Below are positions 1-64,000 of a stretch of 64,000 nucleotides of DNA, piece by piece. Every line of letters starts with the position of its first letter. Position 1 is the stretch's first letter. The DNA lies in assembly GCA_029552245.1 (NCBI GenBank), contig JAKPDW010000071.1, positions 1 through 64,000 on the forward strand. The letters run 5' to 3'. The position numbers and the translations under genes are program-made. Source of the DNA: Deltaproteobacteria bacterium. GTDB lineage: Bacteria; Desulfobacterota; Desulfomonilia; UBA1062. Under the pieces are notes generated by a model, which saw nothing but the letters and a program-made list of their open reading frames with translations, was not told the DNA's origin and searched no databases.

Positions 1-1
1 C

Positions 2-73
2 ATGCTGGTGGTGAAGCAGGCCGACGGCGAAGGGATGGCCACAATCAACCTCAGACAAAGGGATAGTCACTAG
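2..73 (+). CDS. C-terminal fragment of an unidentified protein (runs in from the left edge)
   Basis: An open frame enters from the left edge in frame 2 and stops at TAG 71-73. It gives about 23 residues ending in NLRQRDSH. The first codons (GTG GTG AAG CAG GCC GAC GGC) look like the GC-rich codon use of the neighbours, while the last ones are more AT-rich. The fragment is too short to assign to a family. It could be the tail of another envelope polysaccharide gene, or chance. Confidence 0.3.
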   Translation: MLVVKQADGEGMATINLRQRDSH

Positions 74-163
74 TACAGGAGGATCTACTCCGAAGGACAG
101 AGACCTGGATCAAAAGTGCGAAACATTCTTGACACCACCCCTCGACCGGGGCGCGGAGGGATT

Positions 164-181
164 TCACCCGGTGGCGGGTGA
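164..181. repeat. Perfect hairpin, 7-bp stem
   Basis: TCACCCG-GTGG-CGGGTGA lies in the gap between the two convergent genes at the left end, just past the stop of the leftward GT9 gene. There is no T-run on either side, so it is at best a U-tract-less bidirectional terminator or mRNA 3' end. Confidence 0.45.
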
Positions 182-251
182 CCGTCGTGGGAGAAGGCCA
201 GACCGAGGCCGGCGGTCAGCCATGACCTCATCGGCCGGGGTGCGCTTTCCC

Positions 252-1226
252 TCAGATGATCTCCTCCAGGTGTTTCATCACGAGCTCGGGGGATATCCCC
301 AGCATGCAGAGCGGGGTCGCGCACTTCCTCCTGTTGCATGGCATGCAGGGGAGGTCCAGCCTCACCACGCTCCCCCTGAGAGGGCCCGTCCTTTGGGGAT
401 TGGAAGGTCCGACAAGCACGACGACCTTTTTCCCGAGGGCCACGGCCAGGTGCATGGGCCCGGTGTCACAGCTGACTACCGCCCGTGCCCCCGCGAGGAC
501 CTCCTTGAGCTCGGGGATGCTCGTTTTGCCCGCAAGGTCGACCACGTATCCGCCTGCCAGGGATGCGATCCCGCCCGCCATGGGGACGTCTTCGCGACCC
601 CCGGTGAGGACGGGGGTCATGCCCAGTCTCCGCCCGATCAGGACCGCGAGGCGCGCGAACCCCTCGGGCGTCCACCTGTTGGCCGGCTTTGTGGCGCCTA
701 TGTTGAGCACGATGTAGTCGCCGGTGATCCCGAAGGGCACCCTGCCTGCCACGGGGATGTCCCAGCGGACCTCGTGTTCGTGAACACCCAGGTGGGTCGC
801 GAACTCGAGGTACTGGTAGACCATGTGCTTGGCGGGATCGCCCGCACGGATGCGCTCGAAGGGCAGCATCCACGTGAGTTCCTTGCAGCGGGCCCTGTCG
901 AAGCCGATGCGTCTGGTGCTCGACGATGCCGTGCAGAACAAACCTGACTTGAGGGTGCGCTGGAGATCGAGCGCGATGTCGTAGCGCCGCTGTCTGATGC
1001 GGCTCAGGACGCCGGGAAGGGCCCTGGGCCAGCGGTTCTTGTCGAAGAGGACGACGTCGTCGACCGCGGGGTGTCCTGACACGACGGCGAGGCTCAGCGG
1101 TTCCACGAGCCAGTGGATGCGGGCGCCCATGCGCTCCTTGAGCGTGATTGCCAGGGGGAGCGTGTTGATCACGTCTCCCAGGGCCCCCAGCTTGACGAAG
1201 AGTATATTCATGGGGTGCCTTTCCAT
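252..1226 (-). CDS. Glycosyltransferase family 9 (heptosyltransferase type)
   Basis: A 324-residue member of the GT9 family (WaaC/WaaF/RfaQ-like), which adds ADP-heptose or a related sugar to the LPS inner core on the cytoplasmic side of the inner membrane. The N-terminal ILFVKLGALGDVINTLP and the C-terminal CDTGPMHLAVALGKKVV followed by VGPSNPQRTGP are the family's two donor/acceptor hallmarks. A cysteine-rich tail (CMPCNRRKCATPLC) is common in Desulfobacterota members. The ATG at 1226 is chosen because AGGAG sits 8 nt upstream; a second ATG at 1211 (MNILFVK) has a weaker site. It lies downstream of, and on the same strand as, the methyltransferase gene, 138 nt away. Which heptose position it serves cannot be told. 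Confidence 0.88.
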   Translation of the reverse strand: MERHPMNILFVKLGALGDVINTLPLAITLKERMGARIHWLVEPLSLAVVSGHPAVDDVVLFDKNRWPRALPGVLSRIRQRRYDIALDLQRTLKSGLFCTASSSTRRIGFDRARCKELTWMLPFERIRAGDPAKHMVYQYLEFATHLGVHEHEVRWDIPVAGRVPFGITGDYIVLNIGATKPANRWTPEGFARLAVLIGRRLGMTPVLTGGREDVPMAGGIASLAGGYVVDLAGKTSIPELKEVLAGARAVVSCDTGPMHLAVALGKKVVVLVGPSNPQRTGPLRGSVVRLDLPCMPCNRRKCATPLCMLGISPELVMKHLEEII

Positions 1227-1364
1227 GTCTCGTTCTCCTGTCCGCCCCAACGTGACCCCCTCGAACGGGAGCGGGATGTGCACCGGCCTCGCGTTCTGGA
1301 AGCGGAGACTATCCGGACGATACCATGGAGAACAGGGTCGGTCTCCTGGTACGAGGCGTGGCTT

Positions 1365-2069
1365 TCAATCGAGATCTCGGGCCTTTTCATAGATGAAGAA
1401 ATCTGACCAGGAACTCTTCCTGTTGTTCGCATCGTACGGGTACCTGTTTTTTATATGCCTCGTCAATCTCCACTCCGGTTTCCTTTTCTCGACCCATGAA
1501 GTGAACTTCCTGTGTTTTACATGTCGAGAATGATTCGCGCTGTTGTCGTCCGTGTTGGATGAATAGATGATCACGAAGCGCTTCGAGGCGTTAAACAACA
1601 TGTCCATGTGGTCATGGAAGACATCGTCTTCCGTGAGGTGGTAGATAACATCCAAAGACAGGGTCAGATCAGCCTTTTGACCGGAATACTCCTCGAGGAG
1701 GAAGAAGCGCTTGTTTTCATCTTGCTGGAAGATCCTCCTGCATATCGAGACCGCTTCCGGGCTTATGTCGAAACCCAGGTACGAAGGGTAGCAAGCGTAT
1801 CTCAGCTGATTGCCGTCACCACACCCGAACTCGATGACGGTCTCTATGTTGTGTTCTTTCACGAACCCATTGAGAACCTCTGCCTTGAACTCGGCCAGCT
1901 CGTTGTATGAACCGACCCCCGATCCTCCCCCCTTTCTGTATCTCCTCACCCAGTACGCCCTCGAACCCTTGAAACGGCCGAGGGCCAATGGTATCGCAAA
2001 AGAGGAGAGTTTCCTCATCGGTACCGTGATCAAGGCAGGTATGATCCTGAGAAAGTCTATAATCTGCAT
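1365..2069 (-). CDS. Class I SAM-dependent methyltransferase
   Basis: A 234-residue protein with the Rossmann methyltransferase motif I IEFGCGDGNQL, an acidic motif II (YLGFDISPEAV) and the post-motif LTLSLDVIYHL, so it should use S-adenosylmethionine. The C-terminal WSDFFIYEKA resembles small methyltransferases found in polysaccharide clusters; the substrate (a sugar or lipid-linked glycan) is inference. The start at 2069 has GGAG 6 nt upstream. Base composition is clearly lower in GC than the neighbours, with AT-ending codons such as AAT, GAT and TTT and a TTTTTTATAT stretch at 1448-1457. This suggests a recent transfer into the LPS cluster. It is divergent from the GT4 gene starting at 2238. 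Confidence 0.8.
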   Translation of the reverse strand: MQIIDFLRIIPALITVPMRKLSSFAIPLALGRFKGSRAYWVRRYRKGGGSGVGSYNELAEFKAEVLNGFVKEHNIETVIEFGCGDGNQLRYACYPSYLGFDISPEAVSICRRIFQQDENKRFFLLEEYSGQKADLTLSLDVIYHLTEDDVFHDHMDMLFNASKRFVIIYSSNTDDNSANHSRHVKHRKFTSWVEKRKPEWRLTRHIKNRYPYDANNRKSSWSDFFIYEKARDLD

Positions 2070-2237
2070 GCCGATCTCCATCCGCACCCGTTTTTCGTGG
2101 GCCCCGCTTTCTTGAGGGGTGTCCAGCCACTCGCATGCTTGCATGGGCTTTCTTGTTGAACATACCACGCCGACTTGGTACATGGAAGGCCGGTGCCAGG
2201 AAGGGCCGGGAAGGACGATAAGGAGGGAGCGGGTCCC

Positions 2238-3380
2238 ATGGCGCGTATCCTCGTGACAAACTTTCACAAGGGCCCAGGCACAGGGCACACGACGTACATC
2301 AGGACGCTCACCAGGCTGTCCGGGGAATCCGAACACGTCGTGGGTGTCGCCGTCGCGGAGAGGTCGAGGCTCTACAGGCTGCTGAAGGAGCACGGTCACC
2401 CCCACCTCTTTGCCTGTGAATTTCCCAACAGGGTGTTGAAGCGCAAGAAGGACTTCCTATCCAGCATCAGGAGGTTCAGGGACATCGTGAGGGAATTCAG
2501 GCCGGACATCGTCCACACCAACGGAGGCGCCGACCTCTTCGTCAGCCTCTGGAGCCACCCCGTCGCAAGGCCGTACCGGGTCGTAAGGACACACCACGCC
2601 AACCGGAAGATACGGAGCGACCCGTACCATCGGCTCGTCTACGGCCGCCTGACAAGCGCGAACATCTTCGTTTCGGACTCCGCGTACGAAAAGGCCGTCT
2701 CGAGGGGGGTGGTCCCCCACAACGCACTCGTCATAAAGAACGGTGTGGATGTGGACAGGTTCAGGCCCATGGCCAAGGACGACGGGCTCGCCCGCAGGTT
2801 CGGGATCGACGAGGGAACCTTCTGTTTCGGCACCAGCGGCGGCACGAAGTTCTACAAGAGGGTGGACACCATCATCAAGGCCGCCTCCCTCGTGAAGACC
2901 CAGAGGAGATTTGCGATCCTGGTGCTCGGCGGTCCGAACCCCGAGCTCGAAGAGATGGCACGCGCCCTCATCCCGGGCAAGTTCGTCCACCTGGGCTTCC
3001 AGGAGGATGTCGTCCCGTACATCTCGCTCTTCGACGTCGGGTTCATCCTGAGCGATGCGATCGAGACGATCTCCTTTGCTGCCAGGGAGATGATGTCCAT
3101 GGGCAAGCCGCTCATATCGAGCACCTACTCGGGCCTGAAGGAGAACGTGATCCACGGCACAAATGGCCTTCTCGTCGAGCCCGGGGACGTCCGGGGGATA
3201 GCCGAGGCCATGGGCGCCTTTCTTGCAATGGACGTGGAGACGTTGGGGAGGTTCTCGGAGAACGCAAGGCTGCACGCCGTCGAGCACTTCAATGTCCGCG
3301 ATCAGCTCCTCTCGCACGCGAGGCTCTACGATGCACTGGCCCGGCCGGGAAAGCCCACCCGAGGCCTCGTCGGCGCTTGA
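2238..3380 (+). CDS. Glycosyltransferase family 4
   Basis: A 380-residue GT-B fold glycosyltransferase. The N-terminal half begins MARILVTNFHKGPGTGHTTY with the glycine-rich acceptor loop. The C-terminal donor domain carries the usual GT4 elements: FCFGTSGGTKFYKRVD, VLGGPNPELEEMA, FVHLGFQEDVVPYIS and a variant E-x7-E region (ISFAAREMMSMGKPLISS). It probably transfers a sugar from a nucleotide donor to LPS core or O-chain. AGGAGG lies 11 nt before the chosen ATG; an upstream in-frame ATG at 2175 has no ribosome site. It is transcribed away from the methyltransferase. The specific sugar is unknown. Confidence 0.85.
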   Translation: MARILVTNFHKGPGTGHTTYIRTLTRLSGESEHVVGVAVAERSRLYRLLKEHGHPHLFACEFPNRVLKRKKDFLSSIRRFRDIVREFRPDIVHTNGGADLFVSLWSHPVARPYRVVRTHHANRKIRSDPYHRLVYGRLTSANIFVSDSAYEKAVSRGVVPHNALVIKNGVDVDRFRPMAKDDGLARRFGIDEGTFCFGTSGGTKFYKRVDTIIKAASLVKTQRRFAILVLGGPNPELEEMARALIPGKFVHLGFQEDVVPYISLFDVGFILSDAIETISFAAREMMSMGKPLISSTYSGLKENVIHGTNGLLVEPGDVRGIAEAMGAFLAMDVETLGRFSENARLHAVEHFNVRDQLLSHARLYDALARPGKPTRGLVGA

Positions 3381-3972
3381 TGCCCGAGGTGCAGCGAGGC
3401 GGCTCTCACCAAGGCGGCACGAAGGACTCGGCGGCAGAGTCCTCACCGTTTGTGCAGGCCGTCGGCCGGAATCCCCTTGGTGCCCGGGCCTCGAACAGTG
3501 GGTGGCCGCCCCCACGGCGCCCAAGGTAGGCGATGCCGAAGGGGCGGGTGCAGAACGAGAGGCGCTGCAACAACGAGAAGGAGCGGGGGATACTTCGCCC
3601 TTGCCTCCGGGCGCTTCTTGGCCCGGCCCGGGCGGAAGGGTCACCACGTGCACAACGGACGGCGGCCCCGCAGGGACGATCCCGTCGAAGGAAAGATCCC
3701 GCCGGCGCCCATCGAGGTTGCGCGTGGAGAGGGCACATGCGGGTGGATATTGCGGCGACGCTCTGGTATATGGCAAGAGCCCAGGCTGGGGTGCCTGCCT
3801 CGAGAGCGGGCCGTACGTGCGTAGAGCGGGAACGCCCCAGGGGCCCGGCCCGGCGCCAGACAAAAGGCGGCGTCTTGCCCGGACCTACCCGCGGTGTCGT
3901 GCTGCGGATGTGAGGGCGGGCGCTTTGGTGAGCGTGCCGGGATGGGAAAGCTGACGGCAGAGGTGCACACAC
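3381..3972. other. 592-bp spacer without a convincing gene
   Basis: All frames give arginine/proline-rich low-complexity translations and no ribosome site leads into a plausible protein. It holds a perfect hairpin AGGACTC-GGCGGCA-GAGTCCT at 3423-3443, shortly after the GT4 stop. No repeat shared with the other spacers was found by eye. Confidence 0.5.
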
Positions 3973-4755
3973 ATGCCGAACAGGTTGAGCGTCATCGTCC
4001 CCTGCTTCAACGAGGAGCGCAACATCGAGGCCTGCCTCCAGAGCGTGACCTGGGCTGACGAGATCCTCGTCGTCGACTCGTTCAGCACCGACACGACGCT
4101 CGAGATCGCGAGGAGGTACACGGATCGCATCCTCCGGCACGAGTACGTCTATTCGGCTGCGCAGAAGAACTGGGCGATACCGAAGGCGTCGAACGAGTGG
4201 GTGCTCGTCGTGGATGCGGACGAGAGGGTCACTCCCGGCCTCAGGCAGGAGATCGCGGACCTGCTCGAGCAGGGGCCCTCCTTCGACGGGTACTGGATCC
4301 CGAGGAGAAACTTCCTCTTCGGCAGGGAGATAAGGCATTCGGGATGGGGCTCGGACAGCGTGCTGAGGCTCTTCAAGAGGGACGTGGGGAGGTACCGGGA
4401 CAAACGGGTCCACGCGGAGGTGGAGATCAGTCCCGCAGGCCGCCTGAGGCACCATCTCGAGCACCACAGCGTCCCATCGCTTGCGGACTGGGTCGCCAAG
4501 ATCAACAGGTATTCGACCTGGAAGGCCAGGGACAAGCACGAAAAGGGCATGGCCGCGCCGCTCGTGCACCTGGTGGTACGGCCGCCCGCCAGGTTCCTCA
4601 AGGACTTCGTCCTGAGGAGAGGGTTCATGGACGGCTGGAGGGGTTTCGTCATCGCGTCCTTGAGCGCGTTCGCAGAGCTCGTCATGGCGGCCAAGGTGAT
4701 GGAACTCAGGATGGAGGAGAGCGAACGAAACCCCGGTTCGGGGAAGCCCGGATGA
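3973..4755 (+). CDS. Glycosyltransferase family 2 (WaaE/KdtX-like)
   Basis: A 260-residue GT-A enzyme starting MPNRLSVIVPCFNEERNIEA, followed by WADEILVVDSFSTDTTLEIA and the metal-binding DADERVTPGL. The region PRRNFLFGREIRHSGW and the RVHAEV motif are typical of the WaaE/KdtX subgroup, which adds a beta-glucose to the heptose I residue of the LPS core. It is the first gene of a two-gene unit: its stop overlaps the next start in ATGA. AGAGG precedes the start by 7 nt. The assignment to GT2 is firm; the exact linkage is by analogy with WaaE. Confidence 0.88.
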   Translation: MPNRLSVIVPCFNEERNIEACLQSVTWADEILVVDSFSTDTTLEIARRYTDRILRHEYVYSAAQKNWAIPKASNEWVLVVDADERVTPGLRQEIADLLEQGPSFDGYWIPRRNFLFGREIRHSGWGSDSVLRLFKRDVGRYRDKRVHAEVEISPAGRLRHHLEHHSVPSLADWVAKINRYSTWKARDKHEKGMAAPLVHLVVRPPARFLKDFVLRRGFMDGWRGFVIASLSAFAELVMAAKVMELRMEESERNPGSGKPG

Positions 4756-5801
4756 GGATCGTTCACGTGAACCTCGAGCGCACCTGGCGGGGCGGGGAAC
4801 GGCAGGTCGTGTATCTCATGGAAGGGCTCGCCCGGCTTGGCCACGAGTGTCATCTCGTGGCGAGGAAGAACGGGCTCCTGGCAGGGCGGGCAAGGGAGAA
4901 GGGCATACCGGTGCTGGAGGTGCGTAAGCCGTTCGTCGCCCGGGGCTTTGTGCTCGGAGGGTTCGACGTGGTTCACGCCCACGAGACGAGGGCTCTGCAG
5001 ATGGCCGCCCTCTGGAAGGGGTGGAACACATCGCCCGTCGTGTTCACCCGGAGGGTGGACAACCCCCCATCGACAAACCCGGTGACCCGCCTCGTCTATG
5101 GAAAGATAGACAGGATGGCCGTGATCTCCCGCAGGGTGGGCGAGGTCATGGCGAGCTGGGGCTTCGATCCCGGCCGCACGAGGGTTATCCCGAGTTCCGT
5201 CCACCCCCTGGGGGATCCGGACGATGCGACGGTCAGCGGGCTCAGGCGAAGGTTCGACGGCAGGAAGGTCGTCGGCTGCATAGCGGCCCTGGAGAAGCGC
5301 AAGGACCACGCGACCCTCCTCAGGGCGGCATCCGTGGTCTCGTCCCTAAGGGACGACGTGGTCTTCGTGCTCGTGGGCGACGGTGACATGCGGGCGGAGC
5401 TCGAGGCCGAGGCCAGGGCGTTGCGCCTTGCCAACGTCGTGTTCGAGGGGTACAGGGACGACCTTGCCCCCTATTACCGGGTGTTCGACGTCTTCCTCCT
5501 GACCTCGCGCCAGGAGGGGCTCGGCAGCTCGATACTGGATGCGATGGCGTGCGGCGTGCCGGTGGTGGCGACGCGGGCGGGCGGTATACCCGAGATCGTC
5601 CACGACGGCGAGACTGGCCTGCTCGTGGATGTCGGCGACGCCGAGGGCGTCGCACGGGCGGTGCTCAGGATGCTCCACGACGAGAGGCTGAGGCGAGGTT
5701 GCATCGATGCGGGACGCCGCATGGTACGCGAGGGGTACACGGTGGAGGCCATGGCGAAGTCCTACCATGACCTCTACGCGGAGCTCGTCCAGGGGGCGTG
5801 A
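4752..5801 (+). CDS. Glycosyltransferase family 4
   Basis: A 349-residue GT4 protein beginning MRIVHVNLERTWRGGERQVV, whose glycine-rich WRGGERQ is the GT-B acceptor loop. The donor domain shows VGCIAALEKRKDHATLL, VLVGDGDMRAELEAEA, VVFEGYRDDLAPYYRVFDVF and the E-x7-E motif region SRQEGLGSSILDAMACGVPV. The start overlaps the GT2 stop by 4 nt (ATGA), so translation is probably coupled and the two enzymes probably act in succession on the LPS core. The sugar transferred is not known. Confidence 0.88.
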   Translation: MRIVHVNLERTWRGGERQVVYLMEGLARLGHECHLVARKNGLLAGRAREKGIPVLEVRKPFVARGFVLGGFDVVHAHETRALQMAALWKGWNTSPVVFTRRVDNPPSTNPVTRLVYGKIDRMAVISRRVGEVMASWGFDPGRTRVIPSSVHPLGDPDDATVSGLRRRFDGRKVVGCIAALEKRKDHATLLRAASVVSSLRDDVVFVLVGDGDMRAELEAEARALRLANVVFEGYRDDLAPYYRVFDVFLLTSRQEGLGSSILDAMACGVPVVATRAGGIPEIVHDGETGLLVDVGDAEGVARAVLRMLHDERLRRGCIDAGRRMVREGYTVEAMAKSYHDLYAELVQGA

Positions 5802-6179
5802 CGTGGGACCTGGCCCGGCCCGCGACGACACCCGGCAGGACCCCTCGGCATGGGCTGAGGGGACAGGGAAGTGATGAGCCCTGTGCCGGACATGGCACGG
5901 TTGTGCCGGTTGTTGACCGGGTGGCCGCCCGGTGGTGCCGAGCTGCTCCTGGGGACCGTGTCGGGACGCTCCCACCCGCTGCCGCGTGCGGCCTGTTTCC
6001 GGTTGTGCCCCAAGGCGCGGTGAGCAGAGAGGCCGGGGCATCCGAGGGCGATGGCCCGTGGAGATGTCGTGCCTCACCGCAAAGGGCGGGGGCGCGCACG
6101 TGCCCCTTGGGCGCCGAAGGAGAGAGACGGGGGGCGGCGTCCGGGGGACCGATACCTCAAGACGACGGGGAGGGCGTGA
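5802..6179. other. 378-bp spacer with two hairpins, no gene seen
   Basis: There is no plausible protein in either strand. It holds a 9-bp hairpin at 5841-5862 (CCCCTCGGC-ATGG-GCTGAGGGG, one G-T wobble) and a 6-bp hairpin at 5916-5933 (ACCGGG-TGGCCG-CCCGGT). The first is 40 nt past the GT4 stop and may end that transcript, but no T-run follows. Confidence 0.5.
5841..5862. repeat. 9-bp hairpin downstream of the GT2-GT4 pair
   Basis: The arms are 5841-5849 and 5854-5862 with loop ATGG and one G-T pair. It is the longest simple stem in this spacer and a candidate 3' end for the upstream operon. No U-tract follows. Confidence 0.5.
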
Positions 6180-7148
6180 ATGCCCAGGATCATGGTCTTC
6201 GGCAAGTCGAAGAGGAAGACGAGGAAGGTTGCACACATTGCGAGGGCCTTCAGGGAGCTGGGCAACGAGACCCTGTGGATCAATGCCCAGAAGACGAGGA
6301 GGTTCTTGGGCCCTCTTTCCGAGCCGTACCTCCTCATGAGGATCCGGAGGTTCGACCCGGACATCGTGTTCATCCACAGCATGGACCTGCCGCTCACGGT
6401 TCTCGAGAGGATTTCCGGCGGGAAGGCGGTGATCGTCATGTACTATCACGACGGCTGGAGGCTCGACCAGATCGAGAAGGTGGGGATGTGGGGCAGCAAG
6501 GTGGATCTCTTCCTGGAGAACGCCGAGGGTATCCACGACAGGTTCCGAGAGGTGGGCATACGCGAGCCCGTCTTCATTCTCGAAGGCTGCGACAGGCATG
6601 ATCACAGGGTGAGGAAGGCCTTGCTCCCCGTCTGGAAGTCCGACGTGGCGTTCGTGGGTGCGGCGCGGGAGGGGGAGGCACGGGTCAGACTGGTAAGAGA
6701 GCTCTCGCGGATATGCGAGGTGAAGGTCTACGGAAAGGGCTGGAGGAAGTTCGGCATCAAGGCGACCCTGCCGGAGGTGCGGCCCCGGGGGTATGCCAAG
6801 GTGTGCTCGGGGGCGAAGATCGTCCTCGGCGTCGATGCGGTCACGACCATCAGGGGGCACTGGACGAACCGGCTGTGGTTGACGCTCGGGTGCGGCGGGT
6901 TCCACCTCACCAACTACATCCCGGGCATGGAGGAGGTGTTCGAGAACAGGACCCACCTCGTGTGGTACCACAGCGAAGAGGAGTGCGTCAGCCTCGTGCA
7001 GGAGTACCTGTCGAAGCCCGAGGAGAGGAAGAGGATCGCCATGGCAGGCTACCGGTACGTGCACGAACACCACACCTTCCACCACTTTGCGCAGAGGGTG
7101 CTGGACCTGTGCGGGAAGGTTTCGAAGCCTACAGGCGAGCGGGGGTAG
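6180..7148 (+). CDS. CgeB-like glycosyltransferase (Glyco_trans_1_2 type)
   Basis: A 322-residue protein beginning MPRIMVFGKSKRKTRKVAHI. It resembles the CgeB/YkvP group of glycosyltransferases: an N-terminal half ending in YYHDGW, a central DVAFVGAAREGEARVRLVRE, and a C-terminal donor region with NRLWLTLGCGGFHLTNYIPG followed by LVWYHSEEECVSLVQEYL. These features match the Glyco_trans_1_2 domain. The start is preceded by GGGGAGG. Its position between GT4 genes and the WaaP-like kinase suggests a role in LPS core or surface-glycan assembly. The sugar is unknown. Confidence 0.8.
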   Translation: MPRIMVFGKSKRKTRKVAHIARAFRELGNETLWINAQKTRRFLGPLSEPYLLMRIRRFDPDIVFIHSMDLPLTVLERISGGKAVIVMYYHDGWRLDQIEKVGMWGSKVDLFLENAEGIHDRFREVGIREPVFILEGCDRHDHRVRKALLPVWKSDVAFVGAAREGEARVRLVRELSRICEVKVYGKGWRKFGIKATLPEVRPRGYAKVCSGAKIVLGVDAVTTIRGHWTNRLWLTLGCGGFHLTNYIPGMEEVFENRTHLVWYHSEEECVSLVQEYLSKPEERKRIAMAGYRYVHEHHTFHHFAQRVLDLCGKVSKPTGERG

Positions 7149-7209
7149 TCTCGAGGGCTCGACCCCGAGACCGAAAGGACGGTGTCGGACAAAAGCGAGG
7201 GAGAAGCCA

Positions 7210-8670
7210 GTGGATACCGCTGTTGACCTCAGGCCGAAGCTCTCCCGCGTATCGAGGGTGCACATGGGCGGGCCGTTTCCCGAGCCCGTGCCCCTGGTCG
7301 TCCCGGGGCTCGGCGTCGTGAGGTGCTCGAAGATACTCCAGGTCTACGAGCGCAAGAGGCTCACGTGCCTCGGTCTTCTCGACAGGCACCGCAACGGCGG
7401 CACGCAAGAGGACAAGGTCGTCGTCAAGCTCTACTTCGCGAGAATGCGGGCGGCGAGGCAATGGAGGAAGGGGGACCGGGGGTTCAGGGTCTTCATGGAA
7501 GGCGGCGTGGCCGCACCTGCAGTGCTCTTTTCCGGGTACCTCCCCGGCCATGGGGTCTACGCCGCTGTGTACGAATACCTGGAGTCGGCCGAGAACCTGG
7601 ACGAGGTGCTTCAAAGGACTTCGGCCGAACGGGACAGGCGCCCCATGCTCGAGGCCCTCATCGAAGCGGTGGCCCTCCAGCATGCATCCGGCGTCGTCCA
7701 GAAGGATCTCAGGGCGTCCAACTTCATGGTGAGGTCGGGAAACGTCTACGCCATCGACGGCGACCTCGTGAGGGGTTTCACAGCACCATTGGACCGTGAG
7801 ACTTCCCTGGAAAACCTCGCGTGGCTTTTGGCCAACAACCGGGCCTTCTTCGGAGACCATGTCCACGACTGGTACACCCTGTACTGCGTGAAGAGGGGGT
7901 GGGAGGCTGAACCCCGGGAGGAGAGGCGCCTTACGGGGGAGATCTTCCGGGTCAGGAGGAGGAACTTTAAGAAAACCCTCCGTAAGGTGTTTTCCTCGAG
8001 GGATGTCTTCGTCTCAAGAAAGGAGAGGGGCCTTTTCGTGCTCCACCGGAGGGACAGGCCCTGGCTGGGGCCGAAAGAAATCCTCTCGCTCATCGAGGGC
8101 CTTCCCGCCGCCAAGGGAGAGAGGGATGGCTCCCTGTCCCGATACGAGGTGCGCTCGAATCACGGCGGATTGCTCGTGTTTTGTTCGGCAGGGTTCCTGT
8201 TTTCCGGGAGGAGGGGCTTCGGGAAAGTGGGCGGGCTGTGGAGGAACGCCTACATGTTGCGGTGGCTGGGCATCAAGGCCCCGTCGCCCCTGGCGCTGGT
8301 ACGAAGCGGCGTGCCCATGGGGAGATGCGTGAGCTGGGCGGTCTTCGAGTGCGTCGAGGGGGTGCCTCTCGGCAGCTTCCTCCGTTCGCCCGGTGTCTCA
8401 GAGAGAGAGATGTCGCAGGTCCTCCCGAGGCTCGCCCGTACCCTCTCGACCCTGTTCAGGTTCGGATTGGGGCTCGAGCGCCTGAGGTCCGACGAGATCA
8501 TGGTCATGGACGACGCGGTCGCGCTGTCGGCGCTGGAAGCGGTGCGCATGGCCGTGAGGACGGAGGCGGCTGTGAGAAGGCTCTGTTCCGACTTCTTGAC
8601 CGAGTGGGAGGACGCGCCTGAGGTCAAGTCGGGGATTGAGGCCTCGTTGAGGAGCGAGGGCCTTTTATGA
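7210..8670 (+). CDS. WaaP/Kdo-kinase-like protein with a degenerate second kinase domain
   Basis: A 486-residue protein with two kinase-like halves. The first half keeps the marks of the LPS kinase (Kdo/WaaP) fold: K73 in VVVKLYFARM, the catalytic loop QKDLRASN (D166, N171) and the metal-binding AIDGDLV (D183). The second half (about 310-486) has the WaaP-type N-lobe signature WRNAYMLRWLGIKAPSP (from W344), but where a catalytic loop should be it reads LERLRSDEIMV (422-432) and no metal-binding aspartate follows, so it looks like a pseudokinase. The likely job is phosphorylating a heptose or Kdo in the LPS core. The GTG at 7210 has GGAG 6 nt upstream; the ATG at 7264 (GAGG 6 nt upstream) is an equally possible start. 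Confidence 0.72.
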   Translation: MDTAVDLRPKLSRVSRVHMGGPFPEPVPLVVPGLGVVRCSKILQVYERKRLTCLGLLDRHRNGGTQEDKVVVKLYFARMRAARQWRKGDRGFRVFMEGGVAAPAVLFSGYLPGHGVYAAVYEYLESAENLDEVLQRTSAERDRRPMLEALIEAVALQHASGVVQKDLRASNFMVRSGNVYAIDGDLVRGFTAPLDRETSLENLAWLLANNRAFFGDHVHDWYTLYCVKRGWEAEPREERRLTGEIFRVRRRNFKKTLRKVFSSRDVFVSRKERGLFVLHRRDRPWLGPKEILSLIEGLPAAKGERDGSLSRYEVRSNHGGLLVFCSAGFLFSGRRGFGKVGGLWRNAYMLRWLGIKAPSPLALVRSGVPMGRCVSWAVFECVEGVPLGSFLRSPGVSEREMSQVLPRLARTLSTLFRFGLGLERLRSDEIMVMDDAVALSALEAVRMAVRTEAAVRRLCSDFLTEWEDAPEVKSGIEASLRSEGLL

Positions 8671-8807
8671 TACCATCCCTTCTCGCGGCCATGCCCCACC
8701 AGGCATGACGCTATGCCCCGCGCATGGACGAGGAGCGCCTCTCGAGGCGGCCTTTCCCGGCCGCCCGCAAGGCCTCCGGAGCCTGTGCCCCGGGAAAGGA
8801 GATCACG

Positions 8808-9257
8808 ATGGACCAGGGCGAGTCGGAGGGGAAAGGGCGGCTGAAGGCGGTCGCCGTCATCGCGATCGTCACGTTCCTGGCAGGCGGGATCCTCGGGTAC
8901 TACATCTGGGGGTACCGGGGGCATCACCCACCGGATTACAAGGAGATGCTCAGGCAGACCATATCCTACATCTCCGCGCTCGAGGAGAAGAACCGCGAGC
9001 TCGCATCCCGCGTGAGCGGCCTGGAGAACGAGACCGCCTCGTTGAAGAAGAGGCTCGGCGAGGTCCCGGCCCAGGGCGTGCAGGACTCTGCCCGGACCGC
9101 CGAGCGGGAGCGGGAGTACGCCGAGCTCAAGGCAAAGGCCCAGGAGCGTGACGAGCTCCTCAAGGAGAACCAGCTGCTTCGCGAGAGGGTCCGATCCCTC
9201 GTGGAGGAGCTGCACGCGTCCGGCAGGCAACAAGGCGCCGCAAACACCTCTCCCTGA
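8808..9257 (+). CDS. Single-pass membrane protein with a long coiled coil
   Basis: A 149-residue protein of no recognised family. A short charged N-terminus precedes one membrane segment (AVAVIAIVTFLAGGILGYYI, about residues 14-33). A mostly helical region then runs to the end, with heptad-like leucines and glutamates (ISALEEKNRELASRVSGLEN; ELLKENQLLRERVRSLVEEL), so a coiled coil on the periplasmic side is likely. The start is set by AGGAG 6 nt before ATG 8808. It follows the LPS kinase by 137 nt in the same direction. A role in envelope assembly or tethering is only inference. Confidence 0.72.
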   Translation: MDQGESEGKGRLKAVAVIAIVTFLAGGILGYYIWGYRGHHPPDYKEMLRQTISYISALEEKNRELASRVSGLENETASLKKRLGEVPAQGVQDSARTAEREREYAELKAKAQERDELLKENQLLRERVRSLVEELHASGRQQGAANTSP

Positions 9258-9525
9258 GCCTCCCTCGGGCAAGGGCGCGATCGTCATTCCTCGTCCGCGT
9301 CCTGCGACAGGGTCGTGACGGTGGCCGGAACCGGGCCCGGGGTCCGGCTTCCGATGGTATCCACACCGCTTGGCGTCCTCGATCCCGCTGCCGGAACCCG
9401 TCCCTCGAGGGAGACAGGCCCGTTCGCGTCACCACCCCCCCAGCCTTGCGCCGATTGTGTCAAGCACGTGTTCCACGGTCCTCCCCACCGCCGAGGCGGT
9501 CAGCCGGCTCGCGCGTGTGACGCCC

Positions 9526-9539
9526 GAGGCCCGGGCCTC
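9526..9539. repeat. 14-bp perfect palindrome
   Basis: GAGGCCCGGGCCTC reads the same on both strands. A 6-bp hairpin at 9545-9561 follows directly. The site has no neighbouring promoter and lies in the gap between convergent genes. It may be part of a terminator or a repetitive palindromic element. Confidence 0.45.
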
Positions 9540-9795
9540 TCCCCTGGGGATCCTTTCCCCATGCCCGACGGCTGCCCGGTGCCAGGGCGGGCCCGGTCAG
9601 GTGCGTGCGGGTGCGCCTTGTGGCATCGTGCTCACCGGCAGGGGCCCTTGGGTGTGCTCGAGCGCGCTGTCGGCGCCTGCCTGGGAGAGCTCGAGGTGCG
9701 TGACGGCTCGAAGTCGGTGAGGCTCAGGAAGGAGCGCCCTGCGTCCAGCCGTGCGGAACGCATGGTGCTCCGGGGAAGAGGCCGGCCGACTCCAG

Positions 9796-9809
9796 GCCGG
9801 GATCCCGGC
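9796..9809. repeat. 14-bp perfect palindrome
   Basis: GCCGGGATCCCGGC lies about 100 bp beyond the stop of the leftward HD-GYP gene. A related but imperfect GCCGGGATCCCG is present at about 47430 in another spacer. Confidence 0.45.
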
Positions 9810-9911
9810 GGGAGATGTACCTGATTTCCCCGGGTCGGAGACGGGGTGTCGATGCTTGGGGCCTGTCCTCGGGCAAGAAGGCGGCAAGGTGCGACGCGGG
9901 GGACCCCTACC

Positions 9912-11339
9912 TTAGAACACGCCGATCACCTTGTGGAGGAAGAGCCTGGCGAGCTCGGGGTCGAACTGCGACCCCGCGCACCTGGTGATCTCCTCGACCG
10001 CCATCCCGACGGCCAGCCCCTTGCGGTAAGGCCTGTCCGAGGTCATGGCGTCGTACGCGTCGGCGATGGTTATGATGCGCGAGAGGAGGGGGATCTCGTT
10101 GTCCCCGATGCCGGCGGGGTATCCCTTCCCGTCGTACCGTTCGTGGTGATGCCTTATGATCTCCGTCTCGCGGTACATGGGCGGAAGCTGCTTGAGGATG
10201 TCCGCCCCGATATCGGGGTGTTTCCTGATGATGGTGAACTCCTCCTCGGTGAGCCTGTCCGGCTTGAGGAGGATGCTGTCCGGGATGCCCACCTTGCCGA
10301 TGTCGTGCAACGACGAGGCGATGTAGAGCACGTCCCGCTCTTCTGCCGACAGCCCGAGGGCGTTGGCGATCGCGATGGAGAAGTTGGTGACCCTGGTGGA
10401 ATGCTGGGACGTGTGAGGGTCCCGTGCATCCAGGATCTTGGCCATGCTCCTCAAGGTGGAGAGGATGTTCTCGTAGAGCCCCTCGTAGAGGGCCACGTTC
10501 TCCATGCGCTCGGCGGAGCGGTTCAGCAGGTAGAGGATCTTGGTCTCGGCCTCTTCGTCGAGGAGGGTCTCGGTCCTGACGTCGAGGGCCCCGAAGACCT
10601 GGCCCTCGATCGTGAGGGGGAAGAGCGTCTGGAAATGGCGCTCGCCGTCGAGAAACGAGTTGTCGACCCTGACGATCTTCCCGGCGAGGAGCTCGTCGGG
10701 CACCTGCAGCTCCGGCATGGGGCCGTTGTCGCGGGAAGGCTCGGGCAGTCCTCTCACGGGGTAGAACTTCACCTCCGAGTTTCCGATCAGCTGCTTGGAG
10801 ACGTCCACGATGGCGCCCACCAGGTCCCTGATGCCCTTGAGGCTCACGATCTTCTCGGATATGGCCTTGAGAGAGCTTATCTCCCTCGCCTTGTCCTCGA
10901 GCTGGCCCTTGAGGTTGTCTATGATCCGGTACAGCTGCAGGGTGTCGGAGAACCTCCTGTTCTCCTCCAGGATCGTCTTCTCCCTCCGCATCTTGTTCAG
11001 GAGGATCTGGATCTGGCTCATCTTGAAGGGCTTGGGGAGGAAGTCCGAGGCGCCGCACTTCATGGCGTCGATCGCGATTTCCAGGGAGGCGTAGCCCGTG
11101 ATCACGATGATGGGAATGGAGATGTCCCGGGCCTTGATCTTCTTTATGAGCTCGAGCCCCGTCATCCTGGGCATCATGATATCCGTGAACACGCACAGGT
11201 AACGCCTCGACTCGACGAGGCCGAGCGCCTCCTGGCCGTCCGGAGCCGTGTCGCAGGCGTACCCGAGGTCCTCCACGATGCTGCGGATAGTCTGGCGTAT
11301 CCCCTGGTCGTCGTCCACTATGAGCACGCGGTCTTCCAT
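9912..11339 (-). CDS. Response regulator with REC, GAF-like and HD-GYP domains
   Basis: A 475-residue cytoplasmic signalling protein. Residues 1-120 are a receiver domain (VLIVDDDQGIR, phosphoacceptor in VFTDIMMPRMTG, TGYAS, KPF). Residues about 150-290 look like a GAF-type sensor. Residues about 295-475 form an HD-GYP domain with SLHDIGKVGIP, HHERYDGKGYP and DAMTSDRPY. HD-GYP proteins hydrolyse cyclic di-GMP to GMP, so phosphorylation probably lowers c-di-GMP. Its start shares one base with the stop of the REC/SHOCT gene (TGATG), so the two regulators are translationally coupled. No histidine kinase is adjacent. Confidence 0.9.
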   Translation of the reverse strand: MEDRVLIVDDDQGIRQTIRSIVEDLGYACDTAPDGQEALGLVESRRYLCVFTDIMMPRMTGLELIKKIKARDISIPIIVITGYASLEIAIDAMKCGASDFLPKPFKMSQIQILLNKMRREKTILEENRRFSDTLQLYRIIDNLKGQLEDKAREISSLKAISEKIVSLKGIRDLVGAIVDVSKQLIGNSEVKFYPVRGLPEPSRDNGPMPELQVPDELLAGKIVRVDNSFLDGERHFQTLFPLTIEGQVFGALDVRTETLLDEEAETKILYLLNRSAERMENVALYEGLYENILSTLRSMAKILDARDPHTSQHSTRVTNFSIAIANALGLSAEERDVLYIASSLHDIGKVGIPDSILLKPDRLTEEEFTIIRKHPDIGADILKQLPPMYRETEIIRHHHERYDGKGYPAGIGDNEIPLLSRIITIADAYDAMTSDRPYRKGLAVGMAVEEITRCAGSQFDPELARLFLHKVIGVF

Positions 11340-11953
11340 CAGACTATCCTCTTGAGGATCTTCCCCTTGTACTCGCCGAACTCGCTCTCGGTGATGAGGC
11401 CGTCGTTTTTGAGCCGCCCCAGGTATTCGATCGCGGCGAGGGCCTTGTTCATGTCCAAGGATGAGTGAACAGGCTGCATGGGCTGGGCGAGCAGGAAGGG
11501 GGTGCCGACGTCCTCCCCGCCCGTCTTCATGCGCTCTCTGAGCGCCTCGAGCTCCAGCGTGAGGCTCCTCACCTTCTCGACGAGGTCCTGGCGCTGCCTG
11601 ACCTTCCGTACGACGATGCGTATCTCCTCCATGTTGAACGGCTTCTTGATGTAGGAGAACGCGCCCTTGTTCACGGCCTCAATCGCGGAGTCCAGTGATG
11701 CGTAGCCCGTGATGAGCACGAAGGGGACGTCGACGCCCGCCTTGGACATCGCCTCCAGGAGCCCGAGACCGGACATGCCCGGGAGGATGAGGTCGGAGAT
11801 GACCATGTCGTAGCGCTCGGAAACGATCGAGGCGAGGGCCTCCTCGGCCAGGTGGAACCTCCTGCTCGTAACGCCCTCTTCCTCCAGGATCTGTTCTATG
11901 ATGTCGAGGATGGAGTCGTCGTCGTCCACGATGCATGCGCGTACTTCGGCCAT
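11339..11953 (-). CDS. Response regulator with a C-terminal SHOCT-like segment
   Basis: A 204-residue protein. The N-terminal receiver domain has the acidic pocket (IVDDDDSILDI), phosphoacceptor D in MVISDLILPGMSG, TGYAS and KKPF. A helical linker follows, then a short C-terminal SHOCT-type module (YLGRLKNDGLITESEFGEYK) of the kind used for oligomerisation. It has no DNA-binding or catalytic output domain, so it probably passes a signal by protein contact, perhaps to the HD-GYP regulator whose start it overlaps by one base. It is 33 nt downstream of mltG in the same leftward run. Confidence 0.85.
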   Translation of the reverse strand: MAEVRACIVDDDDSILDIIEQILEEEGVTSRRFHLAEEALASIVSERYDMVISDLILPGMSGLGLLEAMSKAGVDVPFVLITGYASLDSAIEAVNKGAFSYIKKPFNMEEIRIVVRKVRQRQDLVEKVRSLTLELEALRERMKTGGEDVGTPFLLAQPMQPVHSSLDMNKALAAIEYLGRLKNDGLITESEFGEYKGKILKRIV

Positions 11954-11986
11954 GATCTCCCTTATCGAACGTGAGGGTGCGCGACT

Positions 11987-12997
11987 TTAGAAGAGAGGTC
12001 GGCCGCCTCGAGGGCCTGTGATCCCCGAGATCGCTCGGTTGTGCTCCTCGATGGTGGCCGAGAATACGTGGGTGCCGTCCCCCCTTGCAAAGAAGTAGAG
12101 GTAGTTCGATCTGGCGGGCCATAAAGCCGCCTTCAGGGAATCTTCCCCGGGGTTGCATATGGGCCCGGGCGGCAGTCCCTTGTGCAGGTAGGTGTTGTAC
12201 GGGGATTCCCTGAGGAGGTCGACGTGTCTGATCCTGCCCGTGAACCCGTCGATCCCGTAGATCGCCGTAGGGTCCGACTGGAGGCGTATGCCTCGGCGTA
12301 GGCGGTTATGGAAGACGGACGAGACGAGCGGCTTCTCATGGGCGACCTTCGCCTCCTTCTCGATGAGCGAGGCCAGGGTGACGGCCTCTCTCATGGAGAG
12401 CCCGAGAGTGCGCGCACGTTCTTCCATCTCCTGCGTGTAGACCTGCTTGAAGCGGCCGACCATCTTGGCCATCACCTCGAGGGGTGTGGAGCGGGGGACG
12501 AGGAAGTAGGTGTCCGGGAAGAGGAAGCCCTCCATCGATGGGGCGTCTATGCCGAAGAACGAGGCCGTCTGCGGGTCCCTGGCCTTCGCCAGGAAGGCGT
12601 CCCTCTCCATGACGCCTGTCTGCGCCACGGCATGGGCGATCTGGAAGATCGTGTATCCCTCGGGTATGGTGACACGGTGCCTGAGGGTCTTGCCCATGAA
12701 GAGGATATCCATGACCTCGAGGGGCCTGTGAGCCCCCTCGAACACGTAGATGCCCGCCTGGAGCCGTCTCGCCTTTCCCGTGGCGAGCGCGAGCGCCATG
12801 AACGTCGGCGCGTCCGAGACGACGCCCTTCTCTTCGAGGGTGCGCGATATCTGCCACGAACCCGAGCCGCGCGTGATCTCGAGGAGCACGGTCTCGGGCG
12901 GCCTGACCTGGGTCGAGACGAAGGACAGGGCGTGGCCGGCCAAACCCACGGCCAGAACCACGATCGCCGTCGTCACCGTGTGCGCTTTCGGGCTCAT
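11987..12997 (-). CDS. mltG: Endolytic murein transglycosylase MltG
   Basis: A 336-residue YceG/MltG protein. MltG cleaves nascent peptidoglycan strands in the periplasm and ends glycan elongation. A single N-terminal membrane anchor (TAIVVLAVGLAGHAL) is followed by a LysM-like segment and the catalytic domain with ASLIEKEAKVAHEKP (catalytic glutamate), VFHNRLRRGIRLQSDPT and SPYNTYLHKGLPPGPICNPG. The length matches the family. The start at 12997 overlaps the ruvX stop in ATGA, the usual ruvX-mltG pairing in Desulfobacterota. In-frame sequence further upstream is the antisense of nothing known and is not counted. Confidence 0.95.
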   Translation of the reverse strand: MSPKAHTVTTAIVVLAVGLAGHALSFVSTQVRPPETVLLEITRGSGSWQISRTLEEKGVVSDAPTFMALALATGKARRLQAGIYVFEGAHRPLEVMDILFMGKTLRHRVTIPEGYTIFQIAHAVAQTGVMERDAFLAKARDPQTASFFGIDAPSMEGFLFPDTYFLVPRSTPLEVMAKMVGRFKQVYTQEMEERARTLGLSMREAVTLASLIEKEAKVAHEKPLVSSVFHNRLRRGIRLQSDPTAIYGIDGFTGRIRHVDLLRESPYNTYLHKGLPPGPICNPGEDSLKAALWPARSNYLYFFARGDGTHVFSATIEEHNRAISGITGPRGGRPLF

Positions 12998-13407
12998 GTC
13001 TTCTGCGAGTCCAGGTATCCCTGGAGGATGATCCCAGCGGCTATCTTGTCGACGAGTTTCCTCATCCTTTTCGGGCTCACCTCGTGACCGGCGAGCAGCT
13101 CCTCGGCCTCGAACGACGAGAGACGCTCGTCCCAGAACACCACCGGCAGGCCGGTCAGCTCGGCCACACGCTCGCCCCAAAGGCAGGCCTCGCGGGCCTT
13201 GGGGCCCTCGGTCCCGTCCATGTTGTACGGGAGGCCGACCACGATCTTCTCCACCCCGTAGCTTCGAGCGATGGCTTGTATCTCGAGGAGGTGCGAGTCG
13301 TCCGGCCTCACCTCGAGGACCTTTAGTGGATGGGCCATGATCCCGGCGGGGTCGCTGACCGCGATGCCGATCCTCTTCGTCCCGTAATCTATGCCGAGGA
13401 TGCGCAT
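12994..13407 (-). CDS. ruvX: RuvX/YqgF RNase H-fold protein
   Basis: A 137-residue YqgF-family protein with MRILGIDYGTKRIGIAVSDP, the catalytic-site VVGLPYNMDG and DERLSSFEAEELL. Family members act in 16S rRNA 5'-end maturation (E. coli YqgF) and have been linked to Holliday junction resolution. The ATGA overlap couples it to mltG. A 79-nt gap separates it from the upstream zinc-ribbon gene. Confidence 0.94.
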   Translation of the reverse strand: MRILGIDYGTKRIGIAVSDPAGIMAHPLKVLEVRPDDSHLLEIQAIARSYGVEKIVVGLPYNMDGTEGPKAREACLWGERVAELTGLPVVFWDERLSSFEAEELLAGHEVSPKRMRKLVDKIAAGIILQGYLDSQKT

Positions 13408-13486
13408 GGTATCACTCTGGTTCGGGGGTGTGTTTCGACTGCATGCTCCCGGTCCGGCCGGACGGTGAGGCGGGGGGGGGGCTGTC

Positions 13487-14425
13487 TCACTGTCTCCAAC
13501 GGATATCCTTGACCTCCACCTGGTACGACGAGGCCTCCCTCGCCGTCTTGCCGAAGAAGGCGACGGCGAAGGGTATGTCGCCTCCCGGCAGCGTGGAGCC
13601 GGGGGTGGCGGGGTCGGAGGTGAGGAGGGCGTCTATGTCTGCCCGCGGCTGCCTCACGAACTCGCTCGTGTCGGGCACGATGCCTGCATACGCGATGCGT
13701 TTTTCCATCAGGGCCCCTGCCCGGTCGTACACCCTGGCCTCGACCATGACCGATTCCACCGGCACTCCCGAGATCTTTCTGAGGGTGCCCCTGATCACGA
13801 GCACCGCTCCTTCCTGCTCGTGCGTGAGCAGTTCATGGGTGACGTTTCTCTCGTCGATCTCGAAGAACGGCCCCGCGGTCTTGGGTTGGGAGGGCAGGCC
13901 TTGGTCCTGCCTGCCGGAGAGGGGAAGGATCCTGTCCTTGAAGAACCACCCGAGGGCCGCGGCGATCACCACGATGCAGGCGACGGCGGCCGCCGCCTTC
14001 AGGACGGTCCTCGTGCGGGAGGTCTCCTCGACGGCGACGGGGGCTTCCTCCTCGGTTACGGCCGTCTCTTCCGCCGCACCCAGGATCGAGTCTATCTCGC
14101 GCATGACCGATTCCGTGGGGGGTTCCTCACCCTCCACGTGAACCTGGGCGCCTTCCTCGACCGCTTCGGGGACATCCCCGGGCGTCTCCACGATGCCTTC
14201 CTGTTCCGTGGGCCTCAGGGTCGGTGACTCCTGCTCCTTGTCCTGCCGTGTGCCCGCCTTCTGGACGAGGAGGTCGAATTCTTCTTCCAGGGAAAGGCCT
14301 TGGTCGATCGTGTGCTCGAAGACGTGCCTGCATACGCTGCATCGCATCATGTACGTCGTCTTTGCAGGGTCCGGCTGGACGAACCTGAACTTGGAGCGGC
14401 AGTTTGGACACTCGATGACGATCAC
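13487..14425 (-). CDS. Zinc-ribbon (MJ0042/DUF3426-like) single-pass membrane protein
   Basis: A 312-residue protein starting with a zinc ribbon (CPNCRSKF ... CSVCRHVF, residues about 5-35). An acidic low-complexity linker follows, then one membrane segment (AAAAVACIVVIAAALGWFF) and a C-terminal periplasmic domain with VLVIRGTLRKISGVPVESV, typical of the DUF3426 fold in deltaproteobacterial zinc-ribbon proteins. The start is GTG 14425, overlapping the hpt stop in GTGA. The function is unknown; a membrane-linked sensing or assembly role is a guess. Confidence 0.85.
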   Translation of the reverse strand: MIVIECPNCRSKFRFVQPDPAKTTYMMRCSVCRHVFEHTIDQGLSLEEEFDLLVQKAGTRQDKEQESPTLRPTEQEGIVETPGDVPEAVEEGAQVHVEGEEPPTESVMREIDSILGAAEETAVTEEEAPVAVEETSRTRTVLKAAAAVACIVVIAAALGWFFKDRILPLSGRQDQGLPSQPKTAGPFFEIDERNVTHELLTHEQEGAVLVIRGTLRKISGVPVESVMVEARVYDRAGALMEKRIAYAGIVPDTSEFVRQPRADIDALLTSDPATPGSTLPGGDIPFAVAFFGKTAREASSYQVEVKDIRWRQ

Positions 14426-14955
14426 GGCATGGCCCCTCGTATATCCGACGCATCGAGCACGTAGAGCTCGGGCAGCGTCCGGTAGCTCTCGGCGTAGTCG
14501 AGGCCGTATCCCACGACGAACCCTTCCTCGATCCTGAACCCGAAGAAATCCGGGGAGATCGGGGCCTCCCTCCTCGCGGTCTTGTCGATCATGGTGCAGA
14601 TCTTCACCGATGCGGGGCCCATGCGCTCGAGGTGACGTTTGAACGCGAGCAGGCTGTGGCCCGTGTCCATGATGTCGTCTACCACGAGCACGTGGACGCC
14701 CTGTATGTCTTCGTGGACGTCGTCCACGATCTTCACGTCCCCCTCGGGGCTGTCGGACTTGCCGTAGCTGGACAGGCGCGCGAAATCGATCCTCGTGGGC
14801 AACGAGACGGCGCGTACCAGGTCGGACATGAACATGAAACCGCCCTTGAGGATCCCCACGACGAGAAGCTCTTTGCCCATGTAGGAGCGGGATATCTCTT
14901 CGCCGAGCTGAGACACCTTCCGGGATATGGCGAGGGCGTCGTAGAGCTTCCTCAT
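14422..14955 (-). CDS. hpt: Hypoxanthine phosphoribosyltransferase
   Basis: A 177-residue purine-salvage enzyme converting hypoxanthine or guanine plus PRPP to IMP or GMP. The PRPP loop VLVVDDIMDTGHSL is intact, with VGILKGGFMFMSDLVRA for the pyrophosphate loop and DFFGFRIEEGFVVGYGLDY for the base pocket; the length fits the family. ATG 14955 has no Shine-Dalgarno sequence. A strong promoter ends only 7 nt before it, so the mRNA is probably leaderless. Its stop overlaps the next gene in GTGA, making it the first gene of the leftward run. Confidence 0.95.
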   Translation of the reverse strand: MRKLYDALAISRKVSQLGEEISRSYMGKELLVVGILKGGFMFMSDLVRAVSLPTRIDFARLSSYGKSDSPEGDVKIVDDVHEDIQGVHVLVVDDIMDTGHSLLAFKRHLERMGPASVKICTMIDKTARREAPISPDFFGFRIEEGFVVGYGLDYAESYRTLPELYVLDASDIRGAMP

Positions 14956-14962
14956 GCCATGA

Positions 14963-14991
14963 TCTATAACGTATCGACGGGGGGGTGTCAA
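14963..14991 (-). promoter_or_regulatory. Sigma70 promoter of hpt
   Basis: On the minus strand TTGACA (14991-14986) and TATAGA (14968-14963) are separated by exactly 17 nt, one mismatch from full consensus. The -10 ends 7 nt before the hpt ATG, so the predicted +1 falls on or next to the start codon. Confidence 0.75.
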
Positions 14992-15308
14992 CGACACTGC
15001 CTTTACAGGCGCCCACTTTCCTCTGTTGGGCGGGCCGTGAGGCAAGACATCGCCGCTTGGTGCGTCTTGCACTTGCTGGTTGCCGTGGGATGGAGGGGTA
15101 CGGCCGGAGGGGGGCAAACGTCGTCGGGTCTCCGCGAACCGGGACCGGATACCGTGGAATGCACGCCTTCCTGGGCCGGGCGTCGTCTGGGACCCTTCAC
15201 GTTCGCCCTGCATCCGGGTCTGTCCACGGTGGACATCGGGGGCCTGCGCGGAGATATTGTCACGAATCGAAGAGTGGGGTAATCTTTCGAGAGAGGCGGT
15301 GGGATGAG
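14992..15308. other. Divergent spacer between hpt and the PilZ gene
   Basis: No gene is supported. It holds the palindrome at 15221-15235 and a weak promoter-like pair, TTGTCA (15257-15262) and TAATCT (15280-15285) with 17 nt between, that could serve the PilZ gene. Confidence 0.4.
15221..15235. promoter_or_regulatory. Operator-like inverted repeat upstream of the PilZ gene
   Basis: TGTCCAC-G-GTGGACA has perfect 7-bp arms around one base, as expected for a dimeric regulator. It ends 22 bp upstream of the possible PilZ -35 element. No regulator gene is adjacent. Confidence 0.4.
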
Positions 15309-15617
15309 ATGAAGGACCGCAGGGCGCACAAGAGGGTGAAGGTGGACTTGCGGGCTGCCTACAAGGACGACGGGTTCGTCCTGCGTACAGGCAGGGTGCT
15401 GAATCTCGGCAAGGGGGGCATGTACCTCGAGACGGGCCGCGGTGTGGCGCTCGGGGGCTTCGTGGACGCCAGCATAGACGACAGGGAGTTCGGCAAGGTC
15501 ATCTCCGTGAGGGGGAGGGTGGCCCACAAGACGCCCGATGGTGTGGGGGTCACCTTCGTGCGGGTGGATAGGCTGGGGCTCATGAATATCCTCACCTATC
15601 ACGGCGCGCCCTTCTGA
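15309..15617 (+). CDS. PilZ-domain protein
   Basis: A 102-residue single-domain PilZ protein, a likely c-di-GMP receptor. It has the arginine motif RRAHKR near the start and NLGKGGM in place of the usual D/N-x-S-x-x-G; the serine position is glycine, so binding may be altered. Start ATG 15309 follows GTGGGATGAG, a modest ribosome site. HD-GYP proteins elsewhere in the window point to the same second messenger. The output is unknown. Confidence 0.85.
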   Translation: MKDRRAHKRVKVDLRAAYKDDGFVLRTGRVLNLGKGGMYLETGRGVALGGFVDASIDDREFGKVISVRGRVAHKTPDGVGVTFVRVDRLGLMNILTYHGAPF

Positions 15618-15874
15618 GGGGCCGCTTGCACGCCCGGGCAAACGCCGTTCCCTTCGCGGCCGTGCCGGGGTATCCATCGCGGGTGTGAGGACCGGGTCGA
15701 CCCCGGGCGACGAGGTTGATCGAGCCCTACGTCCCGATCCTGCTCGCCCCCCATGGGGAGGGGACGTTCTTCCTTGCGCGGGCTGCGAGGTTCATCGAGT
15801 TCCGGGGCTTATTCCCGCTGAGGGTGGAGACCGTCTCAACCCCTGGGCCCTCGTCGCATACCCTGGGCCGATAC

Positions 15875-16891
15875 TCACTTTCGGCCGAGAACCAGCGCAC
15901 CCTTCTCGATGAGCTCCTTGGATTGAACCACGAGCCCCATGGAAGACGAGTCCAGGGACTGGAGCACCACGATGACGCCTATGGGATCATGGAACGACGC
16001 GGCTTGCCTGTTTGCATCACCGCCCAGGGCGTCGGTCTTCCTGTAGACCGACAGGAGGGCTCCCTTTTCCACCCCCTGCCTCGTGCCGGCGTTCACGAAG
16101 ACGAGGTCGAAGGTGGCCCCGCCCACGACCCCGCCGTGGTGATCCATGACCACCCCGGAGATGCCCGATGGTTCGGATATGTCGAGGGCCACGGGTTTTA
16201 TGGGCGGGATGTCGTCGAAGATGATGCTGCCGATCCGCGATTCCTGGAGAGAGTACGTGACGGTGGCCTTGACGAGGCCGCCCACGACCTCGTCAACCCG
16301 CGCCATCCCCGTGATGCGGTAGAGGTACCCTGCAGAATCGCCTTCCTCGTCAACGATGTCCTGGATCTTGGTCACGATGGTGACGACCTGGTCTTTCTTG
16401 AAGGCGGAGCCCGAACTGATGACGATGTGGTCGTTCTCCGAGATGAGCTCGCCGTTTTCGACCTTCCTGACGATCTCGCCGGAGCCTTTGAGCAGGTTGG
16501 GGCTGAACATGTACAAGGCGAACTGGGGGGCCAGCACTACCGACTTGTCCTTGACTGAGGCGATCTCCCGGGGTGTGTAGAAGACGGCCTCGCGCTCTTC
16601 TCCCCCTCGTTCAGGCGAGGGGATGATCTTCAGGATCGTCCTGCCGCCCTCGGTCGTGATGATCACCCTGTCCCCGGGGTATATGAGGTGGGGGTTCGTG
16701 ATGTCCTGGTTGTTCGCCCAGACGAGAGGCCACTTCCACGGCGTCTTGAGGTACTTCATGGAGATGTCCCACAGGGTGTCCCCCTTCACCACGGTATGGG
16801 TGGTTTCCTCCGCCCTCAGGTCGGAGGTGCCCCTGAAGGCCAGGAACACAACGACTGCCAGGAAAACGATGGGAAGGCTCGGCTTTCTCAA
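15875..16891 (-). CDS. LysM-domain secreted or periplasmic protein
   Basis: A 338-residue exported protein. A signal peptide (LPIVFLAVVVFLAFRGTSDLRA) is followed by one LysM domain (THTVVKGDTLWDISMKYLKT ... NPHLIYPGDRV, about residues 30-80) that should bind peptidoglycan, and then a long beta-rich region with no named family. The start is decided by the ribosome site: a full AAAGGAGG lies 7 nt before TTG 16891, whereas upstream in-frame ATGs have none and would place the signal peptide too far in. Similar LysM proteins are common next to housekeeping genes in Desulfobacterota. It is divergent from the winged-helix gene. Confidence 0.85.
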   Translation of the reverse strand: MRKPSLPIVFLAVVVFLAFRGTSDLRAEETTHTVVKGDTLWDISMKYLKTPWKWPLVWANNQDITNPHLIYPGDRVIITTEGGRTILKIIPSPERGGEEREAVFYTPREIASVKDKSVVLAPQFALYMFSPNLLKGSGEIVRKVENGELISENDHIVISSGSAFKKDQVVTIVTKIQDIVDEEGDSAGYLYRITGMARVDEVVGGLVKATVTYSLQESRIGSIIFDDIPPIKPVALDISEPSGISGVVMDHHGGVVGGATFDLVFVNAGTRQGVEKGALLSVYRKTDALGGDANRQAASFHDPIGVIVVLQSLDSSSMGLVVQSKELIEKGALVLGRK

Positions 16892-16898
16892 GGCGGAT

Positions 16899-16906
16899 CC
16901 TCCTTT
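16899..16906 (-). promoter_or_regulatory. Ribosome binding site that selects a TTG start
   Basis: AAAGGAGG on the minus strand is a near-perfect anti-16S match, 7 nt before TTG 16891 of the LysM gene. No ATG or GTG is placed as well. Confidence 0.75.
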
Positions 16907-16931
16907 TGCGATCATCTGAACGGACGAGCAC

Positions 16932-16960
16932 ATCATTTGTTTCTTGATCGGATATGTCAA
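16932..16960 (-). promoter_or_regulatory. Possible promoter of the LysM gene
   Basis: A perfect TTGACA (16960-16955) is followed after 17 nt by AATGAT (16937-16932), a weak -10. The predicted leader is about 35 nt and includes the AAAGGAGG site. Confidence 0.45.
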
Positions 16961-16980
16961 GGTCATTCTTGAATCATGCC

Positions 16981-17009
16981 TTGTATCGTCGCGGCCTTTG
17001 GACTAGAGT
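16981..17009 (+). promoter_or_regulatory. Weak promoter, leaderless geometry, before the winged-helix gene
   Basis: TTGTAT (16981-16986), 17 nt, TAGAGT (17004-17009), then 7 nt to ATG 17017. The match to consensus is poor at -35. The spacing equals that seen at hpt. Confidence 0.35.
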
Positions 17010-17016
17010 GACCATT

Positions 17017-17439
17017 ATGTTACCGCGAGACCTGTACTCCCAGGCCCACCTGTTCGTGGCGGCCGTCAGGGTCCACGAGCACGTGCACGGTCGGCCGCCC
17101 TCCCTGGGGGACCTCTCGGGGATCCTCGGGGTCTCGGAGGAAGAGCTCTCGCTCCTCTCCAGGAGGCTCGAGGAGCGGGGCATCGTCCGCGTGATAGCGA
17201 GCGGGGGCCAGGAGCGGTTCACGACGGGGGATCACACGAGGATCGAAAACCTCCCGAGGTCCGCCGAGGCGCCCGCGCTCGAGGACGAGATATCGAGATT
17301 CAAGGCGCGGCAGGAGACGCGCATGAGAGACCTCGAGGCCGCTCTCAAGGGTTCTCCCGACAAGAGGAGCGTCTTCTCCGAGATCGAGAAGGCGCTGAAG
17401 GACCCAACGCTCGCGAAGAAGAAAAACCCCCTCGATTAA
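17017..17439 (+). CDS. Winged-helix-like protein of unknown role
   Basis: A 140-residue protein. The first 90 residues read like a winged helix-turn-helix (SLGDLSGILGVSEEELSLLS for helices 2-3, RRLEERGIVRVI for the wing). The second half is a charged helix (DEISRFKARQETRMRDLEAA) ending in a lysine-rich tail. Homologues of this kind occur in Desulfobacterota next to housekeeping genes, but I know of no assigned function. ATG 17017 is preceded by no good ribosome site. It lies 250 nt upstream of rpsA in the same direction. A DNA-binding role is inference from the fold pattern. Confidence 0.7.
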   Translation: MLPRDLYSQAHLFVAAVRVHEHVHGRPPSLGDLSGILGVSEEELSLLSRRLEERGIVRVIASGGQERFTTGDHTRIENLPRSAEAPALEDEISRFKARQETRMRDLEAALKGSPDKRSVFSEIEKALKDPTLAKKKNPLD

Positions 17440-17611
17440 AGGCCTTCTTCCCCGCATACACCCCAAAACCAGGTAGGTATAGGGAGGAAGGGGCACACAC
17501 CTCCGCCTCCCGGTGGAAGGCGCGGCTGAGTCTCTCCCGACCCTCCCTCAGCCGGGCGGTCAGGGCCGTCTATGCGTTTCCAGAGGCCCATCCCGGGCAG
17601 GTATTATGGTC

Positions 17612-17640
17612 TTGTGTTTTGGAGGTCACTATTGTATAGG
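17612..17640 (+). promoter_or_regulatory. Sigma70 promoter of rpsA
   Basis: TTGTGT (17612-17617), 17 nt, TATAGG (17635-17640). The predicted +1 near 17648 gives a leader of about 42 nt before the rpsA ATG. Confidence 0.55.
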
Positions 17641-17689
17641 ATCCCAACTCATTGAGGTACAAGGAACGACGGAACGGGGGAAGGAAACT

Positions 17690-19465
17690 ATGGTGAGCGT
17701 GGACGAGACCAAGAACGGGCCCAAAGACGAGGGCCATGCGACGCAGGATGTTTCGGCTGGTGATTCCGAGGTGAATGAAACCGGAGGTGCGGACTTCGAG
17801 GCCCTTTACGAAGAAACCTTCGACAAGCGCATAACGCCCGGTTCCCTGGTGACCGGAACGGTGGTCCAGATCGGAACCGACTTTATCATGATAGACATCG
17901 GCAGGAAGATCGACGGTCAGGCACCCATCAGCGAGTTTCTCGGCGAGGACGGGACGCTCAACTGCTCGGTGGGGCAGGAGGTCGAGGTCCTGGTCGAGAG
18001 CATCAACACCACCAAGGGCATCATCCGGCTCAGCAAGCAGAAGGCGGAGAGGCTCAAGGTCTGGGACGATGTCGTCAAGGCTTCCCAGGAGAACACCTAC
18101 CTTAGGGGCAGGGTGAAGGAGAGGATCAAGGGCGGGCTCATCGTTGACATAGGCCTGAACGCCTTTCTCCCCTCGTCGCAGGCGTCCCTCGGCCCGGTGA
18201 GCGATGCCGAGCTCGAGAGCATGATCGGCCGGGTCATCGATGTCGCGGTCATCAAGTTCAACCGCAAGAAGAACAACGTGGTGGTGAGCCACCGCGAGGT
18301 GCTGGAAAAGCAGCGCGAGGAGAACAAGAAGCGCCTGCTGGCGACCTTGGCCAAGGGCGACGTGGTGACGGGCAAGGTCAAGAACATCATGAGCTACGGC
18401 GCCTTCGTGGACATAGGCGGCATCGACGGGCTCCTCCACATCACGGACATGTCCTGGGGCAAGCTCAGGGATCCCAAGGAAAAGGTCTCCACAGGACAGG
18501 AGATCAGGGTGAAGGTGCTGGAGTTCGACCCCGAGACCGAGAAGATCTCCCTGGGCATGAAGCAGCTGCAGCCGGATCCATGGGAGGGGCTCGAGTACAG
18601 GTACCCCATCGGCAAGAAGGTCCCCGGCAAGGTCACCTCGGTGACCAACTACGGCGCCTTCGTCGAGCTCGAGGACGGGGTGGAGGGACTCGTCCACATC
18701 TCCGATATGTTCTGGACCAAGCGCATGAGGCACCCGTCGACCATCCTGAGCGAGGGACAGGAGGTGGAAGTGGTCGTCCTCGGTGTGGACCTCGCGAACC
18801 GCCGTATCTCCCTGGGCCTCAAGCAGACCATGCCCAACCCATGGTCCCAGATCAGGGAAAACTACCCCGAGGGCGCCGTCGTGAACGCCACGGTCAAGAA
18901 CGTCACGGACTTCGGCCTGTTCGTGAGCGTGGACGAGGACATCGACGTGGACGGCCTCATCCACGTGTCGGACATCAGCTGGGACCCGAAGGTCAAGAAC
19001 CCCAAGGAGCTCTTCAAGAAGGGTGACGTGGTCAAGGCGAAGGTCCTGGCGGTGGACCCCGAGAACGAGAAGTTCTCCCTCGGTATCAAGCAGCTCCAGC
19101 CGGACCCGTGGCACGAACTCGCCATGGAGCACCCGGTGGGGAGCGTGGTCAAGGGGAAGATCACCTCGCTGACAGATTTCGGCGCGTTCGTGGAGATCAG
19201 GCCCGGGATCGAGGGCATGGTCCACATATCCGAGGTGAGCAGCGACAAGATAAGCTCGCTGGCGGACGTGTTGTCCGTGGGCCAGGAGGTGGAGGCCGTC
19301 GTCCTCAGGATCAACCCCGACAACAAGAAGATAGGCCTTTCGATCAAGGCCCTGGAAGAGGGGTACCACAGGAGATCTGCGCCGCAGCAGGAAAAAGGCC
19401 CGGAAAAGGTCGGGACGAACCTGGGAGACCTTCTCAAGGGGTTCAAGGAAGGCAAGAAGAGTTAG
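17690..19465 (+). CDS. rpsA: 30S ribosomal protein S1
   Basis: A 591-residue S1 protein with six S1 (OB-fold) repeats, each recognisable by its opening strand: SLVTGTVVQIG, LRGRVKERIKGG, VVTGKVKNIMSYGAFVDI, VPGKVTSVTNYGAFVEL, VNATVKNVTDFGLFVSV and VKGKITSLTDFGAFVEI. S1 binds mRNA leaders and helps initiation on weakly structured messages, relevant here because several genes seem to lack a leader. The start at ATG 17690 follows GGGGGAAGGAAACT; sequence further upstream in frame is not S1-like. It has its own promoter and is not in an operon with cmk, unlike E. coli. Confidence 0.97.
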   Translation: MVSVDETKNGPKDEGHATQDVSAGDSEVNETGGADFEALYEETFDKRITPGSLVTGTVVQIGTDFIMIDIGRKIDGQAPISEFLGEDGTLNCSVGQEVEVLVESINTTKGIIRLSKQKAERLKVWDDVVKASQENTYLRGRVKERIKGGLIVDIGLNAFLPSSQASLGPVSDAELESMIGRVIDVAVIKFNRKKNNVVVSHREVLEKQREENKKRLLATLAKGDVVTGKVKNIMSYGAFVDIGGIDGLLHITDMSWGKLRDPKEKVSTGQEIRVKVLEFDPETEKISLGMKQLQPDPWEGLEYRYPIGKKVPGKVTSVTNYGAFVELEDGVEGLVHISDMFWTKRMRHPSTILSEGQEVEVVVLGVDLANRRISLGLKQTMPNPWSQIRENYPEGAVVNATVKNVTDFGLFVSVDEDIDVDGLIHVSDISWDPKVKNPKELFKKGDVVKAKVLAVDPENEKFSLGIKQLQPDPWHELAMEHPVGSVVKGKITSLTDFGAFVEIRPGIEGMVHISEVSSDKISSLADVLSVGQEVEAVVLRINPDNKKIGLSIKALEEGYHRRSAPQQEKGPEKVGTNLGDLLKGFKEGKKS

Positions 19466-19616
19466 GGTCTCCGGGGGAGAGGGCTGCGGCTCTGCGCGGG
19501 CCCGAAGGACGGGGCGCGCGCCTCGCCCGGACAGCGGGGAGACCGTGCGGGGCCACCAGGCACCCTGCGGCGGTCACGGTTGCCGCACGTGACCCCGTGC
19601 AGGTCTTCGAGGCCGG

Positions 19617-19645
19617 TGGACAACCCGGAGAATCTCCTATATAGT
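19617..19645 (+). promoter_or_regulatory. Sigma70 promoter of sppA-guaB
   Basis: TGGACA (19617-19622), 17 nt, TATAGT (19640-19645); each hexamer has one mismatch. The predicted +1 is near 19652. A small hairpin CCCCG-TTG-CGGGG (19654-19666) would sit at the 5' end of the mRNA. Confidence 0.65.
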
Positions 19646-19733
19646 CTTTGCATCCCCGTTGCGGGGCTCGGCGAAGACGCCCTGCGTCTACGGGGTCCTG
19701 AAAAAGGCATTCGCCCATTCGATCGAGCGAGGC

Positions 19734-22087
<2,354 letters not shown>

Positions 22088-22096
22088 GGAAGCACC

Positions 22097-25000
22097 ATGG
22101 GCTTCGTGCACCTCCACTGCCATACCCAGTACAGCCTCCTGGACGGGGCCGTGCGGATCGACGACCTCGTCAAGACGGCGTGCTCCTTCGGCCAGGAGGC
22201 GGTGGCGGTGACGGACCACGGGGTGATGCACGGCGTGGTCGAGTTCTACGACAAGGCCGTCGAGGCTGGCATCCGGCCCGTGATCGGCTGCGAGGTCTAC
22301 GTTGCGCCCGGGGACATGACGGCAAGGGAGAACATCCCCGGGCTCCCCGGCAGCTTCCACCTCATCCTCCTGGCCAAAGACAACAAGGGCTACGAGAACC
22401 TCATGAAGCTCTCCTCCCTCGCGCACACCAAGGGCTTCTACGACAAGCCGCGCGTGGACAGGGCGGCCCTCGAGGCGCTGAGCGAAGGGGTCATAGGCCT
22501 GTCCGCCTGCCTCAAGGGGGAGATCCCCTACTGGCTCCTCAGGAACGAGGAGGCAAAGGCGAAGGAGGCGCTCGACTTTTACCGGAGGATCTACAAGGGC
22601 GAGTTCTACCTCGAGATCCAGCACAATGGCCTGCCGGACCAGGACGCGGTCAACCCTTTGATCGTGGAACTGGGAAGGAGAACCGGCACCGGGGTCGTGG
22701 CCACGAACGACTGCCACTACTTGAGGCCCGAGGACGTCGAGGCCCACGAGGTGCTCTTGTGCCTCAAGACGCAGAAGACCCTCGGCGACGCCTCGAGGAT
22801 GACGTTCTCGAGCGACCAGCTCTACTTCAAGCCCACCGACGTCATGGAACGCGATTTCGGTTTTCTCCCCGAGGCCGTCTCGCTGAGCGGCGAGATCGCG
22901 GCCAAGTGCGACGTGGCGATCCCCAAGAACAGGTACTGCTTCCCCGTCTACCCGGAGGAATCGGGCAGGAGCCTCGAGGAAGTCATCGAGGAGAAGGCGA
23001 GGGCGGGCCTCGTGGAGAGGATGGGGCCCGAGGTGCCCGAGACCTACGTGAAGAGGCTCGAGGAAGAGCTGGAGATCATCAAGAACATGGGTTTCGCAGG
23101 CTACTTCCTCATCGTGGCCGATTACATCCGCTACGCGAAGGAGCACGGGATACCGGTCGGCCCCGGCAGGGGGAGCGCGGCCGGGTCCCTGGTCGCCTAC
23201 TGCCTGAGGATCACGGACATCGACCCCATCCGGTGGAACCTCCTCTTCGAGAGGTTTCTCAACCCCGAGCGCAGGAGCATGCCGGACATCGACGTCGATT
23301 TCTGTCAGAACAGGCGGGACGAGGTCATTGCATACGTGAGGGACCGCTACGGCGCGGACTACGTGTGCCAGATAACCACGTTCGGCAACATGAAGGCGAG
23401 GGCCGTCATCCGCGACGTGGGAAGGGTCCTCGGGATTCCCTTCGGCGAGGTCGACCGCATCGCCAAGCTCGTCCCCCCGCGTCTCGACATCACCCTGGAC
23501 GAGGCGCTCCAGGAAGAACCGAGGCTCGCCGAACTCATGGAGAAGGACCCGAGGGTGAACAAGCTCATGGCTGTCGCGCGGGTCCTGGAGGGCCTGAGCA
23601 GGCATTCCTCCACCCATGCGGGAGGGGTCATCATCTCGGACAGGCAGCCCCTCACCGATCACATCCCAGTCTACGTCGACAAGCACGGGATGCTCATCAG
23701 CCAGTACGACATGAAGCGCATCGAGCGGGTCGGGCTCATCAAGTTCGACATGCTCGGGCTGAAGACCCTCACCGTGATCGAGAAGACGCTGGCCATCCTC
23801 AAGGGCGAGGGGATCGAGCTGGACCTGTCATCCCTCCCCCTGGACGACGAGGCGACGTACCGTCTCATCGGGGAGGGCGACACCACGGGGGTCTTCCAGC
23901 TCGAGAGCTCGGGCATGAGATCGGCGCTCAGGCAGCTCAGGCCGGAGAAGTTCGAGGACATCATAGCCGCGGTGGCCCTCTTCAGGCCCGGCCCCATGGA
24001 ACTCATCCCGTTGTATGCCGACCGCAGGCACAAGCGGCAGCCGGTCGAGTACCCCCACCCCGCGCTGGAGGACATCCTCAAGGAGACCTACGGCATCATC
24101 GTCTACCAGGAACAGGTCATGCAGATAGCCCAGCAGATGGCGGGGTACACACTGGGAAGGGCGGATCTCCTGAGGCGGGCCATGGGGAAGAAGGACAGGG
24201 TGGAGATGGCGACCCAGCGCCAGGCCTTCATCTCCGGCGCGACGGCCCGGGGGGTGGACGAGGCCAAGGCGGGCGAGATCTTCGACCTCATGGAGAAGTT
24301 CGCCGATTACGGGTTCAACAAGTCGCACGCGGCCGCCTACGCGCTCGTCGCCTACCAGACGGCCTACCTGAAGGCCCACCACTTCAAGGAGTTCATGGCC
24401 GCGAACCTGACGCTCGACGTGAACAACAGGGACAAGGTCGCCAGGCACCTTGCCGAGTGCCGCAACAAGGGGGTCCAGGTCCTCGGCCCCGACATCAACG
24501 CCAGCAGCTTCGAGTTCGTGGTGGGACCCGAGGGCATCCGCTTCGGACTGGGGGCGATCAAGAACGTCGGCCGCACAGCGGTCGAGGCGATCCTCGAGGA
24601 ACGGGACAGGTCCGGGGAGTTCTCGGACATCGCCGAGTTCATGGACAGGGTCCCCCTACTCAAGGTCAACAGGCGCGTGGTGGAGGCCCTCGTGAAGGCC
24701 GGTGCATTCGACAGGCTTCACCCGAACAGGCGCTCCGTGTTCGAGGCCTTGGACGAGCTCTTCGACAGGGCGCAAAGGCGGGCGAGAACCACGAACGACG
24801 CCCAGATCACCCTCTTCAGCCTCGACGAATTCTCCCCCCAAGACGCGAGGACCCCCGTCCGTCTGCCCGACATCCCCGACTGGCCCGAGCCGGAGCGCCT
24901 CAGGATGGAGCTCGATGGCATGGGGTACTACCTGTCGGGACATCCCCTGGACAAGTACGCCCACCTCGCACGCAAGTACGCGACGGCCACCACCGCGGGC

Positions 25001-25537
25001 CTCGAGGAGGCGTCGTCGCCGGTGACGCTCGCCGGGGTGCTCACCGAGGTGAAGGTATCGAAGACCAAGAAGGGCGACACGATGGCGAGGGCGAGGCTCG
25101 AGGACCTGGAGGGGTCGGTGCAGGTGATCTTCTTCCCCCAGGTCTTCGCCAGGCACCAGGATCTCATCCTCAAGCCCGACGACCCGGTGCTCGTGAGGGC
25201 CGCGCTCAAGGTGGAGGAGGATCAGGAGAACGGTGAGGCGGAGCAGGCGAGCATCGAGCTCATCGCCGAAGAACTCTGGAAGCTCGAGCATGCCGAGGAA
25301 GCCCTCGCGAGGCGTGTCGTGGTGAAGGTTCGCCGGCCGCTCTCCCGCAGGGAGATCGAGGAACTCAAGGCCTCGGTCCTGAGCTGCAAGGGCGGGTGCG
25401 CGCTCACCTTCGAGGTGGAGACGGAGGAGGCCTTGGTGGCCATCGACGCGGGGAAGGATTATTCGGTCATGCCGGGCAGGGAGTTCATCGAGCGCGTGAC
25501 CGGGATCCTGGGTCGCGGGGGGGTGGAGCTGCAGTGA
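22097..25537 (+). CDS. dnaE: DNA polymerase III alpha subunit
   Basis: A 1146-residue replicative polymerase. The N-terminal PHP domain starts FVHLHCHTQYSLLDG and keeps its metal ligands. The palm has the catalytic aspartates in PDIDVDFCQNRR (D399, D401). A thumb/fingers region and helix-hairpin-helix DNA-binding segment (FNKSHAAAYALVAYQ upstream) follow, then an OB fold at the end (VTLAGVLTEVKVSKTKKGDT). Length and order fit DnaE1 of Proteobacteria. The gene begins 9 nt after guaB and its stop overlaps accA in GTGA, so guaB-dnaE-accA form one unit. Confidence 0.97.
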   Translation: MGFVHLHCHTQYSLLDGAVRIDDLVKTACSFGQEAVAVTDHGVMHGVVEFYDKAVEAGIRPVIGCEVYVAPGDMTARENIPGLPGSFHLILLAKDNKGYENLMKLSSLAHTKGFYDKPRVDRAALEALSEGVIGLSACLKGEIPYWLLRNEEAKAKEALDFYRRIYKGEFYLEIQHNGLPDQDAVNPLIVELGRRTGTGVVATNDCHYLRPEDVEAHEVLLCLKTQKTLGDASRMTFSSDQLYFKPTDVMERDFGFLPEAVSLSGEIAAKCDVAIPKNRYCFPVYPEESGRSLEEVIEEKARAGLVERMGPEVPETYVKRLEEELEIIKNMGFAGYFLIVADYIRYAKEHGIPVGPGRGSAAGSLVAYCLRITDIDPIRWNLLFERFLNPERRSMPDIDVDFCQNRRDEVIAYVRDRYGADYVCQITTFGNMKARAVIRDVGRVLGIPFGEVDRIAKLVPPRLDITLDEALQEEPRLAELMEKDPRVNKLMAVARVLEGLSRHSSTHAGGVIISDRQPLTDHIPVYVDKHGMLISQYDMKRIERVGLIKFDMLGLKTLTVIEKTLAILKGEGIELDLSSLPLDDEATYRLIGEGDTTGVFQLESSGMRSALRQLRPEKFEDIIAAVALFRPGPMELIPLYADRRHKRQPVEYPHPALEDILKETYGIIVYQEQVMQIAQQMAGYTLGRADLLRRAMGKKDRVEMATQRQAFISGATARGVDEAKAGEIFDLMEKFADYGFNKSHAAAYALVAYQTAYLKAHHFKEFMAANLTLDVNNRDKVARHLAECRNKGVQVLGPDINASSFEFVVGPEGIRFGLGAIKNVGRTAVEAILEERDRSGEFSDIAEFMDRVPLLKVNRRVVEALVKAGAFDRLHPNRRSVFEALDELFDRAQRRARTTNDAQITLFSLDEFSPQDARTPVRLPDIPDWPEPERLRMELDGMGYYLSGHPLDKYAHLARKYATATTAGLEEASSPVTLAGVLTEVKVSKTKKGDTMARARLEDLEGSVQVIFFPQVFARHQDLILKPDDPVLVRAALKVEEDQENGEAEQASIELIAEELWKLEHAEEALARRVVVKVRRPLSRREIEELKASVLSCKGGCALTFEVETEEALVAIDAGKDYSVMPGREFIERVTGILGRGGVELQ

Positions 25538-26469
25538 AGACGAAGGACCGTTTCGTCGACATCGACCGTGCCCTCAAGGACCTGCAGGAGAGCATATCCC
25601 GCATCAGGGGCATAGACACCTCCGAGATAGAGCGCAAGGTGGATTCCTTCCGCCGGGAGCTCAACGAGGGCATCTCGCGCTGGTCGTGCGTGGAGCTGTC
25701 GAGGCACGCCATGAGACCGGGCGTGGACGATTTCATCGCCGGGATCTTCACCCGCTTCACCGAGCTGAAGGGGGACCGTTTCATGGAGGACGACCCGGCG
25801 GTGGTAGGCGGCCCGGCCTTTCTCGACGACACGCCGGTCATGGTGGTGGGCCACCGGAAGCGAACGCCGGGCAAGAAGGATTACGTCCACTACCATTACG
25901 GCATGTCGGGCCCTTCCGGCCACTACAAGGCGCTCAGGCTCTACAGGCTCGCCGAGAAGTTCTCGAGGCCGATCGTGACCTTCGTGGACACGCCGGGCGC
26001 CTACCCGGCCCCCGAGGCCGAGGAACGCGGCCAGGCCTTCTCCATAGCCCTGTGCATACAGGCCCTCTCGTCCGTGAGGACACCGGTGGTGGCCTGCATC
26101 ATAGGGGAGGCGGGTTCCGGCGGGGCGCTCGCGCTCGGCTACGGCGACAGGATCATCATGCTCGAGAACGCCTTCTACAGTGCCATAAGCCCCGAGGGCT
26201 TCTCGTCCATCGTCTTCAAGGACGCCAAGAGGAAGGAGCTCGCGGCGGAGACCCTCAGGGGGACGGGGAGGGATTTGTATGCCGCCGGTATCGTGGACTA
26301 CCTCGTCAAGGAGCCGGTGGGCGGGGCCCACAACGCCCCCGGGAAGGTCGTCGAGGAGGTGGGCAAGGCTCTGCGCCGTTACGTGGCGGAGCTCGCAAGG
26401 ATGCCCCTGGAGGAGATCATGAGGGCGAGGGACGCCTTCATCGAGAGGCTCGCTCCCTCTTCGCCGTGA
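25534..26469 (+). CDS. accA: Acetyl-CoA carboxylase carboxyltransferase alpha subunit
   Basis: A 311-residue AccA, which with AccD transfers the carboxyl group from biotin to acetyl-CoA in fatty acid synthesis. The N-terminal helix contains LKDLQESISRIRGIDTSEIE, and the crotonase core has PIVTFVDTPGAYPAPEAEER, IGEAGSGGALALGYGDRI and AISPEGFSSIVFKDA. The start is GTG 25534 overlapping the dnaE stop (GTGA), with GGAG 6 nt upstream. The dnaE-accA order is common in bacteria. Confidence 0.96.
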   Translation: MKTKDRFVDIDRALKDLQESISRIRGIDTSEIERKVDSFRRELNEGISRWSCVELSRHAMRPGVDDFIAGIFTRFTELKGDRFMEDDPAVVGGPAFLDDTPVMVVGHRKRTPGKKDYVHYHYGMSGPSGHYKALRLYRLAEKFSRPIVTFVDTPGAYPAPEAEERGQAFSIALCIQALSSVRTPVVACIIGEAGSGGALALGYGDRIIMLENAFYSAISPEGFSSIVFKDAKRKELAAETLRGTGRDLYAAGIVDYLVKEPVGGAHNAPGKVVEEVGKALRRYVAELARMPLEEIMRARDAFIERLAPSSP

Positions 26470-26601
26470 GAGAAGGCTTGAGGCCGGACATTTTTTCCCC
26501 TCCCGGGTCAAAGCTTCCACCGCTTACGAGGGATCGACCCGATGCCGACAAGGGAGGTGGGGACTGGCACCGTCCTTGCTTTGAACGGGGAGGGAGGAAA
26601 G

Positions 26602-27027
26602 ATGAAGATAGACCCGAACATGATCATCGGCGCGGTTACGCCGCAGGCGGGCAGGCCCGCCAAAGGGGCGGGGGGGTCTTTCGAGGAGATCCTGGGCAGT
26701 GTCCAGGAGAAGCGCACCGAGGGTGCCGTAAGGATCGGCGGGCCCCTTCCCGGCATGCCGGTGGACCCGGTCGCCCTCAACGCACTGAAGGCCGGGGAGG
26801 AAGCCCTCGACAAGCTGGAGACCTACAGGCGGGCCCTGGAGAACCCCGCCTTGGGGCTCAAGGACCTCGAACCCATGGTCGTGGACCTTTCCCGGATGAA
26901 GGACCGGGTGGAAGAAGCCGTCTCGTTCCTGAGCGATGCCGACCCGCTGCGGGCGGTCATGTCCGAGATGGCCGGCGTCCTGGGGGCAGAGGTGGCCCGT
27001 TTCAGGAGGGGGGACCTGGTAGGCTGA
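26602..27027 (+). CDS. Conserved-looking hypothetical protein
   Basis: A 141-residue soluble protein that I do not recognise. A glycine/alanine/proline-rich N-terminus (GRPAKGAGGSFEEILGSVQE) is followed by helical sequence (ALNALKAGEEALDKLETYRR; MKDRVEEAVSFLSDADPLRA). ATG 26602 is chosen because GGGAGG lies 4 nt upstream. It ends 1 nt before the prepilin peptidase start, so the two are cotranscribed. The helical tail and short length recall small chaperone or export-apparatus proteins, but nothing in the sequence decides this. Confidence 0.65.
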   Translation: MKIDPNMIIGAVTPQAGRPAKGAGGSFEEILGSVQEKRTEGAVRIGGPLPGMPVDPVALNALKAGEEALDKLETYRRALENPALGLKDLEPMVVDLSRMKDRVEEAVSFLSDADPLRAVMSEMAGVLGAEVARFRRGDLVG

Positions 27028-27028
27028 C

Positions 27029-27793
27029 ATGGCCCTCCTCGTAGCGCTTGCGGGTCTCCTCGTGGGGAGCTTCCTGAACGTCTGCATTTACCGCATTCCG
27101 AGAGGGGAGTCCGTCGTCTGGCCCTCGTCGCGCTGCCCCGCCTGCTCGACCCCCATACGGGCATGGGACAACGTCCCGGTCTTGAGCTACCTGGTCCTCG
27201 GCGGGAGGTGTCGTGCATGCGGGCATCCCATTTCCGTGCGGTATCCCCTGGTCGAGCTCCTGAGCGCACTGCTCGCCGTGGGCATGCTGTACCGGTTCGG
27301 GCCCGGCCCCGCCTTCGTCATCTACTACGCATGGTCGTGCGTGCTCGTCGTGATCACCTTCATAGACATAGACCACCGCATCATCCCGGACAGGTTCTCC
27401 CTGGGCGGCATGGCGGCGGGGATCGCGCTGGTCCCCTTCATGCCGATCTCTTACACCGACGCCCTGGCGGGCCTCGCGCTCGGCGGGGGGCTTCTCATCG
27501 CCGTGATCTACGCGTACTACCTGCTCACGAAGAGAGAGGGGATGGGCGGGGGGGACGTGAAGCTCCTGGCCATGATAGGGGTGTACACCGGCTGGAAGGG
27601 GGTCCTCTTCACCATCTTCGCCGCCTCGCTCGCAGGTACGGCCTTCGGCATCCCCTGGGCCTTGTCCAGGAGGGAAGGGGGCAGCGCCATGAAGGCCGCG
27701 GTGCCCTTCGGGCCCTTCCTGGCGCTTGGCGCGCTCGTTTACGTGTTCTTCGGCGACCGGATCATCGAGTGGTACTTCGGTTTCCTCGCATGA
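27029..27793 (+). CDS. pilD: Prepilin peptidase (type IV leader peptidase)
   Basis: A 254-residue inner-membrane aspartic peptidase that cleaves and N-methylates type IV prepilins and pseudopilins. The N-terminal methylase part has LVGSFLNVCIYRIPRGES and two CxxC pairs (CPAC, CRAC). The catalytic aspartates are in TFIDIDHRIIPD and GGGDVKLLAM, and there are about seven membrane segments. No pilin genes are in this window. It is cotranscribed with the small gene before it. Confidence 0.93.
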   Translation: MALLVALAGLLVGSFLNVCIYRIPRGESVVWPSSRCPACSTPIRAWDNVPVLSYLVLGGRCRACGHPISVRYPLVELLSALLAVGMLYRFGPGPAFVIYYAWSCVLVVITFIDIDHRIIPDRFSLGGMAAGIALVPFMPISYTDALAGLALGGGLLIAVIYAYYLLTKREGMGGGDVKLLAMIGVYTGWKGVLFTIFAASLAGTAFGIPWALSRREGGSAMKAAVPFGPFLALGALVYVFFGDRIIEWYFGFLA

Positions 27794-27832
27794 TCAGGTC
27801 TGGTGCCTCACGGGGCGCCTGAGACCGGCGCG

Positions 27833-28225
27833 TCATCCACGGTAGGCCACGCACGAGATCTCCACGAGCACGTCCCTGGGGAGCCTGGAGACTTCCACGG
27901 TCGTGCGCGCGGGCCTCGGCTCCGCCGTGAAGAATGTCGCGTATGCCGCGTTCATGCCCGCAAAGTCGTCCATGTCCCTGAGGAACACCTCGGTCTTCAC
28001 GACGTTCTCGAGGCCGAGCCCGCAAGCGTTCAGGATGCATCTCGCGTTCTCGATGGCGCGAGCGGTCTGTTCCGCGATACCCCCCTCCACGACCTCGCCG
28101 GTTGCGGGATCGAGGGGGATCGATCCTGACACGAACACGAACCCGCCCGCCGAGACGGCCTGCGAGTAAGGGCCCACGGCCCTCGGCGCGTCCTTTGCGT
28201 GCACGGCTTCAATGTCTCTTCCCAT
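27833..28225 (-). CDS. RidA family protein (enamine/imine deaminase)
   Basis: A 130-residue RidA/YjgF/UK114 protein. These trimers hydrolyse reactive 2-aminoacrylate and related enamines formed by PLP enzymes. Typical motifs are AVGPYSQAVSAGGFVFVSG, the catalytic-site arginine in ARTTVEVSRLP and the final VEISCVAYR. ATG 28225 has AGGAGG 5 nt upstream; an in-frame GTG two codons earlier overlaps that site and is unlikely. It is divergent from the FadH-like reductase, with a shared operator-like palindrome between them. Confidence 0.93.
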   Translation of the reverse strand: MGRDIEAVHAKDAPRAVGPYSQAVSAGGFVFVSGSIPLDPATGEVVEGGIAEQTARAIENARCILNACGLGLENVVKTEVFLRDMDDFAGMNAAYATFFTAEPRPARTTVEVSRLPRDVLVEISCVAYRG

Positions 28226-28245
28226 GGTCACCTCCTGGTCAAATA

Positions 28246-28257
28246 GAACGAGCGTTC
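28246..28257. promoter_or_regulatory. Operator-like palindrome in the ridA / reductase divergent region
   Basis: GAACG-AG-CGTTC is a perfect inverted repeat. The GAACGnnCGTTC form is common among operators of TetR-family repressors. It lies 21 bp upstream of the ridA start, where it would cover that gene's promoter, and about 75 bp upstream of the reductase start. No regulator gene is adjacent. Confidence 0.55.
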
Positions 28258-28269
28258 GATATATTTATG

Positions 28270-28298
28270 TTGAGTTTCCCCGCGTGATGGATTATGAG
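28270..28298 (+). promoter_or_regulatory. Possible promoter of the FadH-like reductase
   Basis: TTGAGT (28270-28275), 17 nt, TATGAG (28293-28298), each with two mismatches from consensus. The predicted leader is about 25 nt. Confidence 0.35.
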
Positions 28299-28330
28299 AT
28301 CTGATCATACCCAGGTCAAGGAGACGATGC

Positions 28331-30265
28331 ATGGACGAGCTGAAGCACCTCCTCGAACCGATAACCGTCAGAGGATTGACGATACCGAACCGCGTGGTGA
28401 TGCCCCCCATGGGCACGAACCTCGCGAACAAGGACCAGACGGTGAGCGAGGCGCTCCTCGCCTACATGGAGCGCAGGTCCAAGGCGCAGCCGGGACTCAT
28501 CATCGCCGAGATCGCGGCGGTGCACGAGACGGGGCTGCTCATAGACACAGAGCTCGGGATCTACGACGACCGGTTCATCCCCGGCCTGAGGAGGCTCTCC
28601 GAGACGATCCGCCGGGGTGGGGCCAAGGCCGGCGTGCAGCTCCACCACGGCGGCAGGGAGTGCTTCTTCCTCCTGGGAAAAAAGGAGGCGCTCGGCCCCT
28701 CGGCGATCCCGTCGCTGTTGTACGGCATGCCGCCCAAGGAGATGACGCTTCAGGACATGGCCGTGATCAAGGAGGCGTTCGCCGCAGCCGCGAGACGGGC
28801 GCGCCTGGCCGGTTTCGACATGGTGGAGATCCATGCCGCGCACGGCTACCTCCTCTGCCAGTTTCTCTCGCCCCTGGCCAACAGGCGCACCGACGAGTAC
28901 GGATCCAGCATGGAGAACCGCGCGAGGTTCGTCGTGGAGGTCATAGAGGCGGTGCGGAAGAGCGTGGGCGACGATTTCCCGGTATCGCTGCGGGTCTCGG
29001 TGGACGAGAGCATAAAGGGCGGGTACACCGAGCAGGACATGCTGGGGGTGATTCCCCTGTTCGTGAAGGCGGGGGCGGACATCATCCACGCGTCTCTGGG
29101 GACCTACGGGAGCCCGGCTGGCATAACCACGGCGCCGGTGGAGTTCCCCCCGGGGTTCAACGCGCACAGGGCCCGGATGGTCAAGCAGGTGGTCGATGTC
29201 CCGGTGATAACCGTCGGGCGCTTCACCGACCCGCGCTTCGCGGACGAGGTCATCGCCAGGGGAGACGCGGACCTGGTGTCGTTCGGCAGGCAGTTCCTGG
29301 CGGATCCCGACTTCCTTCCCAAGGCCAGGTCCAAGAGGTACGACGAGATCAGGACGTGCATCGCATGCAACCAGGGGTGCATCGAGAGGCTCATGTTCGA
29401 GGGGGCCTCCCTCAGGTGCGCCATCAACCCGGAGACCGGGCAGGAGACGGCCTACCCGCCTCAGGACGCACGCGGCAGGAAGACCGTGTGGGTGGCGGGT
29501 TCGGGTCCTGCGGGGCTCACGGCCGCCTACGAGGCCGCACGGCTCGGCCACGACGTGACCGTGTTCGAGAAGGACCCGGAGACAGGCGGCCAGATCCGCT
29601 ACGCGAGCATCCCCCCGTTCAAGGACGTGTACCGCGCGTGGATCGCGTGGCTCGAGCGCGAGGTGCGAAGACTGGGCGCCAGGATCCTTACGGGCGTGGA
29701 GCTCGACGAGAAGAGGCTCTCCGAGGGCGGAGCGGACTTCGTGATCGTGGCAACGGGCGGCAGGAAGCTTGTCCCGGACATAGAGGGTGTCGACCTGCCC
29801 CACGTGCATGACGCCTGGCGGATACTCTCCGGCGCCTCCCGTCCGGGCCGCGACGTGCTCGTCGTGGGCGGCGGGCTCATCGGCATGGAGGCGGCCGACT
29901 TCCTCGCGGGGCGGGTGCGCTCCCTCACGATCGTCGAGGCGCTCAAGACCCCACCCGTCTCCAAGCTCACATCGCACGGCTACATGCTCCATCGCAGGCT
30001 CAGGGATGCGGGCTGCACGCTCATCTACGGGGCCGAGGTCAAGAAGATCGAGCCGGGCGGCGTGTTGGTGTCCGAGGGCGGACGCGAGCGGACGATCGCG
30101 CCGGTCGACCAGGTCGTCCTGGCCGTGGGGCTCGTCCCGGAATCCAGGCTCGCCGATGCCTGCTCGAGGCTCGGGATTCGCCATGCCGTGGTCGGGGATG
30201 CGGCGGGGCCGAGGAGGATCATCGAGGCCACCACCGAGGGGGCGCACGCCGCGTGGAGCATCTGA
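28331..30265 (+). CDS. Old-yellow-enzyme family NADH:flavin oxidoreductase with FAD domain (2,4-dienoyl-CoA reductase type)
   Basis: A 644-residue flavoprotein built like FadH, BaiCD/BaiH and trimethylamine dehydrogenase. Residues about 1-350 are an FMN-binding barrel (VMPPMGTNLA, GVQLHHGGRE, DMVEIHAAHGYLLCQFLSP). Next is a 4Fe-4S site (CIACNQGC, then a further cysteine in RCAINPETG). Then come FAD- and NAD-binding Rossmann domains (VAGSGPAGLTAAYEAARLG; VLVVGGGLIGMEAADFL). Such enzymes reduce conjugated double bonds, often of enoyl-CoA thioesters; the substrate here is unknown. It is divergent from ridA. Confidence 0.92.
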   Translation: MDELKHLLEPITVRGLTIPNRVVMPPMGTNLANKDQTVSEALLAYMERRSKAQPGLIIAEIAAVHETGLLIDTELGIYDDRFIPGLRRLSETIRRGGAKAGVQLHHGGRECFFLLGKKEALGPSAIPSLLYGMPPKEMTLQDMAVIKEAFAAAARRARLAGFDMVEIHAAHGYLLCQFLSPLANRRTDEYGSSMENRARFVVEVIEAVRKSVGDDFPVSLRVSVDESIKGGYTEQDMLGVIPLFVKAGADIIHASLGTYGSPAGITTAPVEFPPGFNAHRARMVKQVVDVPVITVGRFTDPRFADEVIARGDADLVSFGRQFLADPDFLPKARSKRYDEIRTCIACNQGCIERLMFEGASLRCAINPETGQETAYPPQDARGRKTVWVAGSGPAGLTAAYEAARLGHDVTVFEKDPETGGQIRYASIPPFKDVYRAWIAWLEREVRRLGARILTGVELDEKRLSEGGADFVIVATGGRKLVPDIEGVDLPHVHDAWRILSGASRPGRDVLVVGGGLIGMEAADFLAGRVRSLTIVEALKTPPVSKLTSHGYMLHRRLRDAGCTLIYGAEVKKIEPGGVLVSEGGRERTIAPVDQVVLAVGLVPESRLADACSRLGIRHAVVGDAAGPRRIIEATTEGAHAAWSI

Positions 30266-30696
30266 TCACCGAAGGGGCACCTCTCCGGTCCGGCCTTCCC
30301 CGGGCGCGCCCGACCATGTGCGGCGGTATGGAACGTGAGGCCGCATCCGGCCATCCCCGGGCGAACACAACGCGCCGATCCTGGGAAGTGGGTGCGCTGC
30401 TCTCCCCGTGGGCGAGGCCGTAGGAGGCCGAGGCCGGTTTCCCTGCCCCGGCCTGAGTCTCTGAGGCCGCCATGCTTTCTCCCCGGGCACGAAGGCGCCT
30501 GTGCGCTTTCGAGCCGCGCCGTCGTCCGCCAACAATCGCCGGTGCCTACGGCGAAGGGGCGGATTGCACCGCGGGCCTCACACCGTTTTCCCCGTCTTTT
30601 CCTTCATGAGCTCTTTCCACCCCCCGTGTTCTTCTGGTAGACTCGATGCTTGTCTGCTCTTTCGTGCAGCGAGACGAGAAAAGGGGAGCACCGAAG
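30266..30696. other. 431-bp spacer, no gene seen
   Basis: There is no supported protein. A perfect 12-bp palindrome CGGGCGCGCCCG lies at 30301-30312, 36 bp after the reductase stop. A weak promoter-like pair, TTTCCA (30614-30619) and TAGACT (30638-30643) with 18 nt between, may serve the deacetylase gene. Confidence 0.45.
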
Positions 30697-31827
30697 ATGA
30701 GATCCGTTTTTATCCACTCGAGCAAGTTCGATACATACAGCCTGGGATCCGACCATCCCTTCAAGCCGTACAAGGCCACCATGGTCCTCGAGCTCTGCAG
30801 GAGGTACGGGCTCATGGACAGGCCGTGGATGAAGGTGCACGAGGCGACGCCCGCAACCGAGGAGGTCATGGCCGAGTACCACGCCAAGGAGTACATAGAC
30901 GCGCTCAAGTCGTGCAACACCGGCTATTTCGACTTCACCCTGCTCCACTACGGGTTGGGGACGGGTGACAACCCGGTCTTCGAGGGCGTGTTCGACTTCT
31001 CGCTCCTGGTGCTGGGCGCGACCATGGCAGGGGTCGACTACATCGTCAGGGGCGAGGCCGACACGGTCTTCAGCCCCGTGGGCGGGCTCCATCACGGCGG
31101 GTACGGGCACGCGGAGGGCTTCTGCTACGTGAACGACATCGTGATCGCGATACAGAGGCTTTTGAAGTCGGGCTACCGAAGGATCCTCTACGTGGACATC
31201 GACGCGCACCACGGCAACGGGGTGCAGGACGCGTTCTACGACACGGACGAGGTGCTCTTCTTCTCCGTGCACCAAAACGGCGAGACCCTCTACCCGGGCA
31301 CCGGCTTCGAGAACGAGACGGGCGAGGGAAAGGGGAAGGGCTACACGGTGAACCTCCCCCTGCCCGAGTACACGGACGACGAGGTCTACGTGAGGGCCTT
31401 CAGGGAGATCTTCCCGAGACTGGTGGAGGCCTACAGGCCCCAGTGCGTGGTCGCCCAGATCGGCCTCGACACCCTCAAGAGGGACCCGCTCACGAACCTG
31501 AGGCTCACCAACAACGGGTACTGCGAGGTGATGGAGGACATACGGAAGAGCTGCCCGGTGATCCTGGCCCTGGGCGGGGGCGGATACAGCTTGCCGGACG
31601 TGGTCAGGGGCTGGACGCTCGCCTGGGCGATCCTGAACGGGATCGAACCCGAGGACACATTCGCGGGGAGCGTCGGGGCCGGGGTGTACGGACACGGCTT
31701 CGGCGAGCTCAAGGACCCGCCGCACCGCGTCTCGGACGCCCTGAGGAAGGCCGTGGACAAGTACGTCGACGATAAGGTAAGCTACATCAAGTCGAATGTG
31801 TTCCCGATGCTCGGCATCACTCCGTGA
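30697..31827 (+). CDS. Histone deacetylase superfamily protein (AcuC type)
   Basis: A 376-residue zinc-dependent amidohydrolase of the arginase/HDAC fold. It carries the tandem histidine region GGLHHGGYGHAEGFCYVND, the metal ligands in YVDIDAHHGNGVQD and in GLDTLKRDPL, and GGGGYSLPDVVRGW near the end. AcuC-like members deacetylate acetyl-CoA synthetase or polyamines in bacteria; the target here is not shown by the context. GGGGAG lies 9 nt before ATG 30697. Length and motifs are complete, so it should be active. Confidence 0.92.
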   Translation: MRSVFIHSSKFDTYSLGSDHPFKPYKATMVLELCRRYGLMDRPWMKVHEATPATEEVMAEYHAKEYIDALKSCNTGYFDFTLLHYGLGTGDNPVFEGVFDFSLLVLGATMAGVDYIVRGEADTVFSPVGGLHHGGYGHAEGFCYVNDIVIAIQRLLKSGYRRILYVDIDAHHGNGVQDAFYDTDEVLFFSVHQNGETLYPGTGFENETGEGKGKGYTVNLPLPEYTDDEVYVRAFREIFPRLVEAYRPQCVVAQIGLDTLKRDPLTNLRLTNNGYCEVMEDIRKSCPVILALGGGGYSLPDVVRGWTLAWAILNGIEPEDTFAGSVGAGVYGHGFGELKDPPHRVSDALRKAVDKYVDDKVSYIKSNVFPMLGITP

Positions 31828-31887
31828 GGGCCGGGCTCGGTTGAATGGCGAAGGAAGGTTCATCCATGCGTATGTCGAGGTGATGCC

Positions 31888-32313
31888 ATGGCTGACGAGA
31901 AGGCTGAGGGCAGGAAGGGATACACGTTTGTAGACAAGCGGGGCAAGGACGCCCCCGAGGCGCCTGGCGTGAAGGGGCCCGACTCCGGGGCCGGGGAGGT
32001 TCGGTCCGAGAGGCAGGATGACCCGAGGCGGCGCCAGCCCGAGGGCCAACCCGGCCAGAGGAGACCCTCCGTGGATTTCACGACGCTTGTCATGAGCCTT
32101 GCGAGCGCCGCGATGATGAGCATGGGCAGGGTCGCCGACCCCGCGACAGGGGCTGTCCGCAAGGATCTCGCCGTGGCGCAGCAGAACATAGACATCATTG
32201 CGCTCCTCAAGGAGAAGACACGGGGGAACCTCACGGCGGAGGAGGAACGGATCGTGGACCAGGTGCTCTACGAGCTCAGGTTGACGTTCGTCGAGGCCAT
32301 GAGGGAGCGCTGA
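31888..32313 (+). CDS. DUF1844 domain protein
   Basis: A 141-residue protein with a charged, variable N-terminus (about 1-60) and a conserved C-terminal DUF1844 module: VDFTTLVMSLASAAMMSMGR, then DLAVAQQNIDIIALLKEKTR and LYELRLTFVEAM. The family is widespread in Desulfobacterota and Acidobacteria and has no assigned function. It stops 1 nt before degP, so the two are probably cotranscribed. Confidence 0.9.
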   Translation: MADEKAEGRKGYTFVDKRGKDAPEAPGVKGPDSGAGEVRSERQDDPRRRQPEGQPGQRRPSVDFTTLVMSLASAAMMSMGRVADPATGAVRKDLAVAQQNIDIIALLKEKTRGNLTAEEERIVDQVLYELRLTFVEAMRER

Positions 32314-32314
32314 G

Positions 32315-33808
32315 ATGAAGAAGATGGTTCGTTTCCGCTCGAGGGGAAGGGGAATCCCTTCCCTGGTGGGTTGCCTCGCGGCGGCGTTCGTGATGATCGC
32401 CGGCATCCCCTCCCCCGGCATGGCCGAGGGCGGTGTCTTCTGGAAGGAGGGGGCGGCCGGGTCCCGCAGCAAGCTCGAGCTGCCGGCGTTTTCCAGGCTC
32501 GCCAAGGAGGTGACGCCCACGGTCGTCAACATCCGCACCACGAGAAGGGTCGCGGGCAGGGACACGCTCAGGGGGATCAACCCGCCTCCCGGCTACGACG
32601 AGTGGTTCGACGACTTCTTCAAGAAGTTCTTCAACAACATCCCGGAGAATGAGCTGCAGCAGAAGAGCCTTGGGTCGGGCTTCATCATCTCCGCCGACGG
32701 GTACGTGCTCACCAACAACCACGTGATCGCGGGCGCGGACGAGATCATCGTGTCGCTTGCCGACAAGGAGGAGTTCAAGGCCGGCGTCGTCGGCACCGAC
32801 GACAAGACGGACATCGCCCTCATCAAGATCAATTCAACGAGGAAGGATTTCCCGGTCGCCGTCCTCGGGAACTCGGACGAGTTGGAGATCGGCGAGTGGG
32901 TGATCGCGCTCGGCAACCCGTTCGGTTTCGGACACACGCTCACCCAGGGCATCGTGTCCGCGAAGTCCCGCGTCATAGGCGCCGGGCCCTACGACAACTT
33001 CATCCAGACGGATGCGGCCATCACCCCGGGCAACTCCGGGGGCCCCCTCATCGACATGCGCGGCCAGGTCGTGGGCATCAACACCGCCATCGTGGCGTCG
33101 GGCCAGGGCATCGGGTTCGCCACGCCCATCAACATGGTGAAAGAGATCCTGCCGGAGCTCAGGGAGACGGGCGAGGTGGCGCGCGGGTGGCTCGGGGTGT
33201 CCATACAGGAGGTCTCGCCGGAGATCGCGAGGGCGGTGGGGCTCGACGAACCGAAGGGCGCCATGGTGACGACCGTCTACCCCGGGGATCCCGCCGAGAA
33301 GGCCGGCATACAGCCGGGAGACATCATCGTCGGCGTCAACGGGAAGGCGGTGGAGGACCCCCGGGCCCTCACCAGGATGATCGGCAGCCTCAAGCCCGGC
33401 TCGAAGGTCGACCTGTCGGTCTTCAGGGACAAGAAGGTCCTCAATCTGAGGGCTGTCTTGAGCAAGAGGACGGACGAGCGCGTCACGAAGCTCGGCAAGA
33501 AGACGACGCCCGGAGGCGGTGTCAGGGACCGGATCGGCCTCGTGGTGACGGACATCACGCCCGATGTGCAGCGCGAGCACGACATCTCCGAAAAGGAGGG
33601 GGTGCTCGTCATCGACGTCGACCCGAAGGGCCCGGCGTCTGACGGCAGGATCCTGAAGATGGACATCATCAAGGAGGTCGACCGCAAGGCGGTCAGGAAC
33701 CTCGATGACTACCTCAAGGCCCTCTCCTCCAAGAAGAAGGGCCAGGCCGTGCTCCTGCTCCTGATGCGAGGGTCATCGCCCCTCTACGTGGCGGTGGACA
33801 TCGAGTGA
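32315..33808 (+). CDS. degP: Do-family periplasmic serine endoprotease (DegP/HtrA)
   Basis: A 497-residue protease-chaperone that degrades misfolded envelope proteins. A signal peptide (LVGCLAAAFVMIAGIPSPGMA) is followed by a trypsin-like domain with the triad H136 (NNHVIA), D166 (DKTDIALIKI) and S241 (TPGNSGGPLID), and then two PDZ domains (RGWLGVSIQEVSPEIARAVG and the region around RIGLVVTDITPDVQREH). Its stop overlaps ispE in GTGA. The DUF1844-degP-ispE order suggests one transcript. Confidence 0.95.
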   Translation: MKKMVRFRSRGRGIPSLVGCLAAAFVMIAGIPSPGMAEGGVFWKEGAAGSRSKLELPAFSRLAKEVTPTVVNIRTTRRVAGRDTLRGINPPPGYDEWFDDFFKKFFNNIPENELQQKSLGSGFIISADGYVLTNNHVIAGADEIIVSLADKEEFKAGVVGTDDKTDIALIKINSTRKDFPVAVLGNSDELEIGEWVIALGNPFGFGHTLTQGIVSAKSRVIGAGPYDNFIQTDAAITPGNSGGPLIDMRGQVVGINTAIVASGQGIGFATPINMVKEILPELRETGEVARGWLGVSIQEVSPEIARAVGLDEPKGAMVTTVYPGDPAEKAGIQPGDIIVGVNGKAVEDPRALTRMIGSLKPGSKVDLSVFRDKKVLNLRAVLSKRTDERVTKLGKKTTPGGGVRDRIGLVVTDITPDVQREHDISEKEGVLVIDVDPKGPASDGRILKMDIIKEVDRKAVRNLDDYLKALSSKKKGQAVLLLLMRGSSPLYVAVDIE

Positions 33809-34689
33809 GACTCTTCTGTCCCGCAAAGATCAACCTCTACCTCAAGGTGATCGGCAAGAGGCCGGACGGGTACCACGAGCTCCGTACCATCATGGTGCCC
33901 CTGGCTTTCGGCGACGACTTGGAAATTGAGCCAGCTCCCTCGGGTATCCATCTCGAGGCGCCGGGATGCGGGTGCGCCGAGAACGAGAACCTCGCGTGGA
34001 AGGCGGCGTCCCTCTTCTTGGCGCGCACGCGCGTGACGGGCGGGGTCCGGATACGGATACACAAGAGGGTGCCGGTGGGCTCCGGGCTCGGCGGCGGCAG
34101 CAGCGACGCGTCGGGGGTCCTGCTCGCCATGAACGAGCTGTTTCGTGCGGGCCTGGACACGCGGGCGCTGGGAGAGATGGCCAGGGAGCTCGGTGCCGAC
34201 TGTCCGTTCTTCATCCACCGCAGGCCGCTCTACCTCGGCGGCCGCGGGGACGTGCCCATATCGGAGCCGGTGCTCTCGGACAGGCATTACCTCCTGGTCG
34301 TTCCGCCCGTGCAGGTGTCCACGCGTCTCGTGTTCTCGAAATTGTCCTTGCCATTGACAAGTGAACGTGATATCGATAGAATAGAACCGAAGAATAGCCA
34401 ATGTATTGAGCCGGAGCACTGGGTCGAAAACGACTTGGAATCCGTTGCATGTAGATTATATCCCGAGATGGCGTGCATCAAGGACGAGCTCATCGGTTCG
34501 GGGGCGCTGAGAGCGGGAATGTCCGGAAGCGGATCAGCCTTTTTCGGGATATATGAAACACATGATGCCCTGCGGTGTGCAATGGGCCGCCTCGTACGGC
34601 ATGAAGGGTACGTATACGTACCCACAACAAGAATGACGGGGGATTCGTATGGAGATCACAGAGGTCAAGGTGTTTCCGGTCAAGGATAA
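33805..34689 (+). CDS. ispE: 4-diphosphocytidyl-2-C-methyl-D-erythritol kinase
   Basis: A 294-residue GHMP kinase of the MEP isoprenoid pathway. It has CPAKINLYLKVIGKRPDGYHE at the substrate site (first 20 residues of the domain), the ATP loop PVGSGLGGGSSDASG and the C-terminal GMSGSGSAFFGIY. It starts with GTG 33805 overlapping the degP stop. The 3' end is unusual: the frame runs 41 nt into spoVG and adds a poorly conserved tail after the normal domain end. A strong promoter lies inside the coding region at 34354-34382, in a locally AT-richer stretch. Confidence 0.94.
   Translation: MRLFCPAKINLYLKVIGKRPDGYHELRTIMVPLAFGDDLEIEPAPSGIHLEAPGCGCAENENLAWKAASLFLARTRVTGGVRIRIHKRVPVGSGLGGGSSDASGVLLAMNELFRAGLDTRALGEMARELGADCPFFIHRRPLYLGGRGDVPISEPVLSDRHYLLVVPPVQVSTRLVFSKLSLPLTSERDIDRIEPKNSQCIEPEHWVENDLESVACRLYPEMACIKDELIGSGALRAGMSGSGSAFFGIYETHDALRCAMGRLVRHEGYVYVPTTRMTGDSYGDHRGQGVSGQG
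34354..34382 (+). promoter_or_regulatory. Near-consensus sigma70 promoter inside ispE
   Basis: A perfect TTGACA (34354-34359), 17 nt, TAGAAT (34377-34382, one mismatch). It lies in the middle of the ispE coding sequence in a local AT-rich patch and would give spoVG its own transcript with a leader of about 260 nt. Confidence 0.65.
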
Positions 34690-34915
34690 CGACAAGCTCA
34701 AGGCATACGCCTCGATCGTGTTCGACGACTGCTTCGTGATCCGGGATCTCAGGGTCATAAGCGGTACCACAGGGCTGTTCGTGGCCATGCCTTCCCGCAA
34801 GAGGAAGGACGGATCGTTCCGCGACACCGCCCATCCCCTCAACATGGAGACGAGGGACAAGATAGAGAAATCCATCCTCGAGACGTACAAACAAAAGATT
34901 GCCAACGAGGTCTGA
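34649..34915 (+). CDS. spoVG: SpoVG family protein
   Basis: An 88-residue SpoVG, a small DNA/RNA-binding regulator first known from sporulating Firmicutes but also present in Desulfobacterota. It shows the full family pattern: MEITEVKVFPVKDNDKLKAY, DCFVIRDLRVISGTTGLFVA and MPSRKRKDGSFRDTAHPLN. Its start overlaps the ispE 3' end by 41 nt. The ispE-spoVG-tRNA-Gln-prs order is a known deltaproteobacterial arrangement. What it regulates here is unknown. Confidence 0.96.
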   Translation: MEITEVKVFPVKDNDKLKAYASIVFDDCFVIRDLRVISGTTGLFVAMPSRKRKDGSFRDTAHPLNMETRDKIEKSILETYKQKIANEV

Positions 34916-34927
34916 TTCAACTATAGT
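34899..34927 (+). promoter_or_regulatory. Sigma70 promoter of tRNA-Gln (and perhaps prs)
   Basis: TTGCCA (34899-34904), 17 nt, TATAGT (34922-34927), one mismatch in each. The -35 overlaps the last codons of spoVG. The predicted +1 near 34934 is 28 nt upstream of the mature tRNA. Confidence 0.65.
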
Positions 34928-34961
34928 GCGCTCCCGGTAACCGGATGGCCCCCTCTGGTGC

Positions 34962-35035
34962 TGGGATGTCGTCTAACGGCAGGACACGAGATTTTGGATC
35001 TCGTTATGGAGGTTCGAATCCTCCCGTCCCAGCCA
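34962..35035 (+). tRNA. tRNA-Gln (anticodon TTG)
   Basis: A 74-nt cloverleaf. The acceptor arms TGGGATG and CGTCCCA pair with one G-T. The anticodon stem CGAGA/TCTCG closes a 7-nt loop TTTTGGA whose anticodon is TTG. The T-arm is GGAGG-TTCGAAT-CCTCC. The discriminator base is G and the CCA end is encoded. The gene lies between spoVG and prs. Confidence 0.96.
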
Positions 35036-35115
35036 TGCCCGCAGTAGCTTGAAAACAAGAAGGCGGACTCAAGGGCCGCTGTCCCGGGTACACACCTCTT
35101 CACCTGGAAGGCGAT

Positions 35116-36057
35116 ATGAACGAGAGTATCTGCATCCTTGCGGGCAATGCAAACAAGCCCTTGGCTCAGGCGATCTGCACGATCATCGGGTGCCCCCTCG
35201 GCAGGGGCGACGTCAAGAGGTTCTCGGACGGCGAGACGTCCGTCGACATCCACGAGAGCATCCGCGGAAGGGACATATTCATCGTTCAGCCCACGTGCCC
35301 GCCCACCAACGAGCACCTCATGGAACTCCTGGTCATGCTGGACGCGACCAGGCGCGCGTCAGCCAAGAGGATCACGGCGGTGATCCCCTATTTCGGCTAC
35401 GCGAGGCAGGACCGCAAGGTCTCGCCCCGCGCCCCCATCTCGGCCAAGCTCGTGGCCAACCTGCTGACCGTCTCGGGTGCCGACCGCGTCCTCACCATGG
35501 ACCTGCACGCAGGACAGATCCAGGGCTTCTTCGATATCCCCGTGGACAACCTCTACGCCAAGCCCGTGATCCTCGACTACGTCCGAAACCGCTACGACGG
35601 CGACTTGTGCATCGTCTCGCCCGATGCGGGGGGTGTGGAGAGGGCCAGGGCCTACGCGAAACCCCTGAAGGCCGACCTCGCCATCATCGACAAGCGGCGC
35701 GAGCGTGCCAACGAATCCAACGTGATGCACATCATCGGCTCCGTCACAGGCAAGACGTGCCTCATCGTCGACGATATCGTCGACACGGCCGGGACCCTGA
35801 CCAACGGGGCGGCCGCACTCATCGGCGAGGGAGCGAAGCGCGTGGTGGCCAGCTGCACCCACGGCGTGCTCTCGGGCCCGGCCATCTCCAACCTTGCCGG
35901 GTCGGCCATAGAAGAACTCATCGTCACGGATACCATCCCCCTGAGGGAAGAGGCGCACTCCCTGGGCAAGATAACGGTGCTCACCGTGGCGCCGCTCTTG
36001 GCCGAGGCCATCAAGCGCATCCACACCGGGTCGTCGGTGAGCGAGCTGTTCCTCTGA
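35116..36057 (+). CDS. prs: Ribose-phosphate pyrophosphokinase
   Basis: A 313-residue PRPP synthase, which makes PRPP from ribose 5-phosphate and ATP for purine, pyrimidine, His and Trp synthesis. It has the ATP region [20 protein letters not shown], the ribose-5-phosphate loop [15 protein letters not shown] and the flexible KRRERANES loop. GGAAGG precedes ATG 35116 by 4 nt. Many relatives carry rplY and pth directly after prs; here comM lies downstream on the other strand instead. Confidence 0.97.
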
Positions 36058-36099
36058 GACAAGGTTTGCCCCGAACGAGAGGGGTCACTCAGTCGGCCA

Positions 36100-36196
36100 G
36101 GCAGGAGGGGAGTTTCTCGGCGTGGTCATGAGGGGGGCCTGATACGCCCACCTCAACCCTCGGGCGTCCCCGGCAAGAGGGGAGTTTCTCGGTGTG
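36100..36196. repeat. Two 25-bp direct repeats between prs and comM
   Basis: Copies at 36100-36124 and 36172-36196 match at 23 of 25 positions and share the core GAGGGGAGTTTCTCGG. A shorter degenerate copy (GAGAGGGGTCACTCAG) may lie at about 36077-36092. The flanks do not match, so this is not a simple tandem duplication. Confidence 0.6.
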
Positions 36197-36259
36197 CAGG
36201 CATACTCATTCTTCCAGGGCGTCCGGCGGGAGGCGTCCCTGCGGGCGCGCCGGGCCGGC

Positions 36260-37764
36260 CTAGTCCTCGACCATCCCCGGCCTGAACTGGAGCGCCTCGG
36301 CCACGTGCACGTCCCTGATGGAGGGGCTCCCCTCCAAGTCGGCGATCGTGCGGGCCACCTTGATGACCCTGCCCAGTGCCCGCATGCTCAGCGCCGCGCG
36401 CTTGACGGCATTGACGAGCATGCCCCTGGACGCCGTGTCCAGCCTGCAGATGCGCTCCATTGATTCCTGGGGGATGCGGGCGTTGATGAACCCCCTGGCG
36501 AGCTGGATCTCTCGTGCGGCCTCCACCCTGGCGCGCACCTCGTGGGAAGACGCGCCTTGACCCCGGTTGAAGATCCCGGAGGCATCCACGGGGTCTATCC
36601 AGAGGTGCAGGTCGATCCTGTCGAGCAGCGGCCCGGATATGCGCGCCCGGTACCTGGCTACCTGGACGGGGGTGCAGGAGCACGGTCTGTCCGGGTGACC
36701 CAGAAAGCCGCAGGGGCAAGGGTTCATGGCGGCGATGAGTTGGAAGTCCGCCGGGAAGGACAGGGATGCAGCCGCCCTCGAGATCCTGACCGTGCAGTCT
36801 TCGAGCGGCTGGCGCAGCGCCTCGAGCGCAGACCGCCTGAATTCCGGCATCTCGTCCAGGAAGAGGACCCCCCTGTGGGCGAGGCTCACCTCGCCCGGGG
36901 TGGGCATGCTGCCTCCACCGATGAGCCCGGCGTCCGAGATCGTGTGGTGGGGCGCCCTGAAGGGGCGTTGGGTGACGACCGAGTCCCGGCCGAGGAGCCC
37001 TGCTGCGGAGTAGACGGCGGTGCACTCGAGGATCTCCCCGGGCGTGAGCCCGGGCAGGATCGAGGGAAGCCTCTGGGCGAGCATCGACTTGCCCGCCCCG
37101 GGGGGGCCCACGAAGAGGAGGTTGTGCCCCCCGCCGCGGCGATCTCGAGCCCCCTCTTGCCCATGACCTGTCCGCACACCTCGGCGAGGTCGGGCAGGGC
37201 GTCCGGCCTCGACAGCCCGGCCGTGACCTGGGGGCCTGTCCCGTGGGAGAGCTCGCGCTCGCCCTTGAGGAATGCGTACACGTCGAGCAGGGTGTCCGCC
37301 GGGTAGACGCCGATGCCTGCGAGGCCCGCCTCGCGTGCGGTGTCCCTTGGGCAGACGATGCCCTGCATGCCCATCCTCGAGGCGACGAAGGCCGCCGATA
37401 TGACCCCCCTCACGGGCCTGATGAGCCCGTCCAGGCCGAGTTCGCCGACGAAGAGGTGACTCTCGGCGCGCCCCCTGGGGACTGCGCCGAGCGCCGCCAG
37501 GATCGCGACCGCCACCGGCAGGTCGAACGCCCCGCCCTCCTTCCGGATGTGGGCGGGTGCGAGGTTCACGGTGATGCGCCTGGGCGGGAAGTCGAGGCCG
37601 GAGTTGACGACGGCCGACCTCACCCTCTCCCTGCTCTCCTTCACGACGGAGTCCGGCAGTCCGACGACGGTGAAGCTCGGCAGACCTCCTTGAATATCAA
37701 CCTCAACCACGACGGCCAGGGCATCAGCCCCCCAGGGGGCGGCCGAGTGCACGTGCGCTATCAT
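36260..37764 (-). pseudogene. comM: Frameshifted comM (YifB, Mg-chelatase-like AAA ATPase)
   Basis: Two frames together make one complete ComM of about 500 residues. The N-terminal part (IAHVHSAAPWGADALAVVVE ... VVGLPDSVVKESRERVRSAV) reads in one frame up to GLEIAAAGG. The rest, beginning HNLLFVGPPGAGKS (Walker A) and including GVLFLDEMPEFRR (Walker B), CPCGFLGHP and LDRIDLHLWIDP, reads in the next. The break is at a run of six G (plus-strand C 37127-37132); seven would restore the frame. ComM is a DNA helicase that aids branch migration of incoming DNA. A sequencing error in the homopolymer, a real mutation, or slippage at the G-run are all possible. Confidence 0.85.
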
Positions 37765-37772
37765 CCGCCTCG

Positions 37773-37802
37773 ATGATACCAGACGACCCTGGAGAAGCAC
37801 AA
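37773..37802 (-). promoter_or_regulatory. Possible promoter of comM, leaderless geometry
   Basis: TTGTGC (37802-37797), 18 nt, TATCAT (37778-37773), then 8 nt to ATG 37764. GAGG within those 8 nt could also act as a ribosome site if transcription begins earlier. Confidence 0.45.
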
Positions 37803-38081
37803 GCAGGCTGCGGCTGCGGGAGGTTGTGTCGGTTGTGCGTTCCTGCGCGGCCCGACAGGGATGAGTGCTCCCGGGTGCGGGCCTTCAGGCCCGGGTGTGA
37901 GGGCGGTGAAGCCCTCGGGATCGTGCAGGCCTCTCTCCGTAGGTGGCGAACCCCTGCGGACCCGCACAACCCCTTCGATGGAAGGGCCGCTCGGCTGAAG
38001 AATGAGGGGAACAACCTTTGCGGCATGAGGCTTAAGGAGGGTCGAGGGCGCCTGTCGCGGGGCTCGGGCCGAGAGTGGCTG
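37803..38081. other. Spacer between comM and the AEC transporter, with a branched fold
   Basis: No gene is supported. The segment 37869-37920 can form two hairpins (CGGGCC-TTCA-GGCCCG and GAGGGC-GGTGAA-GCCCTC) enclosed by a 4-bp stem. Confidence 0.45.
37869..37920. repeat. Three-way-junction-like palindromic element
   Basis: Inner hairpins at 37878-37893 (6-bp stem, TTCA loop) and 37899-37916 (6-bp stem, 6-nt loop) are flanked by TCCC (37869-37872) and GGGA (37917-37920), which can close the structure. It resembles a REP-type element. No second copy of the same sequence was found. Confidence 0.45.
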
Positions 38082-39020
38082 TCAGCCGGGGAAGAAGGAG
38101 GTGAAGAGCGCGATCATGGCGGGTATGCTCACGAGCGAGAAGAGGAAGCTCGCCACCATGAACTGGTTTGTGACGTTCCTGTCGCCGCCTTCGCGTTCCA
38201 CGATGATGGGGACGGCGGTGACCGGAGGGACCGACGCCTGGAGCATGATGATGAAGGCGGGCGCATGAGGGGGCCTTACAAGAAGGAGCATGCCCAGCGT
38301 CGCCGCTGGGAAGACGAGGTTCTTCATGCAGACGAACGCGGTCACATCCCTGTAGGCGGGCTTCCTGGCGCCCAGCATGTCGAGGTAGATGTTGCCGCCC
38401 AGGACCAGCATGAGGAGGGGGACGGCCATGGCGCCCACCCGCGAAAGCCCGTCCGCGAGGAAGGCCGGCACGAACCCGGAGACGCCGAAGAGGCGGATCG
38501 CGATGCCGGCCAAGGTCACGGCGAGCACCGGGTTGAGGATCCTGTAGGGGCTTTTCTGGCCGGTCCCGGCAAAGAACATCGGTGCGGTGTTGAACAGGAA
38601 GGCGGGGAAGAAGAGGGTGTACAGGAAGAGGTCCACGAGCAGGGCGGACCCCGTTCCTTCGAGCTCGACGATGATCGCGAGCGGGAAGAAGATCGCGTTC
38701 TGGTACAAGAGGGCCACCGTGAACTCGCGCCTGCACCAGGGGCTTGCAAGCCGGGAGGAGACGAGGGCGAGCGCGGTGAACCAAGCCGTGGAGCCCAGCC
38801 ACCACAGGGGGAGGGTCCACCAGGAGGCGTTGTCTGCGGGGTCGAAGCCCTTCAGGATGGACGTGAAGGTCAGGCACGGCAGGGCTATGTCTATGGCGAG
38901 CACGGAGAGCGGCTTCAAGGCTTCGCCCGCGATGACGCGCCTGCTCAGCATCCAGTATCCCAGGATGCCGATGGTCAGGAGCATGGCCACTGCCGTGAAC
39001 GTGACTGCGAACACGCCCAT
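38082..39020 (-). CDS. AEC family transporter (auxin efflux carrier fold)
   Basis: A 312-residue inner-membrane protein with about ten hydrophobic segments in two inverted halves, as in the bile/arsenite/riboflavin superfamily AEC carriers (MdcF-like). Recognisable pieces are LALPCLTF-like IDIALPCLTFTSILKGFDP, LVLGGNIYLDMLGARKP and ASVPPVTAVPIIVEREGGD. Bacterial members export or import small organic acids such as malonate or malate. The start at 39020 has no strong ribosome site, so it could be a few codons off. It is an isolated gene. Confidence 0.85.
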   Translation of the reverse strand: MGVFAVTFTAVAMLLTIGILGYWMLSRRVIAGEALKPLSVLAIDIALPCLTFTSILKGFDPADNASWWTLPLWWLGSTAWFTALALVSSRLASPWCRREFTVALLYQNAIFFPLAIIVELEGTGSALLVDLFLYTLFFPAFLFNTAPMFFAGTGQKSPYRILNPVLAVTLAGIAIRLFGVSGFVPAFLADGLSRVGAMAVPLLMLVLGGNIYLDMLGARKPAYRDVTAFVCMKNLVFPAATLGMLLLVRPPHAPAFIIMLQASVPPVTAVPIIVEREGGDRNVTNQFMVASFLFSLVSIPAMIALFTSFFPG

Positions 39021-39549
39021 GGCTGCACATCTACACGAGTCTTCGATGGGAATCGAGGGTTTTGTCCGCAGGTCCACGCACCCTCCGCCAGCTGGATCCA
39101 GGCTGCACGTCGTCAGGTCCCATGGCCGCCCGGGCGTGTCCGCTGGAGGCAGGCTTTTCTGAGCCGCACTCCAGGCCCCTGGTTGAGGACCGGCAAGACG
39201 TAACGGCCCCCTCTACGGGGCTGACCCTTAAGGGTCGCCCTGTCTGCGGCACATGCGGAGAGGATGGGGTACACCTGCGTGGTGGTCTGTCGTCTCGCCT
39301 GGGCCCGGGTTCGGCGGCACACGGGAGTGCGGGGCCGGCGGTCCACCACGGACGGCTGCAGGCGGGACAAGGCGCCAATCGTTGGTATAGCGACCCGATG
39401 CAGCATCCCCTTGCACGAGGCGTAGGGGTGGATTGCCCCTGTTACTTGAGGACGGATGGGGATATGCCGATCTCGAGACGCACTCCACTGCGGGCCGCCC
39501 CTGTACTGCGGACGGGAGACCGGAGGCGTGCGCCGGCGTCCCGCGTCCC
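39021..39549. other. 529-bp spacer, hairpins but no gene
   Basis: No plausible protein is present. It holds two adjacent hairpins at 39206-39221 and 39223-39236 and a palindrome CTGGATCCAG at 39092-39101. It lies between two leftward genes, so the pair of hairpins may end the radical SAM transcript. Confidence 0.45.
39206..39236. repeat. Two adjacent hairpins
   Basis: GCCCC-CTCTAC-GGGGC (39206-39221) is followed after one base by GACCC-TTAA-GGGTC (39223-39236). There is no T-run on either side. Confidence 0.5.
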
Positions 39550-40479
39550 TCACGTGATGAAGGCGAAGCGGGAGTGCGGGTCCAGCCTGTGGATGCCCGC
39601 CCTCATTGCCGCTTCCAGCGCCTCCATGTACTCCGACGCGGTGATCCTCCTTCCTATCAGGCGGTCCGTGCGCGCCCTGTAGCAAGGGTGGTACTGGTCC
39701 ATCACGTTCACGTACGTGTCCCGCGAGATCTGCGTCGCGATGAACTCCATCACGCGGCTTGTCCCCGCGAGGCCCTCGGGCATGACGAGGTGGCGCAGAA
39801 GGAGGCCCCTGACAGCGAGTCCCCTCTCGTCGATCTCCAGGTCTCCCACCTGGGAGTGCATCTCCCGTATCGCCTCGCACGCCTTTTCCCGGTAGTCGGG
39901 CGCCCTGCAGAAGGCGGCGGCAGGGCCTTCGTCCCAGAACTTGAAGTCTGGCATGTAGATGTCGAACACGCCGTCCAGCAGGCGCAGGGTGGATGCGTCG
40001 TCGTACCCGCCCGTGTTGTAGACCAGGGGCACGTCGAGACCTTGGCGGGCCGCCACGAGCACGGCCTCGAGGATCTGGGGGACCACGTGCGTGGGGGTCA
40101 CGAAGTTGATGTTGTGACAGCCCCGCTCGGTGAGGTCGAGCATGATGGATGCGAGCTCCAAGGCGTCCACCTCGGCGCCCTCGTTCGCATGGCTTATCTC
40201 GTGGTTCTGGCAGAAGGTGCACATGAGGTTGCACGAGCTCATGAAGATCGTGCCCGACCCATGGGTGCCCACCAGCGGCGCCTCTTCACCGAAGTGCGGG
40301 CCGAAGCTCGCGACGCGGGCATACCTGCCTGTCCGGCAGAAACCCTTCTCGCTCCCGAGCCTGTCCACCCCGCACGACCTTGGGCAGATCCTGCAATCCT
40401 TCAGGAGGCCGAGTGCGCGCTCAACGCGCCTTTGGAGTTCCCCCGTATGCAGCAGTTCCCTGTAAGAAGGTCTCACCAT
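39550..40479 (-). CDS. Radical SAM protein, PflX/PflA-like
   Basis: A 309-residue radical SAM enzyme of the COG1313 (PflX) type. The SAM cluster is CNLMCTFCQ (CxxxCxxC). A separate N-terminal cysteine set (CRICPRSC, then GFCRTG) may bind a second iron-sulfur cluster. Further family marks are SGTIFMSSCNLMC, NINFVTPTHVVPQI and VMDQYHPCYRA. It resembles glycyl-radical activases, but no glycyl radical enzyme is adjacent, and COG1313 members lack a proven partner. The ATG at 40479 has no clear ribosome site. Confidence 0.87.
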   Translation of the reverse strand: MVRPSYRELLHTGELQRRVERALGLLKDCRICPRSCGVDRLGSEKGFCRTGRYARVASFGPHFGEEAPLVGTHGSGTIFMSSCNLMCTFCQNHEISHANEGAEVDALELASIMLDLTERGCHNINFVTPTHVVPQILEAVLVAARQGLDVPLVYNTGGYDDASTLRLLDGVFDIYMPDFKFWDEGPAAAFCRAPDYREKACEAIREMHSQVGDLEIDERGLAVRGLLLRHLVMPEGLAGTSRVMEFIATQISRDTYVNVMDQYHPCYRARTDRLIGRRITASEYMEALEAAMRAGIHRLDPHSRFAFIT

Positions 40480-40585
40480 GGGTGTGCCCGGCCCGGACGT
40501 GATGAACTCACGGTCTCTTGAACGTCCCTAACTCTTCCTGTTCCTTCTCGACGCTCCGGGTGCGGCCCAAAGGCTCGAGGAGGGC

Positions 40586-41116
40586 TCACTTCTTCTTGTA
40601 CGTGCCCATGAGTTCAGCCGTGGCAAGGACGTGCCCCTTCATCGCCTCGAGGACCTGCTTCTTCTTGGCGCCCTCGGGGATCCCCAGCACGGTGTCGAGC
40701 GCGTACAACCTGAAGAAGTACCGGTGCGTACCCCAGGGCGGGCAGGGCCCGCCGTAGCCGAGATCGCCGAAGCTGCTCTTTCCCTGGGTCCCCCCCTGGG
40801 GAGGCCTTGCGGTCTTGGGTATCCCCTCGGGGAGGCGGCTCAGGGAGGGCGGGATGTCGTAGTACACCCAGTGGACCCAGGTGCCGAGCGGTGCGTCGGG
40901 GTCCTCGCAGACGAGGACGAGGCTCTTGGTGCCCGCAGGGGCCCCGGACCACGAGAGCGGCGGCGATATGTCCCTGCCCTGGCAGGTGTAGACCGACGGT
41001 ATCTCCGTGCCGGCGGTGAAGGCAGGGCTTGTGAGCTCGAATGCCCAGGGCGTTCCCGTCAAGGCGAGGATCGAGCATACGATGGCCCAAGCGGTCGTGG
41101 AAAGGTGTCGTCCCAT
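40586..41116 (-). CDS. YbhB/YbcL family Raf-kinase-inhibitor-like protein, exported
   Basis: A 176-residue PEBP-fold protein. A signal peptide (TAWAIVCSILALTGTPWAF) indicates a periplasmic location. Family motifs are IPSVYTCQGRDISPPLSW, LVLVCEDPDAPLGTWVHWV and GYGGPCPPWGTHRYFFRLYA, which line the anion-binding pocket. The bacterial function is unclear. GAGGAGGG lies 6 nt before the start. It is the last gene of a leftward MBL-DUF72-YbhB set, 24 nt after the DUF72 gene. Confidence 0.92.
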   Translation of the reverse strand: MGRHLSTTAWAIVCSILALTGTPWAFELTSPAFTAGTEIPSVYTCQGRDISPPLSWSGAPAGTKSLVLVCEDPDAPLGTWVHWVYYDIPPSLSRLPEGIPKTARPPQGGTQGKSSFGDLGYGGPCPPWGTHRYFFRLYALDTVLGIPEGAKKKQVLEAMKGHVLATAELMGTYKKK

Positions 41117-41140
41117 GGGTGACCCTCCTCTTTCGTGTGC

Positions 41141-41905
41141 TCACCCTTCATAATAACCGGGCCCCCCCGGTATGCAAAGGGTGCCGTATGCCTCCAGGAT
41201 GTGCATGAGCTCGAGCGCGTTTTTCGGGGCATAACCCATGAAGTCGTTGTCGAAGTACACGTAGGCGTCCCTGCCGTACGAGAGGATCTTCCCGGCCCAT
41301 GTCTCGAGCTCGTCTTTCGTGTAGCAGGAGGCATAGAGGCGCTTCGAGCCGTGAAGCCTGAGGTAGACGAAGGGCGCGGTCACGGCCTCGCGCAACGGGT
41401 ACCTCCCGGCCGTGTCAGAGATGCACCAGGACACGCCCGCCTCCTCGAGGCAGGCGAGCGCCTCGTCGCGGGCCCAGCTCGGGTGCCTCCCCTCGATCGC
41501 CCAGAGCTCGTGGCTCGGCCTGAGCCTCAGGAAGGCCGCGGCCGATTCCCGGTCGAAGGCCAGCGACGGCGGGAGCTGGAAGAGGATCGGCCCCAGCTTC
41601 TCTCCCAGGAGAGAGACCGATTCCTCGAATCTCCTGAGGGGTTCACCGGTATCCCTCAGGCGCCTGATGTGGGTGATGAACCTGCTCGCCTTCAGGGACC
41701 ACACGAAGCCGACCGGCGAAGAACGGCCCCATTTCTCGAAGGTGGACGGCCTCATCGTGCGGTAGAAGGTGGAGTTCACCTCCACGGAAGCGAAGAAGCG
41801 CATGTAGTGACCGAGCCACCTGTTCTTGGGGAGGCCATCGGGATAGAAAGGGCCCCGCCAGTGGTCGTAATTCCAGCCCGAGGTCCCCACGAACACCCGA
41901 GGCAC
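41141..41905 (-). CDS. DUF72 (YecE) family protein
   Basis: A 254-residue TIM-barrel-like protein with RVFVGTSGWNYDHWRGPFYP, VEVNSTFYRTMRPSTFEKW, ILFQLPPSLAFDRES and YVYFDNDFMGYAPKNALEL, all typical of DUF72. The family has no proven activity; an endonuclease-IV-like fold has been suggested. The start is GTG 41905 with GAGGGGG about 6 nt upstream. It lies 10 nt downstream of the MBL gene, so they share a transcript. Confidence 0.93.
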   Translation of the reverse strand: MPRVFVGTSGWNYDHWRGPFYPDGLPKNRWLGHYMRFFASVEVNSTFYRTMRPSTFEKWGRSSPVGFVWSLKASRFITHIRRLRDTGEPLRRFEESVSLLGEKLGPILFQLPPSLAFDRESAAAFLRLRPSHELWAIEGRHPSWARDEALACLEEAGVSWCISDTAGRYPLREAVTAPFVYLRLHGSKRLYASCYTKDELETWAGKILSYGRDAYVYFDNDFMGYAPKNALELMHILEAYGTLCIPGGPGYYEG

Positions 41906-41915
41906 GGCCGCCCCC

Positions 41916-42824
41916 TCAGGCCGAGCCGGGCTCGAGCGAACGCGCGAGGAACCTGGTCATCTGTCCCACGACCATCTCCATCACCTCGCGGGGCAGGAAG
42001 TAACCGCTGCTGTGGGACATGAAGAGGTCCGTCACCTCCCGTGCGGTGGCGTCGACATCCCTCGTCTTCAGGTAGACGTCCTCGATGAGACGCCTCGTCA
42101 TGCGCGCCGCCTCCCTGGACTGGGGCATGAAGGCCCTCGCGTCCTCGCCGGTGAGCGCCCCGTAGTGTTCCTGGCAGAGGATCTCGGTCTCCAGGAGGGC
42201 CATGCGCTCGAGATTCTTCTCGTAGAGGTCGAAGTTCGAGTTCGCGGCGCAAAAGACCCTGCCCTCGAACATGATCCCGGATGCGTCGGAGGGGAACAGC
42301 GCCTTGAGCTCCGGGCAGTATACGGCCATGGAGCACGAAGAGTGCCCCGGCACCTCGAGGATCTCGAGCGTCAGGTCGCCGAGGCGCACGCGCTGGCCGT
42401 CCTGGAAGATCTCGTCCACCCGTATGTGGTCGAAGGGGAGCCCGAAATCCGTCTGCCGGGCCTGTGGGTGGTGCATGCGGACAAGGGCTTGATTGTAGTC
42501 GAGGATGGTCTTGATCACGTCTTTGCGGCCGAGCATCCGGGCGCCACCGGCTGATGCGCAGACGCGGGCGCCTCCCAGGCGGCCGGCGAAGAAAGGCACG
42601 ATGCCGACGTGGTCGAAGTGGGTGTGCAGGACGATGATCCTCGTGATCCTCTCTTCGGGTATGCCGAACTCGGCCATCTGGGCCAGTACGTCCGGTATCG
42701 TGTACGACATGCCCCCGCCCAGGAGGGCGCACTCGGTGGTGCCGTCGAGGAGGCAGACGCAGGATTCCTTCCTGCCGAGGAGAGTGATGCGATCCCCGAG
42801 CCGTGCAGGCGGTTGGTGGACCAT
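41916..42824 (-). CDS. MBL-fold metallo-hydrolase
   Basis: A 302-residue metallo-beta-lactamase-fold enzyme. The metal site is LHTHFDHVGIVPFF (HxHxDH), followed by the histidine in EVPGHSSCSMAVY, the aspartate in LFPSDASGIMF, and a late histidine (CQEHYGAL). This layout fits a two-metal hydrolase of the glyoxalase II-like group. The long C-terminal helical part resembles alkylsulfatase/lactonase relatives, but the substrate is unknown. GGAGG 4 nt upstream fixes ATG 42824. It heads the leftward MBL-DUF72-YbhB operon. Confidence 0.9.
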   Translation of the reverse strand: MVHQPPARLGDRITLLGRKESCVCLLDGTTECALLGGGMSYTIPDVLAQMAEFGIPEERITRIIVLHTHFDHVGIVPFFAGRLGGARVCASAGGARMLGRKDVIKTILDYNQALVRMHHPQARQTDFGLPFDHIRVDEIFQDGQRVRLGDLTLEILEVPGHSSCSMAVYCPELKALFPSDASGIMFEGRVFCAANSNFDLYEKNLERMALLETEILCQEHYGALTGEDARAFMPQSREAARMTRRLIEDVYLKTRDVDATAREVTDLFMSHSSGYFLPREVMEMVVGQMTRFLARSLEPGSA

Positions 42825-43114
42825 GGTTCCTCCAGGCGCAGACGGTATGATTGCTTGAGGGTCGAACCCAGCGGCCGCGGCCGTGCCCGTGTTTTCCCCC
42901 GGGCGCCTGCCGGGCCGCGTTGTGGACCCGCAGGACCCCAGCGTATCACGCGCCGGAGGGGCTGTCAAAAGGGTGTGGCCCCCCGAATGCCTGCCTGCTG
43001 CACCCTGGGTGCCCGTGCGCGGCCTTCGACAAAGGGTTCAAACGGGTGTTGCGCGGCCGAGGGGCATTCGTGTATGGGTCAGTCTTCCTGGAAAAAAGAC
43101 ACGGGGGGCGTTGC

Positions 43115-44293
43115 ATGGGGATACTCTCGAACACGGTGAGCGTCTACCAGTACACAGTCAGGGGTGGCGCACGGTCCTTGGACATCGGGTGGGTGAAAGA
43201 GAGGCTCACGAGGAACTCCTTCGTCCCCATAGACACGACTGCGGACGAGGAGTCCACCGGCTGGGTGACCCTCGACGACCATTCGGTGTCCGACTTCGAC
43301 AACGAGAATGCGTTCTGGCGCGAACCCTACCTCGCCTTCACCCTGCGCCGTGACCAGAGGAAGGTCCCGGCCCCCGCCCTCAGGGCGGCCTTCGAGCGGG
43401 AGTGCGCCCGCTGGCTGGAGGAGCGTCCCGGGTACACCCGCGTGCCTGCCAAACGCAAGATCGAGATACGCGAGACGCTGCACGCATCGCTCCTGTCGAA
43501 GACCCTGGCGGTCCCCACGACCTGGGACGTGGTGTGGAACACAGAGACCGGGATCCTCACGGCCGGCGCGGTGTCCGTGAAGGTGCTCGACCTGGTGGAG
43601 GACCGTTTTCACAGGACGTTCGACGGCCTCCTCCTCGAGCCGGTGCACCCCATGGCGAGGGCCCGCAGCCTTCTTTCAGAAGACATGCTCGCCCTCCTCG
43701 AACGGGAGGACAAGGCATCTTCAGACGACGTGCTCCTCCAGATCAAGAAAAACCGCTGGGTGGGCTGGGAGTTCCTCCTCTGGCTCACGGAGAGGACGGC
43801 AAGGGGGGCGCAGACCTACGAGGTCGGCCGCGACGGGCCCCTCGATGCGGGCGAGAGGTTCAGCGCGTACGTGCATGACCGCTTCGTGCTGGCATCGGAA
43901 CACGAGGAAGGGAGGCGCACGACCTCCATCACCGGTCCCCAGCGCGAGTTCTCCGAGGTGCGCCAGGCGCTCCTCGGGGGCAAGAACATCACGGACGCGC
44001 TGGTGTACCTGGAAAAGGAAGAACGCGTCTGGAGGCTCGTCCTCAGGTCGGACATCTTTTCCTTCTCGTCGTTTGCCTGCCCTGTCGCACGTCTCGAACG
44101 CGACGACACGGTGGACCCCGTGCAGGAACGCATCGCCCTGTTCTACGAGAGGATGAGCCTGCTGGAAACGGGGATCCAGCTCTTCGACAGCGTGTACAAG
44201 ACCTTCATCGGGGAGCGTCTCTCGAAGGCGTGGCCCGAGACGAGGAGGCGGATCGACGCCTGGCTCTCCTCAACCGGCCTGGCGGGGAGGTGA
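43115..44293 (+). CDS. RdgC-like recombination-associated protein
   Basis: A 392-residue protein whose start (MGILSNTVSVYQYTVRG), TADEESTGWVTLDDH, TTWDVVWNTETGILTAG and GWEFLLWLTERT match the RdgC-like proteins of Desulfobacterota. E. coli RdgC is a ring-shaped DNA-binding protein that limits RecA. The ATG at 43115 is chosen by this homology; the upstream ribosome site (GGGGGGCG) is weak. It is divergent from the MBL operon across 290 bp. The assignment rests on remembered family patterns, so it is moderately sure. Confidence 0.72.
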   Translation: MGILSNTVSVYQYTVRGGARSLDIGWVKERLTRNSFVPIDTTADEESTGWVTLDDHSVSDFDNENAFWREPYLAFTLRRDQRKVPAPALRAAFERECARWLEERPGYTRVPAKRKIEIRETLHASLLSKTLAVPTTWDVVWNTETGILTAGAVSVKVLDLVEDRFHRTFDGLLLEPVHPMARARSLLSEDMLALLEREDKASSDDVLLQIKKNRWVGWEFLLWLTERTARGAQTYEVGRDGPLDAGERFSAYVHDRFVLASEHEEGRRTTSITGPQREFSEVRQALLGGKNITDALVYLEKEERVWRLVLRSDIFSFSSFACPVARLERDDTVDPVQERIALFYERMSLLETGIQLFDSVYKTFIGERLSKAWPETRRRIDAWLSSTGLAGR

Positions 44294-44492
44294 GGCCGTG
44301 ACGGCGCCCACTCTCCCTGAGACGGCCGCTGGGGGGTGCCCGCCTGTCTCGAAGCACGCCGATGCGCCTGGGCGCCGCCTTCGTTGAGCCCGTGACCCGG
44401 CGCCGGAGCGCGTCAAGGCGGCAAAGGCCGTGCCCTCCCGGGGCGGTGCGTACCGGCGCCTGGGAGACGGTCGAACAAGGCCTGGGCGGCGG

Positions 44493-44517
44493 ATATTAAA
44501 ATATTTATATATTAAAA
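44493..44517. promoter_or_regulatory. 25-bp pure A/T island upstream of the HD-GYP gene
   Basis: Every base from 44493 to 44517 is A or T, in a region otherwise near 70% GC. It includes TATATT at 44508-44513, a good -10. No matching -35 is present at the right distance. It is followed by a small hairpin GGGTC...GACCC (44518-44537). Confidence 0.5.
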
Positions 44518-44540
44518 GGGTCGTGCCGATAAGACCCGTC

Positions 44541-45500
44541 ATGGAGGTGTTCAGGCCCATACCCGTGGATGTCCTGCTCGTGGGAGAGCCCTGCGTGGTG
44601 GATCTCTTCATGAAGCTTGACGACACGCTCGTGCCCTTCCTCTCGAAGGGTGGGGTGCTCACGGGCGATCACCTGAGGGACCTGGAACGCTTGCGGGTGA
44701 GGAGGATGTTCATCAAGGGTTCCCAGGCCGAGGCGTTCGAGGAGTACGTGCAGAGGAACGCGGACAAGATCCTCACCGACCCCACGGTCCCCTCGCGCGT
44801 GAAGGCGGCCACGTTCTACATCTCGTCGATGGGCGCCCTCAAGAAGGCCTTCGTGAAACCCGACGCCCCCTCCCTGAACCGGATCAAGAAGGAGATCGTC
44901 CCCCTTCTCAAGGGCATCATGAAGAACGAGATCGTCCTGGGAGACCTCCTGGCCATCACCCAGCACGATTTCAACACGTACACCCACAGCGTGAACGTGG
45001 GTATCTACGCAACCGCCATCGCCGTGAGGTTCTACAGGCACGACCCCTCCTACGGCATGAACGAGCTCGAGCGGCTGAGCTACGGGTTCTTTCTCCACGA
45101 CATCGGCAAGTCCAGGGTCCCCTTGTCCATCCTCAGGAAGAGGGGACCCCTTTCCGACGAGGAGCGCTCGATCATGAAGAAACACCCCGAGTGGGGCTAC
45201 GCCATCCTCATGGAGACCGGGAACCTCACGGACGAGGCCGCTTACATCGCCATGCAGCACCACGAGCGGCCGGACGGCACGGGGTACCCGCTGGGCACGA
45301 AAGACATCCACCCCTGCGCCCGCATCTGCGCGTTGGCCGATATCTTCGACGCGCTCACCTCGAAGAGGCCCTACAAGGATCCCATGTCCCCGTTCGCGGC
45401 GCTCAAGCTCCTCAAGGCGGAGACGTTCACCGTGTTCGACCACGAGCTCCTCACCACCTTCATCCAGATCCTGGGGCCGGACGAGGACGTCACGCATTGA
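44541..45500 (+). CDS. HD-GYP domain protein
   Basis: A 319-residue protein. The C-terminal HD-GYP domain has QHDFNTYTHSVNVGIYATA, FFLHDIGKSRVPLSILRK, QHHERPDGTGYPLG and DIFDALTSKRPYKDP, so it should hydrolyse c-di-GMP. The N-terminal 130 residues (MEVFRPIPVDVLL ... LRVRRMFIKGSQAEAFEEYV) are the DUF3391-like partner domain often found with HD-GYP. ATG 44541 has a poor ribosome site; GTG 44523 is in frame and could be used if the A/T island is the promoter. Confidence 0.9.
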   Translation: MEVFRPIPVDVLLVGEPCVVDLFMKLDDTLVPFLSKGGVLTGDHLRDLERLRVRRMFIKGSQAEAFEEYVQRNADKILTDPTVPSRVKAATFYISSMGALKKAFVKPDAPSLNRIKKEIVPLLKGIMKNEIVLGDLLAITQHDFNTYTHSVNVGIYATAIAVRFYRHDPSYGMNELERLSYGFFLHDIGKSRVPLSILRKRGPLSDEERSIMKKHPEWGYAILMETGNLTDEAAYIAMQHHERPDGTGYPLGTKDIHPCARICALADIFDALTSKRPYKDPMSPFAALKLLKAETFTVFDHELLTTFIQILGPDEDVTH

Positions 45501-46220
45501 GACGTCCGGCTTCCCCCGGAGGCGGCGCATCATTGCCCCCATGCCCGGGGTTACAGGAAGCCGGCCGTCCAGGCCCCACCGGTCGCCTCGAAGTTCGCAC
45601 GCACAGGGACATGAGTGCAGCGCACCCCGCGCTCCTGCGCGAGGCGACCGACCGTGTCAGGGCCGCCTTCGGTTCGCCGGGTCTTCGGACCCAGCGCGGC
45701 CTTCGGCCGGGGACAGGCGTGTCCCCGCCCGCTTTCCACCGGCAGGACGCCTGCGCGGCAGACCGTCCGCGCACCCCGGGCGGGTTTGTCCATCGATCCC
45801 CAGGGTGACTGTACGTCGTCGTGACCGCAAGGAAGGAGAGGGTCTGCGCGGGTGTACCAGGCGGCCGCCTGCACGATAACCCCAGGACATGGTGCCTTAT
45901 GCATGATCGGTCACGGCCCTGGGGGCATGGACAGGGCTCCGCATGTGAGCCGTTTTGCGCGGAAAATGTCCCTGGCGAGCCAGGAGGCGCCCCGCCTTTG
46001 TGCGGTTTGCGAGGTGGCAGAGGGCCGTGATCTCAATGCCGATGATGATGCTCAGCCTGTGTGAGGTCGGCGCGGTGTCCGGACAGCCGCACCAGATAGC
46101 AATGCCGCAAGTTCCGCCTGTGTGCGGCGGGCGCTTTGGGCGGTGTATTTCCCCTTGCCCGAGGGCTCGGGCGTGGTCCATGATGACCACCCGTGAACGA
46201 ATCTGCCCAGGGGAGGTATC
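45501..46220. other. 720-bp spacer with a tandem hairpin cluster
   Basis: No protein is supported on either strand. At 45679-45754 it packs four perfect hairpins in 76 nt. The end of the spacer holds GGGGAGG before the kinase start. An ncRNA cannot be excluded, but no known family was recognised. Confidence 0.5.
45679..45754. repeat. Cluster of four tandem hairpins
   Basis: GGGTC-TTCG-GACCC (45679-45692), CGGCC-TTC-GGCCG (45697-45709), CGGGGACA-GGCG-TGTCCCCG (45708-45727, 8-bp stem; shares two bases with the previous stem) and GCAGG-ACG-CCTGC (45742-45754). The UUCG loop in the first is a very stable RNA tetraloop. Confidence 0.6.
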
Positions 46221-46757
46221 ATGCTGGTATTCGTTGTCGTGGGTATGCCCGCGTCGGGAAAGAACATCGCGAGGGAGTACGCCGCAGAGCGGGGTCTTCC
46301 GTATTTCTCCACCGGCGACATCGTGCGGGAGGAGGCCCGCAGACGCGGCCTCGCCCCCGATGCAGGCGTGATGGCGCGCCTGTCTGACGAGCTTCGCGGG
46401 CCGGACGGCATGGGCGTGACCAGGCTCGCGCTCGAGGCGGCCCTCTCGAAGGGGGCCCCGGCCGTGTTCCTCGAGGGCATGAGGTCCTGGCCCGAGATCC
46501 AGCTGGTGGCCTCGCGTGCGCGGTGCGTGGTCGTGGCCTTCGTGGCGCCGAGGGAGGAGAGGAGGCGGCGGATCACCCTCAGGGCGCGGGCCGACGACTC
46601 GCCGGCGGAGTTCGACGCCAGGGACGCGAGGGAGATCGCCTACGGTGCGGCCGTGCCCGTCGCGCTGGCGGACGAGTACGTCCTGAACACGCACTCGATC
46701 GATGACGCGAAGGCCTCGCTCGAGGAGATCGTCTCGAGGAGGATGGGCGGGGCTTAG
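46221..46757 (+). CDS. Adenylate-kinase-like P-loop kinase (UPF0200 type)
   Basis: A 178-residue P-loop nucleoside-phosphate kinase resembling the archaeal UPF0200 proteins: MLVFVVVGMPASGKNIAREY, YFSTGDIVREEARRRGL, FLEGMRSWPEIQLVA and RRITLRARADDSP. The P-loop has an odd residue: G8-x4-GK-N15, where S or T is expected for magnesium binding. The start is well supported by GGGGAGG upstream. Such proteins are found mostly in archaea, so transfer is possible. The substrate (AMP, CMP or dephospho-CoA) is not known. Confidence 0.75.
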   Translation: MLVFVVVGMPASGKNIAREYAAERGLPYFSTGDIVREEARRRGLAPDAGVMARLSDELRGPDGMGVTRLALEAALSKGAPAVFLEGMRSWPEIQLVASRARCVVVAFVAPREERRRRITLRARADDSPAEFDARDAREIAYGAAVPVALADEYVLNTHSIDDAKASLEEIVSRRMGGA

Positions 46758-47014
46758 TCCCAGGCAGGCGCGGGCCTCGGATGTGCGCCGAAAGACGCTG
46801 GAGTGCCGGCAGGCCCATGGCGGGGTGGGTTGGTTTCACCGCGCACCGGGATGGATGGGCACGAACGGGATGCCGAGGTCCGGGAGGTCAGACCCAAGAC
46901 CCTGAGCGCTTACCACCGGACACCTTTCCTTCGGCCGCCGCTTCTTTCCCGTGGCTTTTCTCCGGGCGTGCCCCAGGTCGGTCCAGCCTTGAGGCCGAAC
47001 GCCAGCCTGATTCG

Positions 47015-47047
47015 GGCACAAGGCGCCCTGTGGGCGGGCGCCGTGCC
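47015..47047. repeat. Bulged 12-bp hairpin
   Basis: GGCAC, a two-base AA bulge and GGCGCCC pair with GGGCGCC and GTGCC around a 7-nt loop. It lies about 260 bp past the kinase stop and has no T-run. Confidence 0.55.
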
Positions 47048-47289
47048 TCTACAGTACAGGCCGGAGGCTCGTGCGGTTTGCGCCGGAAAGGTCGATGGGC
47101 CTGAGGGCCCGGGAGGGGCGTGGCCGGGGGCCCTCGATCGTCACCCCTGACGTGGGGCGGGAAGAGAGAGGCGATGAGGGCGCCTTCAAGCCGGCGGCCG
47201 CCCGGAGATCCTTTCACGTGAGAGGGGGAGGGTGTTTTCCAGGGCGCGCAGTCAGCATACGACGTGGATTCTCCCACGCGATAGGGGGA

Positions 47290-47307
47290 GGCTCCCGGCG
47301 GGGAGCC
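47290..47307. repeat. 7-bp hairpin with GGCG loop
   Basis: GGCTCCC-GGCG-GGGAGCC. The same GGCG loop closes the 8-bp stem at 45708-45727. Confidence 0.5.
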
Positions 47308-47487
47308 GAAGACCCGCTCCTGTGTTCGACCCGGCGCAGGGCCCTGCCGGTCACGGCGGGCCGACTTCTAATGTTCTGCAAGGTCGCGCCTTGTGCCCGG
47401 GCCTTCCCGCAAACGGTCTCAACGCGGCGGCCGGGATCCCGTCGGGCACGGGTCTCTCCACCCGTCCGACAGGAAGCGGAGCCCGCG

Positions 47488-48714
47488 TCACCTGCGCCTG
47501 TTCTTGGGGCGCCCGCCCGGTCTGCCCGCCGCCTCCCGGGGGTGTCTCTTGCCGCGCATCCTGGGGCGTCTCTCGGCAGAGCCCCTGTCCTCCACGAACA
47601 GCCCCTCGTCGGGCCAGACGACGGGTATCTTCATGTTGATGTACCGCTCGATCGCCTCGAGCGAGTACACGTAATCCTCGCAGGCGATCGAGATGGCCTT
47701 GCCGTGCCTGCCGACCCTCGCGGTGCGGCCGATCCGGTGCACGTAGTCCTCGCAGTCCTCCGGCAGGTCGTAGTTGATCACGAGGTCGAGTTCGTCCACG
47801 TGGAGTCCCCTGGCCGCCACGTTGGTCGCCACGAGGATGGGGACCCTGCCCGTCTTGAGCGCGTCGATGATCTCGATGCGCCTTTTCTGGGGGAGGTCGC
47901 CGGTGATGTACTCGCACTCGATGCCGTTCGCCCTGAGCCGTCTCGCAACGTTCTCTGCGGTGCTCTTCATGTTGGTAAAGATCATGCAGTTCTTGGGCTT
48001 CTCCCTGTTGAGGAGACCGAGGAGCAGGCTCATCTTCTCCTCGTTGCTCACGTGGTAGAGCTCTTGCGTCACCGTGTCCACGGTCAGCCTTTCCGGCGCT
48101 ATCTCGATCTCCACCGGGTCGTTCATGTACTGCCACGCGAGCTCCTTCACCAGGAAGCTCAGCGTCGCGGAGAAGAGCATGGTCTGCCTCTTGTGGGCGG
48201 GCGGCATCGCCCTGAGCATCTTCCTGAGATCCTTGATGAACCCCATGTCGAAGAGACGGTCGGCCTCGTCTATCACGAGGATCCCGATGTCCTTGAAGGG
48301 GAGCGTACCCGAGCGGTGGAGGTCCAGGAGACGTCCCGGGGTGCCGACGACGATGTTCGCCCCCAGCTTGAGCTGCTGTTCCTGGCTCTTGTACCCGACG
48401 CCTCCGTAGATGCAGGCGGTACGGTAATCCAGGTGAGCGCCGAGGCGGCCGGCCTCGCGCTCCACCTGCACGGCGAGTTCACGCGTCGGGACGATGATCA
48501 GGGCCTTGGTGTTCGACATCCCCATCATTCGCTGGAAGATGGTGATGAGGAACACGGCGGTCTTTCCGCTGCCCGTCTGCGACTGGACGCAGACATCCCT
48601 CCCGTCGAGGCAGTACGGCAGCGATGCCGCCTGCACCTCGGTGCACGTGGTGAAGCCTGCGTCTTCGATGCCTTTCAGGATGCGCTCGTCCAGCGCTAGA
48701 TCGTGAAACTGCAT
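47488..48714 (-). CDS. DEAD-box ATP-dependent RNA helicase (RhlE/RhlB type)
   Basis: A 408-residue helicase with all core motifs in order: Q-motif region TTCTEVQAASLP, motif I SQTGSGKT, PTRELA, TPGR, DEAD in LVIDEADRLFDMGF, SAT, then in domain 2 ATNVAARGLHVDELDLVINY and HRIGRTARVGRHG. The basic tail (MRGKRHPREAAGRPGGRPKN) should bind RNA. Such proteins unwind mRNA and rRNA structure, for example in the cold or in the degradosome. It has its own promoter and a leader of about 69 nt with GAGGAG before the start. Confidence 0.95.
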   Translation of the reverse strand: MQFHDLALDERILKGIEDAGFTTCTEVQAASLPYCLDGRDVCVQSQTGSGKTAVFLITIFQRMMGMSNTKALIIVPTRELAVQVEREAGRLGAHLDYRTACIYGGVGYKSQEQQLKLGANIVVGTPGRLLDLHRSGTLPFKDIGILVIDEADRLFDMGFIKDLRKMLRAMPPAHKRQTMLFSATLSFLVKELAWQYMNDPVEIEIAPERLTVDTVTQELYHVSNEEKMSLLLGLLNREKPKNCMIFTNMKSTAENVARRLRANGIECEYITGDLPQKRRIEIIDALKTGRVPILVATNVAARGLHVDELDLVINYDLPEDCEDYVHRIGRTARVGRHGKAISIACEDYVYSLEAIERYINMKIPVVWPDEGLFVEDRGSAERRPRMRGKRHPREAAGRPGGRPKNRRR

Positions 48715-48789
48715 GGGAACTCCTCGAATGGGTTGAGCATCTGTGCGGGTGCCTTCATGGATGGTTACGGGCGATCAATGTCTTGCGGG

Positions 48790-48817
48790 ATCATAGCACT
48801 CCTGTGCGAAATGGCAA
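48790..48817 (-). promoter_or_regulatory. Sigma70 promoter of the RNA helicase
   Basis: TTGCCA (48817-48812), 16 nt, TATGAT (48795-48790), one mismatch in each hexamer. The predicted leader is about 69 nt. Confidence 0.6.
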
Positions 48818-48937
48818 GGATAAAAACCCGTGCGCCGCATGGGCCGGCATGGCGCGGCCGCCTGGGGCCGGCGCCCCCTGCCCGGTTCACTGCACCGCAC
48901 ATCGTCCCGCTTGATTTTTCCGGCGCGAAATGATCCT

Positions 48938-48943
48938 TATAAT
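48938..48943 (+). promoter_or_regulatory. Consensus -10 element before the FmdB gene
   Basis: A perfect TATAAT, with no good -35 at 16-18 nt; TTGATT (48911-48916) is 21 nt away. The leader would be about 28 nt. Confidence 0.4.
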
Positions 48944-48978
48944 GTTCTCGGAACAAGCGTCTTCACAGGGGGGCGGTT

Positions 48979-49470
48979 ATGCCCATATACGAGTTCTATT
49001 GCTCGAGGTGCGACACCATCTACCATTTCTTCTCGAGGAGCGTGAACACCACCAAGGTCCCCATGTGCCCGAGGTGCAGGAAGGTCAGGCTCAAGAAGAA
49101 GATCTCCATGTTCAACGCCATCTCCGGGGGGAGGAAGTCCGAGGACGAGCCCGACCTGGGCGGTTTCGACGAGGCGAAGATGGAAAGGGCGATCCAGATG
49201 CTCGAGCGCGAGGCGTCCGGTCTTGACGAGGACGATCCCAGGCAGGCCGCGCAGCTCATGAGGAAACTCACCGAGGCCACGGGCCTCAAGCTCGGCTCGG
49301 GCATGGAAGAGGCCCTGAGCAGGATGGAACGCGGCGAAGACCCCGACAAGATCGAGGCCGAGATGGGGGATCTCCTCGAGGAGGAAGAGCCGTTCGTCCT
49401 GGAACAGAAGTCGAAGGGCGTCAAGAAACGCCCGGGCCCGAAGGTCGACGAGACCCTCTACGACCTCTAG
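48979..49470 (+). CDS. FmdB family zinc-ribbon protein
   Basis: A 163-residue protein. The N-terminal zinc ribbon MPIYEFYCSRCDTIYHFFSR with the second CxxC in MCPRCRKVRL is the FmdB regulator-type domain. The rest is acidic and helical (ERAIQMLEREASGLDEDDP), ending in a lysine/proline tail. FmdB was named from a methylotroph's amidase regulator, but most members have no known role. ATG 48979 follows GGGGGGCGGTT. Confidence 0.9.
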   Translation: MPIYEFYCSRCDTIYHFFSRSVNTTKVPMCPRCRKVRLKKKISMFNAISGGRKSEDEPDLGGFDEAKMERAIQMLEREASGLDEDDPRQAAQLMRKLTEATGLKLGSGMEEALSRMERGEDPDKIEAEMGDLLEEEEPFVLEQKSKGVKKRPGPKVDETLYDL

Positions 49471-49524
49471 GATCGCCCTCACCCGTACCGGCCTTGCGGG
49501 CGGAAAGGAGTGCGTGGGGAGACC

Positions 49525-50226
49525 GTGATACTGTCGGCGGCGAGACCGTACTTCTGCCCCCATCCCGGCTACTTCGCCAGGATACTGGCGAGCGACGTCT
49601 TCGTGGTCTTGGACGATGTCCAGTTCCCCCTGAAGACGACCTGGATCACGCGCAACAGGTTCAAGAACGACCGGGGGGTCTACTGGGTCAGGGTGCCGGT
49701 GCTCAAGAAGGGTCTCGGGCTCCAGAAGATACGCGGGGTCAAGGTCTGCCCCGACGAGAGGTGGCGCCGCAAGGTGCTCGAGGGCCTCAGGCACGCATAC
49801 GGCAACGCCCCCTACTACGAGGACCACGCGGGGGCCCTCGAGGAGGCGTTGAGCGGCCCTTCGGACAGCCTCATCGACATCGACCTGTCCCTCATCGGGT
49901 ATGTCCTCGGCGAGACGGGCATCTCCACGAGGGTCGTGAGGATGTCCGAGACGGGTGTCGAGCCCGGGGGCGGACCGATACTCGTGGAGCTCTGCAGGAA
50001 GCTGGGCGCCTCGCGCATCGCCGTGCAGGGGTCTGGGGCGAGGACGCCCGATCTCGACGCATGCGAGCGCGCAGGCATCGAGCTCGTGCACCTCAAGCCG
50101 TGCACGCCCGTCTATCCCCAGCTCTGGGGAGGATTCATCCCGAACCTCTCCGTGTTCGACCTCCTCTTCAACTGCGGGCCCCGCACCTCTCGGTACCTCG
50201 GCGCCGGGTCTCCAGGGAAGGGTTGA
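49525..50226 (+). CDS. WbqC-like family protein
   Basis: A 233-residue WbqC-family protein, with ILSAARPYFCPHPGYFARIL, DVFVVLDDVQFPLKTTWITR and NRFKNDRGVYWVRVPV near the start and LWGGFIPNLSVFDLLFNCGP at the end. Members sit in polysaccharide or aminotransferase-sugar clusters and may act as acyl- or aminosugar-modifying enzymes; the chemistry is unproven. GTG 49525 gives the usual WbqC N-terminus; GTG 49510 is in frame, but it overlaps the AAAGGAG site that would serve translation. It is downstream of fmdB by 54 nt. Confidence 0.82.
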   Translation: MILSAARPYFCPHPGYFARILASDVFVVLDDVQFPLKTTWITRNRFKNDRGVYWVRVPVLKKGLGLQKIRGVKVCPDERWRRKVLEGLRHAYGNAPYYEDHAGALEEALSGPSDSLIDIDLSLIGYVLGETGISTRVVRMSETGVEPGGGPILVELCRKLGASRIAVQGSGARTPDLDACERAGIELVHLKPCTPVYPQLWGGFIPNLSVFDLLFNCGPRTSRYLGAGSPGKG

Positions 50227-50556
50227 CGGTACGGCCTTGAAGTGCGTGGCGGGATGCCTTGCCCCTTGCCTCCCTAGACGGCCCCCATGGCCCGAGGGGC
50301 ACGCGACGGCCGTGCGTGAAGAGGGTCGAGGGATGAAACGCCGCTTTGTCGAAGGCGGTGCCGAATGGTCAGGGCCGGCTGGACCCCCGCGCCTGTCGGG
50401 CAGTTCGCAGGGATTCGCCGATGGCGAAGCCGATGATGCAGGATTCCCCGTGCATGCCTGGCGCCTCGGCACCCCCCGACCATGTTCGCAAAGAGGAGCG
50501 CACGTGTTCCCGCCTTCCAGAGCCCACATGCGCAGCCGGGGTGTACCGTCTCCTTG

Positions 50557-50676
50557 AGGTGGAACGTGAGACGCAAATCCACCCCGGAAGAGAAGAGCGG
50601 GAACCCAGATTCACCTCTGAGGCCGAGATCAAGGTGGAAAACGCTGCGCACGTCCACCCGGAAGAGAAAGGATGCC
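50557..50676. repeat. Two diverged copies of a hairpin unit
   Basis: Unit 1 (about 50557-50600) and unit 2 (about 50632-50675) share AGGTGGAA and TCCACCC(C)GGAAGAGAA. In each, GGTGGA pairs with TCCACC around a 14-nt loop (50558-50583 and 50633-50658). The loops differ but the stems are identical. Confidence 0.5.
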
Positions 50677-50734
50677 GATGCCGCCACCCCCGCGCCCGGT
50701 GCGTCCGGTCTCGACTCACCCCCTCTTTCCCGTA

Positions 50735-50763
50735 TTCACACTCCCTGGGCCAGGATGTACAAT
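50735..50763 (+). promoter_or_regulatory. Sigma70 promoter of the transglutaminase lipoprotein gene
   Basis: TTCACA (50735-50740), 17 nt, TACAAT (50758-50763), one mismatch each. The -10 ends 7 nt before GTG 50771, predicting a leaderless mRNA. Confidence 0.6.
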
Positions 50764-50770
50764 CCCGTAT

Positions 50771-52288
50771 GTGACCGTGAACTGCAAGTCGATCGTGTGG
50801 GCCCTCGCGGCAGTGATCGCGTGCCTGACGCTCCAGGGGTGCGCGGGAGCCCATTTCCGTGCCGCAGCGCCCGGAGCGTGCGACCATGCCCCTTTGGACC
50901 CCTCCACCCTGGGGTCCCTCGAATATCACACGGGCATCGTGTTCAACGGGAGCAAGATCGGGTTCTCCAGCCTGAGCATGAGGAGGGCCCGAGGGGGGGA
51001 AGGGCTCTTCGAGATCCGGTCCTTGGCGGCGTTCGCCTTCCGTTTCCTCATGGTGGACAAGAAGTTCTCCCTCAAGGCGTACGACCTTGTCGATGAAAAC
51101 CTGGCCCTGGTCGAGTTTTCGTACGATTACGACCTCGACGGAAACGTCATGCACCTCGAGGGTCGTCTCCAAGACGGCTCCCTCCTGACCCGCGTGGTCA
51201 CCCATGGCAAGGTGGAGGAAAAGGTCTTCGCCGCATGCGGCCCCGTGTACCCGACGAGCGTGCTGTACCTCTACCCGGCATTCAGGGGGCTTGCGACCGG
51301 CAAGGTGTACGAGATGACCGTGTACGACGGCGAGACCAGGAGCGTGTCTCCTGCCAGGCTCGAGGTGCTCGCCTGCGAGGAGAGCGATCTCTTCGAGGGC
51401 GCCGGGTTCAAGGTCAGGGTGCAGCTCCACTCGCAGGAGGCGACCGCCTGGATCGACCGCCTCGGACGCCCCCTCCTCGAGACGGCCATGGGCGGTGTGC
51501 TCGTCTCGGGCCTCGAGGACGACCGGCGGGCACGCGAGTACCTTGCGCGCACCTCGCTGAACAAGGGGGACGCCCTGCTCGAGATGAGCCTGGTGCCGAC
51601 CGTGACGAAGATCGACCGGCCCAGGGAGGCCGAGACGATGGAGGTCGTGCTCGTGGGCGTGGATTCCGCCCTCTCCATCCCCTCGGACTGCCGCCAGGTG
51701 TGCACCCGGCAGGCAGACGGCGTGCACTGCAGGATCGAGAGGGACGCTGCACCCTGCCCCTGCGGCGGCAAGGACGACCGGGAAGGGGGAGGCTCCCTGA
51801 GGCCGAGCCTCGAGGTCCAAAGCGGCGACGCGAGGATATCGGCCCTGGCCGAGTCCATCTCTGCAGGCAGGAAGGGCGCCCGGGAGGTCGCCTCCGCCGT
51901 CGTCGCGTGGATGGGTGCGAACATTCGCAAGGAGGCCATCGACGTCTTTTCGGCCCTGGACGTGCTCGAGCGGAAGAAGGCCGAGTGCCAGGGCCATGCC
52001 CTTCTCTACGCGGCGCTCGCCCGGGCGTCAGGGATCCCCACGAAGGTGGTGAGCGGCCTCGTCTATTCGGCCGAGCACGGCGGGTTCCTCTACCACGCCT
52101 GGGCCGAGAGCTGTCTCGACGGCGCCTGGGTGGCTGTGGACCCGACCTTCGGCCAGCTGCCCGCGGACGCGACACACGTGAAGCTCGTCGAGGGGGAGTC
52201 GCCTGGCGATCTCATCGCCCTGGCGGGGTTCGTGGGAAGGATCAGTGCCGGGGTCCTGTCCTGCACGTATGGGGGGCCTGAGCCTTGA
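50771..52288 (+). CDS. Transglutaminase-like lipoprotein
   Basis: A 505-residue exported protein. The signal region ALAAVIACLTLQGC ends in a lipobox, so it should be lipid-anchored in the envelope. A long beta-rich N-terminal part (about 40-340) precedes a transglutaminase-core domain with the triad cysteine in KKAECQGHALLYAALARAS, histidine in FLYHAWAESC and aspartate in VAVDPTFGQLP. These papain-fold domains act as peptidases or amide transferases. The start GTG 50771 is chosen because it gives a complete lipoprotein signal and lies 7 nt after a good promoter; there is no ribosome site. Confidence 0.85.
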   Translation: MTVNCKSIVWALAAVIACLTLQGCAGAHFRAAAPGACDHAPLDPSTLGSLEYHTGIVFNGSKIGFSSLSMRRARGGEGLFEIRSLAAFAFRFLMVDKKFSLKAYDLVDENLALVEFSYDYDLDGNVMHLEGRLQDGSLLTRVVTHGKVEEKVFAACGPVYPTSVLYLYPAFRGLATGKVYEMTVYDGETRSVSPARLEVLACEESDLFEGAGFKVRVQLHSQEATAWIDRLGRPLLETAMGGVLVSGLEDDRRAREYLARTSLNKGDALLEMSLVPTVTKIDRPREAETMEVVLVGVDSALSIPSDCRQVCTRQADGVHCRIERDAAPCPCGGKDDREGGGSLRPSLEVQSGDARISALAESISAGRKGAREVASAVVAWMGANIRKEAIDVFSALDVLERKKAECQGHALLYAALARASGIPTKVVSGLVYSAEHGGFLYHAWAESCLDGAWVAVDPTFGQLPADATHVKLVEGESPGDLIALAGFVGRISAGVLSCTYGGPEP

Positions 52289-52302
52289 CCCGGTTTCCCG
52301 AC

Positions 52303-53028
52303 ATGGTGCAAGAATCGCCGCGTATGCCCCTGTTCCCGAAAGTGAAGGATGGCTTGCTGAAGAAGGTTCTCCCCGCACTCGCGGCACGGCTCATCAAGAC
52401 CTGGTGCCTGACCTGCCGTGTCAGGGCCAGGATCAACGAGTCCGCAGAGAGAAACGCCGTGGCCGAGTTCGGCGGGGCGGTGTACGCCACGTGGCACCAG
52501 AGGATGTTCTACTTCTTCCATGACTTCGGTTCCAGGCACGTCACCATGATGATAAGCAGGAGCAAGGACGGCGATATAGCCAACGAGGTGGCCCTTCGGC
52601 TCGGGTTTCTCTCGGTGAGGGGGAGCTCGAAGCGCGGGGGCAAGGACGCCATGCACGAGCTCATAGACAGGCTGAAGTCCGGCGGGCATACCGCGGGCAT
52701 GATGGCGGACGGCCCCACGGGCCCGCCGAGGGTGCTCAAGATGGGCACGATCAGGATCGCCCGCGACACCGGCAAGCCGGTCATACCCATGATGTACGGC
52801 GCGCGAAGGAGGATCGTGCTCGAGACCTGGGACCGCTACTTCCTCCCGGTCCCGTTCACCGACATCGTGATCTTCCACGGCGATCCCATCATAGTGCCTG
52901 CCGACGCGGACAACGCCGAGTGCGAGAGGATCAGGCAGCTCGTCGAGCGCACCCTGAACGACATGGCTTACGTCTGCGACACGTACTTCGGGGGTAGCCC
53001 CGTGGGCAAGCCGGGCTTCGATCTCTAG
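52303..53028 (+). CDS. DUF374 lysophospholipid acyltransferase family protein
   Basis: A 241-residue protein of the DUF374 group within the acyltransferase superfamily. It shows YATWHQRMFYFF (the H-x4-D motif region is modified), ISRSKDGDIANEVALRLGF, RGSSKRGGKDAMHELIDRL, MMADGPTGPPRVLKMGTIRI and KPVIPMMYGARR. It is likely to act on a lipid A-like or phospholipid acceptor at the inner membrane. ATG 52303 is the first ATG; TTG 52285 overlaps the preceding stop (TTGA), and ATG 52324 is also possible. It is coupled with the lipoprotein gene. Confidence 0.88.
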   Translation: MVQESPRMPLFPKVKDGLLKKVLPALAARLIKTWCLTCRVRARINESAERNAVAEFGGAVYATWHQRMFYFFHDFGSRHVTMMISRSKDGDIANEVALRLGFLSVRGSSKRGGKDAMHELIDRLKSGGHTAGMMADGPTGPPRVLKMGTIRIARDTGKPVIPMMYGARRRIVLETWDRYFLPVPFTDIVIFHGDPIIVPADADNAECERIRQLVERTLNDMAYVCDTYFGGSPVGKPGFDL

Positions 53029-53069
53029 GCCTCCGGAAAGACCCTTCGAAGAGGCGCTACCCCGTTTCC

Positions 53070-53091
53070 CGGGGGGCGAGGATGCCCCCCG
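53070..53091. terminator. Candidate factor-independent stop without U-tract
   Basis: CGGGGGGC-GAGGAT-GCCCCCCG is one of the most stable simple hairpins in the window. TTT before it and AAA after it can extend the stem past a CC bulge. Read on the plus strand it is followed by AAAGGCG rather than T's; its placement right after an operon favours a 3' end. Confidence 0.45.
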
Positions 53092-53371
53092 AAAGGCGAG
53101 AAGATGGGGCCGTGCGCCTCGATGGCGAGGACCGCGGCCCGGGCGACCAGGGACATGGGTGGTGTTCGCGGTCGAAGGCGGTTCGGCCTCGTGGCCGGGC
53201 TACGGTCCGTACACCCGCCGCGGCCGCCGTTGCCCGTGCCGGCCGCACTATTCGCCGTCATCTCGAGGGGCAGCTCCTCCCGGGCGCCCGGGACCGGAGA
53301 ACCGGCCCGTGCCGGCTGGAAAGGGTCTCAGGCGGCGTCGATGGACCGTGGCGCCGGCTTCTCTTTGAGGG

Positions 53372-53377
53372 TATAAT
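53372..53377 (+). promoter_or_regulatory. Consensus -10 of adenine deaminase, leaderless geometry
   Basis: A perfect TATAAT, 8 nt before GTG 53386. The -35 region at 17 nt (TGGCGC) is poor. GTG 53380 is only 2 nt after the hexamer and would not be in the transcript. Confidence 0.5.
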
Positions 53378-53385
53378 CGGTGGGA

Positions 53386-55035
53386 GTGGAAGAGGGCGTT
53401 CAGAGCGAAGCCTTCGCGGTCCGCGGAAACCTTGTGGACGTGGTCGAAGGCAGGATCTTTCCCGCACAGGTGACCATCAGTCAGGGAAGGATCGCCTCCA
53501 TAGCGCCTGTTGCGGGGGACCAGGGTGTCTACCTCACCCCGGGGCTCGTGGACAGTCACGTGCACGTCGAGAGCAGCATGCTGGAGCCGTGCGAGTTCGC
53601 GAGGGCTGCCCTGGCCCACGGGACGCTCGGCGCCGTGTGCGACCCCCACGAGATAGCAAACGTCCTTGGCGTGGAAGGGGTCCTCTTCATGCTGGGACGG
53701 GCCCGATCGTCTCCCTTCAGGTTTTCCTTCGGGGCGCCCTCGTGCGTGCCCGCCACCCCCTTCGAGACCTCGGGCGCCGCGCTCGGGGCCGACCAGGTAC
53801 GCTCCCTGCTCGAAAGGGACGACATCACGCACCTCTCGGAGGTCATGAACTACCCGGGCGTGGTGGCAGGCGATGTCGGCCTCCTCGAGATGATAAGCGC
53901 CGCGAAGAGGCTCGGCAAGCCCATAGACGGCCATGCGCCGGGCTTGAGTGGGCAGGCCCTCGCAACGTACGTCTCCCGGGGCATCACGACCGACCACGAG
54001 GTCACCTCGCTCGGCGAGGCCATGGAAAAGATCTCCCTCGGCATGAGGATCCTCGTGAGGGAGGGGTCCGCAGCGAAGGACTTCCAGGCACTCCATCGTC
54101 TCATCGAGCGGCACGGCCCCATGTGCATGTTCTGCAGCGACGACATCCACCCGGACGACCTGGTGAGGGGACACATCGACTCTCTCGTGCGAAGGGCGGT
54201 GCGCATGGGCCACGACCCGGTGCAGGTCCTCAGGTGCGCGAGCCTCAACCCCGTGAGGCACTACCGCATGGACCTGGGTCTCCTGCGCCTGGGAGACCAT
54301 GCGGACTTCCTCGTGGTCCGCGACCTCCAGGAGTTCAGGGTCGAACGCGCCTACCTGAGGGGCAGGCTCGTGGCACAAGGCGGCACCGCCCTCGTGGGAC
54401 GCGACCGTCCCGAGCCCGTCAACAGGTTCGAGGCCCGGCGGATATCGTCTTCCGACATCGAGGTGCCCGCCCGCGGCGGGAGGATGCTCGTGATCGAGGC
54501 GGAAGACGGCTCGCTGGTTACGGGCAGGGCGGTGGTAAAGCCCCGCGTCGAGTCAGGCCTCGTCAGGTCCGACCCGGTAGGTGACGTGCTCAAGATCGTC
54601 GTGGTGAACAGGTACCGCGACCAGGCGCCCGCCGTCGCCTTTGCGAGAGGCTTCGGCCTTGCCTCGGGTGCCATCGCATCCTCCGTTGCGCACGATTCGC
54701 ACAACATAGTGGCCGTGGGTGTCCAGGACGAAGACATCTGCGCCGCGGTGGACGCGGTCATGGGAGGCGGGGGCGGCATAGCCCTGGCCGCGGGCGGCCG
54801 TGTCGAATGCCTTGGGCTGCCGGTCGCAGGCCTCATGTCGGACCTCGAAGCACAGGAGGTCGCAGGCCGCTTCGCGCGACTCAATGACATGGCGGGCAGT
54901 CTCGGGTCGCCTCTTGCGAGCCCCTTCATCACGCTGTCGTTCATGGCGCTGCTCGTCATCCCGTCGCTCAAGCTGAGCGACAGGGGTCTCTTCGACTCCG
55001 AGAGGTTCGCGTTCACCTCCCTGTGGGATGCCTGA
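53386..55035 (+). CDS. ade: Adenine deaminase
   Basis: A 549-residue amidohydrolase converting adenine to hypoxanthine and ammonia, which hpt (14.4 kb) could then salvage. It has the metal-binding LVDSHVHVESSMLEP and AVCDPHEIANV, then GHAPGLSG, TTDHEVTS and MFCSDDIHPDDL. The C-terminal ade domain shows VAHDSHNIVAVGVQDEDIC and GGGGGIALAAGG. The length fits the family. The start is taken as GTG 53386 because of the -10 position. It is a single-gene transcript as far as can be seen. Confidence 0.95.
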   Translation: MEEGVQSEAFAVRGNLVDVVEGRIFPAQVTISQGRIASIAPVAGDQGVYLTPGLVDSHVHVESSMLEPCEFARAALAHGTLGAVCDPHEIANVLGVEGVLFMLGRARSSPFRFSFGAPSCVPATPFETSGAALGADQVRSLLERDDITHLSEVMNYPGVVAGDVGLLEMISAAKRLGKPIDGHAPGLSGQALATYVSRGITTDHEVTSLGEAMEKISLGMRILVREGSAAKDFQALHRLIERHGPMCMFCSDDIHPDDLVRGHIDSLVRRAVRMGHDPVQVLRCASLNPVRHYRMDLGLLRLGDHADFLVVRDLQEFRVERAYLRGRLVAQGGTALVGRDRPEPVNRFEARRISSSDIEVPARGGRMLVIEAEDGSLVTGRAVVKPRVESGLVRSDPVGDVLKIVVVNRYRDQAPAVAFARGFGLASGAIASSVAHDSHNIVAVGVQDEDICAAVDAVMGGGGGIALAAGGRVECLGLPVAGLMSDLEAQEVAGRFARLNDMAGSLGSPLASPFITLSFMALLVIPSLKLSDRGLFDSERFAFTSLWDA

Positions 55036-55672
55036 CGATTGTCGTGAAGGGGTTCATCCCGCCGCTGAGTGCCATCGCTCGAGCGTGTCCTGGTCGAGGG
55101 GCCTGAAGATCCTCGATGGAGGGTTTGCCCCAAAGGCAGGTCGTCGACGGGCTGAAGGGCGGTCGCCTGTGCCCTGGGTGCGACATGCAAATCCGCCTGC
55201 TCTTTCCCGCCTCGGCGGTTGGGGGCCCTCCCCCGGCGACGGTCGTCTTCAGGAGAGTGCTTGTTTTTCCGATACAGCATACCAAGAATGAACAACGGGG
55301 GGCATTGGTCCGCATGAGACGTCCCGGCAGACGAGCCTCGTCCGGGGGTAAGGGCGCGAGACGCCTCCACGGGGATGGGTTCCGTGACCGAGGGCCCGCT
55401 CTGTCCGTTTTCCGGGCGACACCGCATGGAGAGTATCCGTGCGGCGCGCGGTGCAGGATGGTGGGATCCTCTCTCGAGAGGGAGAACCCTTTCCCAGGAG
55501 GGGGGCGCACCCTTGGGCCGCATGGCCGGCCGCCTGTTCCAGGGGAAAGGGGCGGGGAAGAGGATAAGCACCTGATGGGGAAACGCCGCCCGGATGACGG
55601 GGTCTGCCGTGAGAGCGCATGGAAACATGGCGTCTTGTGCGAGGCATGATGCATGGGGGCGGAGAGGCCGGC
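55036..55672. other. 637-bp spacer, no gene recognised
   Basis: A 177-codon open frame (55116-55649) has an arginine/glycine/proline-rich translation, no ribosome site and no family resemblance, so it is not called. A palindrome CTCTCGAGAG lies at 55471-55480. A T-rich patch at 55262-55268 has no partner promoter element. Confidence 0.45.
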
Positions 55673-56140
55673 ATGGATGACCTCGTGGCCAAGGATGAGC
55701 GGATGGTAACCCGGGATACGCTGAAAGACGAGGGTGTCCCCGGCGTGAAGGCGGTGTGCTGCGAGACTCCGGACAGGCCGTTCAGTACGTCCGCCGACGG
55801 CGAAGAGGGAGACCCGATCGATCTCGAGCAGGCGCTTTCCGAGTTCGATGGCGACAGGGACTTTCTCCAGGGGCTGCTGCGGGCGTTCCTCGAGAACGTC
55901 GGGCGGCAGATCCCGGCCTTGAGGCGGGCGATCGGAACGGCCGACGCGCAGGAGGTGAGGTCCCTCGCCCACGCCATCAAGGGCGGCGCCGGGAATCTCG
56001 GGGCCCAGAGACTCGCCGAGTGCGCATGGGCGATGGAGCGGATGGCGGGAGAGGGTGGTCTCGCACGGGCCCACGAGGCCCTGGAGAGGCTCGAGGCCCA
56101 ACACGAGAGGCTCAAACGGTATGTCTCCGAACGGCTGTGA
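55673..56140 (+). CDS. Histidine phosphotransfer (HPt) domain protein
   Basis: A 155-residue protein. The C-terminal four-helix HPt domain contains the phosphoacceptor histidine in SLAHAIKGGAGNLGAQRLAE and the preceding FLENVGRQIPALRRAI helix. It should shuttle a phosphoryl group between a hybrid kinase and a response regulator, most simply the REC-HDOD protein encoded 126 bp downstream. GGAGAGG lies 5 nt before ATG 55673; ATG 55646 upstream is also possible. The first 50 residues are unremarkable. Confidence 0.87.
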   Translation: MDDLVAKDERMVTRDTLKDEGVPGVKAVCCETPDRPFSTSADGEEGDPIDLEQALSEFDGDRDFLQGLLRAFLENVGRQIPALRRAIGTADAQEVRSLAHAIKGGAGNLGAQRLAECAWAMERMAGEGGLARAHEALERLEAQHERLKRYVSERL

Positions 56141-56266
56141 AGAACTGCACGTCCCGGTACGCGTGCCACGTGCACTCAGGAAATCGCCACGGGGTGTCCT
56201 TGCGCCTGCGTGGAGGGCCGGCGGTCTTGCGGCCGTATCGTGCAAGGAGGGTTCGAGGTCAGGGGA

Positions 56267-57544
56267 ATGAGGGTCCTCGTTGTCGACGACGAGCTGGTGA
56301 GCAGGGAGAAGATGAGGCGCATCATGGCCGGCCTCTTCGGGGGGTGCGACGAGGCGTCCACCGGGCAGGCCGCCCTCGAGGCAGTGAGCGCGGCCATGTC
56401 CGAGAACAGGCCCTACGAGCTCATCACGCTCGACATCTCGATGCCCTCCATGGACGGCATCGACGTGCTCAAGAGGATCAGGGAGTCGGAACGGGCCGAA
56501 AACGTCCCGAAGGATGCACGGGCGAAGATCTTCATGGTCACGGCAGCGTCCGAGAGGGAGACCATCATCACCTGTATCAAGGAAGGGTGCAACGACTACA
56601 TCACGAAGCCCTTCAGCAGCGACAGGGTGCTCAAGAAGCTCAGGGACAACGGGATCCTCCCGCCCGAGCCGGACGGCGCTCCGGCAGGGGCCCAGGCATC
56701 CGCCGCGAAGAACTCGCTCGACGGCGTGATCGAGCGGTTCAACAGGGGCGAGATGGAACTGCCGCCCATGCATCTCATCCAGCGCAAGTTCTACGAGCTC
56801 ACGGCCTCGGGCGCCACGCTGGCGGCGATCGCGGATCTCCTCGAAAAGGACCCGGCCATCTCGTCGAAGCTCATAAGGATATCGAATTCATCGTTCTACA
56901 GGGGGTACAACGAGAACGTCACCGTCGAGCAGGCAGTCAACCGCCTCGGCCTCATCGCCACGAAACAGACCGTGGACGCGGTGTGCAGCAGGGCTTTGTA
57001 CGACGACGTGCACCCGAACTACGTGCAGGTGGTGGAAAAGCTCTGGGTGCACTCGCTGGCCTGTGCGTACGCCTGCCAGCTCATCGCCGAGTTGAGGGGG
57101 ATCAGGCTCTTGGAGGATCCCTTCACCATGGGCCTGTTCCACGACATCGGCAAGCTCATGCTGCTGAGGGTCATCGGCGAGCTCCAAAGGAGCGGCAAGG
57201 ATGTCGATACCGACACCGACATGCTCATGACGGCCGTGGAGACGCACCACGGCAAGGCCGGCGCGGTCCTCCTGAAGAAGTGGCTCTTCCCGGCCGTGTT
57301 CGTCCAGGTGGCCGAGCTCCACGATGACCTCGGCAAGGTGCTCAACCCCGGCAGGGAACTGCTCGTCGTGCAGCTGGCCAACATCGCGGTCAAGTCCCTG
57401 GGGTACGGCACCCCGAACGCACAGGGCGTGCAGCCCGGGGCCTCCGAGCAGGCGAAGTCCTTGGGTGTCGACCCGTCCGTGATGGATCTCGTCGGGACCC
57501 AGGTCAAAAAGTACATGGACGAATTCGTGGAATACCTCTCGTGA
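56267..57544 (+). CDS. Response regulator with REC and HDOD domains
   Basis: A 425-residue protein. Residues 1-125 form a receiver domain (VLVVDDELVSREKM, phosphoacceptor in ITLDISMPSMDG, VTAAS, TKPF). Residues about 165-400 are an HDOD domain with LLEKDPAISSKLIRISNSSF, AVNRLGLIATKQTV, MGLFHDIGKLMLL and VETHHGKAGAVLLKKW. HDOD domains resemble HD hydrolases but usually act by binding. HDIGK is intact here, so catalysis is not excluded. It follows the HPt gene and is its likely phosphorylation partner. Confidence 0.9.
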   Translation: MRVLVVDDELVSREKMRRIMAGLFGGCDEASTGQAALEAVSAAMSENRPYELITLDISMPSMDGIDVLKRIRESERAENVPKDARAKIFMVTAASERETIITCIKEGCNDYITKPFSSDRVLKKLRDNGILPPEPDGAPAGAQASAAKNSLDGVIERFNRGEMELPPMHLIQRKFYELTASGATLAAIADLLEKDPAISSKLIRISNSSFYRGYNENVTVEQAVNRLGLIATKQTVDAVCSRALYDDVHPNYVQVVEKLWVHSLACAYACQLIAELRGIRLLEDPFTMGLFHDIGKLMLLRVIGELQRSGKDVDTDTDMLMTAVETHHGKAGAVLLKKWLFPAVFVQVAELHDDLGKVLNPGRELLVVQLANIAVKSLGYGTPNAQGVQPGASEQAKSLGVDPSVMDLVGTQVKKYMDEFVEYLS

Positions 57545-58151
57545 GCAACGGCGAGCGCTCGTGGCCCGGCTTGGTCTCCTGCAGCCGCGACGGGTCCTGG
57601 GGCGGGAAGGGGCCTGACGCCGGCTCGTACCCGTGAGACGGCCATGCCGCCTTGCACCTGCGAGCCCCCGCGTGCATCTACGCGATCACCGGGGTGGGTG
57701 TCCCGGGTGGGCGCACGGTGGGCATGCCCGCGTTGGACGCATGTGCGGGACCATGCGCACCACAGCCGATGCCTCGATCCCGGGCGCAGGCGGAGCGGCC
57801 CCCCTTTCCCCTCGAGGAGGATCTCGCCTGTCAGGGGCCAAGCATGGCCTCGCCGTTCTCATGCAGGCCCCAGGGGAGGCTGACGGTGTCGTCGACCCAT
57901 CCCTCTCGACGACCACCGGTGAAGCGCACCCTTTTCCGCAGGGCACCCCATGCGGCAGCGGATATCGGGTCCAGGACGGAAAAGACGGTGCTTCCACGTT
58001 TCCCCGCCTGACCCGCACCCTTGGGCAGGCCCCCCATGAGGCCGGTTTTCTTGCCTCTTGTCAACGCCTCGTGAAACGGTTAGCCTGTCTGACGGGCGGG
58101 GCGACGCAGGCCTTGCCCGGGCCGAGTATGCACTGAACGGAGGGATCCCCC
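57545..58151. other. 607-bp spacer, no gene seen
   Basis: No protein is supported. A perfect palindrome CGAGCGCTCG (57552-57561) lies just after the HDOD stop. A promoter-like pair, TTGTCA (58058-58063) and TAGCCT (58081-58086) with 17 nt between, may serve the flavodoxin-SCP2 gene. Confidence 0.45.
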
Positions 58152-59222
58152 ATGAAGGTACTGGCACTGAACTCAAGCCCCCGGATCAAGGGACAGAGCA
58201 AGACGGAGATCATGCTCTCGGCCCTCGTTTCAGGGATGGAAGATGCCGGCGCGGAGGTGGAGGTGGTTCACCTCAGGACGAAGACGGTGAAGAACTGCAT
58301 CGGGTGCTACACCTGCTGGACCAAGACACCCGGCAGGTGCATCCACCGGGACGACATGGCAGAGGAACTCCTCGACAAGTTCATCTCGTCGGACATCGCC
58401 GTGTTCGCCACCCCCCTCTACCACTTCACCATGAACGCGACCATGAAGGCCTTCATAGAGCGCACCCTGCCAGTGCTGGAGCCGTTCCTCGAGCAGAAGG
58501 GCGACGTGACCTTCCACCCCCTGCGTTCGAGGCACCCGGCGGTCGTGATCCTGTCCGTTGCGGGGTTCCCGGAGATGTCGGTGTTCTCCCAGCTCTCGAG
58601 CCACATGCGGTTCATGTACCGGCACGGTCTCATAGGGGAGATCTACAGGCCCGCGGCCGAGGCCATGGTGCTGGGGCCGTACACGAAACAGAGGGAGGAC
58701 ATCCTCGCGGCCACGAAGGAGGCGGGCACACAACTCGTCAGGCGGATGAGGGTGTCGGAAAAGACCCTCGAACGCATAGGCCAGCCCTTGGGGGACAAGA
58801 CCGTCATGGCCAGGGCGGCGAACATCTTCTGGAGGACGTGCATGAGGGAGCGCATGACCCCGGAGGAGCTGAGGGCCAAGGGGGTCGTGCCGAGGCCCGA
58901 GACCATCGATGACTTCGTGCTCATCATGAAGCTCGCCTTCAGGCCGGAGAACGCCCGTGGGATCGACGCGACGATCAGGTTCGACTTCACCGGGCAACAG
59001 GAGGGTTCCTGCAGCCTGACCATACACGACGGCGCCGTCGACGGGACCACGACCCCGCCCGATCGGGCGGACCTTGCCGTGAAGGCCCCCTTCGAGTTGT
59101 GGATGGATGTGGTCACGGGAAGGGCGAGCGGCGCCGACCTCTACCTCAAGGGCGCCTTCAAGGCCGAGGGCGACACGAACCTGCTGGTGCGCTTGGGCGA
59201 GATCTTCGGCAGGAATGCCTGA
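58152..59222 (+). CDS. Flavodoxin/FMN-reductase fused to an SCP2-like domain
   Basis: A 356-residue two-domain protein. The N-terminal NADPH-dependent FMN-reductase-like fold (KVLALNSSPRIKGQSKTEIM; CIGCYTCWTKTPGRCIHRDD) binds FMN and has the cysteine loop of iron-sulfur flavoproteins, though its spacing (CxxCx2C...C) is not a full ferredoxin motif. Residues about 265-356 (IRFDFTGQQEGSCSLTIHDG; LWMDVVTGRASGADLYLKG) match a sterol-carrier (SCP2) lipid-binding domain. A lipid or acyl-CoA substrate is therefore likely. GGAGG precedes ATG 58152. DUF169 and nitroreductase genes follow. Confidence 0.85.
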   Translation: MKVLALNSSPRIKGQSKTEIMLSALVSGMEDAGAEVEVVHLRTKTVKNCIGCYTCWTKTPGRCIHRDDMAEELLDKFISSDIAVFATPLYHFTMNATMKAFIERTLPVLEPFLEQKGDVTFHPLRSRHPAVVILSVAGFPEMSVFSQLSSHMRFMYRHGLIGEIYRPAAEAMVLGPYTKQREDILAATKEAGTQLVRRMRVSEKTLERIGQPLGDKTVMARAANIFWRTCMRERMTPEELRAKGVVPRPETIDDFVLIMKLAFRPENARGIDATIRFDFTGQQEGSCSLTIHDGAVDGTTTPPDRADLAVKAPFELWMDVVTGRASGADLYLKGAFKAEGDTNLLVRLGEIFGRNA

Positions 59223-59291
59223 CGTCACGGCACCCGGGGCGCGGCCTGGACGAAGGGGCCGGGCCGCAGCCAAGCGAGGAGAGAAAGGGGC

Positions 59292-60035
59292 ATGGACATG
59301 GTACCTGATCCCAGGAGGCTCATCGAGAGGCTCGGCATAGAGTGGCCGGTCATCGGGTTCTACGACGCGCCGACCACCGACGGGTTCGACCCGGTGGTGG
59401 AGCCGGCGCCCGGCAGGCACACCTGCCTGTTCGCGTTCTTCAAGCAATGGCTCCAAGGGAAGACCCTCAGGCTTTCCCAGGAATGCTATGGGTGCGGCGG
59501 TGCGGGGGCGGCGCTCTTCAGCCTGCAGACGCGCGGCAGAGAGGAGTTCATCTCGTTCCTGGCCGACACCGAGGGGCTCAAGTGCAGCCACGAGGTCATG
59601 GCCCGGTGGCTCGACAACCGCAGGACGTACAAGCCCACGCACGGGAACATCCTCATAGGTCCTTTGAAAGACGGGCGGGATGAGTACCTCAAGACGGTCA
59701 CGTTCTTCGTGAACCCCGACCAGCTGAGCGCCCTCGTGATCGGCGCCCACTACTGTCACGACCTCACCGGCCAGGATCCCGTGCTCGCACCCTTCGGGTC
59801 AGGCTGCATGATGCTCGTGACACCCTTTGCCGACCTCGGGGAACCCCAGGCGCTCATAGGCGCGACCGACATCGCCATGAGACCCCACATCCCCGAAGGC
59901 CTCCTCGCCTTCACGGTCACCGTGCCGATGTACGCCATGCTCTGCGGCCTCGACGAGAGGAGCTTCCTCTACAAGCCGTTCTTGAAGAACCTCCAGAAAG
60001 CGAGGAGACGCCGGGAGGCAAGAGATGATACGTGA
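59292..60035 (+). CDS. DUF169 family protein
   Basis: A 247-residue DUF169 protein with IEWPVIGFYDAPTTDGFDPV, CLFAFFKQWLQGKTLRLSQE, CYGCGGAGAALF and PFGSGCMMLV. Conserved cysteines (CYGCGG and others) suggest metal or cluster binding. The family is common in anaerobic bacteria and archaea and has no proven activity. ATG 59292 lies after AAAGGGGC, with a second ATG two codons on. Its stop overlaps the nitroreductase start by 11 nt, so the two are coupled. Confidence 0.9.
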   Translation: MDMVPDPRRLIERLGIEWPVIGFYDAPTTDGFDPVVEPAPGRHTCLFAFFKQWLQGKTLRLSQECYGCGGAGAALFSLQTRGREEFISFLADTEGLKCSHEVMARWLDNRRTYKPTHGNILIGPLKDGRDEYLKTVTFFVNPDQLSALVIGAHYCHDLTGQDPVLAPFGSGCMMLVTPFADLGEPQALIGATDIAMRPHIPEGLLAFTVTVPMYAMLCGLDERSFLYKPFLKNLQKARRRREARDDT

Positions 60036-60600
60036 CCTCATCGTGAAGAACCGTTCCTACAGGAGATTCCACGAGGACCAGCCCGTGGCGAGAAGCGAGC
60101 TCCTTGAGCTCGTGGATCTCGCGAGGCTTTCCGCCTCGGCGGCGAACATGCAGCCGCTGAAGTTCTTCGTATCCTGCGACGAGGCGACCAACGTGAAGAT
60201 CTTCGACTGCCTGGGCTGGGCCGCCTACCTCACCGACTGGCCCGGGCCGGCGCCCGGGGAACGTCCTTCCGCCTACATCGTGATCCTGGGCGACACCGTG
60301 ATCTCCCGGAACTTCTGGTGCGATCACGGCATCGCGGCGCAGTCCATCCTCCTCGGCGCCGTTGAGAAGGGATACGGGGGCTGCATGATAGCCTCGATCA
60401 AGAAGCAGCAGCTGATGCAGGCCCTCGGCATCCCCGAGCGATACGAGATCCTTCTCGTCATCGCGATCGGCAGGCCGGCCGAGAGGGTGACGATCGAGCC
60501 CGTGGGCCCGCAGGGTGACATACGGTACTGGCGCGACGACCAGGGGGTGCACCACGTGCCGAAACGTTCCCTCGACGAGATCGTGATCGAGCGCTTCTGA
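60025..60600 (+). CDS. Nitroreductase family protein
   Basis: A 191-residue FMN-dependent nitroreductase-fold protein with IVKNRSYRRFHEDQPVARSE, ARLSASAANMQPLKFFV and GYGGCMIASIKKQQLMQALG near the FMN site, and a VIAIGRPAERV ending. It uses NAD(P)H to reduce an unknown acceptor. It overlaps the DUF169 gene and probably forms one redox unit with it and the flavodoxin-SCP2 protein. Confidence 0.92.
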   Translation: MIRDLIVKNRSYRRFHEDQPVARSELLELVDLARLSASAANMQPLKFFVSCDEATNVKIFDCLGWAAYLTDWPGPAPGERPSAYIVILGDTVISRNFWCDHGIAAQSILLGAVEKGYGGCMIASIKKQQLMQALGIPERYEILLVIAIGRPAERVTIEPVGPQGDIRYWRDDQGVHHVPKRSLDEIVIERF

Positions 60601-60605
60601 GAGGA

Positions 60606-60620
60606 CGGACGAAGCGTCCG
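60606..60620. repeat. 6-bp hairpin after the nitroreductase gene
   Basis: CGGACG-AAG-CGTCCG begins 6 nt past the stop codon. No T-run follows; it may still mark the transcript end. Confidence 0.45.
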
Positions 60621-60746
60621 AGGACGGCACGGGGGCTCCTTGAGACGCCGTCCACTCGGGACGCCCGGGCGTGAGGGGGCGTTGTAGACTTGCGGGACGC
60701 CTCCTGCGTCACACATGGTGAGAACACTGGGGCCTTGGACGGAGTC

Positions 60747-61385
60747 ATGGACGAGACGGATGCGGCGATGACGGCCGGAAGCGACCCCGGCGGCAGGCCC
60801 CGTGATCCCGGGGGGGCGGCCGAACTCGCGGACGCCGCCCGGTCGGGAGACAGGCGCGCTTTCGAGAGGCTGGTCGTCATGTACCAGGAAGGCATATACC
60901 GGATGGCCTACGCCAGGCTGCAAAACGTGAGCGACGCCCAGGACGTCGTTCAGGAGGTGTTCCTGAACGCGTACCGGACGATCGGCACCCTGAGGGACCC
61001 TGCGCTGATAAGGGCGTGGCTCTACCGCATAGCGCTCAACCGCGTCAGGGACGTCGTGCGCAGGCGCAAGGTCCTCGGGTTCTTCGGCCTGGGCGCTCAA
61101 ACAGAGCCCGAAGACCACCCCCATCCGGGGCCGGACTCCTTCGACCGCATGGCGTCGCGTGCGTTCTGGGAGCGCTTGAACGCCTTCCTCGAGGCGTTGC
61201 CTGCCCGCGAGAGGGAGGTCTTCAGGCTCAGGTTCGTGGACGAGCTCAGCATCCCGGAGATCTGTTCGGTCCTGGGGAAGAACGAGAGCACGGTCAAGAC
61301 CCATCTCTACCGTGCCGTGGAGAAGTTCAGGAGGACGTCTTTCGCTTCCGGCACGGGGGGTGACCCATCGAGGGGGGAGTCATGA
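60747..61385 (+). CDS. ECF (RpoE-type) RNA polymerase sigma factor
   Basis: A 212-residue sigma factor. Region 2 (MYQEGIYRMAYARLQNVSDA; DVVQEVFLNAYRTIGTL; RAWLYRIALNRVRDVVRRR) and region 4 (LPAREREVFRLRFVDELSIP; LGKNESTVKTHLYRAVEKF) are complete. It should direct transcription of a stress regulon from an ECF-type promoter. GGAG lies only 2 nt before ATG 60747, so ATG 60768 is an alternative start. Its stop overlaps the anti-sigma gene in ATGA, the usual sigma/anti-sigma coupling. Confidence 0.93.
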   Translation: MDETDAAMTAGSDPGGRPRDPGGAAELADAARSGDRRAFERLVVMYQEGIYRMAYARLQNVSDAQDVVQEVFLNAYRTIGTLRDPALIRAWLYRIALNRVRDVVRRRKVLGFFGLGAQTEPEDHPHPGPDSFDRMASRAFWERLNAFLEALPAREREVFRLRFVDELSIPEICSVLGKNESTVKTHLYRAVEKFRRTSFASGTGGDPSRGES

Positions 61386-61912
61386 ACGAAAAGAGCCGGG
61401 GGCACCTGGATCCCGACCGCATGGCGGCATCGGTTGTCGATGCCCGGGAGCTCACCGTCGAGGAACGTGAGCATCTCGAGGCGTGCGCCGAGTGCTCCCG
61501 GCAGAGGGAGCGCCTGTTGTCGAGCCTGGGCGCCCTGTCGAGGGATGCGGCGGGGTTCACCCCCGGGGGGCCCAAACGCGTGGTGCTCCCCTCGGAGGCG
61601 TATCCGCGTCCCATGGCGAGGCTCATGTCGTGGTCCATGGGGTTCGCGGGGGCCGCAGCTCTCGTCGTGCTGGCAGGGGTGTACCTCCTGGCGCGCATCG
61701 TGACGGGCCCGGTGCAGGAGGCGGACATGTCGAGGCTCGCGATGGAGGCGCACCAGGACAAGGCCCTGCTCGCAGAGGTGCAGAAGCTCGAGGACGATCC
61801 CCTTCCCGAGCCATACGCGGGGATCATCCCCGAGCCGGCGGGGGTCCCTGACGACGAGTTCTTCGATTTCCTCATACCGCCCGATGCAGGGCCCAAGGGG
61901 GGAAAGACGTGA
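61382..61912 (+). CDS. Zinc-binding anti-sigma factor
   Basis: A 176-residue protein. The N-terminal ZAS motif H-x3-C-x2-C (HLEACAEC) is followed by a helical segment, one membrane span (AAALVVLAGVYLLARIV) and an acidic periplasmic tail. This fits an anti-sigma factor that holds the adjacent ECF sigma at the membrane until an envelope or redox signal arrives. It overlaps the sigma gene by 4 nt. Confidence 0.85.
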   Translation: MNEKSRGHLDPDRMAASVVDARELTVEEREHLEACAECSRQRERLLSSLGALSRDAAGFTPGGPKRVVLPSEAYPRPMARLMSWSMGFAGAAALVVLAGVYLLARIVTGPVQEADMSRLAMEAHQDKALLAEVQKLEDDPLPEPYAGIIPEPAGVPDDEFFDFLIPPDAGPKGGKT

Positions 61913-62008
61913 AGACCGACGCCGCTTGTGTGAGCCCGGCATGGACTTGCCGGTGGACCGCGGCGAAACGAACGGGGAAACAGACATGAAGGTCGAGAGG
62001 ATAAGGCC

Positions 62009-62476
62009 GTGAAACGGTTCATGGGAACGCTCTTGCTTTGGACGACGGCGCTGGTGGCGCTCTCCTCGCCGCTTTTCGGCCAGGAGGTGAGGCCCGGCAG
62101 GTGGTGGAAGGACCCGCACATCGTGCGGGAGCTCCAACTCGGCAGGCACGAGCAGAAGGCCCTGGACGATCTCTACGAGCGGAACCGGGGCGTCCTCACC
62201 GAGACGAGGGCCGATCTCGAGGAGGAGCGCGCCCGCCTCAAGCGGGCCATGAGCCAGGAGCCGTTCGACGAGCGCAGGGTCAAGGAGCACCTGAGGCGCG
62301 TGGAGGAGAAGCAGCAGAAGCTCACCCAGGAACGGATGAGATACCTCATCGAGGTGAGGAAGATCCTCGGGCAGGGCCGGTTCAAGACCCTCGAGGACAT
62401 GGCGTACGAGCGGCAGAACAGGCAGGCGCCCGGAAATGACCCCCCAGGCCGAACTAAGGGCCGGCGCCGCCGGTAG
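62009..62476 (+). CDS. Spy/CpxP/ZraP-like periplasmic protein
   Basis: A 155-residue exported protein. A signal peptide (LLLWTTALVALSSPLFGQ) is followed by helices with two LTxxQ-like patterns characteristic of the Spy/CpxP/ZraP fold (QLGRHEQKALDDLYERN; KQQKLTQERMRYLIEVRKIL). It is a probable envelope chaperone or heavy-metal-stress sensor and a natural regulator or target of the ECF sigma pair just upstream. The start is GTG 62009. A short open frame MKVERIRP (61986-62012) ends in TGA overlapping that GTG. Confidence 0.8.
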   Translation: MKRFMGTLLLWTTALVALSSPLFGQEVRPGRWWKDPHIVRELQLGRHEQKALDDLYERNRGVLTETRADLEEERARLKRAMSQEPFDERRVKEHLRRVEEKQQKLTQERMRYLIEVRKILGQGRFKTLEDMAYERQNRQAPGNDPPGRTKGRRRR

Positions 62477-62502
62477 GGCCCGGTGCCCCACAGGTTGCAC
62501 CC

Positions 62503-63192
62503 ATGAGGGTATGGGATGTCCACCCGGGGTACCTGAGCCGCCAGAGCCTCCTCGGGGAACACAGGGAGATCCACGCGATCTTTTCCGTGGTCATGAACAG
62601 GAAGGCCGGGTACGCGCGGCACCCCGAGACGCTGCGCTGGAAGGATGCGCTCGGCTCCCTGGCCCACAGACACGGCTTCGTCGTGCAGGAAATGGTGTTG
62701 AGGGGGTACGGCCACTTCAGCCCCGCACCCGATGCCGGGCAGACGCCCTGGCCCGAGACCTTCATCGACGAGCCCTTCACCCAGTTCTCCCTGCTCTCAG
62801 CGAAGTATGGGGGCCTCCGTGCCGGCCGCATCCCCATCCCGAGGGACCCCTCGAGCCTGTGGGCCCAACACAAGTACTCGGTCATGGCGCGCGACCCCGG
62901 GGCGTACCGTGCGATCGGCAAGGCCGTCGCGTCGGCTCGCGGCGAGGCGTTCTTCAGGGAGCTGGCGCGCACCCTCGCGGAAGTCCTCAGGACGAGGCCA
63001 AGGAAGGGGCCGCTCGGCGACGCCCTCCTCCACATGTGGGGATACGTCTCGGGCCTCGGCCCCGGCAGGCCGGAAGACGACCTCCCCGGGCTCGCCCGCG
63101 AGATCCAGGAGAGGGCGCTTCTCCACGGCGTGCGCTACCTCGTCGAGTCCACGGCGCTGAGCGACCTCGCCTATTGGGCCGCCATGCCGTGA
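62503..63192 (+). CDS. Pyrimidine-dimer-glycosylase-like domain fused to DUF1722
   Basis: A 229-residue protein. The N-terminus (MRVWDVHPGYLSRQSLLGEH; VVMNRKAGYARHPETLRW) matches the Pyr_excise (T4 endonuclease V-like) family. The second half (SLWAQHKYSVMARDPGAYRA and onward) resembles the DUF1722/YbgA family, which is often found with DNA-photolyase or DUF523 genes. A combined role in UV-lesion repair is a fair inference, not shown. ATG 62503 lacks a strong ribosome site. Confidence 0.7.
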   Translation: MRVWDVHPGYLSRQSLLGEHREIHAIFSVVMNRKAGYARHPETLRWKDALGSLAHRHGFVVQEMVLRGYGHFSPAPDAGQTPWPETFIDEPFTQFSLLSAKYGGLRAGRIPIPRDPSSLWAQHKYSVMARDPGAYRAIGKAVASARGEAFFRELARTLAEVLRTRPRKGPLGDALLHMWGYVSGLGPGRPEDDLPGLAREIQERALLHGVRYLVESTALSDLAYWAAMP

Positions 63193-63220
63193 GAGCGCCT
63201 CATGGCGCGCGGCCCGGGTG

Positions 63221-64000
63221 TCACGCCGTGGGCGGGCGCCCCGAGGACCTTCGCGCGTCGATGGTCTCGAGCAGCGCCTCGATCCTCACGAAGGCGGCCT
63301 CCTCGCTGTACTTGCGCTCGTCGGCGTGATCGACGTCTATCATGATGGCGGGCACGCCGAGGGTGTCCCTCACGTGGCGCATCTGGTCCATCTGCATGAC
63401 GGAGTAGACCTTGCAGCTGCGGTTGCTGGCGAAGATCACCCCGTCGATGCCGTTGCGCTCGATGGCCCTTTGCATCGCGCGGAGCCTGAGGTCGAGGCCC
63501 TGCGGGCAGACGGAGAAGTTCTGGAGCCTCGCGAGCCACGCGAGGGGGTCCGTCCCGTCGAAGGGGTATGCATCGATGGACCCTTCCAGCGAACCGATGC
63601 AGTAGGTGTAGCTGGCGGTGGTGATGTTGGCGCCCAGGCCGGCGAGCCTCGAGGACATCTTCCTGAGCTGGTGCCAGGGCGCTATGTTGTCCCACAGGAG
63701 CCGGTACCTCTCGCCGGGCACGGGGTAGACGCCGTCGGCCTCGAGCGACTCGGTCTCGTCCGCGAGCATCCTGTAGTGCTCCACGAGCCTTCTCGTCCCC
63801 CTCGAGGTGAGAATGGGCGCCATGTGCACGAAGGAGTCGAAGGCGGTGATGGGGGAAGGCCTGTGGGACGCGAGCCCTATGAAGCGCTTCCACTCCTTGA
63901 GGGCCTCCGCGGAGAGGCTTACCGCCTGGGCCGCCTTCTCCTCCCTGAAGCGCTGGCCGGAGAGCCTCTCGATGGTGCTGATCAGGTCTTTGAACTGGTC
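63221..64000 (-). CDS. 2-hydroxyacyl-CoA dehydratase / BcrC-HgdB family subunit (cut by the window edge)
   Basis: The last 259 residues of a leftward gene whose start lies beyond 64000; the frame is open to the edge. Motifs KSSRLAGL-type MSSRLAGLGANITTAS, LQNFSVCPQG, VIFASNRSCKVYSVMQMDQM and VPAIMIDVDHADER fit the HgdB/BcrC/BadD family, whose subunits bind a 4Fe-4S cluster through scattered cysteines (CIG, VCPQ, RSCK). Members dehydrate 2-hydroxyacyl-CoA or reduce benzoyl-CoA in anaerobes. Which reaction applies cannot be told from this fragment. An in-frame GTG at 63829 is internal. Confidence 0.88.
   Translation of the reverse strand, partial: DQFKDLISTIERLSGQRFREEKAAQAVSLSAEALKEWKRFIGLASHRPSPITAFDSFVHMAPILTSRGTRRLVEHYRMLADETESLEADGVYPVPGERYRLLWDNIAPWHQLRKMSSRLAGLGANITTASYTYCIGSLEGSIDAYPFDGTDPLAWLARLQNFSVCPQGLDLRLRAMQRAIERNGIDGVIFASNRSCKVYSVMQMDQMRHVRDTLGVPAIMIDVDHADERKYSEEAAFVRIEALLETIDARRSSGRPPTA

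Follow-up and report, generated by a model that had tools for sequence, protein, structure and literature searches.

A tandem kinase-pseudokinase gene of probable lipopolysaccharide core function in a genus of Desulfobacterota

In Pseudomonas aeruginosa, the lipopolysaccharide (LPS) core cluster PA5012-PA5005 lists PA5006 as a kinase (PMC8005017), and in two-hybrid work the EamA-like transporter PA2576 recovered residues 300-493 of PA5006 as prey (PMC8707732). By analogy, this PA5006-PA2576 two-hybrid result suggests that the second domain of a tandem kinase can be an interaction surface. In the LPS kinase WaaP, the position of the kinase Asn is occupied by His (PMC6147952). Tandem LPS kinases as such are known and occur widely across the Proteobacteria and Desulfobacterota. 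A literature search found no paper that treats them as two-kinase proteins or gives each domain an acceptor, and a review of bacterial pseudokinases from 2025 is silent on LPS and on tandem kinases alike. What is new here is the combination of a kinase and a pseudokinase, found in a stretch of 64,000 nucleotides (the window) from a member of the Desulfobacterota.

The features of the locus are collected in Table 1. The start codon of the tandem gene agrees, in the alignment, with the starts of four same-genus orthologs, which are 31-40% identical to its product over the whole length. Outside the genus, independent pairwise support was obtained with a protein of genome G049 (residues 17-474, E 1.7e-35). 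A pseudogene or frameshift reading of the gene was rejected, the frame being open and full-length in five genomes of the genus. The genome holds two GT9 enzymes and one further protein of the Kdo/WaaP family (PF06293), which is KdkA-like, and gave zero matches for carbamoyltransferase. By contrast, two loci encoding intact tandem kinases (L100 and L102) show the order GT9-GT9-GT4-WaaP-like kinase-gap-Kdo kinase-tandem-carbamoyltransferase, which is that of P. aeruginosa PA5012-PA5005; this waaF-waaC-waaG-waaP-...-carbamoyltransferase cluster is found neither in the window nor in its genus. The gene immediately downstream, encoding the coiled-coil protein, has the same place next to the tandem gene in each of the five genus genomes and was not found at 22 other tandem loci. 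At yet another locus (L103, genome G643), two different tandem kinases are encoded in the same LPS core cluster (7091-8707 and 15499-16998, both on the + strand).

Table 1. Features of the tandem kinase-pseudokinase locus (positions in the window)
Feature	Position	Strand	Details and basis
Tandem kinase-pseudokinase gene	7210..8670	+	486 aa, GTG start; ORF and homologs
Likely ribosome-binding site, purine-rich GAGGGAG (contains GGGAG)	7197..7203	+	by eye
N-terminal kinase domain, residues 20-270	7267..8019	+	Pfam, alignment, AlphaFold
K73 codon	7426..7428	+	alignment
G88, likely alpha-C Glu position	7471..7473	+	homolog alignment
D166 codon	7705..7707	+	alignment
N171 codon	7720..7722	+	alignment
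D183 codon	7756..7758	+	alignment
C-terminal pseudokinase domain, residues 283-486	8056..8667	+	profile comparison, AlphaFold, Foldseek, alignment
W344	8239..8241	+	invariant in 54/54 C-halves
Degenerate catalytic and metal loops: R424 (Asp), E429 (Asn), A441 (metal Asp)	8479..8532	+	alignment
Heptosyltransferase (GT9)	252..1283	-	profile annotation
Upstream glycosyltransferase genes	2175-3380, 3973-4755, 4668-5801, 6180-7148 (span 2175..7148)	+	LPS/surface glycan context
Downstream gene, 177 aa, one probable transmembrane segment and coiled coil, possible partner	8724..9257	+	

The initial annotation had assigned the catalytic K/D/N/D set of WaaP-like kinases to K73, D166, N171 and D183 of the N-terminal half (N-half). 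These residues are present at those numbers and are invariant in six aligned homologs. They are likewise conserved in the five members of the genus, together with R50, H158 and Q164; among the 45 homologs whose C-terminal half (C-half) is not dead, N171 and D183 are found in every protein and K73 and D166 in 44. The match of the N-half to PF06293 is weak (24.6 bits for a curated cut-off of 21.3), and the catalytic set expected of this family (K/D/N-or-H/D) is complete in the N-half and incomplete in the C-half.

For the C-half, the annotation proposed that W344 of the WaaP N-lobe signature was kept and that the catalytic loop and the metal aspartate were lost. Both statements hold: W344 is conserved in 45/45 homologs without a dead C-half, and R424, E429 and A441 occupy columns that are 100% Asp, Asn and Asp, respectively, in intact homologs. 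Strand beta-3 has also lost its ATP-binding lysine, with zero Lys between residues 303 and 338. Lysine, catalytic Asp, Asn and metal Asp are lost from the C-half of all five genus members, barring one aligned D in L006; a state shared by the whole set of genus genomes, against the 43 of 54 homologs with K/D/N/D in both halves, does not look like an accident of one sequence. PF06293 alone gave no match to the C-half of the window protein, whereas in intact homologs the C-half is the best-matching stretch. Nevertheless, the C-half profile matches the N-half profile (probability 98.6, E 5.7e-16) and the two halves are therefore homologous. AlphaFold predicted the isolated C-half with a pLDDT of 89.2 and a pTM of 0.83, with strands and helices in the order seen in kinases; intact homologs were part of the alignment from which it was folded, so that the model does not stand as independent evidence from one sequence. 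In Foldseek, the C-half model came closest to WaaP among PDB entries (6dfl, E 2.6e-7, TM 0.63/0.54), and the same entry ranked first in the PDB for the full-length model (pLDDT 91.7, pTM 0.84), the likeness of the two halves being judged through the comparison of each with WaaP. Structure prediction thus supports the kinase fold that had been claimed for the second half. Taken together, alignment and modelling confirm the C-half as a predicted folded, catalytically dead pseudokinase.

The annotation suggested a search for the same two-domain layout in other Desulfobacterota, where profile searches did find it. Three sets were covered, namely 395 genomes from the phylum, 274 from the class to which a gammaproteobacterial relative belongs, and public genome contigs; a single-protein search of the public contigs gave no match, whereas an alignment-based search of the same contigs did. 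The plasmid and phage collections yielded zero relatives of the tandem kinase at the sensitivity used. Altogether 54 non-redundant tandem homologs were obtained, of which 43 carry K/D/N/D in both halves. The remaining 11 comprise one protein truncated by a contig end, one in which D166 of the N-half is replaced by Asn (L028) and nine with a dead C-half, namely five from the window's genus, two from another family of the phylum (L029/L030) and two from Gammaproteobacteria found in the class search (L075 and L077). Compared with the family profiles, which include the window protein and its genus, the N-half scores 267 bits and the C-half 158 bits. Because two complete kinases are the common state, loss in the C-half is most simply the derived one, and the form with two intact kinases is the usual and probably the ancestral one. 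The intact or dead label needs a minimum of three changes on the tree as drawn, the starred (*) branches alone forcing only one. Both the full-length tree and the N-half tree group L029/L030 with the window's genus (supports of 99 and 94, but on long branches), which suggests a single shared loss of the C-half kinase in these proteins.

Several other arrangements were met during the survey. L028 (genome G311, ORF 1351-2802, + strand) is the reverse case, the catalytic Asp of its N-half being Asn and its C-half being complete. In two same-family genomes, one open frame encodes both a GT2 glycosyltransferase and a Kdo-family kinase (L008:82-2043 and L009:250-2016, both + strand), a fusion that brings together sugar transfer and phosphorylation. 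Two frames of 562 and 549 aa (L031:1216-2901 and L038:451-2097, both + strand) each contain two Kdo-family stretches; their similarity to the tandem family studied here is weak, and they may form a distinct second type of tandem LPS kinase.

The survey also located two unusual positions in the N-half. Position 88 likely corresponds to the alpha-C Glu, as judged from its spacing to the following Gly, which is that of the Glu of KdkA-like kinases. It is E or D in 44 of the 45 homologs without a dead C-half; within the genus, four members have S there and the window protein has G, position 89 being acidic in all five. Among the other proteins with a dead C-half, position 88 is G in L029/L030 and E in L075 and L077. 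The second position, R168, is particular to the window protein, the residue being His in 45/45 homologs without a dead C-half and Asn in L029/L030. Catalytic activity of the N-half is likely from its conserved residues, with an uncertainty that arises from the S or G at the alpha-C Glu position in the genus and from R168 in the window protein. In the C-half, the counterpart of the alpha-C Glu (position 343 in window numbering) is Ser in 39/45 homologs without a dead C-half, despite their K/D/N/D.

In a tree of both halves and free-standing kinases, the N-halves form one clade (97*) and the C-halves are intermixed with single-domain kinases, a topology that does not support a recent internal duplication. 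On phylogenetic grounds, the two halves are members of separate, anciently diverged LPS-kinase subfamilies, the second kinase having been inactivated later. An ancient duplication and an ancient fusion would both fit these data, the deep branches and the root being weak. The initial description of an active kinase joined to its own pseudokinase can accordingly be kept as a K/D/N/D kinase domain, presumably active, fused to a dead kinase-fold domain; the notion that the second half is a copy of the first is not supported, since the halves fall in separate clades.

We regard as probable that the protein works as one kinase carrying a docking or stabilising pseudokinase domain, and that it is a tandem LPS kinase of the PA5006 type by gene order. 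The sequences and the models provide two kinase folds, catalytic loss in the C-half, an open and constrained frame and a glycosyltransferase/LPS context; the docking or stabilising role is our inference from conservation and fold together with the PA5006 interaction. In such a protein, the N-domain would most likely work on the cytoplasmic side of the inner membrane, where it would add phosphate to a sugar in the inner core of nascent lipid A-core. The C-domain would be kept for a non-catalytic function, stabilising the N-domain and serving as a docking site for the acceptor or for a membrane partner.

The rate of evolution of the C-half counts against this interpretation, as it is what would be expected of a passenger. 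Within the genus, C-half identity is lower than N-half identity in 10/10 pairs (mean 32% against 45%), whereas the trend is opposite in 43 intact pairs that have diverged to a similar extent (46% for the C-half and 42% for the N-half). The N-minus-C difference of every genus pair exceeds the maximum of these intact pairs, the pairs being non-independent. The C-half could thus be decaying, the second phosphorylation having become dispensable in the genus and the domain persisting solely for the folding of the N-half or having not yet been lost; the missing carbamoyltransferase match and the single other PF06293 kinase of the genome would be consistent with a simpler core. We nonetheless consider decay rather unlikely. 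The C-half is open and of full length in five deeply diverged genus genomes, with zero stops, frameshifts or truncations. Its GC content by codon position in the window gene is 0.60/0.51/0.85, and in the closest pair the differences at codon positions 1/2/3 are 0.38/0.26/0.48; this codon-position bias, together with fewer changes at position 2 than at position 3, indicates that amino-acid constraint persists. Fold residues are retained as well (W344, A347, L350, G354, P360, A362 and G384 in 5/5 genus members) and the active-site columns vary. Finally, the pseudokinase form also occurs in another family of the phylum. A pseudokinase on which constraint is relaxed yet still real accounts for the C-half data better than a dead passenger does.

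A more specific form of the docking role can be put forward with little confidence: a pseudokinase on the same chain might control or target an envelope sugar kinase, its surface having been recruited to bind the co-conserved coiled-coil protein and so to couple core phosphorylation to a membrane partner. Allosteric control, which the initial annotation raised beside acceptor recognition, appears improbable; in this reading the C-half would regulate the N-kinase, comparable to the pseudokinase domain of JAK, and would also replace the lost alpha-C Glu. Loss of E88 and of C-half catalysis do coincide both in the genus and in L029/L030, and the pTM of the full-length model would suggest that the two domains are arranged in a defined way; however, E88 is kept in L075 and L077 despite their dead C-halves, and the coincidence may reflect a single event on a single branch. 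A scaffold role for the entire protein in the LPS core assembly complex, with neither domain active, is highly improbable. E88 is changed in every genus member and the window protein has R168, but the genus shows an invariant K/D/N/D set with its accompanying residues, and conservation is higher in the N-half than in the C-half.

With one domain inactivated, the genus offers a natural experiment on tandem LPS kinases. If its core phosphates were compared with the ones found in an intact relative, the target of each domain would emerge, as would the answer to whether the second has any importance outside catalysis.

Among known systems, the intact tandem form is likened to the putative LPS kinase type of P. 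aeruginosa PA5006 and P. syringae PSPTO_4997 on gene order, length and annotation: PA5006 has two-kinase length (at least 493 residues) and the intact homologs adjoin waaF, waaC, waaG, waaP-like kinases and a carbamoyltransferase. The window protein differs in its dead second domain, in the lack of an adjoining carbamoyltransferase or WaaP and in the other glycosyltransferase genes around it. The LPS heptose I kinase WaaP shares the kinase fold and the Kdo/WaaP family and is the best PDB match, but it has a single domain with His whereas the window protein has two domains with N171, at an identity of 15-18%; a WaaP orthologue was ruled out by the two domains, N171 and neighbours unlike the waaG setting. 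KdkA and other single-domain Kdo-family kinases share the superfamily, the catalytic-loop Asn and the intermixing with C-halves in the tree, but they are catalytically complete and the window genome has a separate KdkA-like gene. Eukaryotic JAK and plant tandem kinases also combine a kinase and a pseudokinase on one chain, and JAK is among the Foldseek matches of the full model; those are, however, protein kinases in signalling, and the domain order of the window protein is opposite to that of JAK. The window protein is thus best placed as a pseudokinase variant of the PA5006-type tandem, an atypical member in that the complete catalytic set is not present in both domains.
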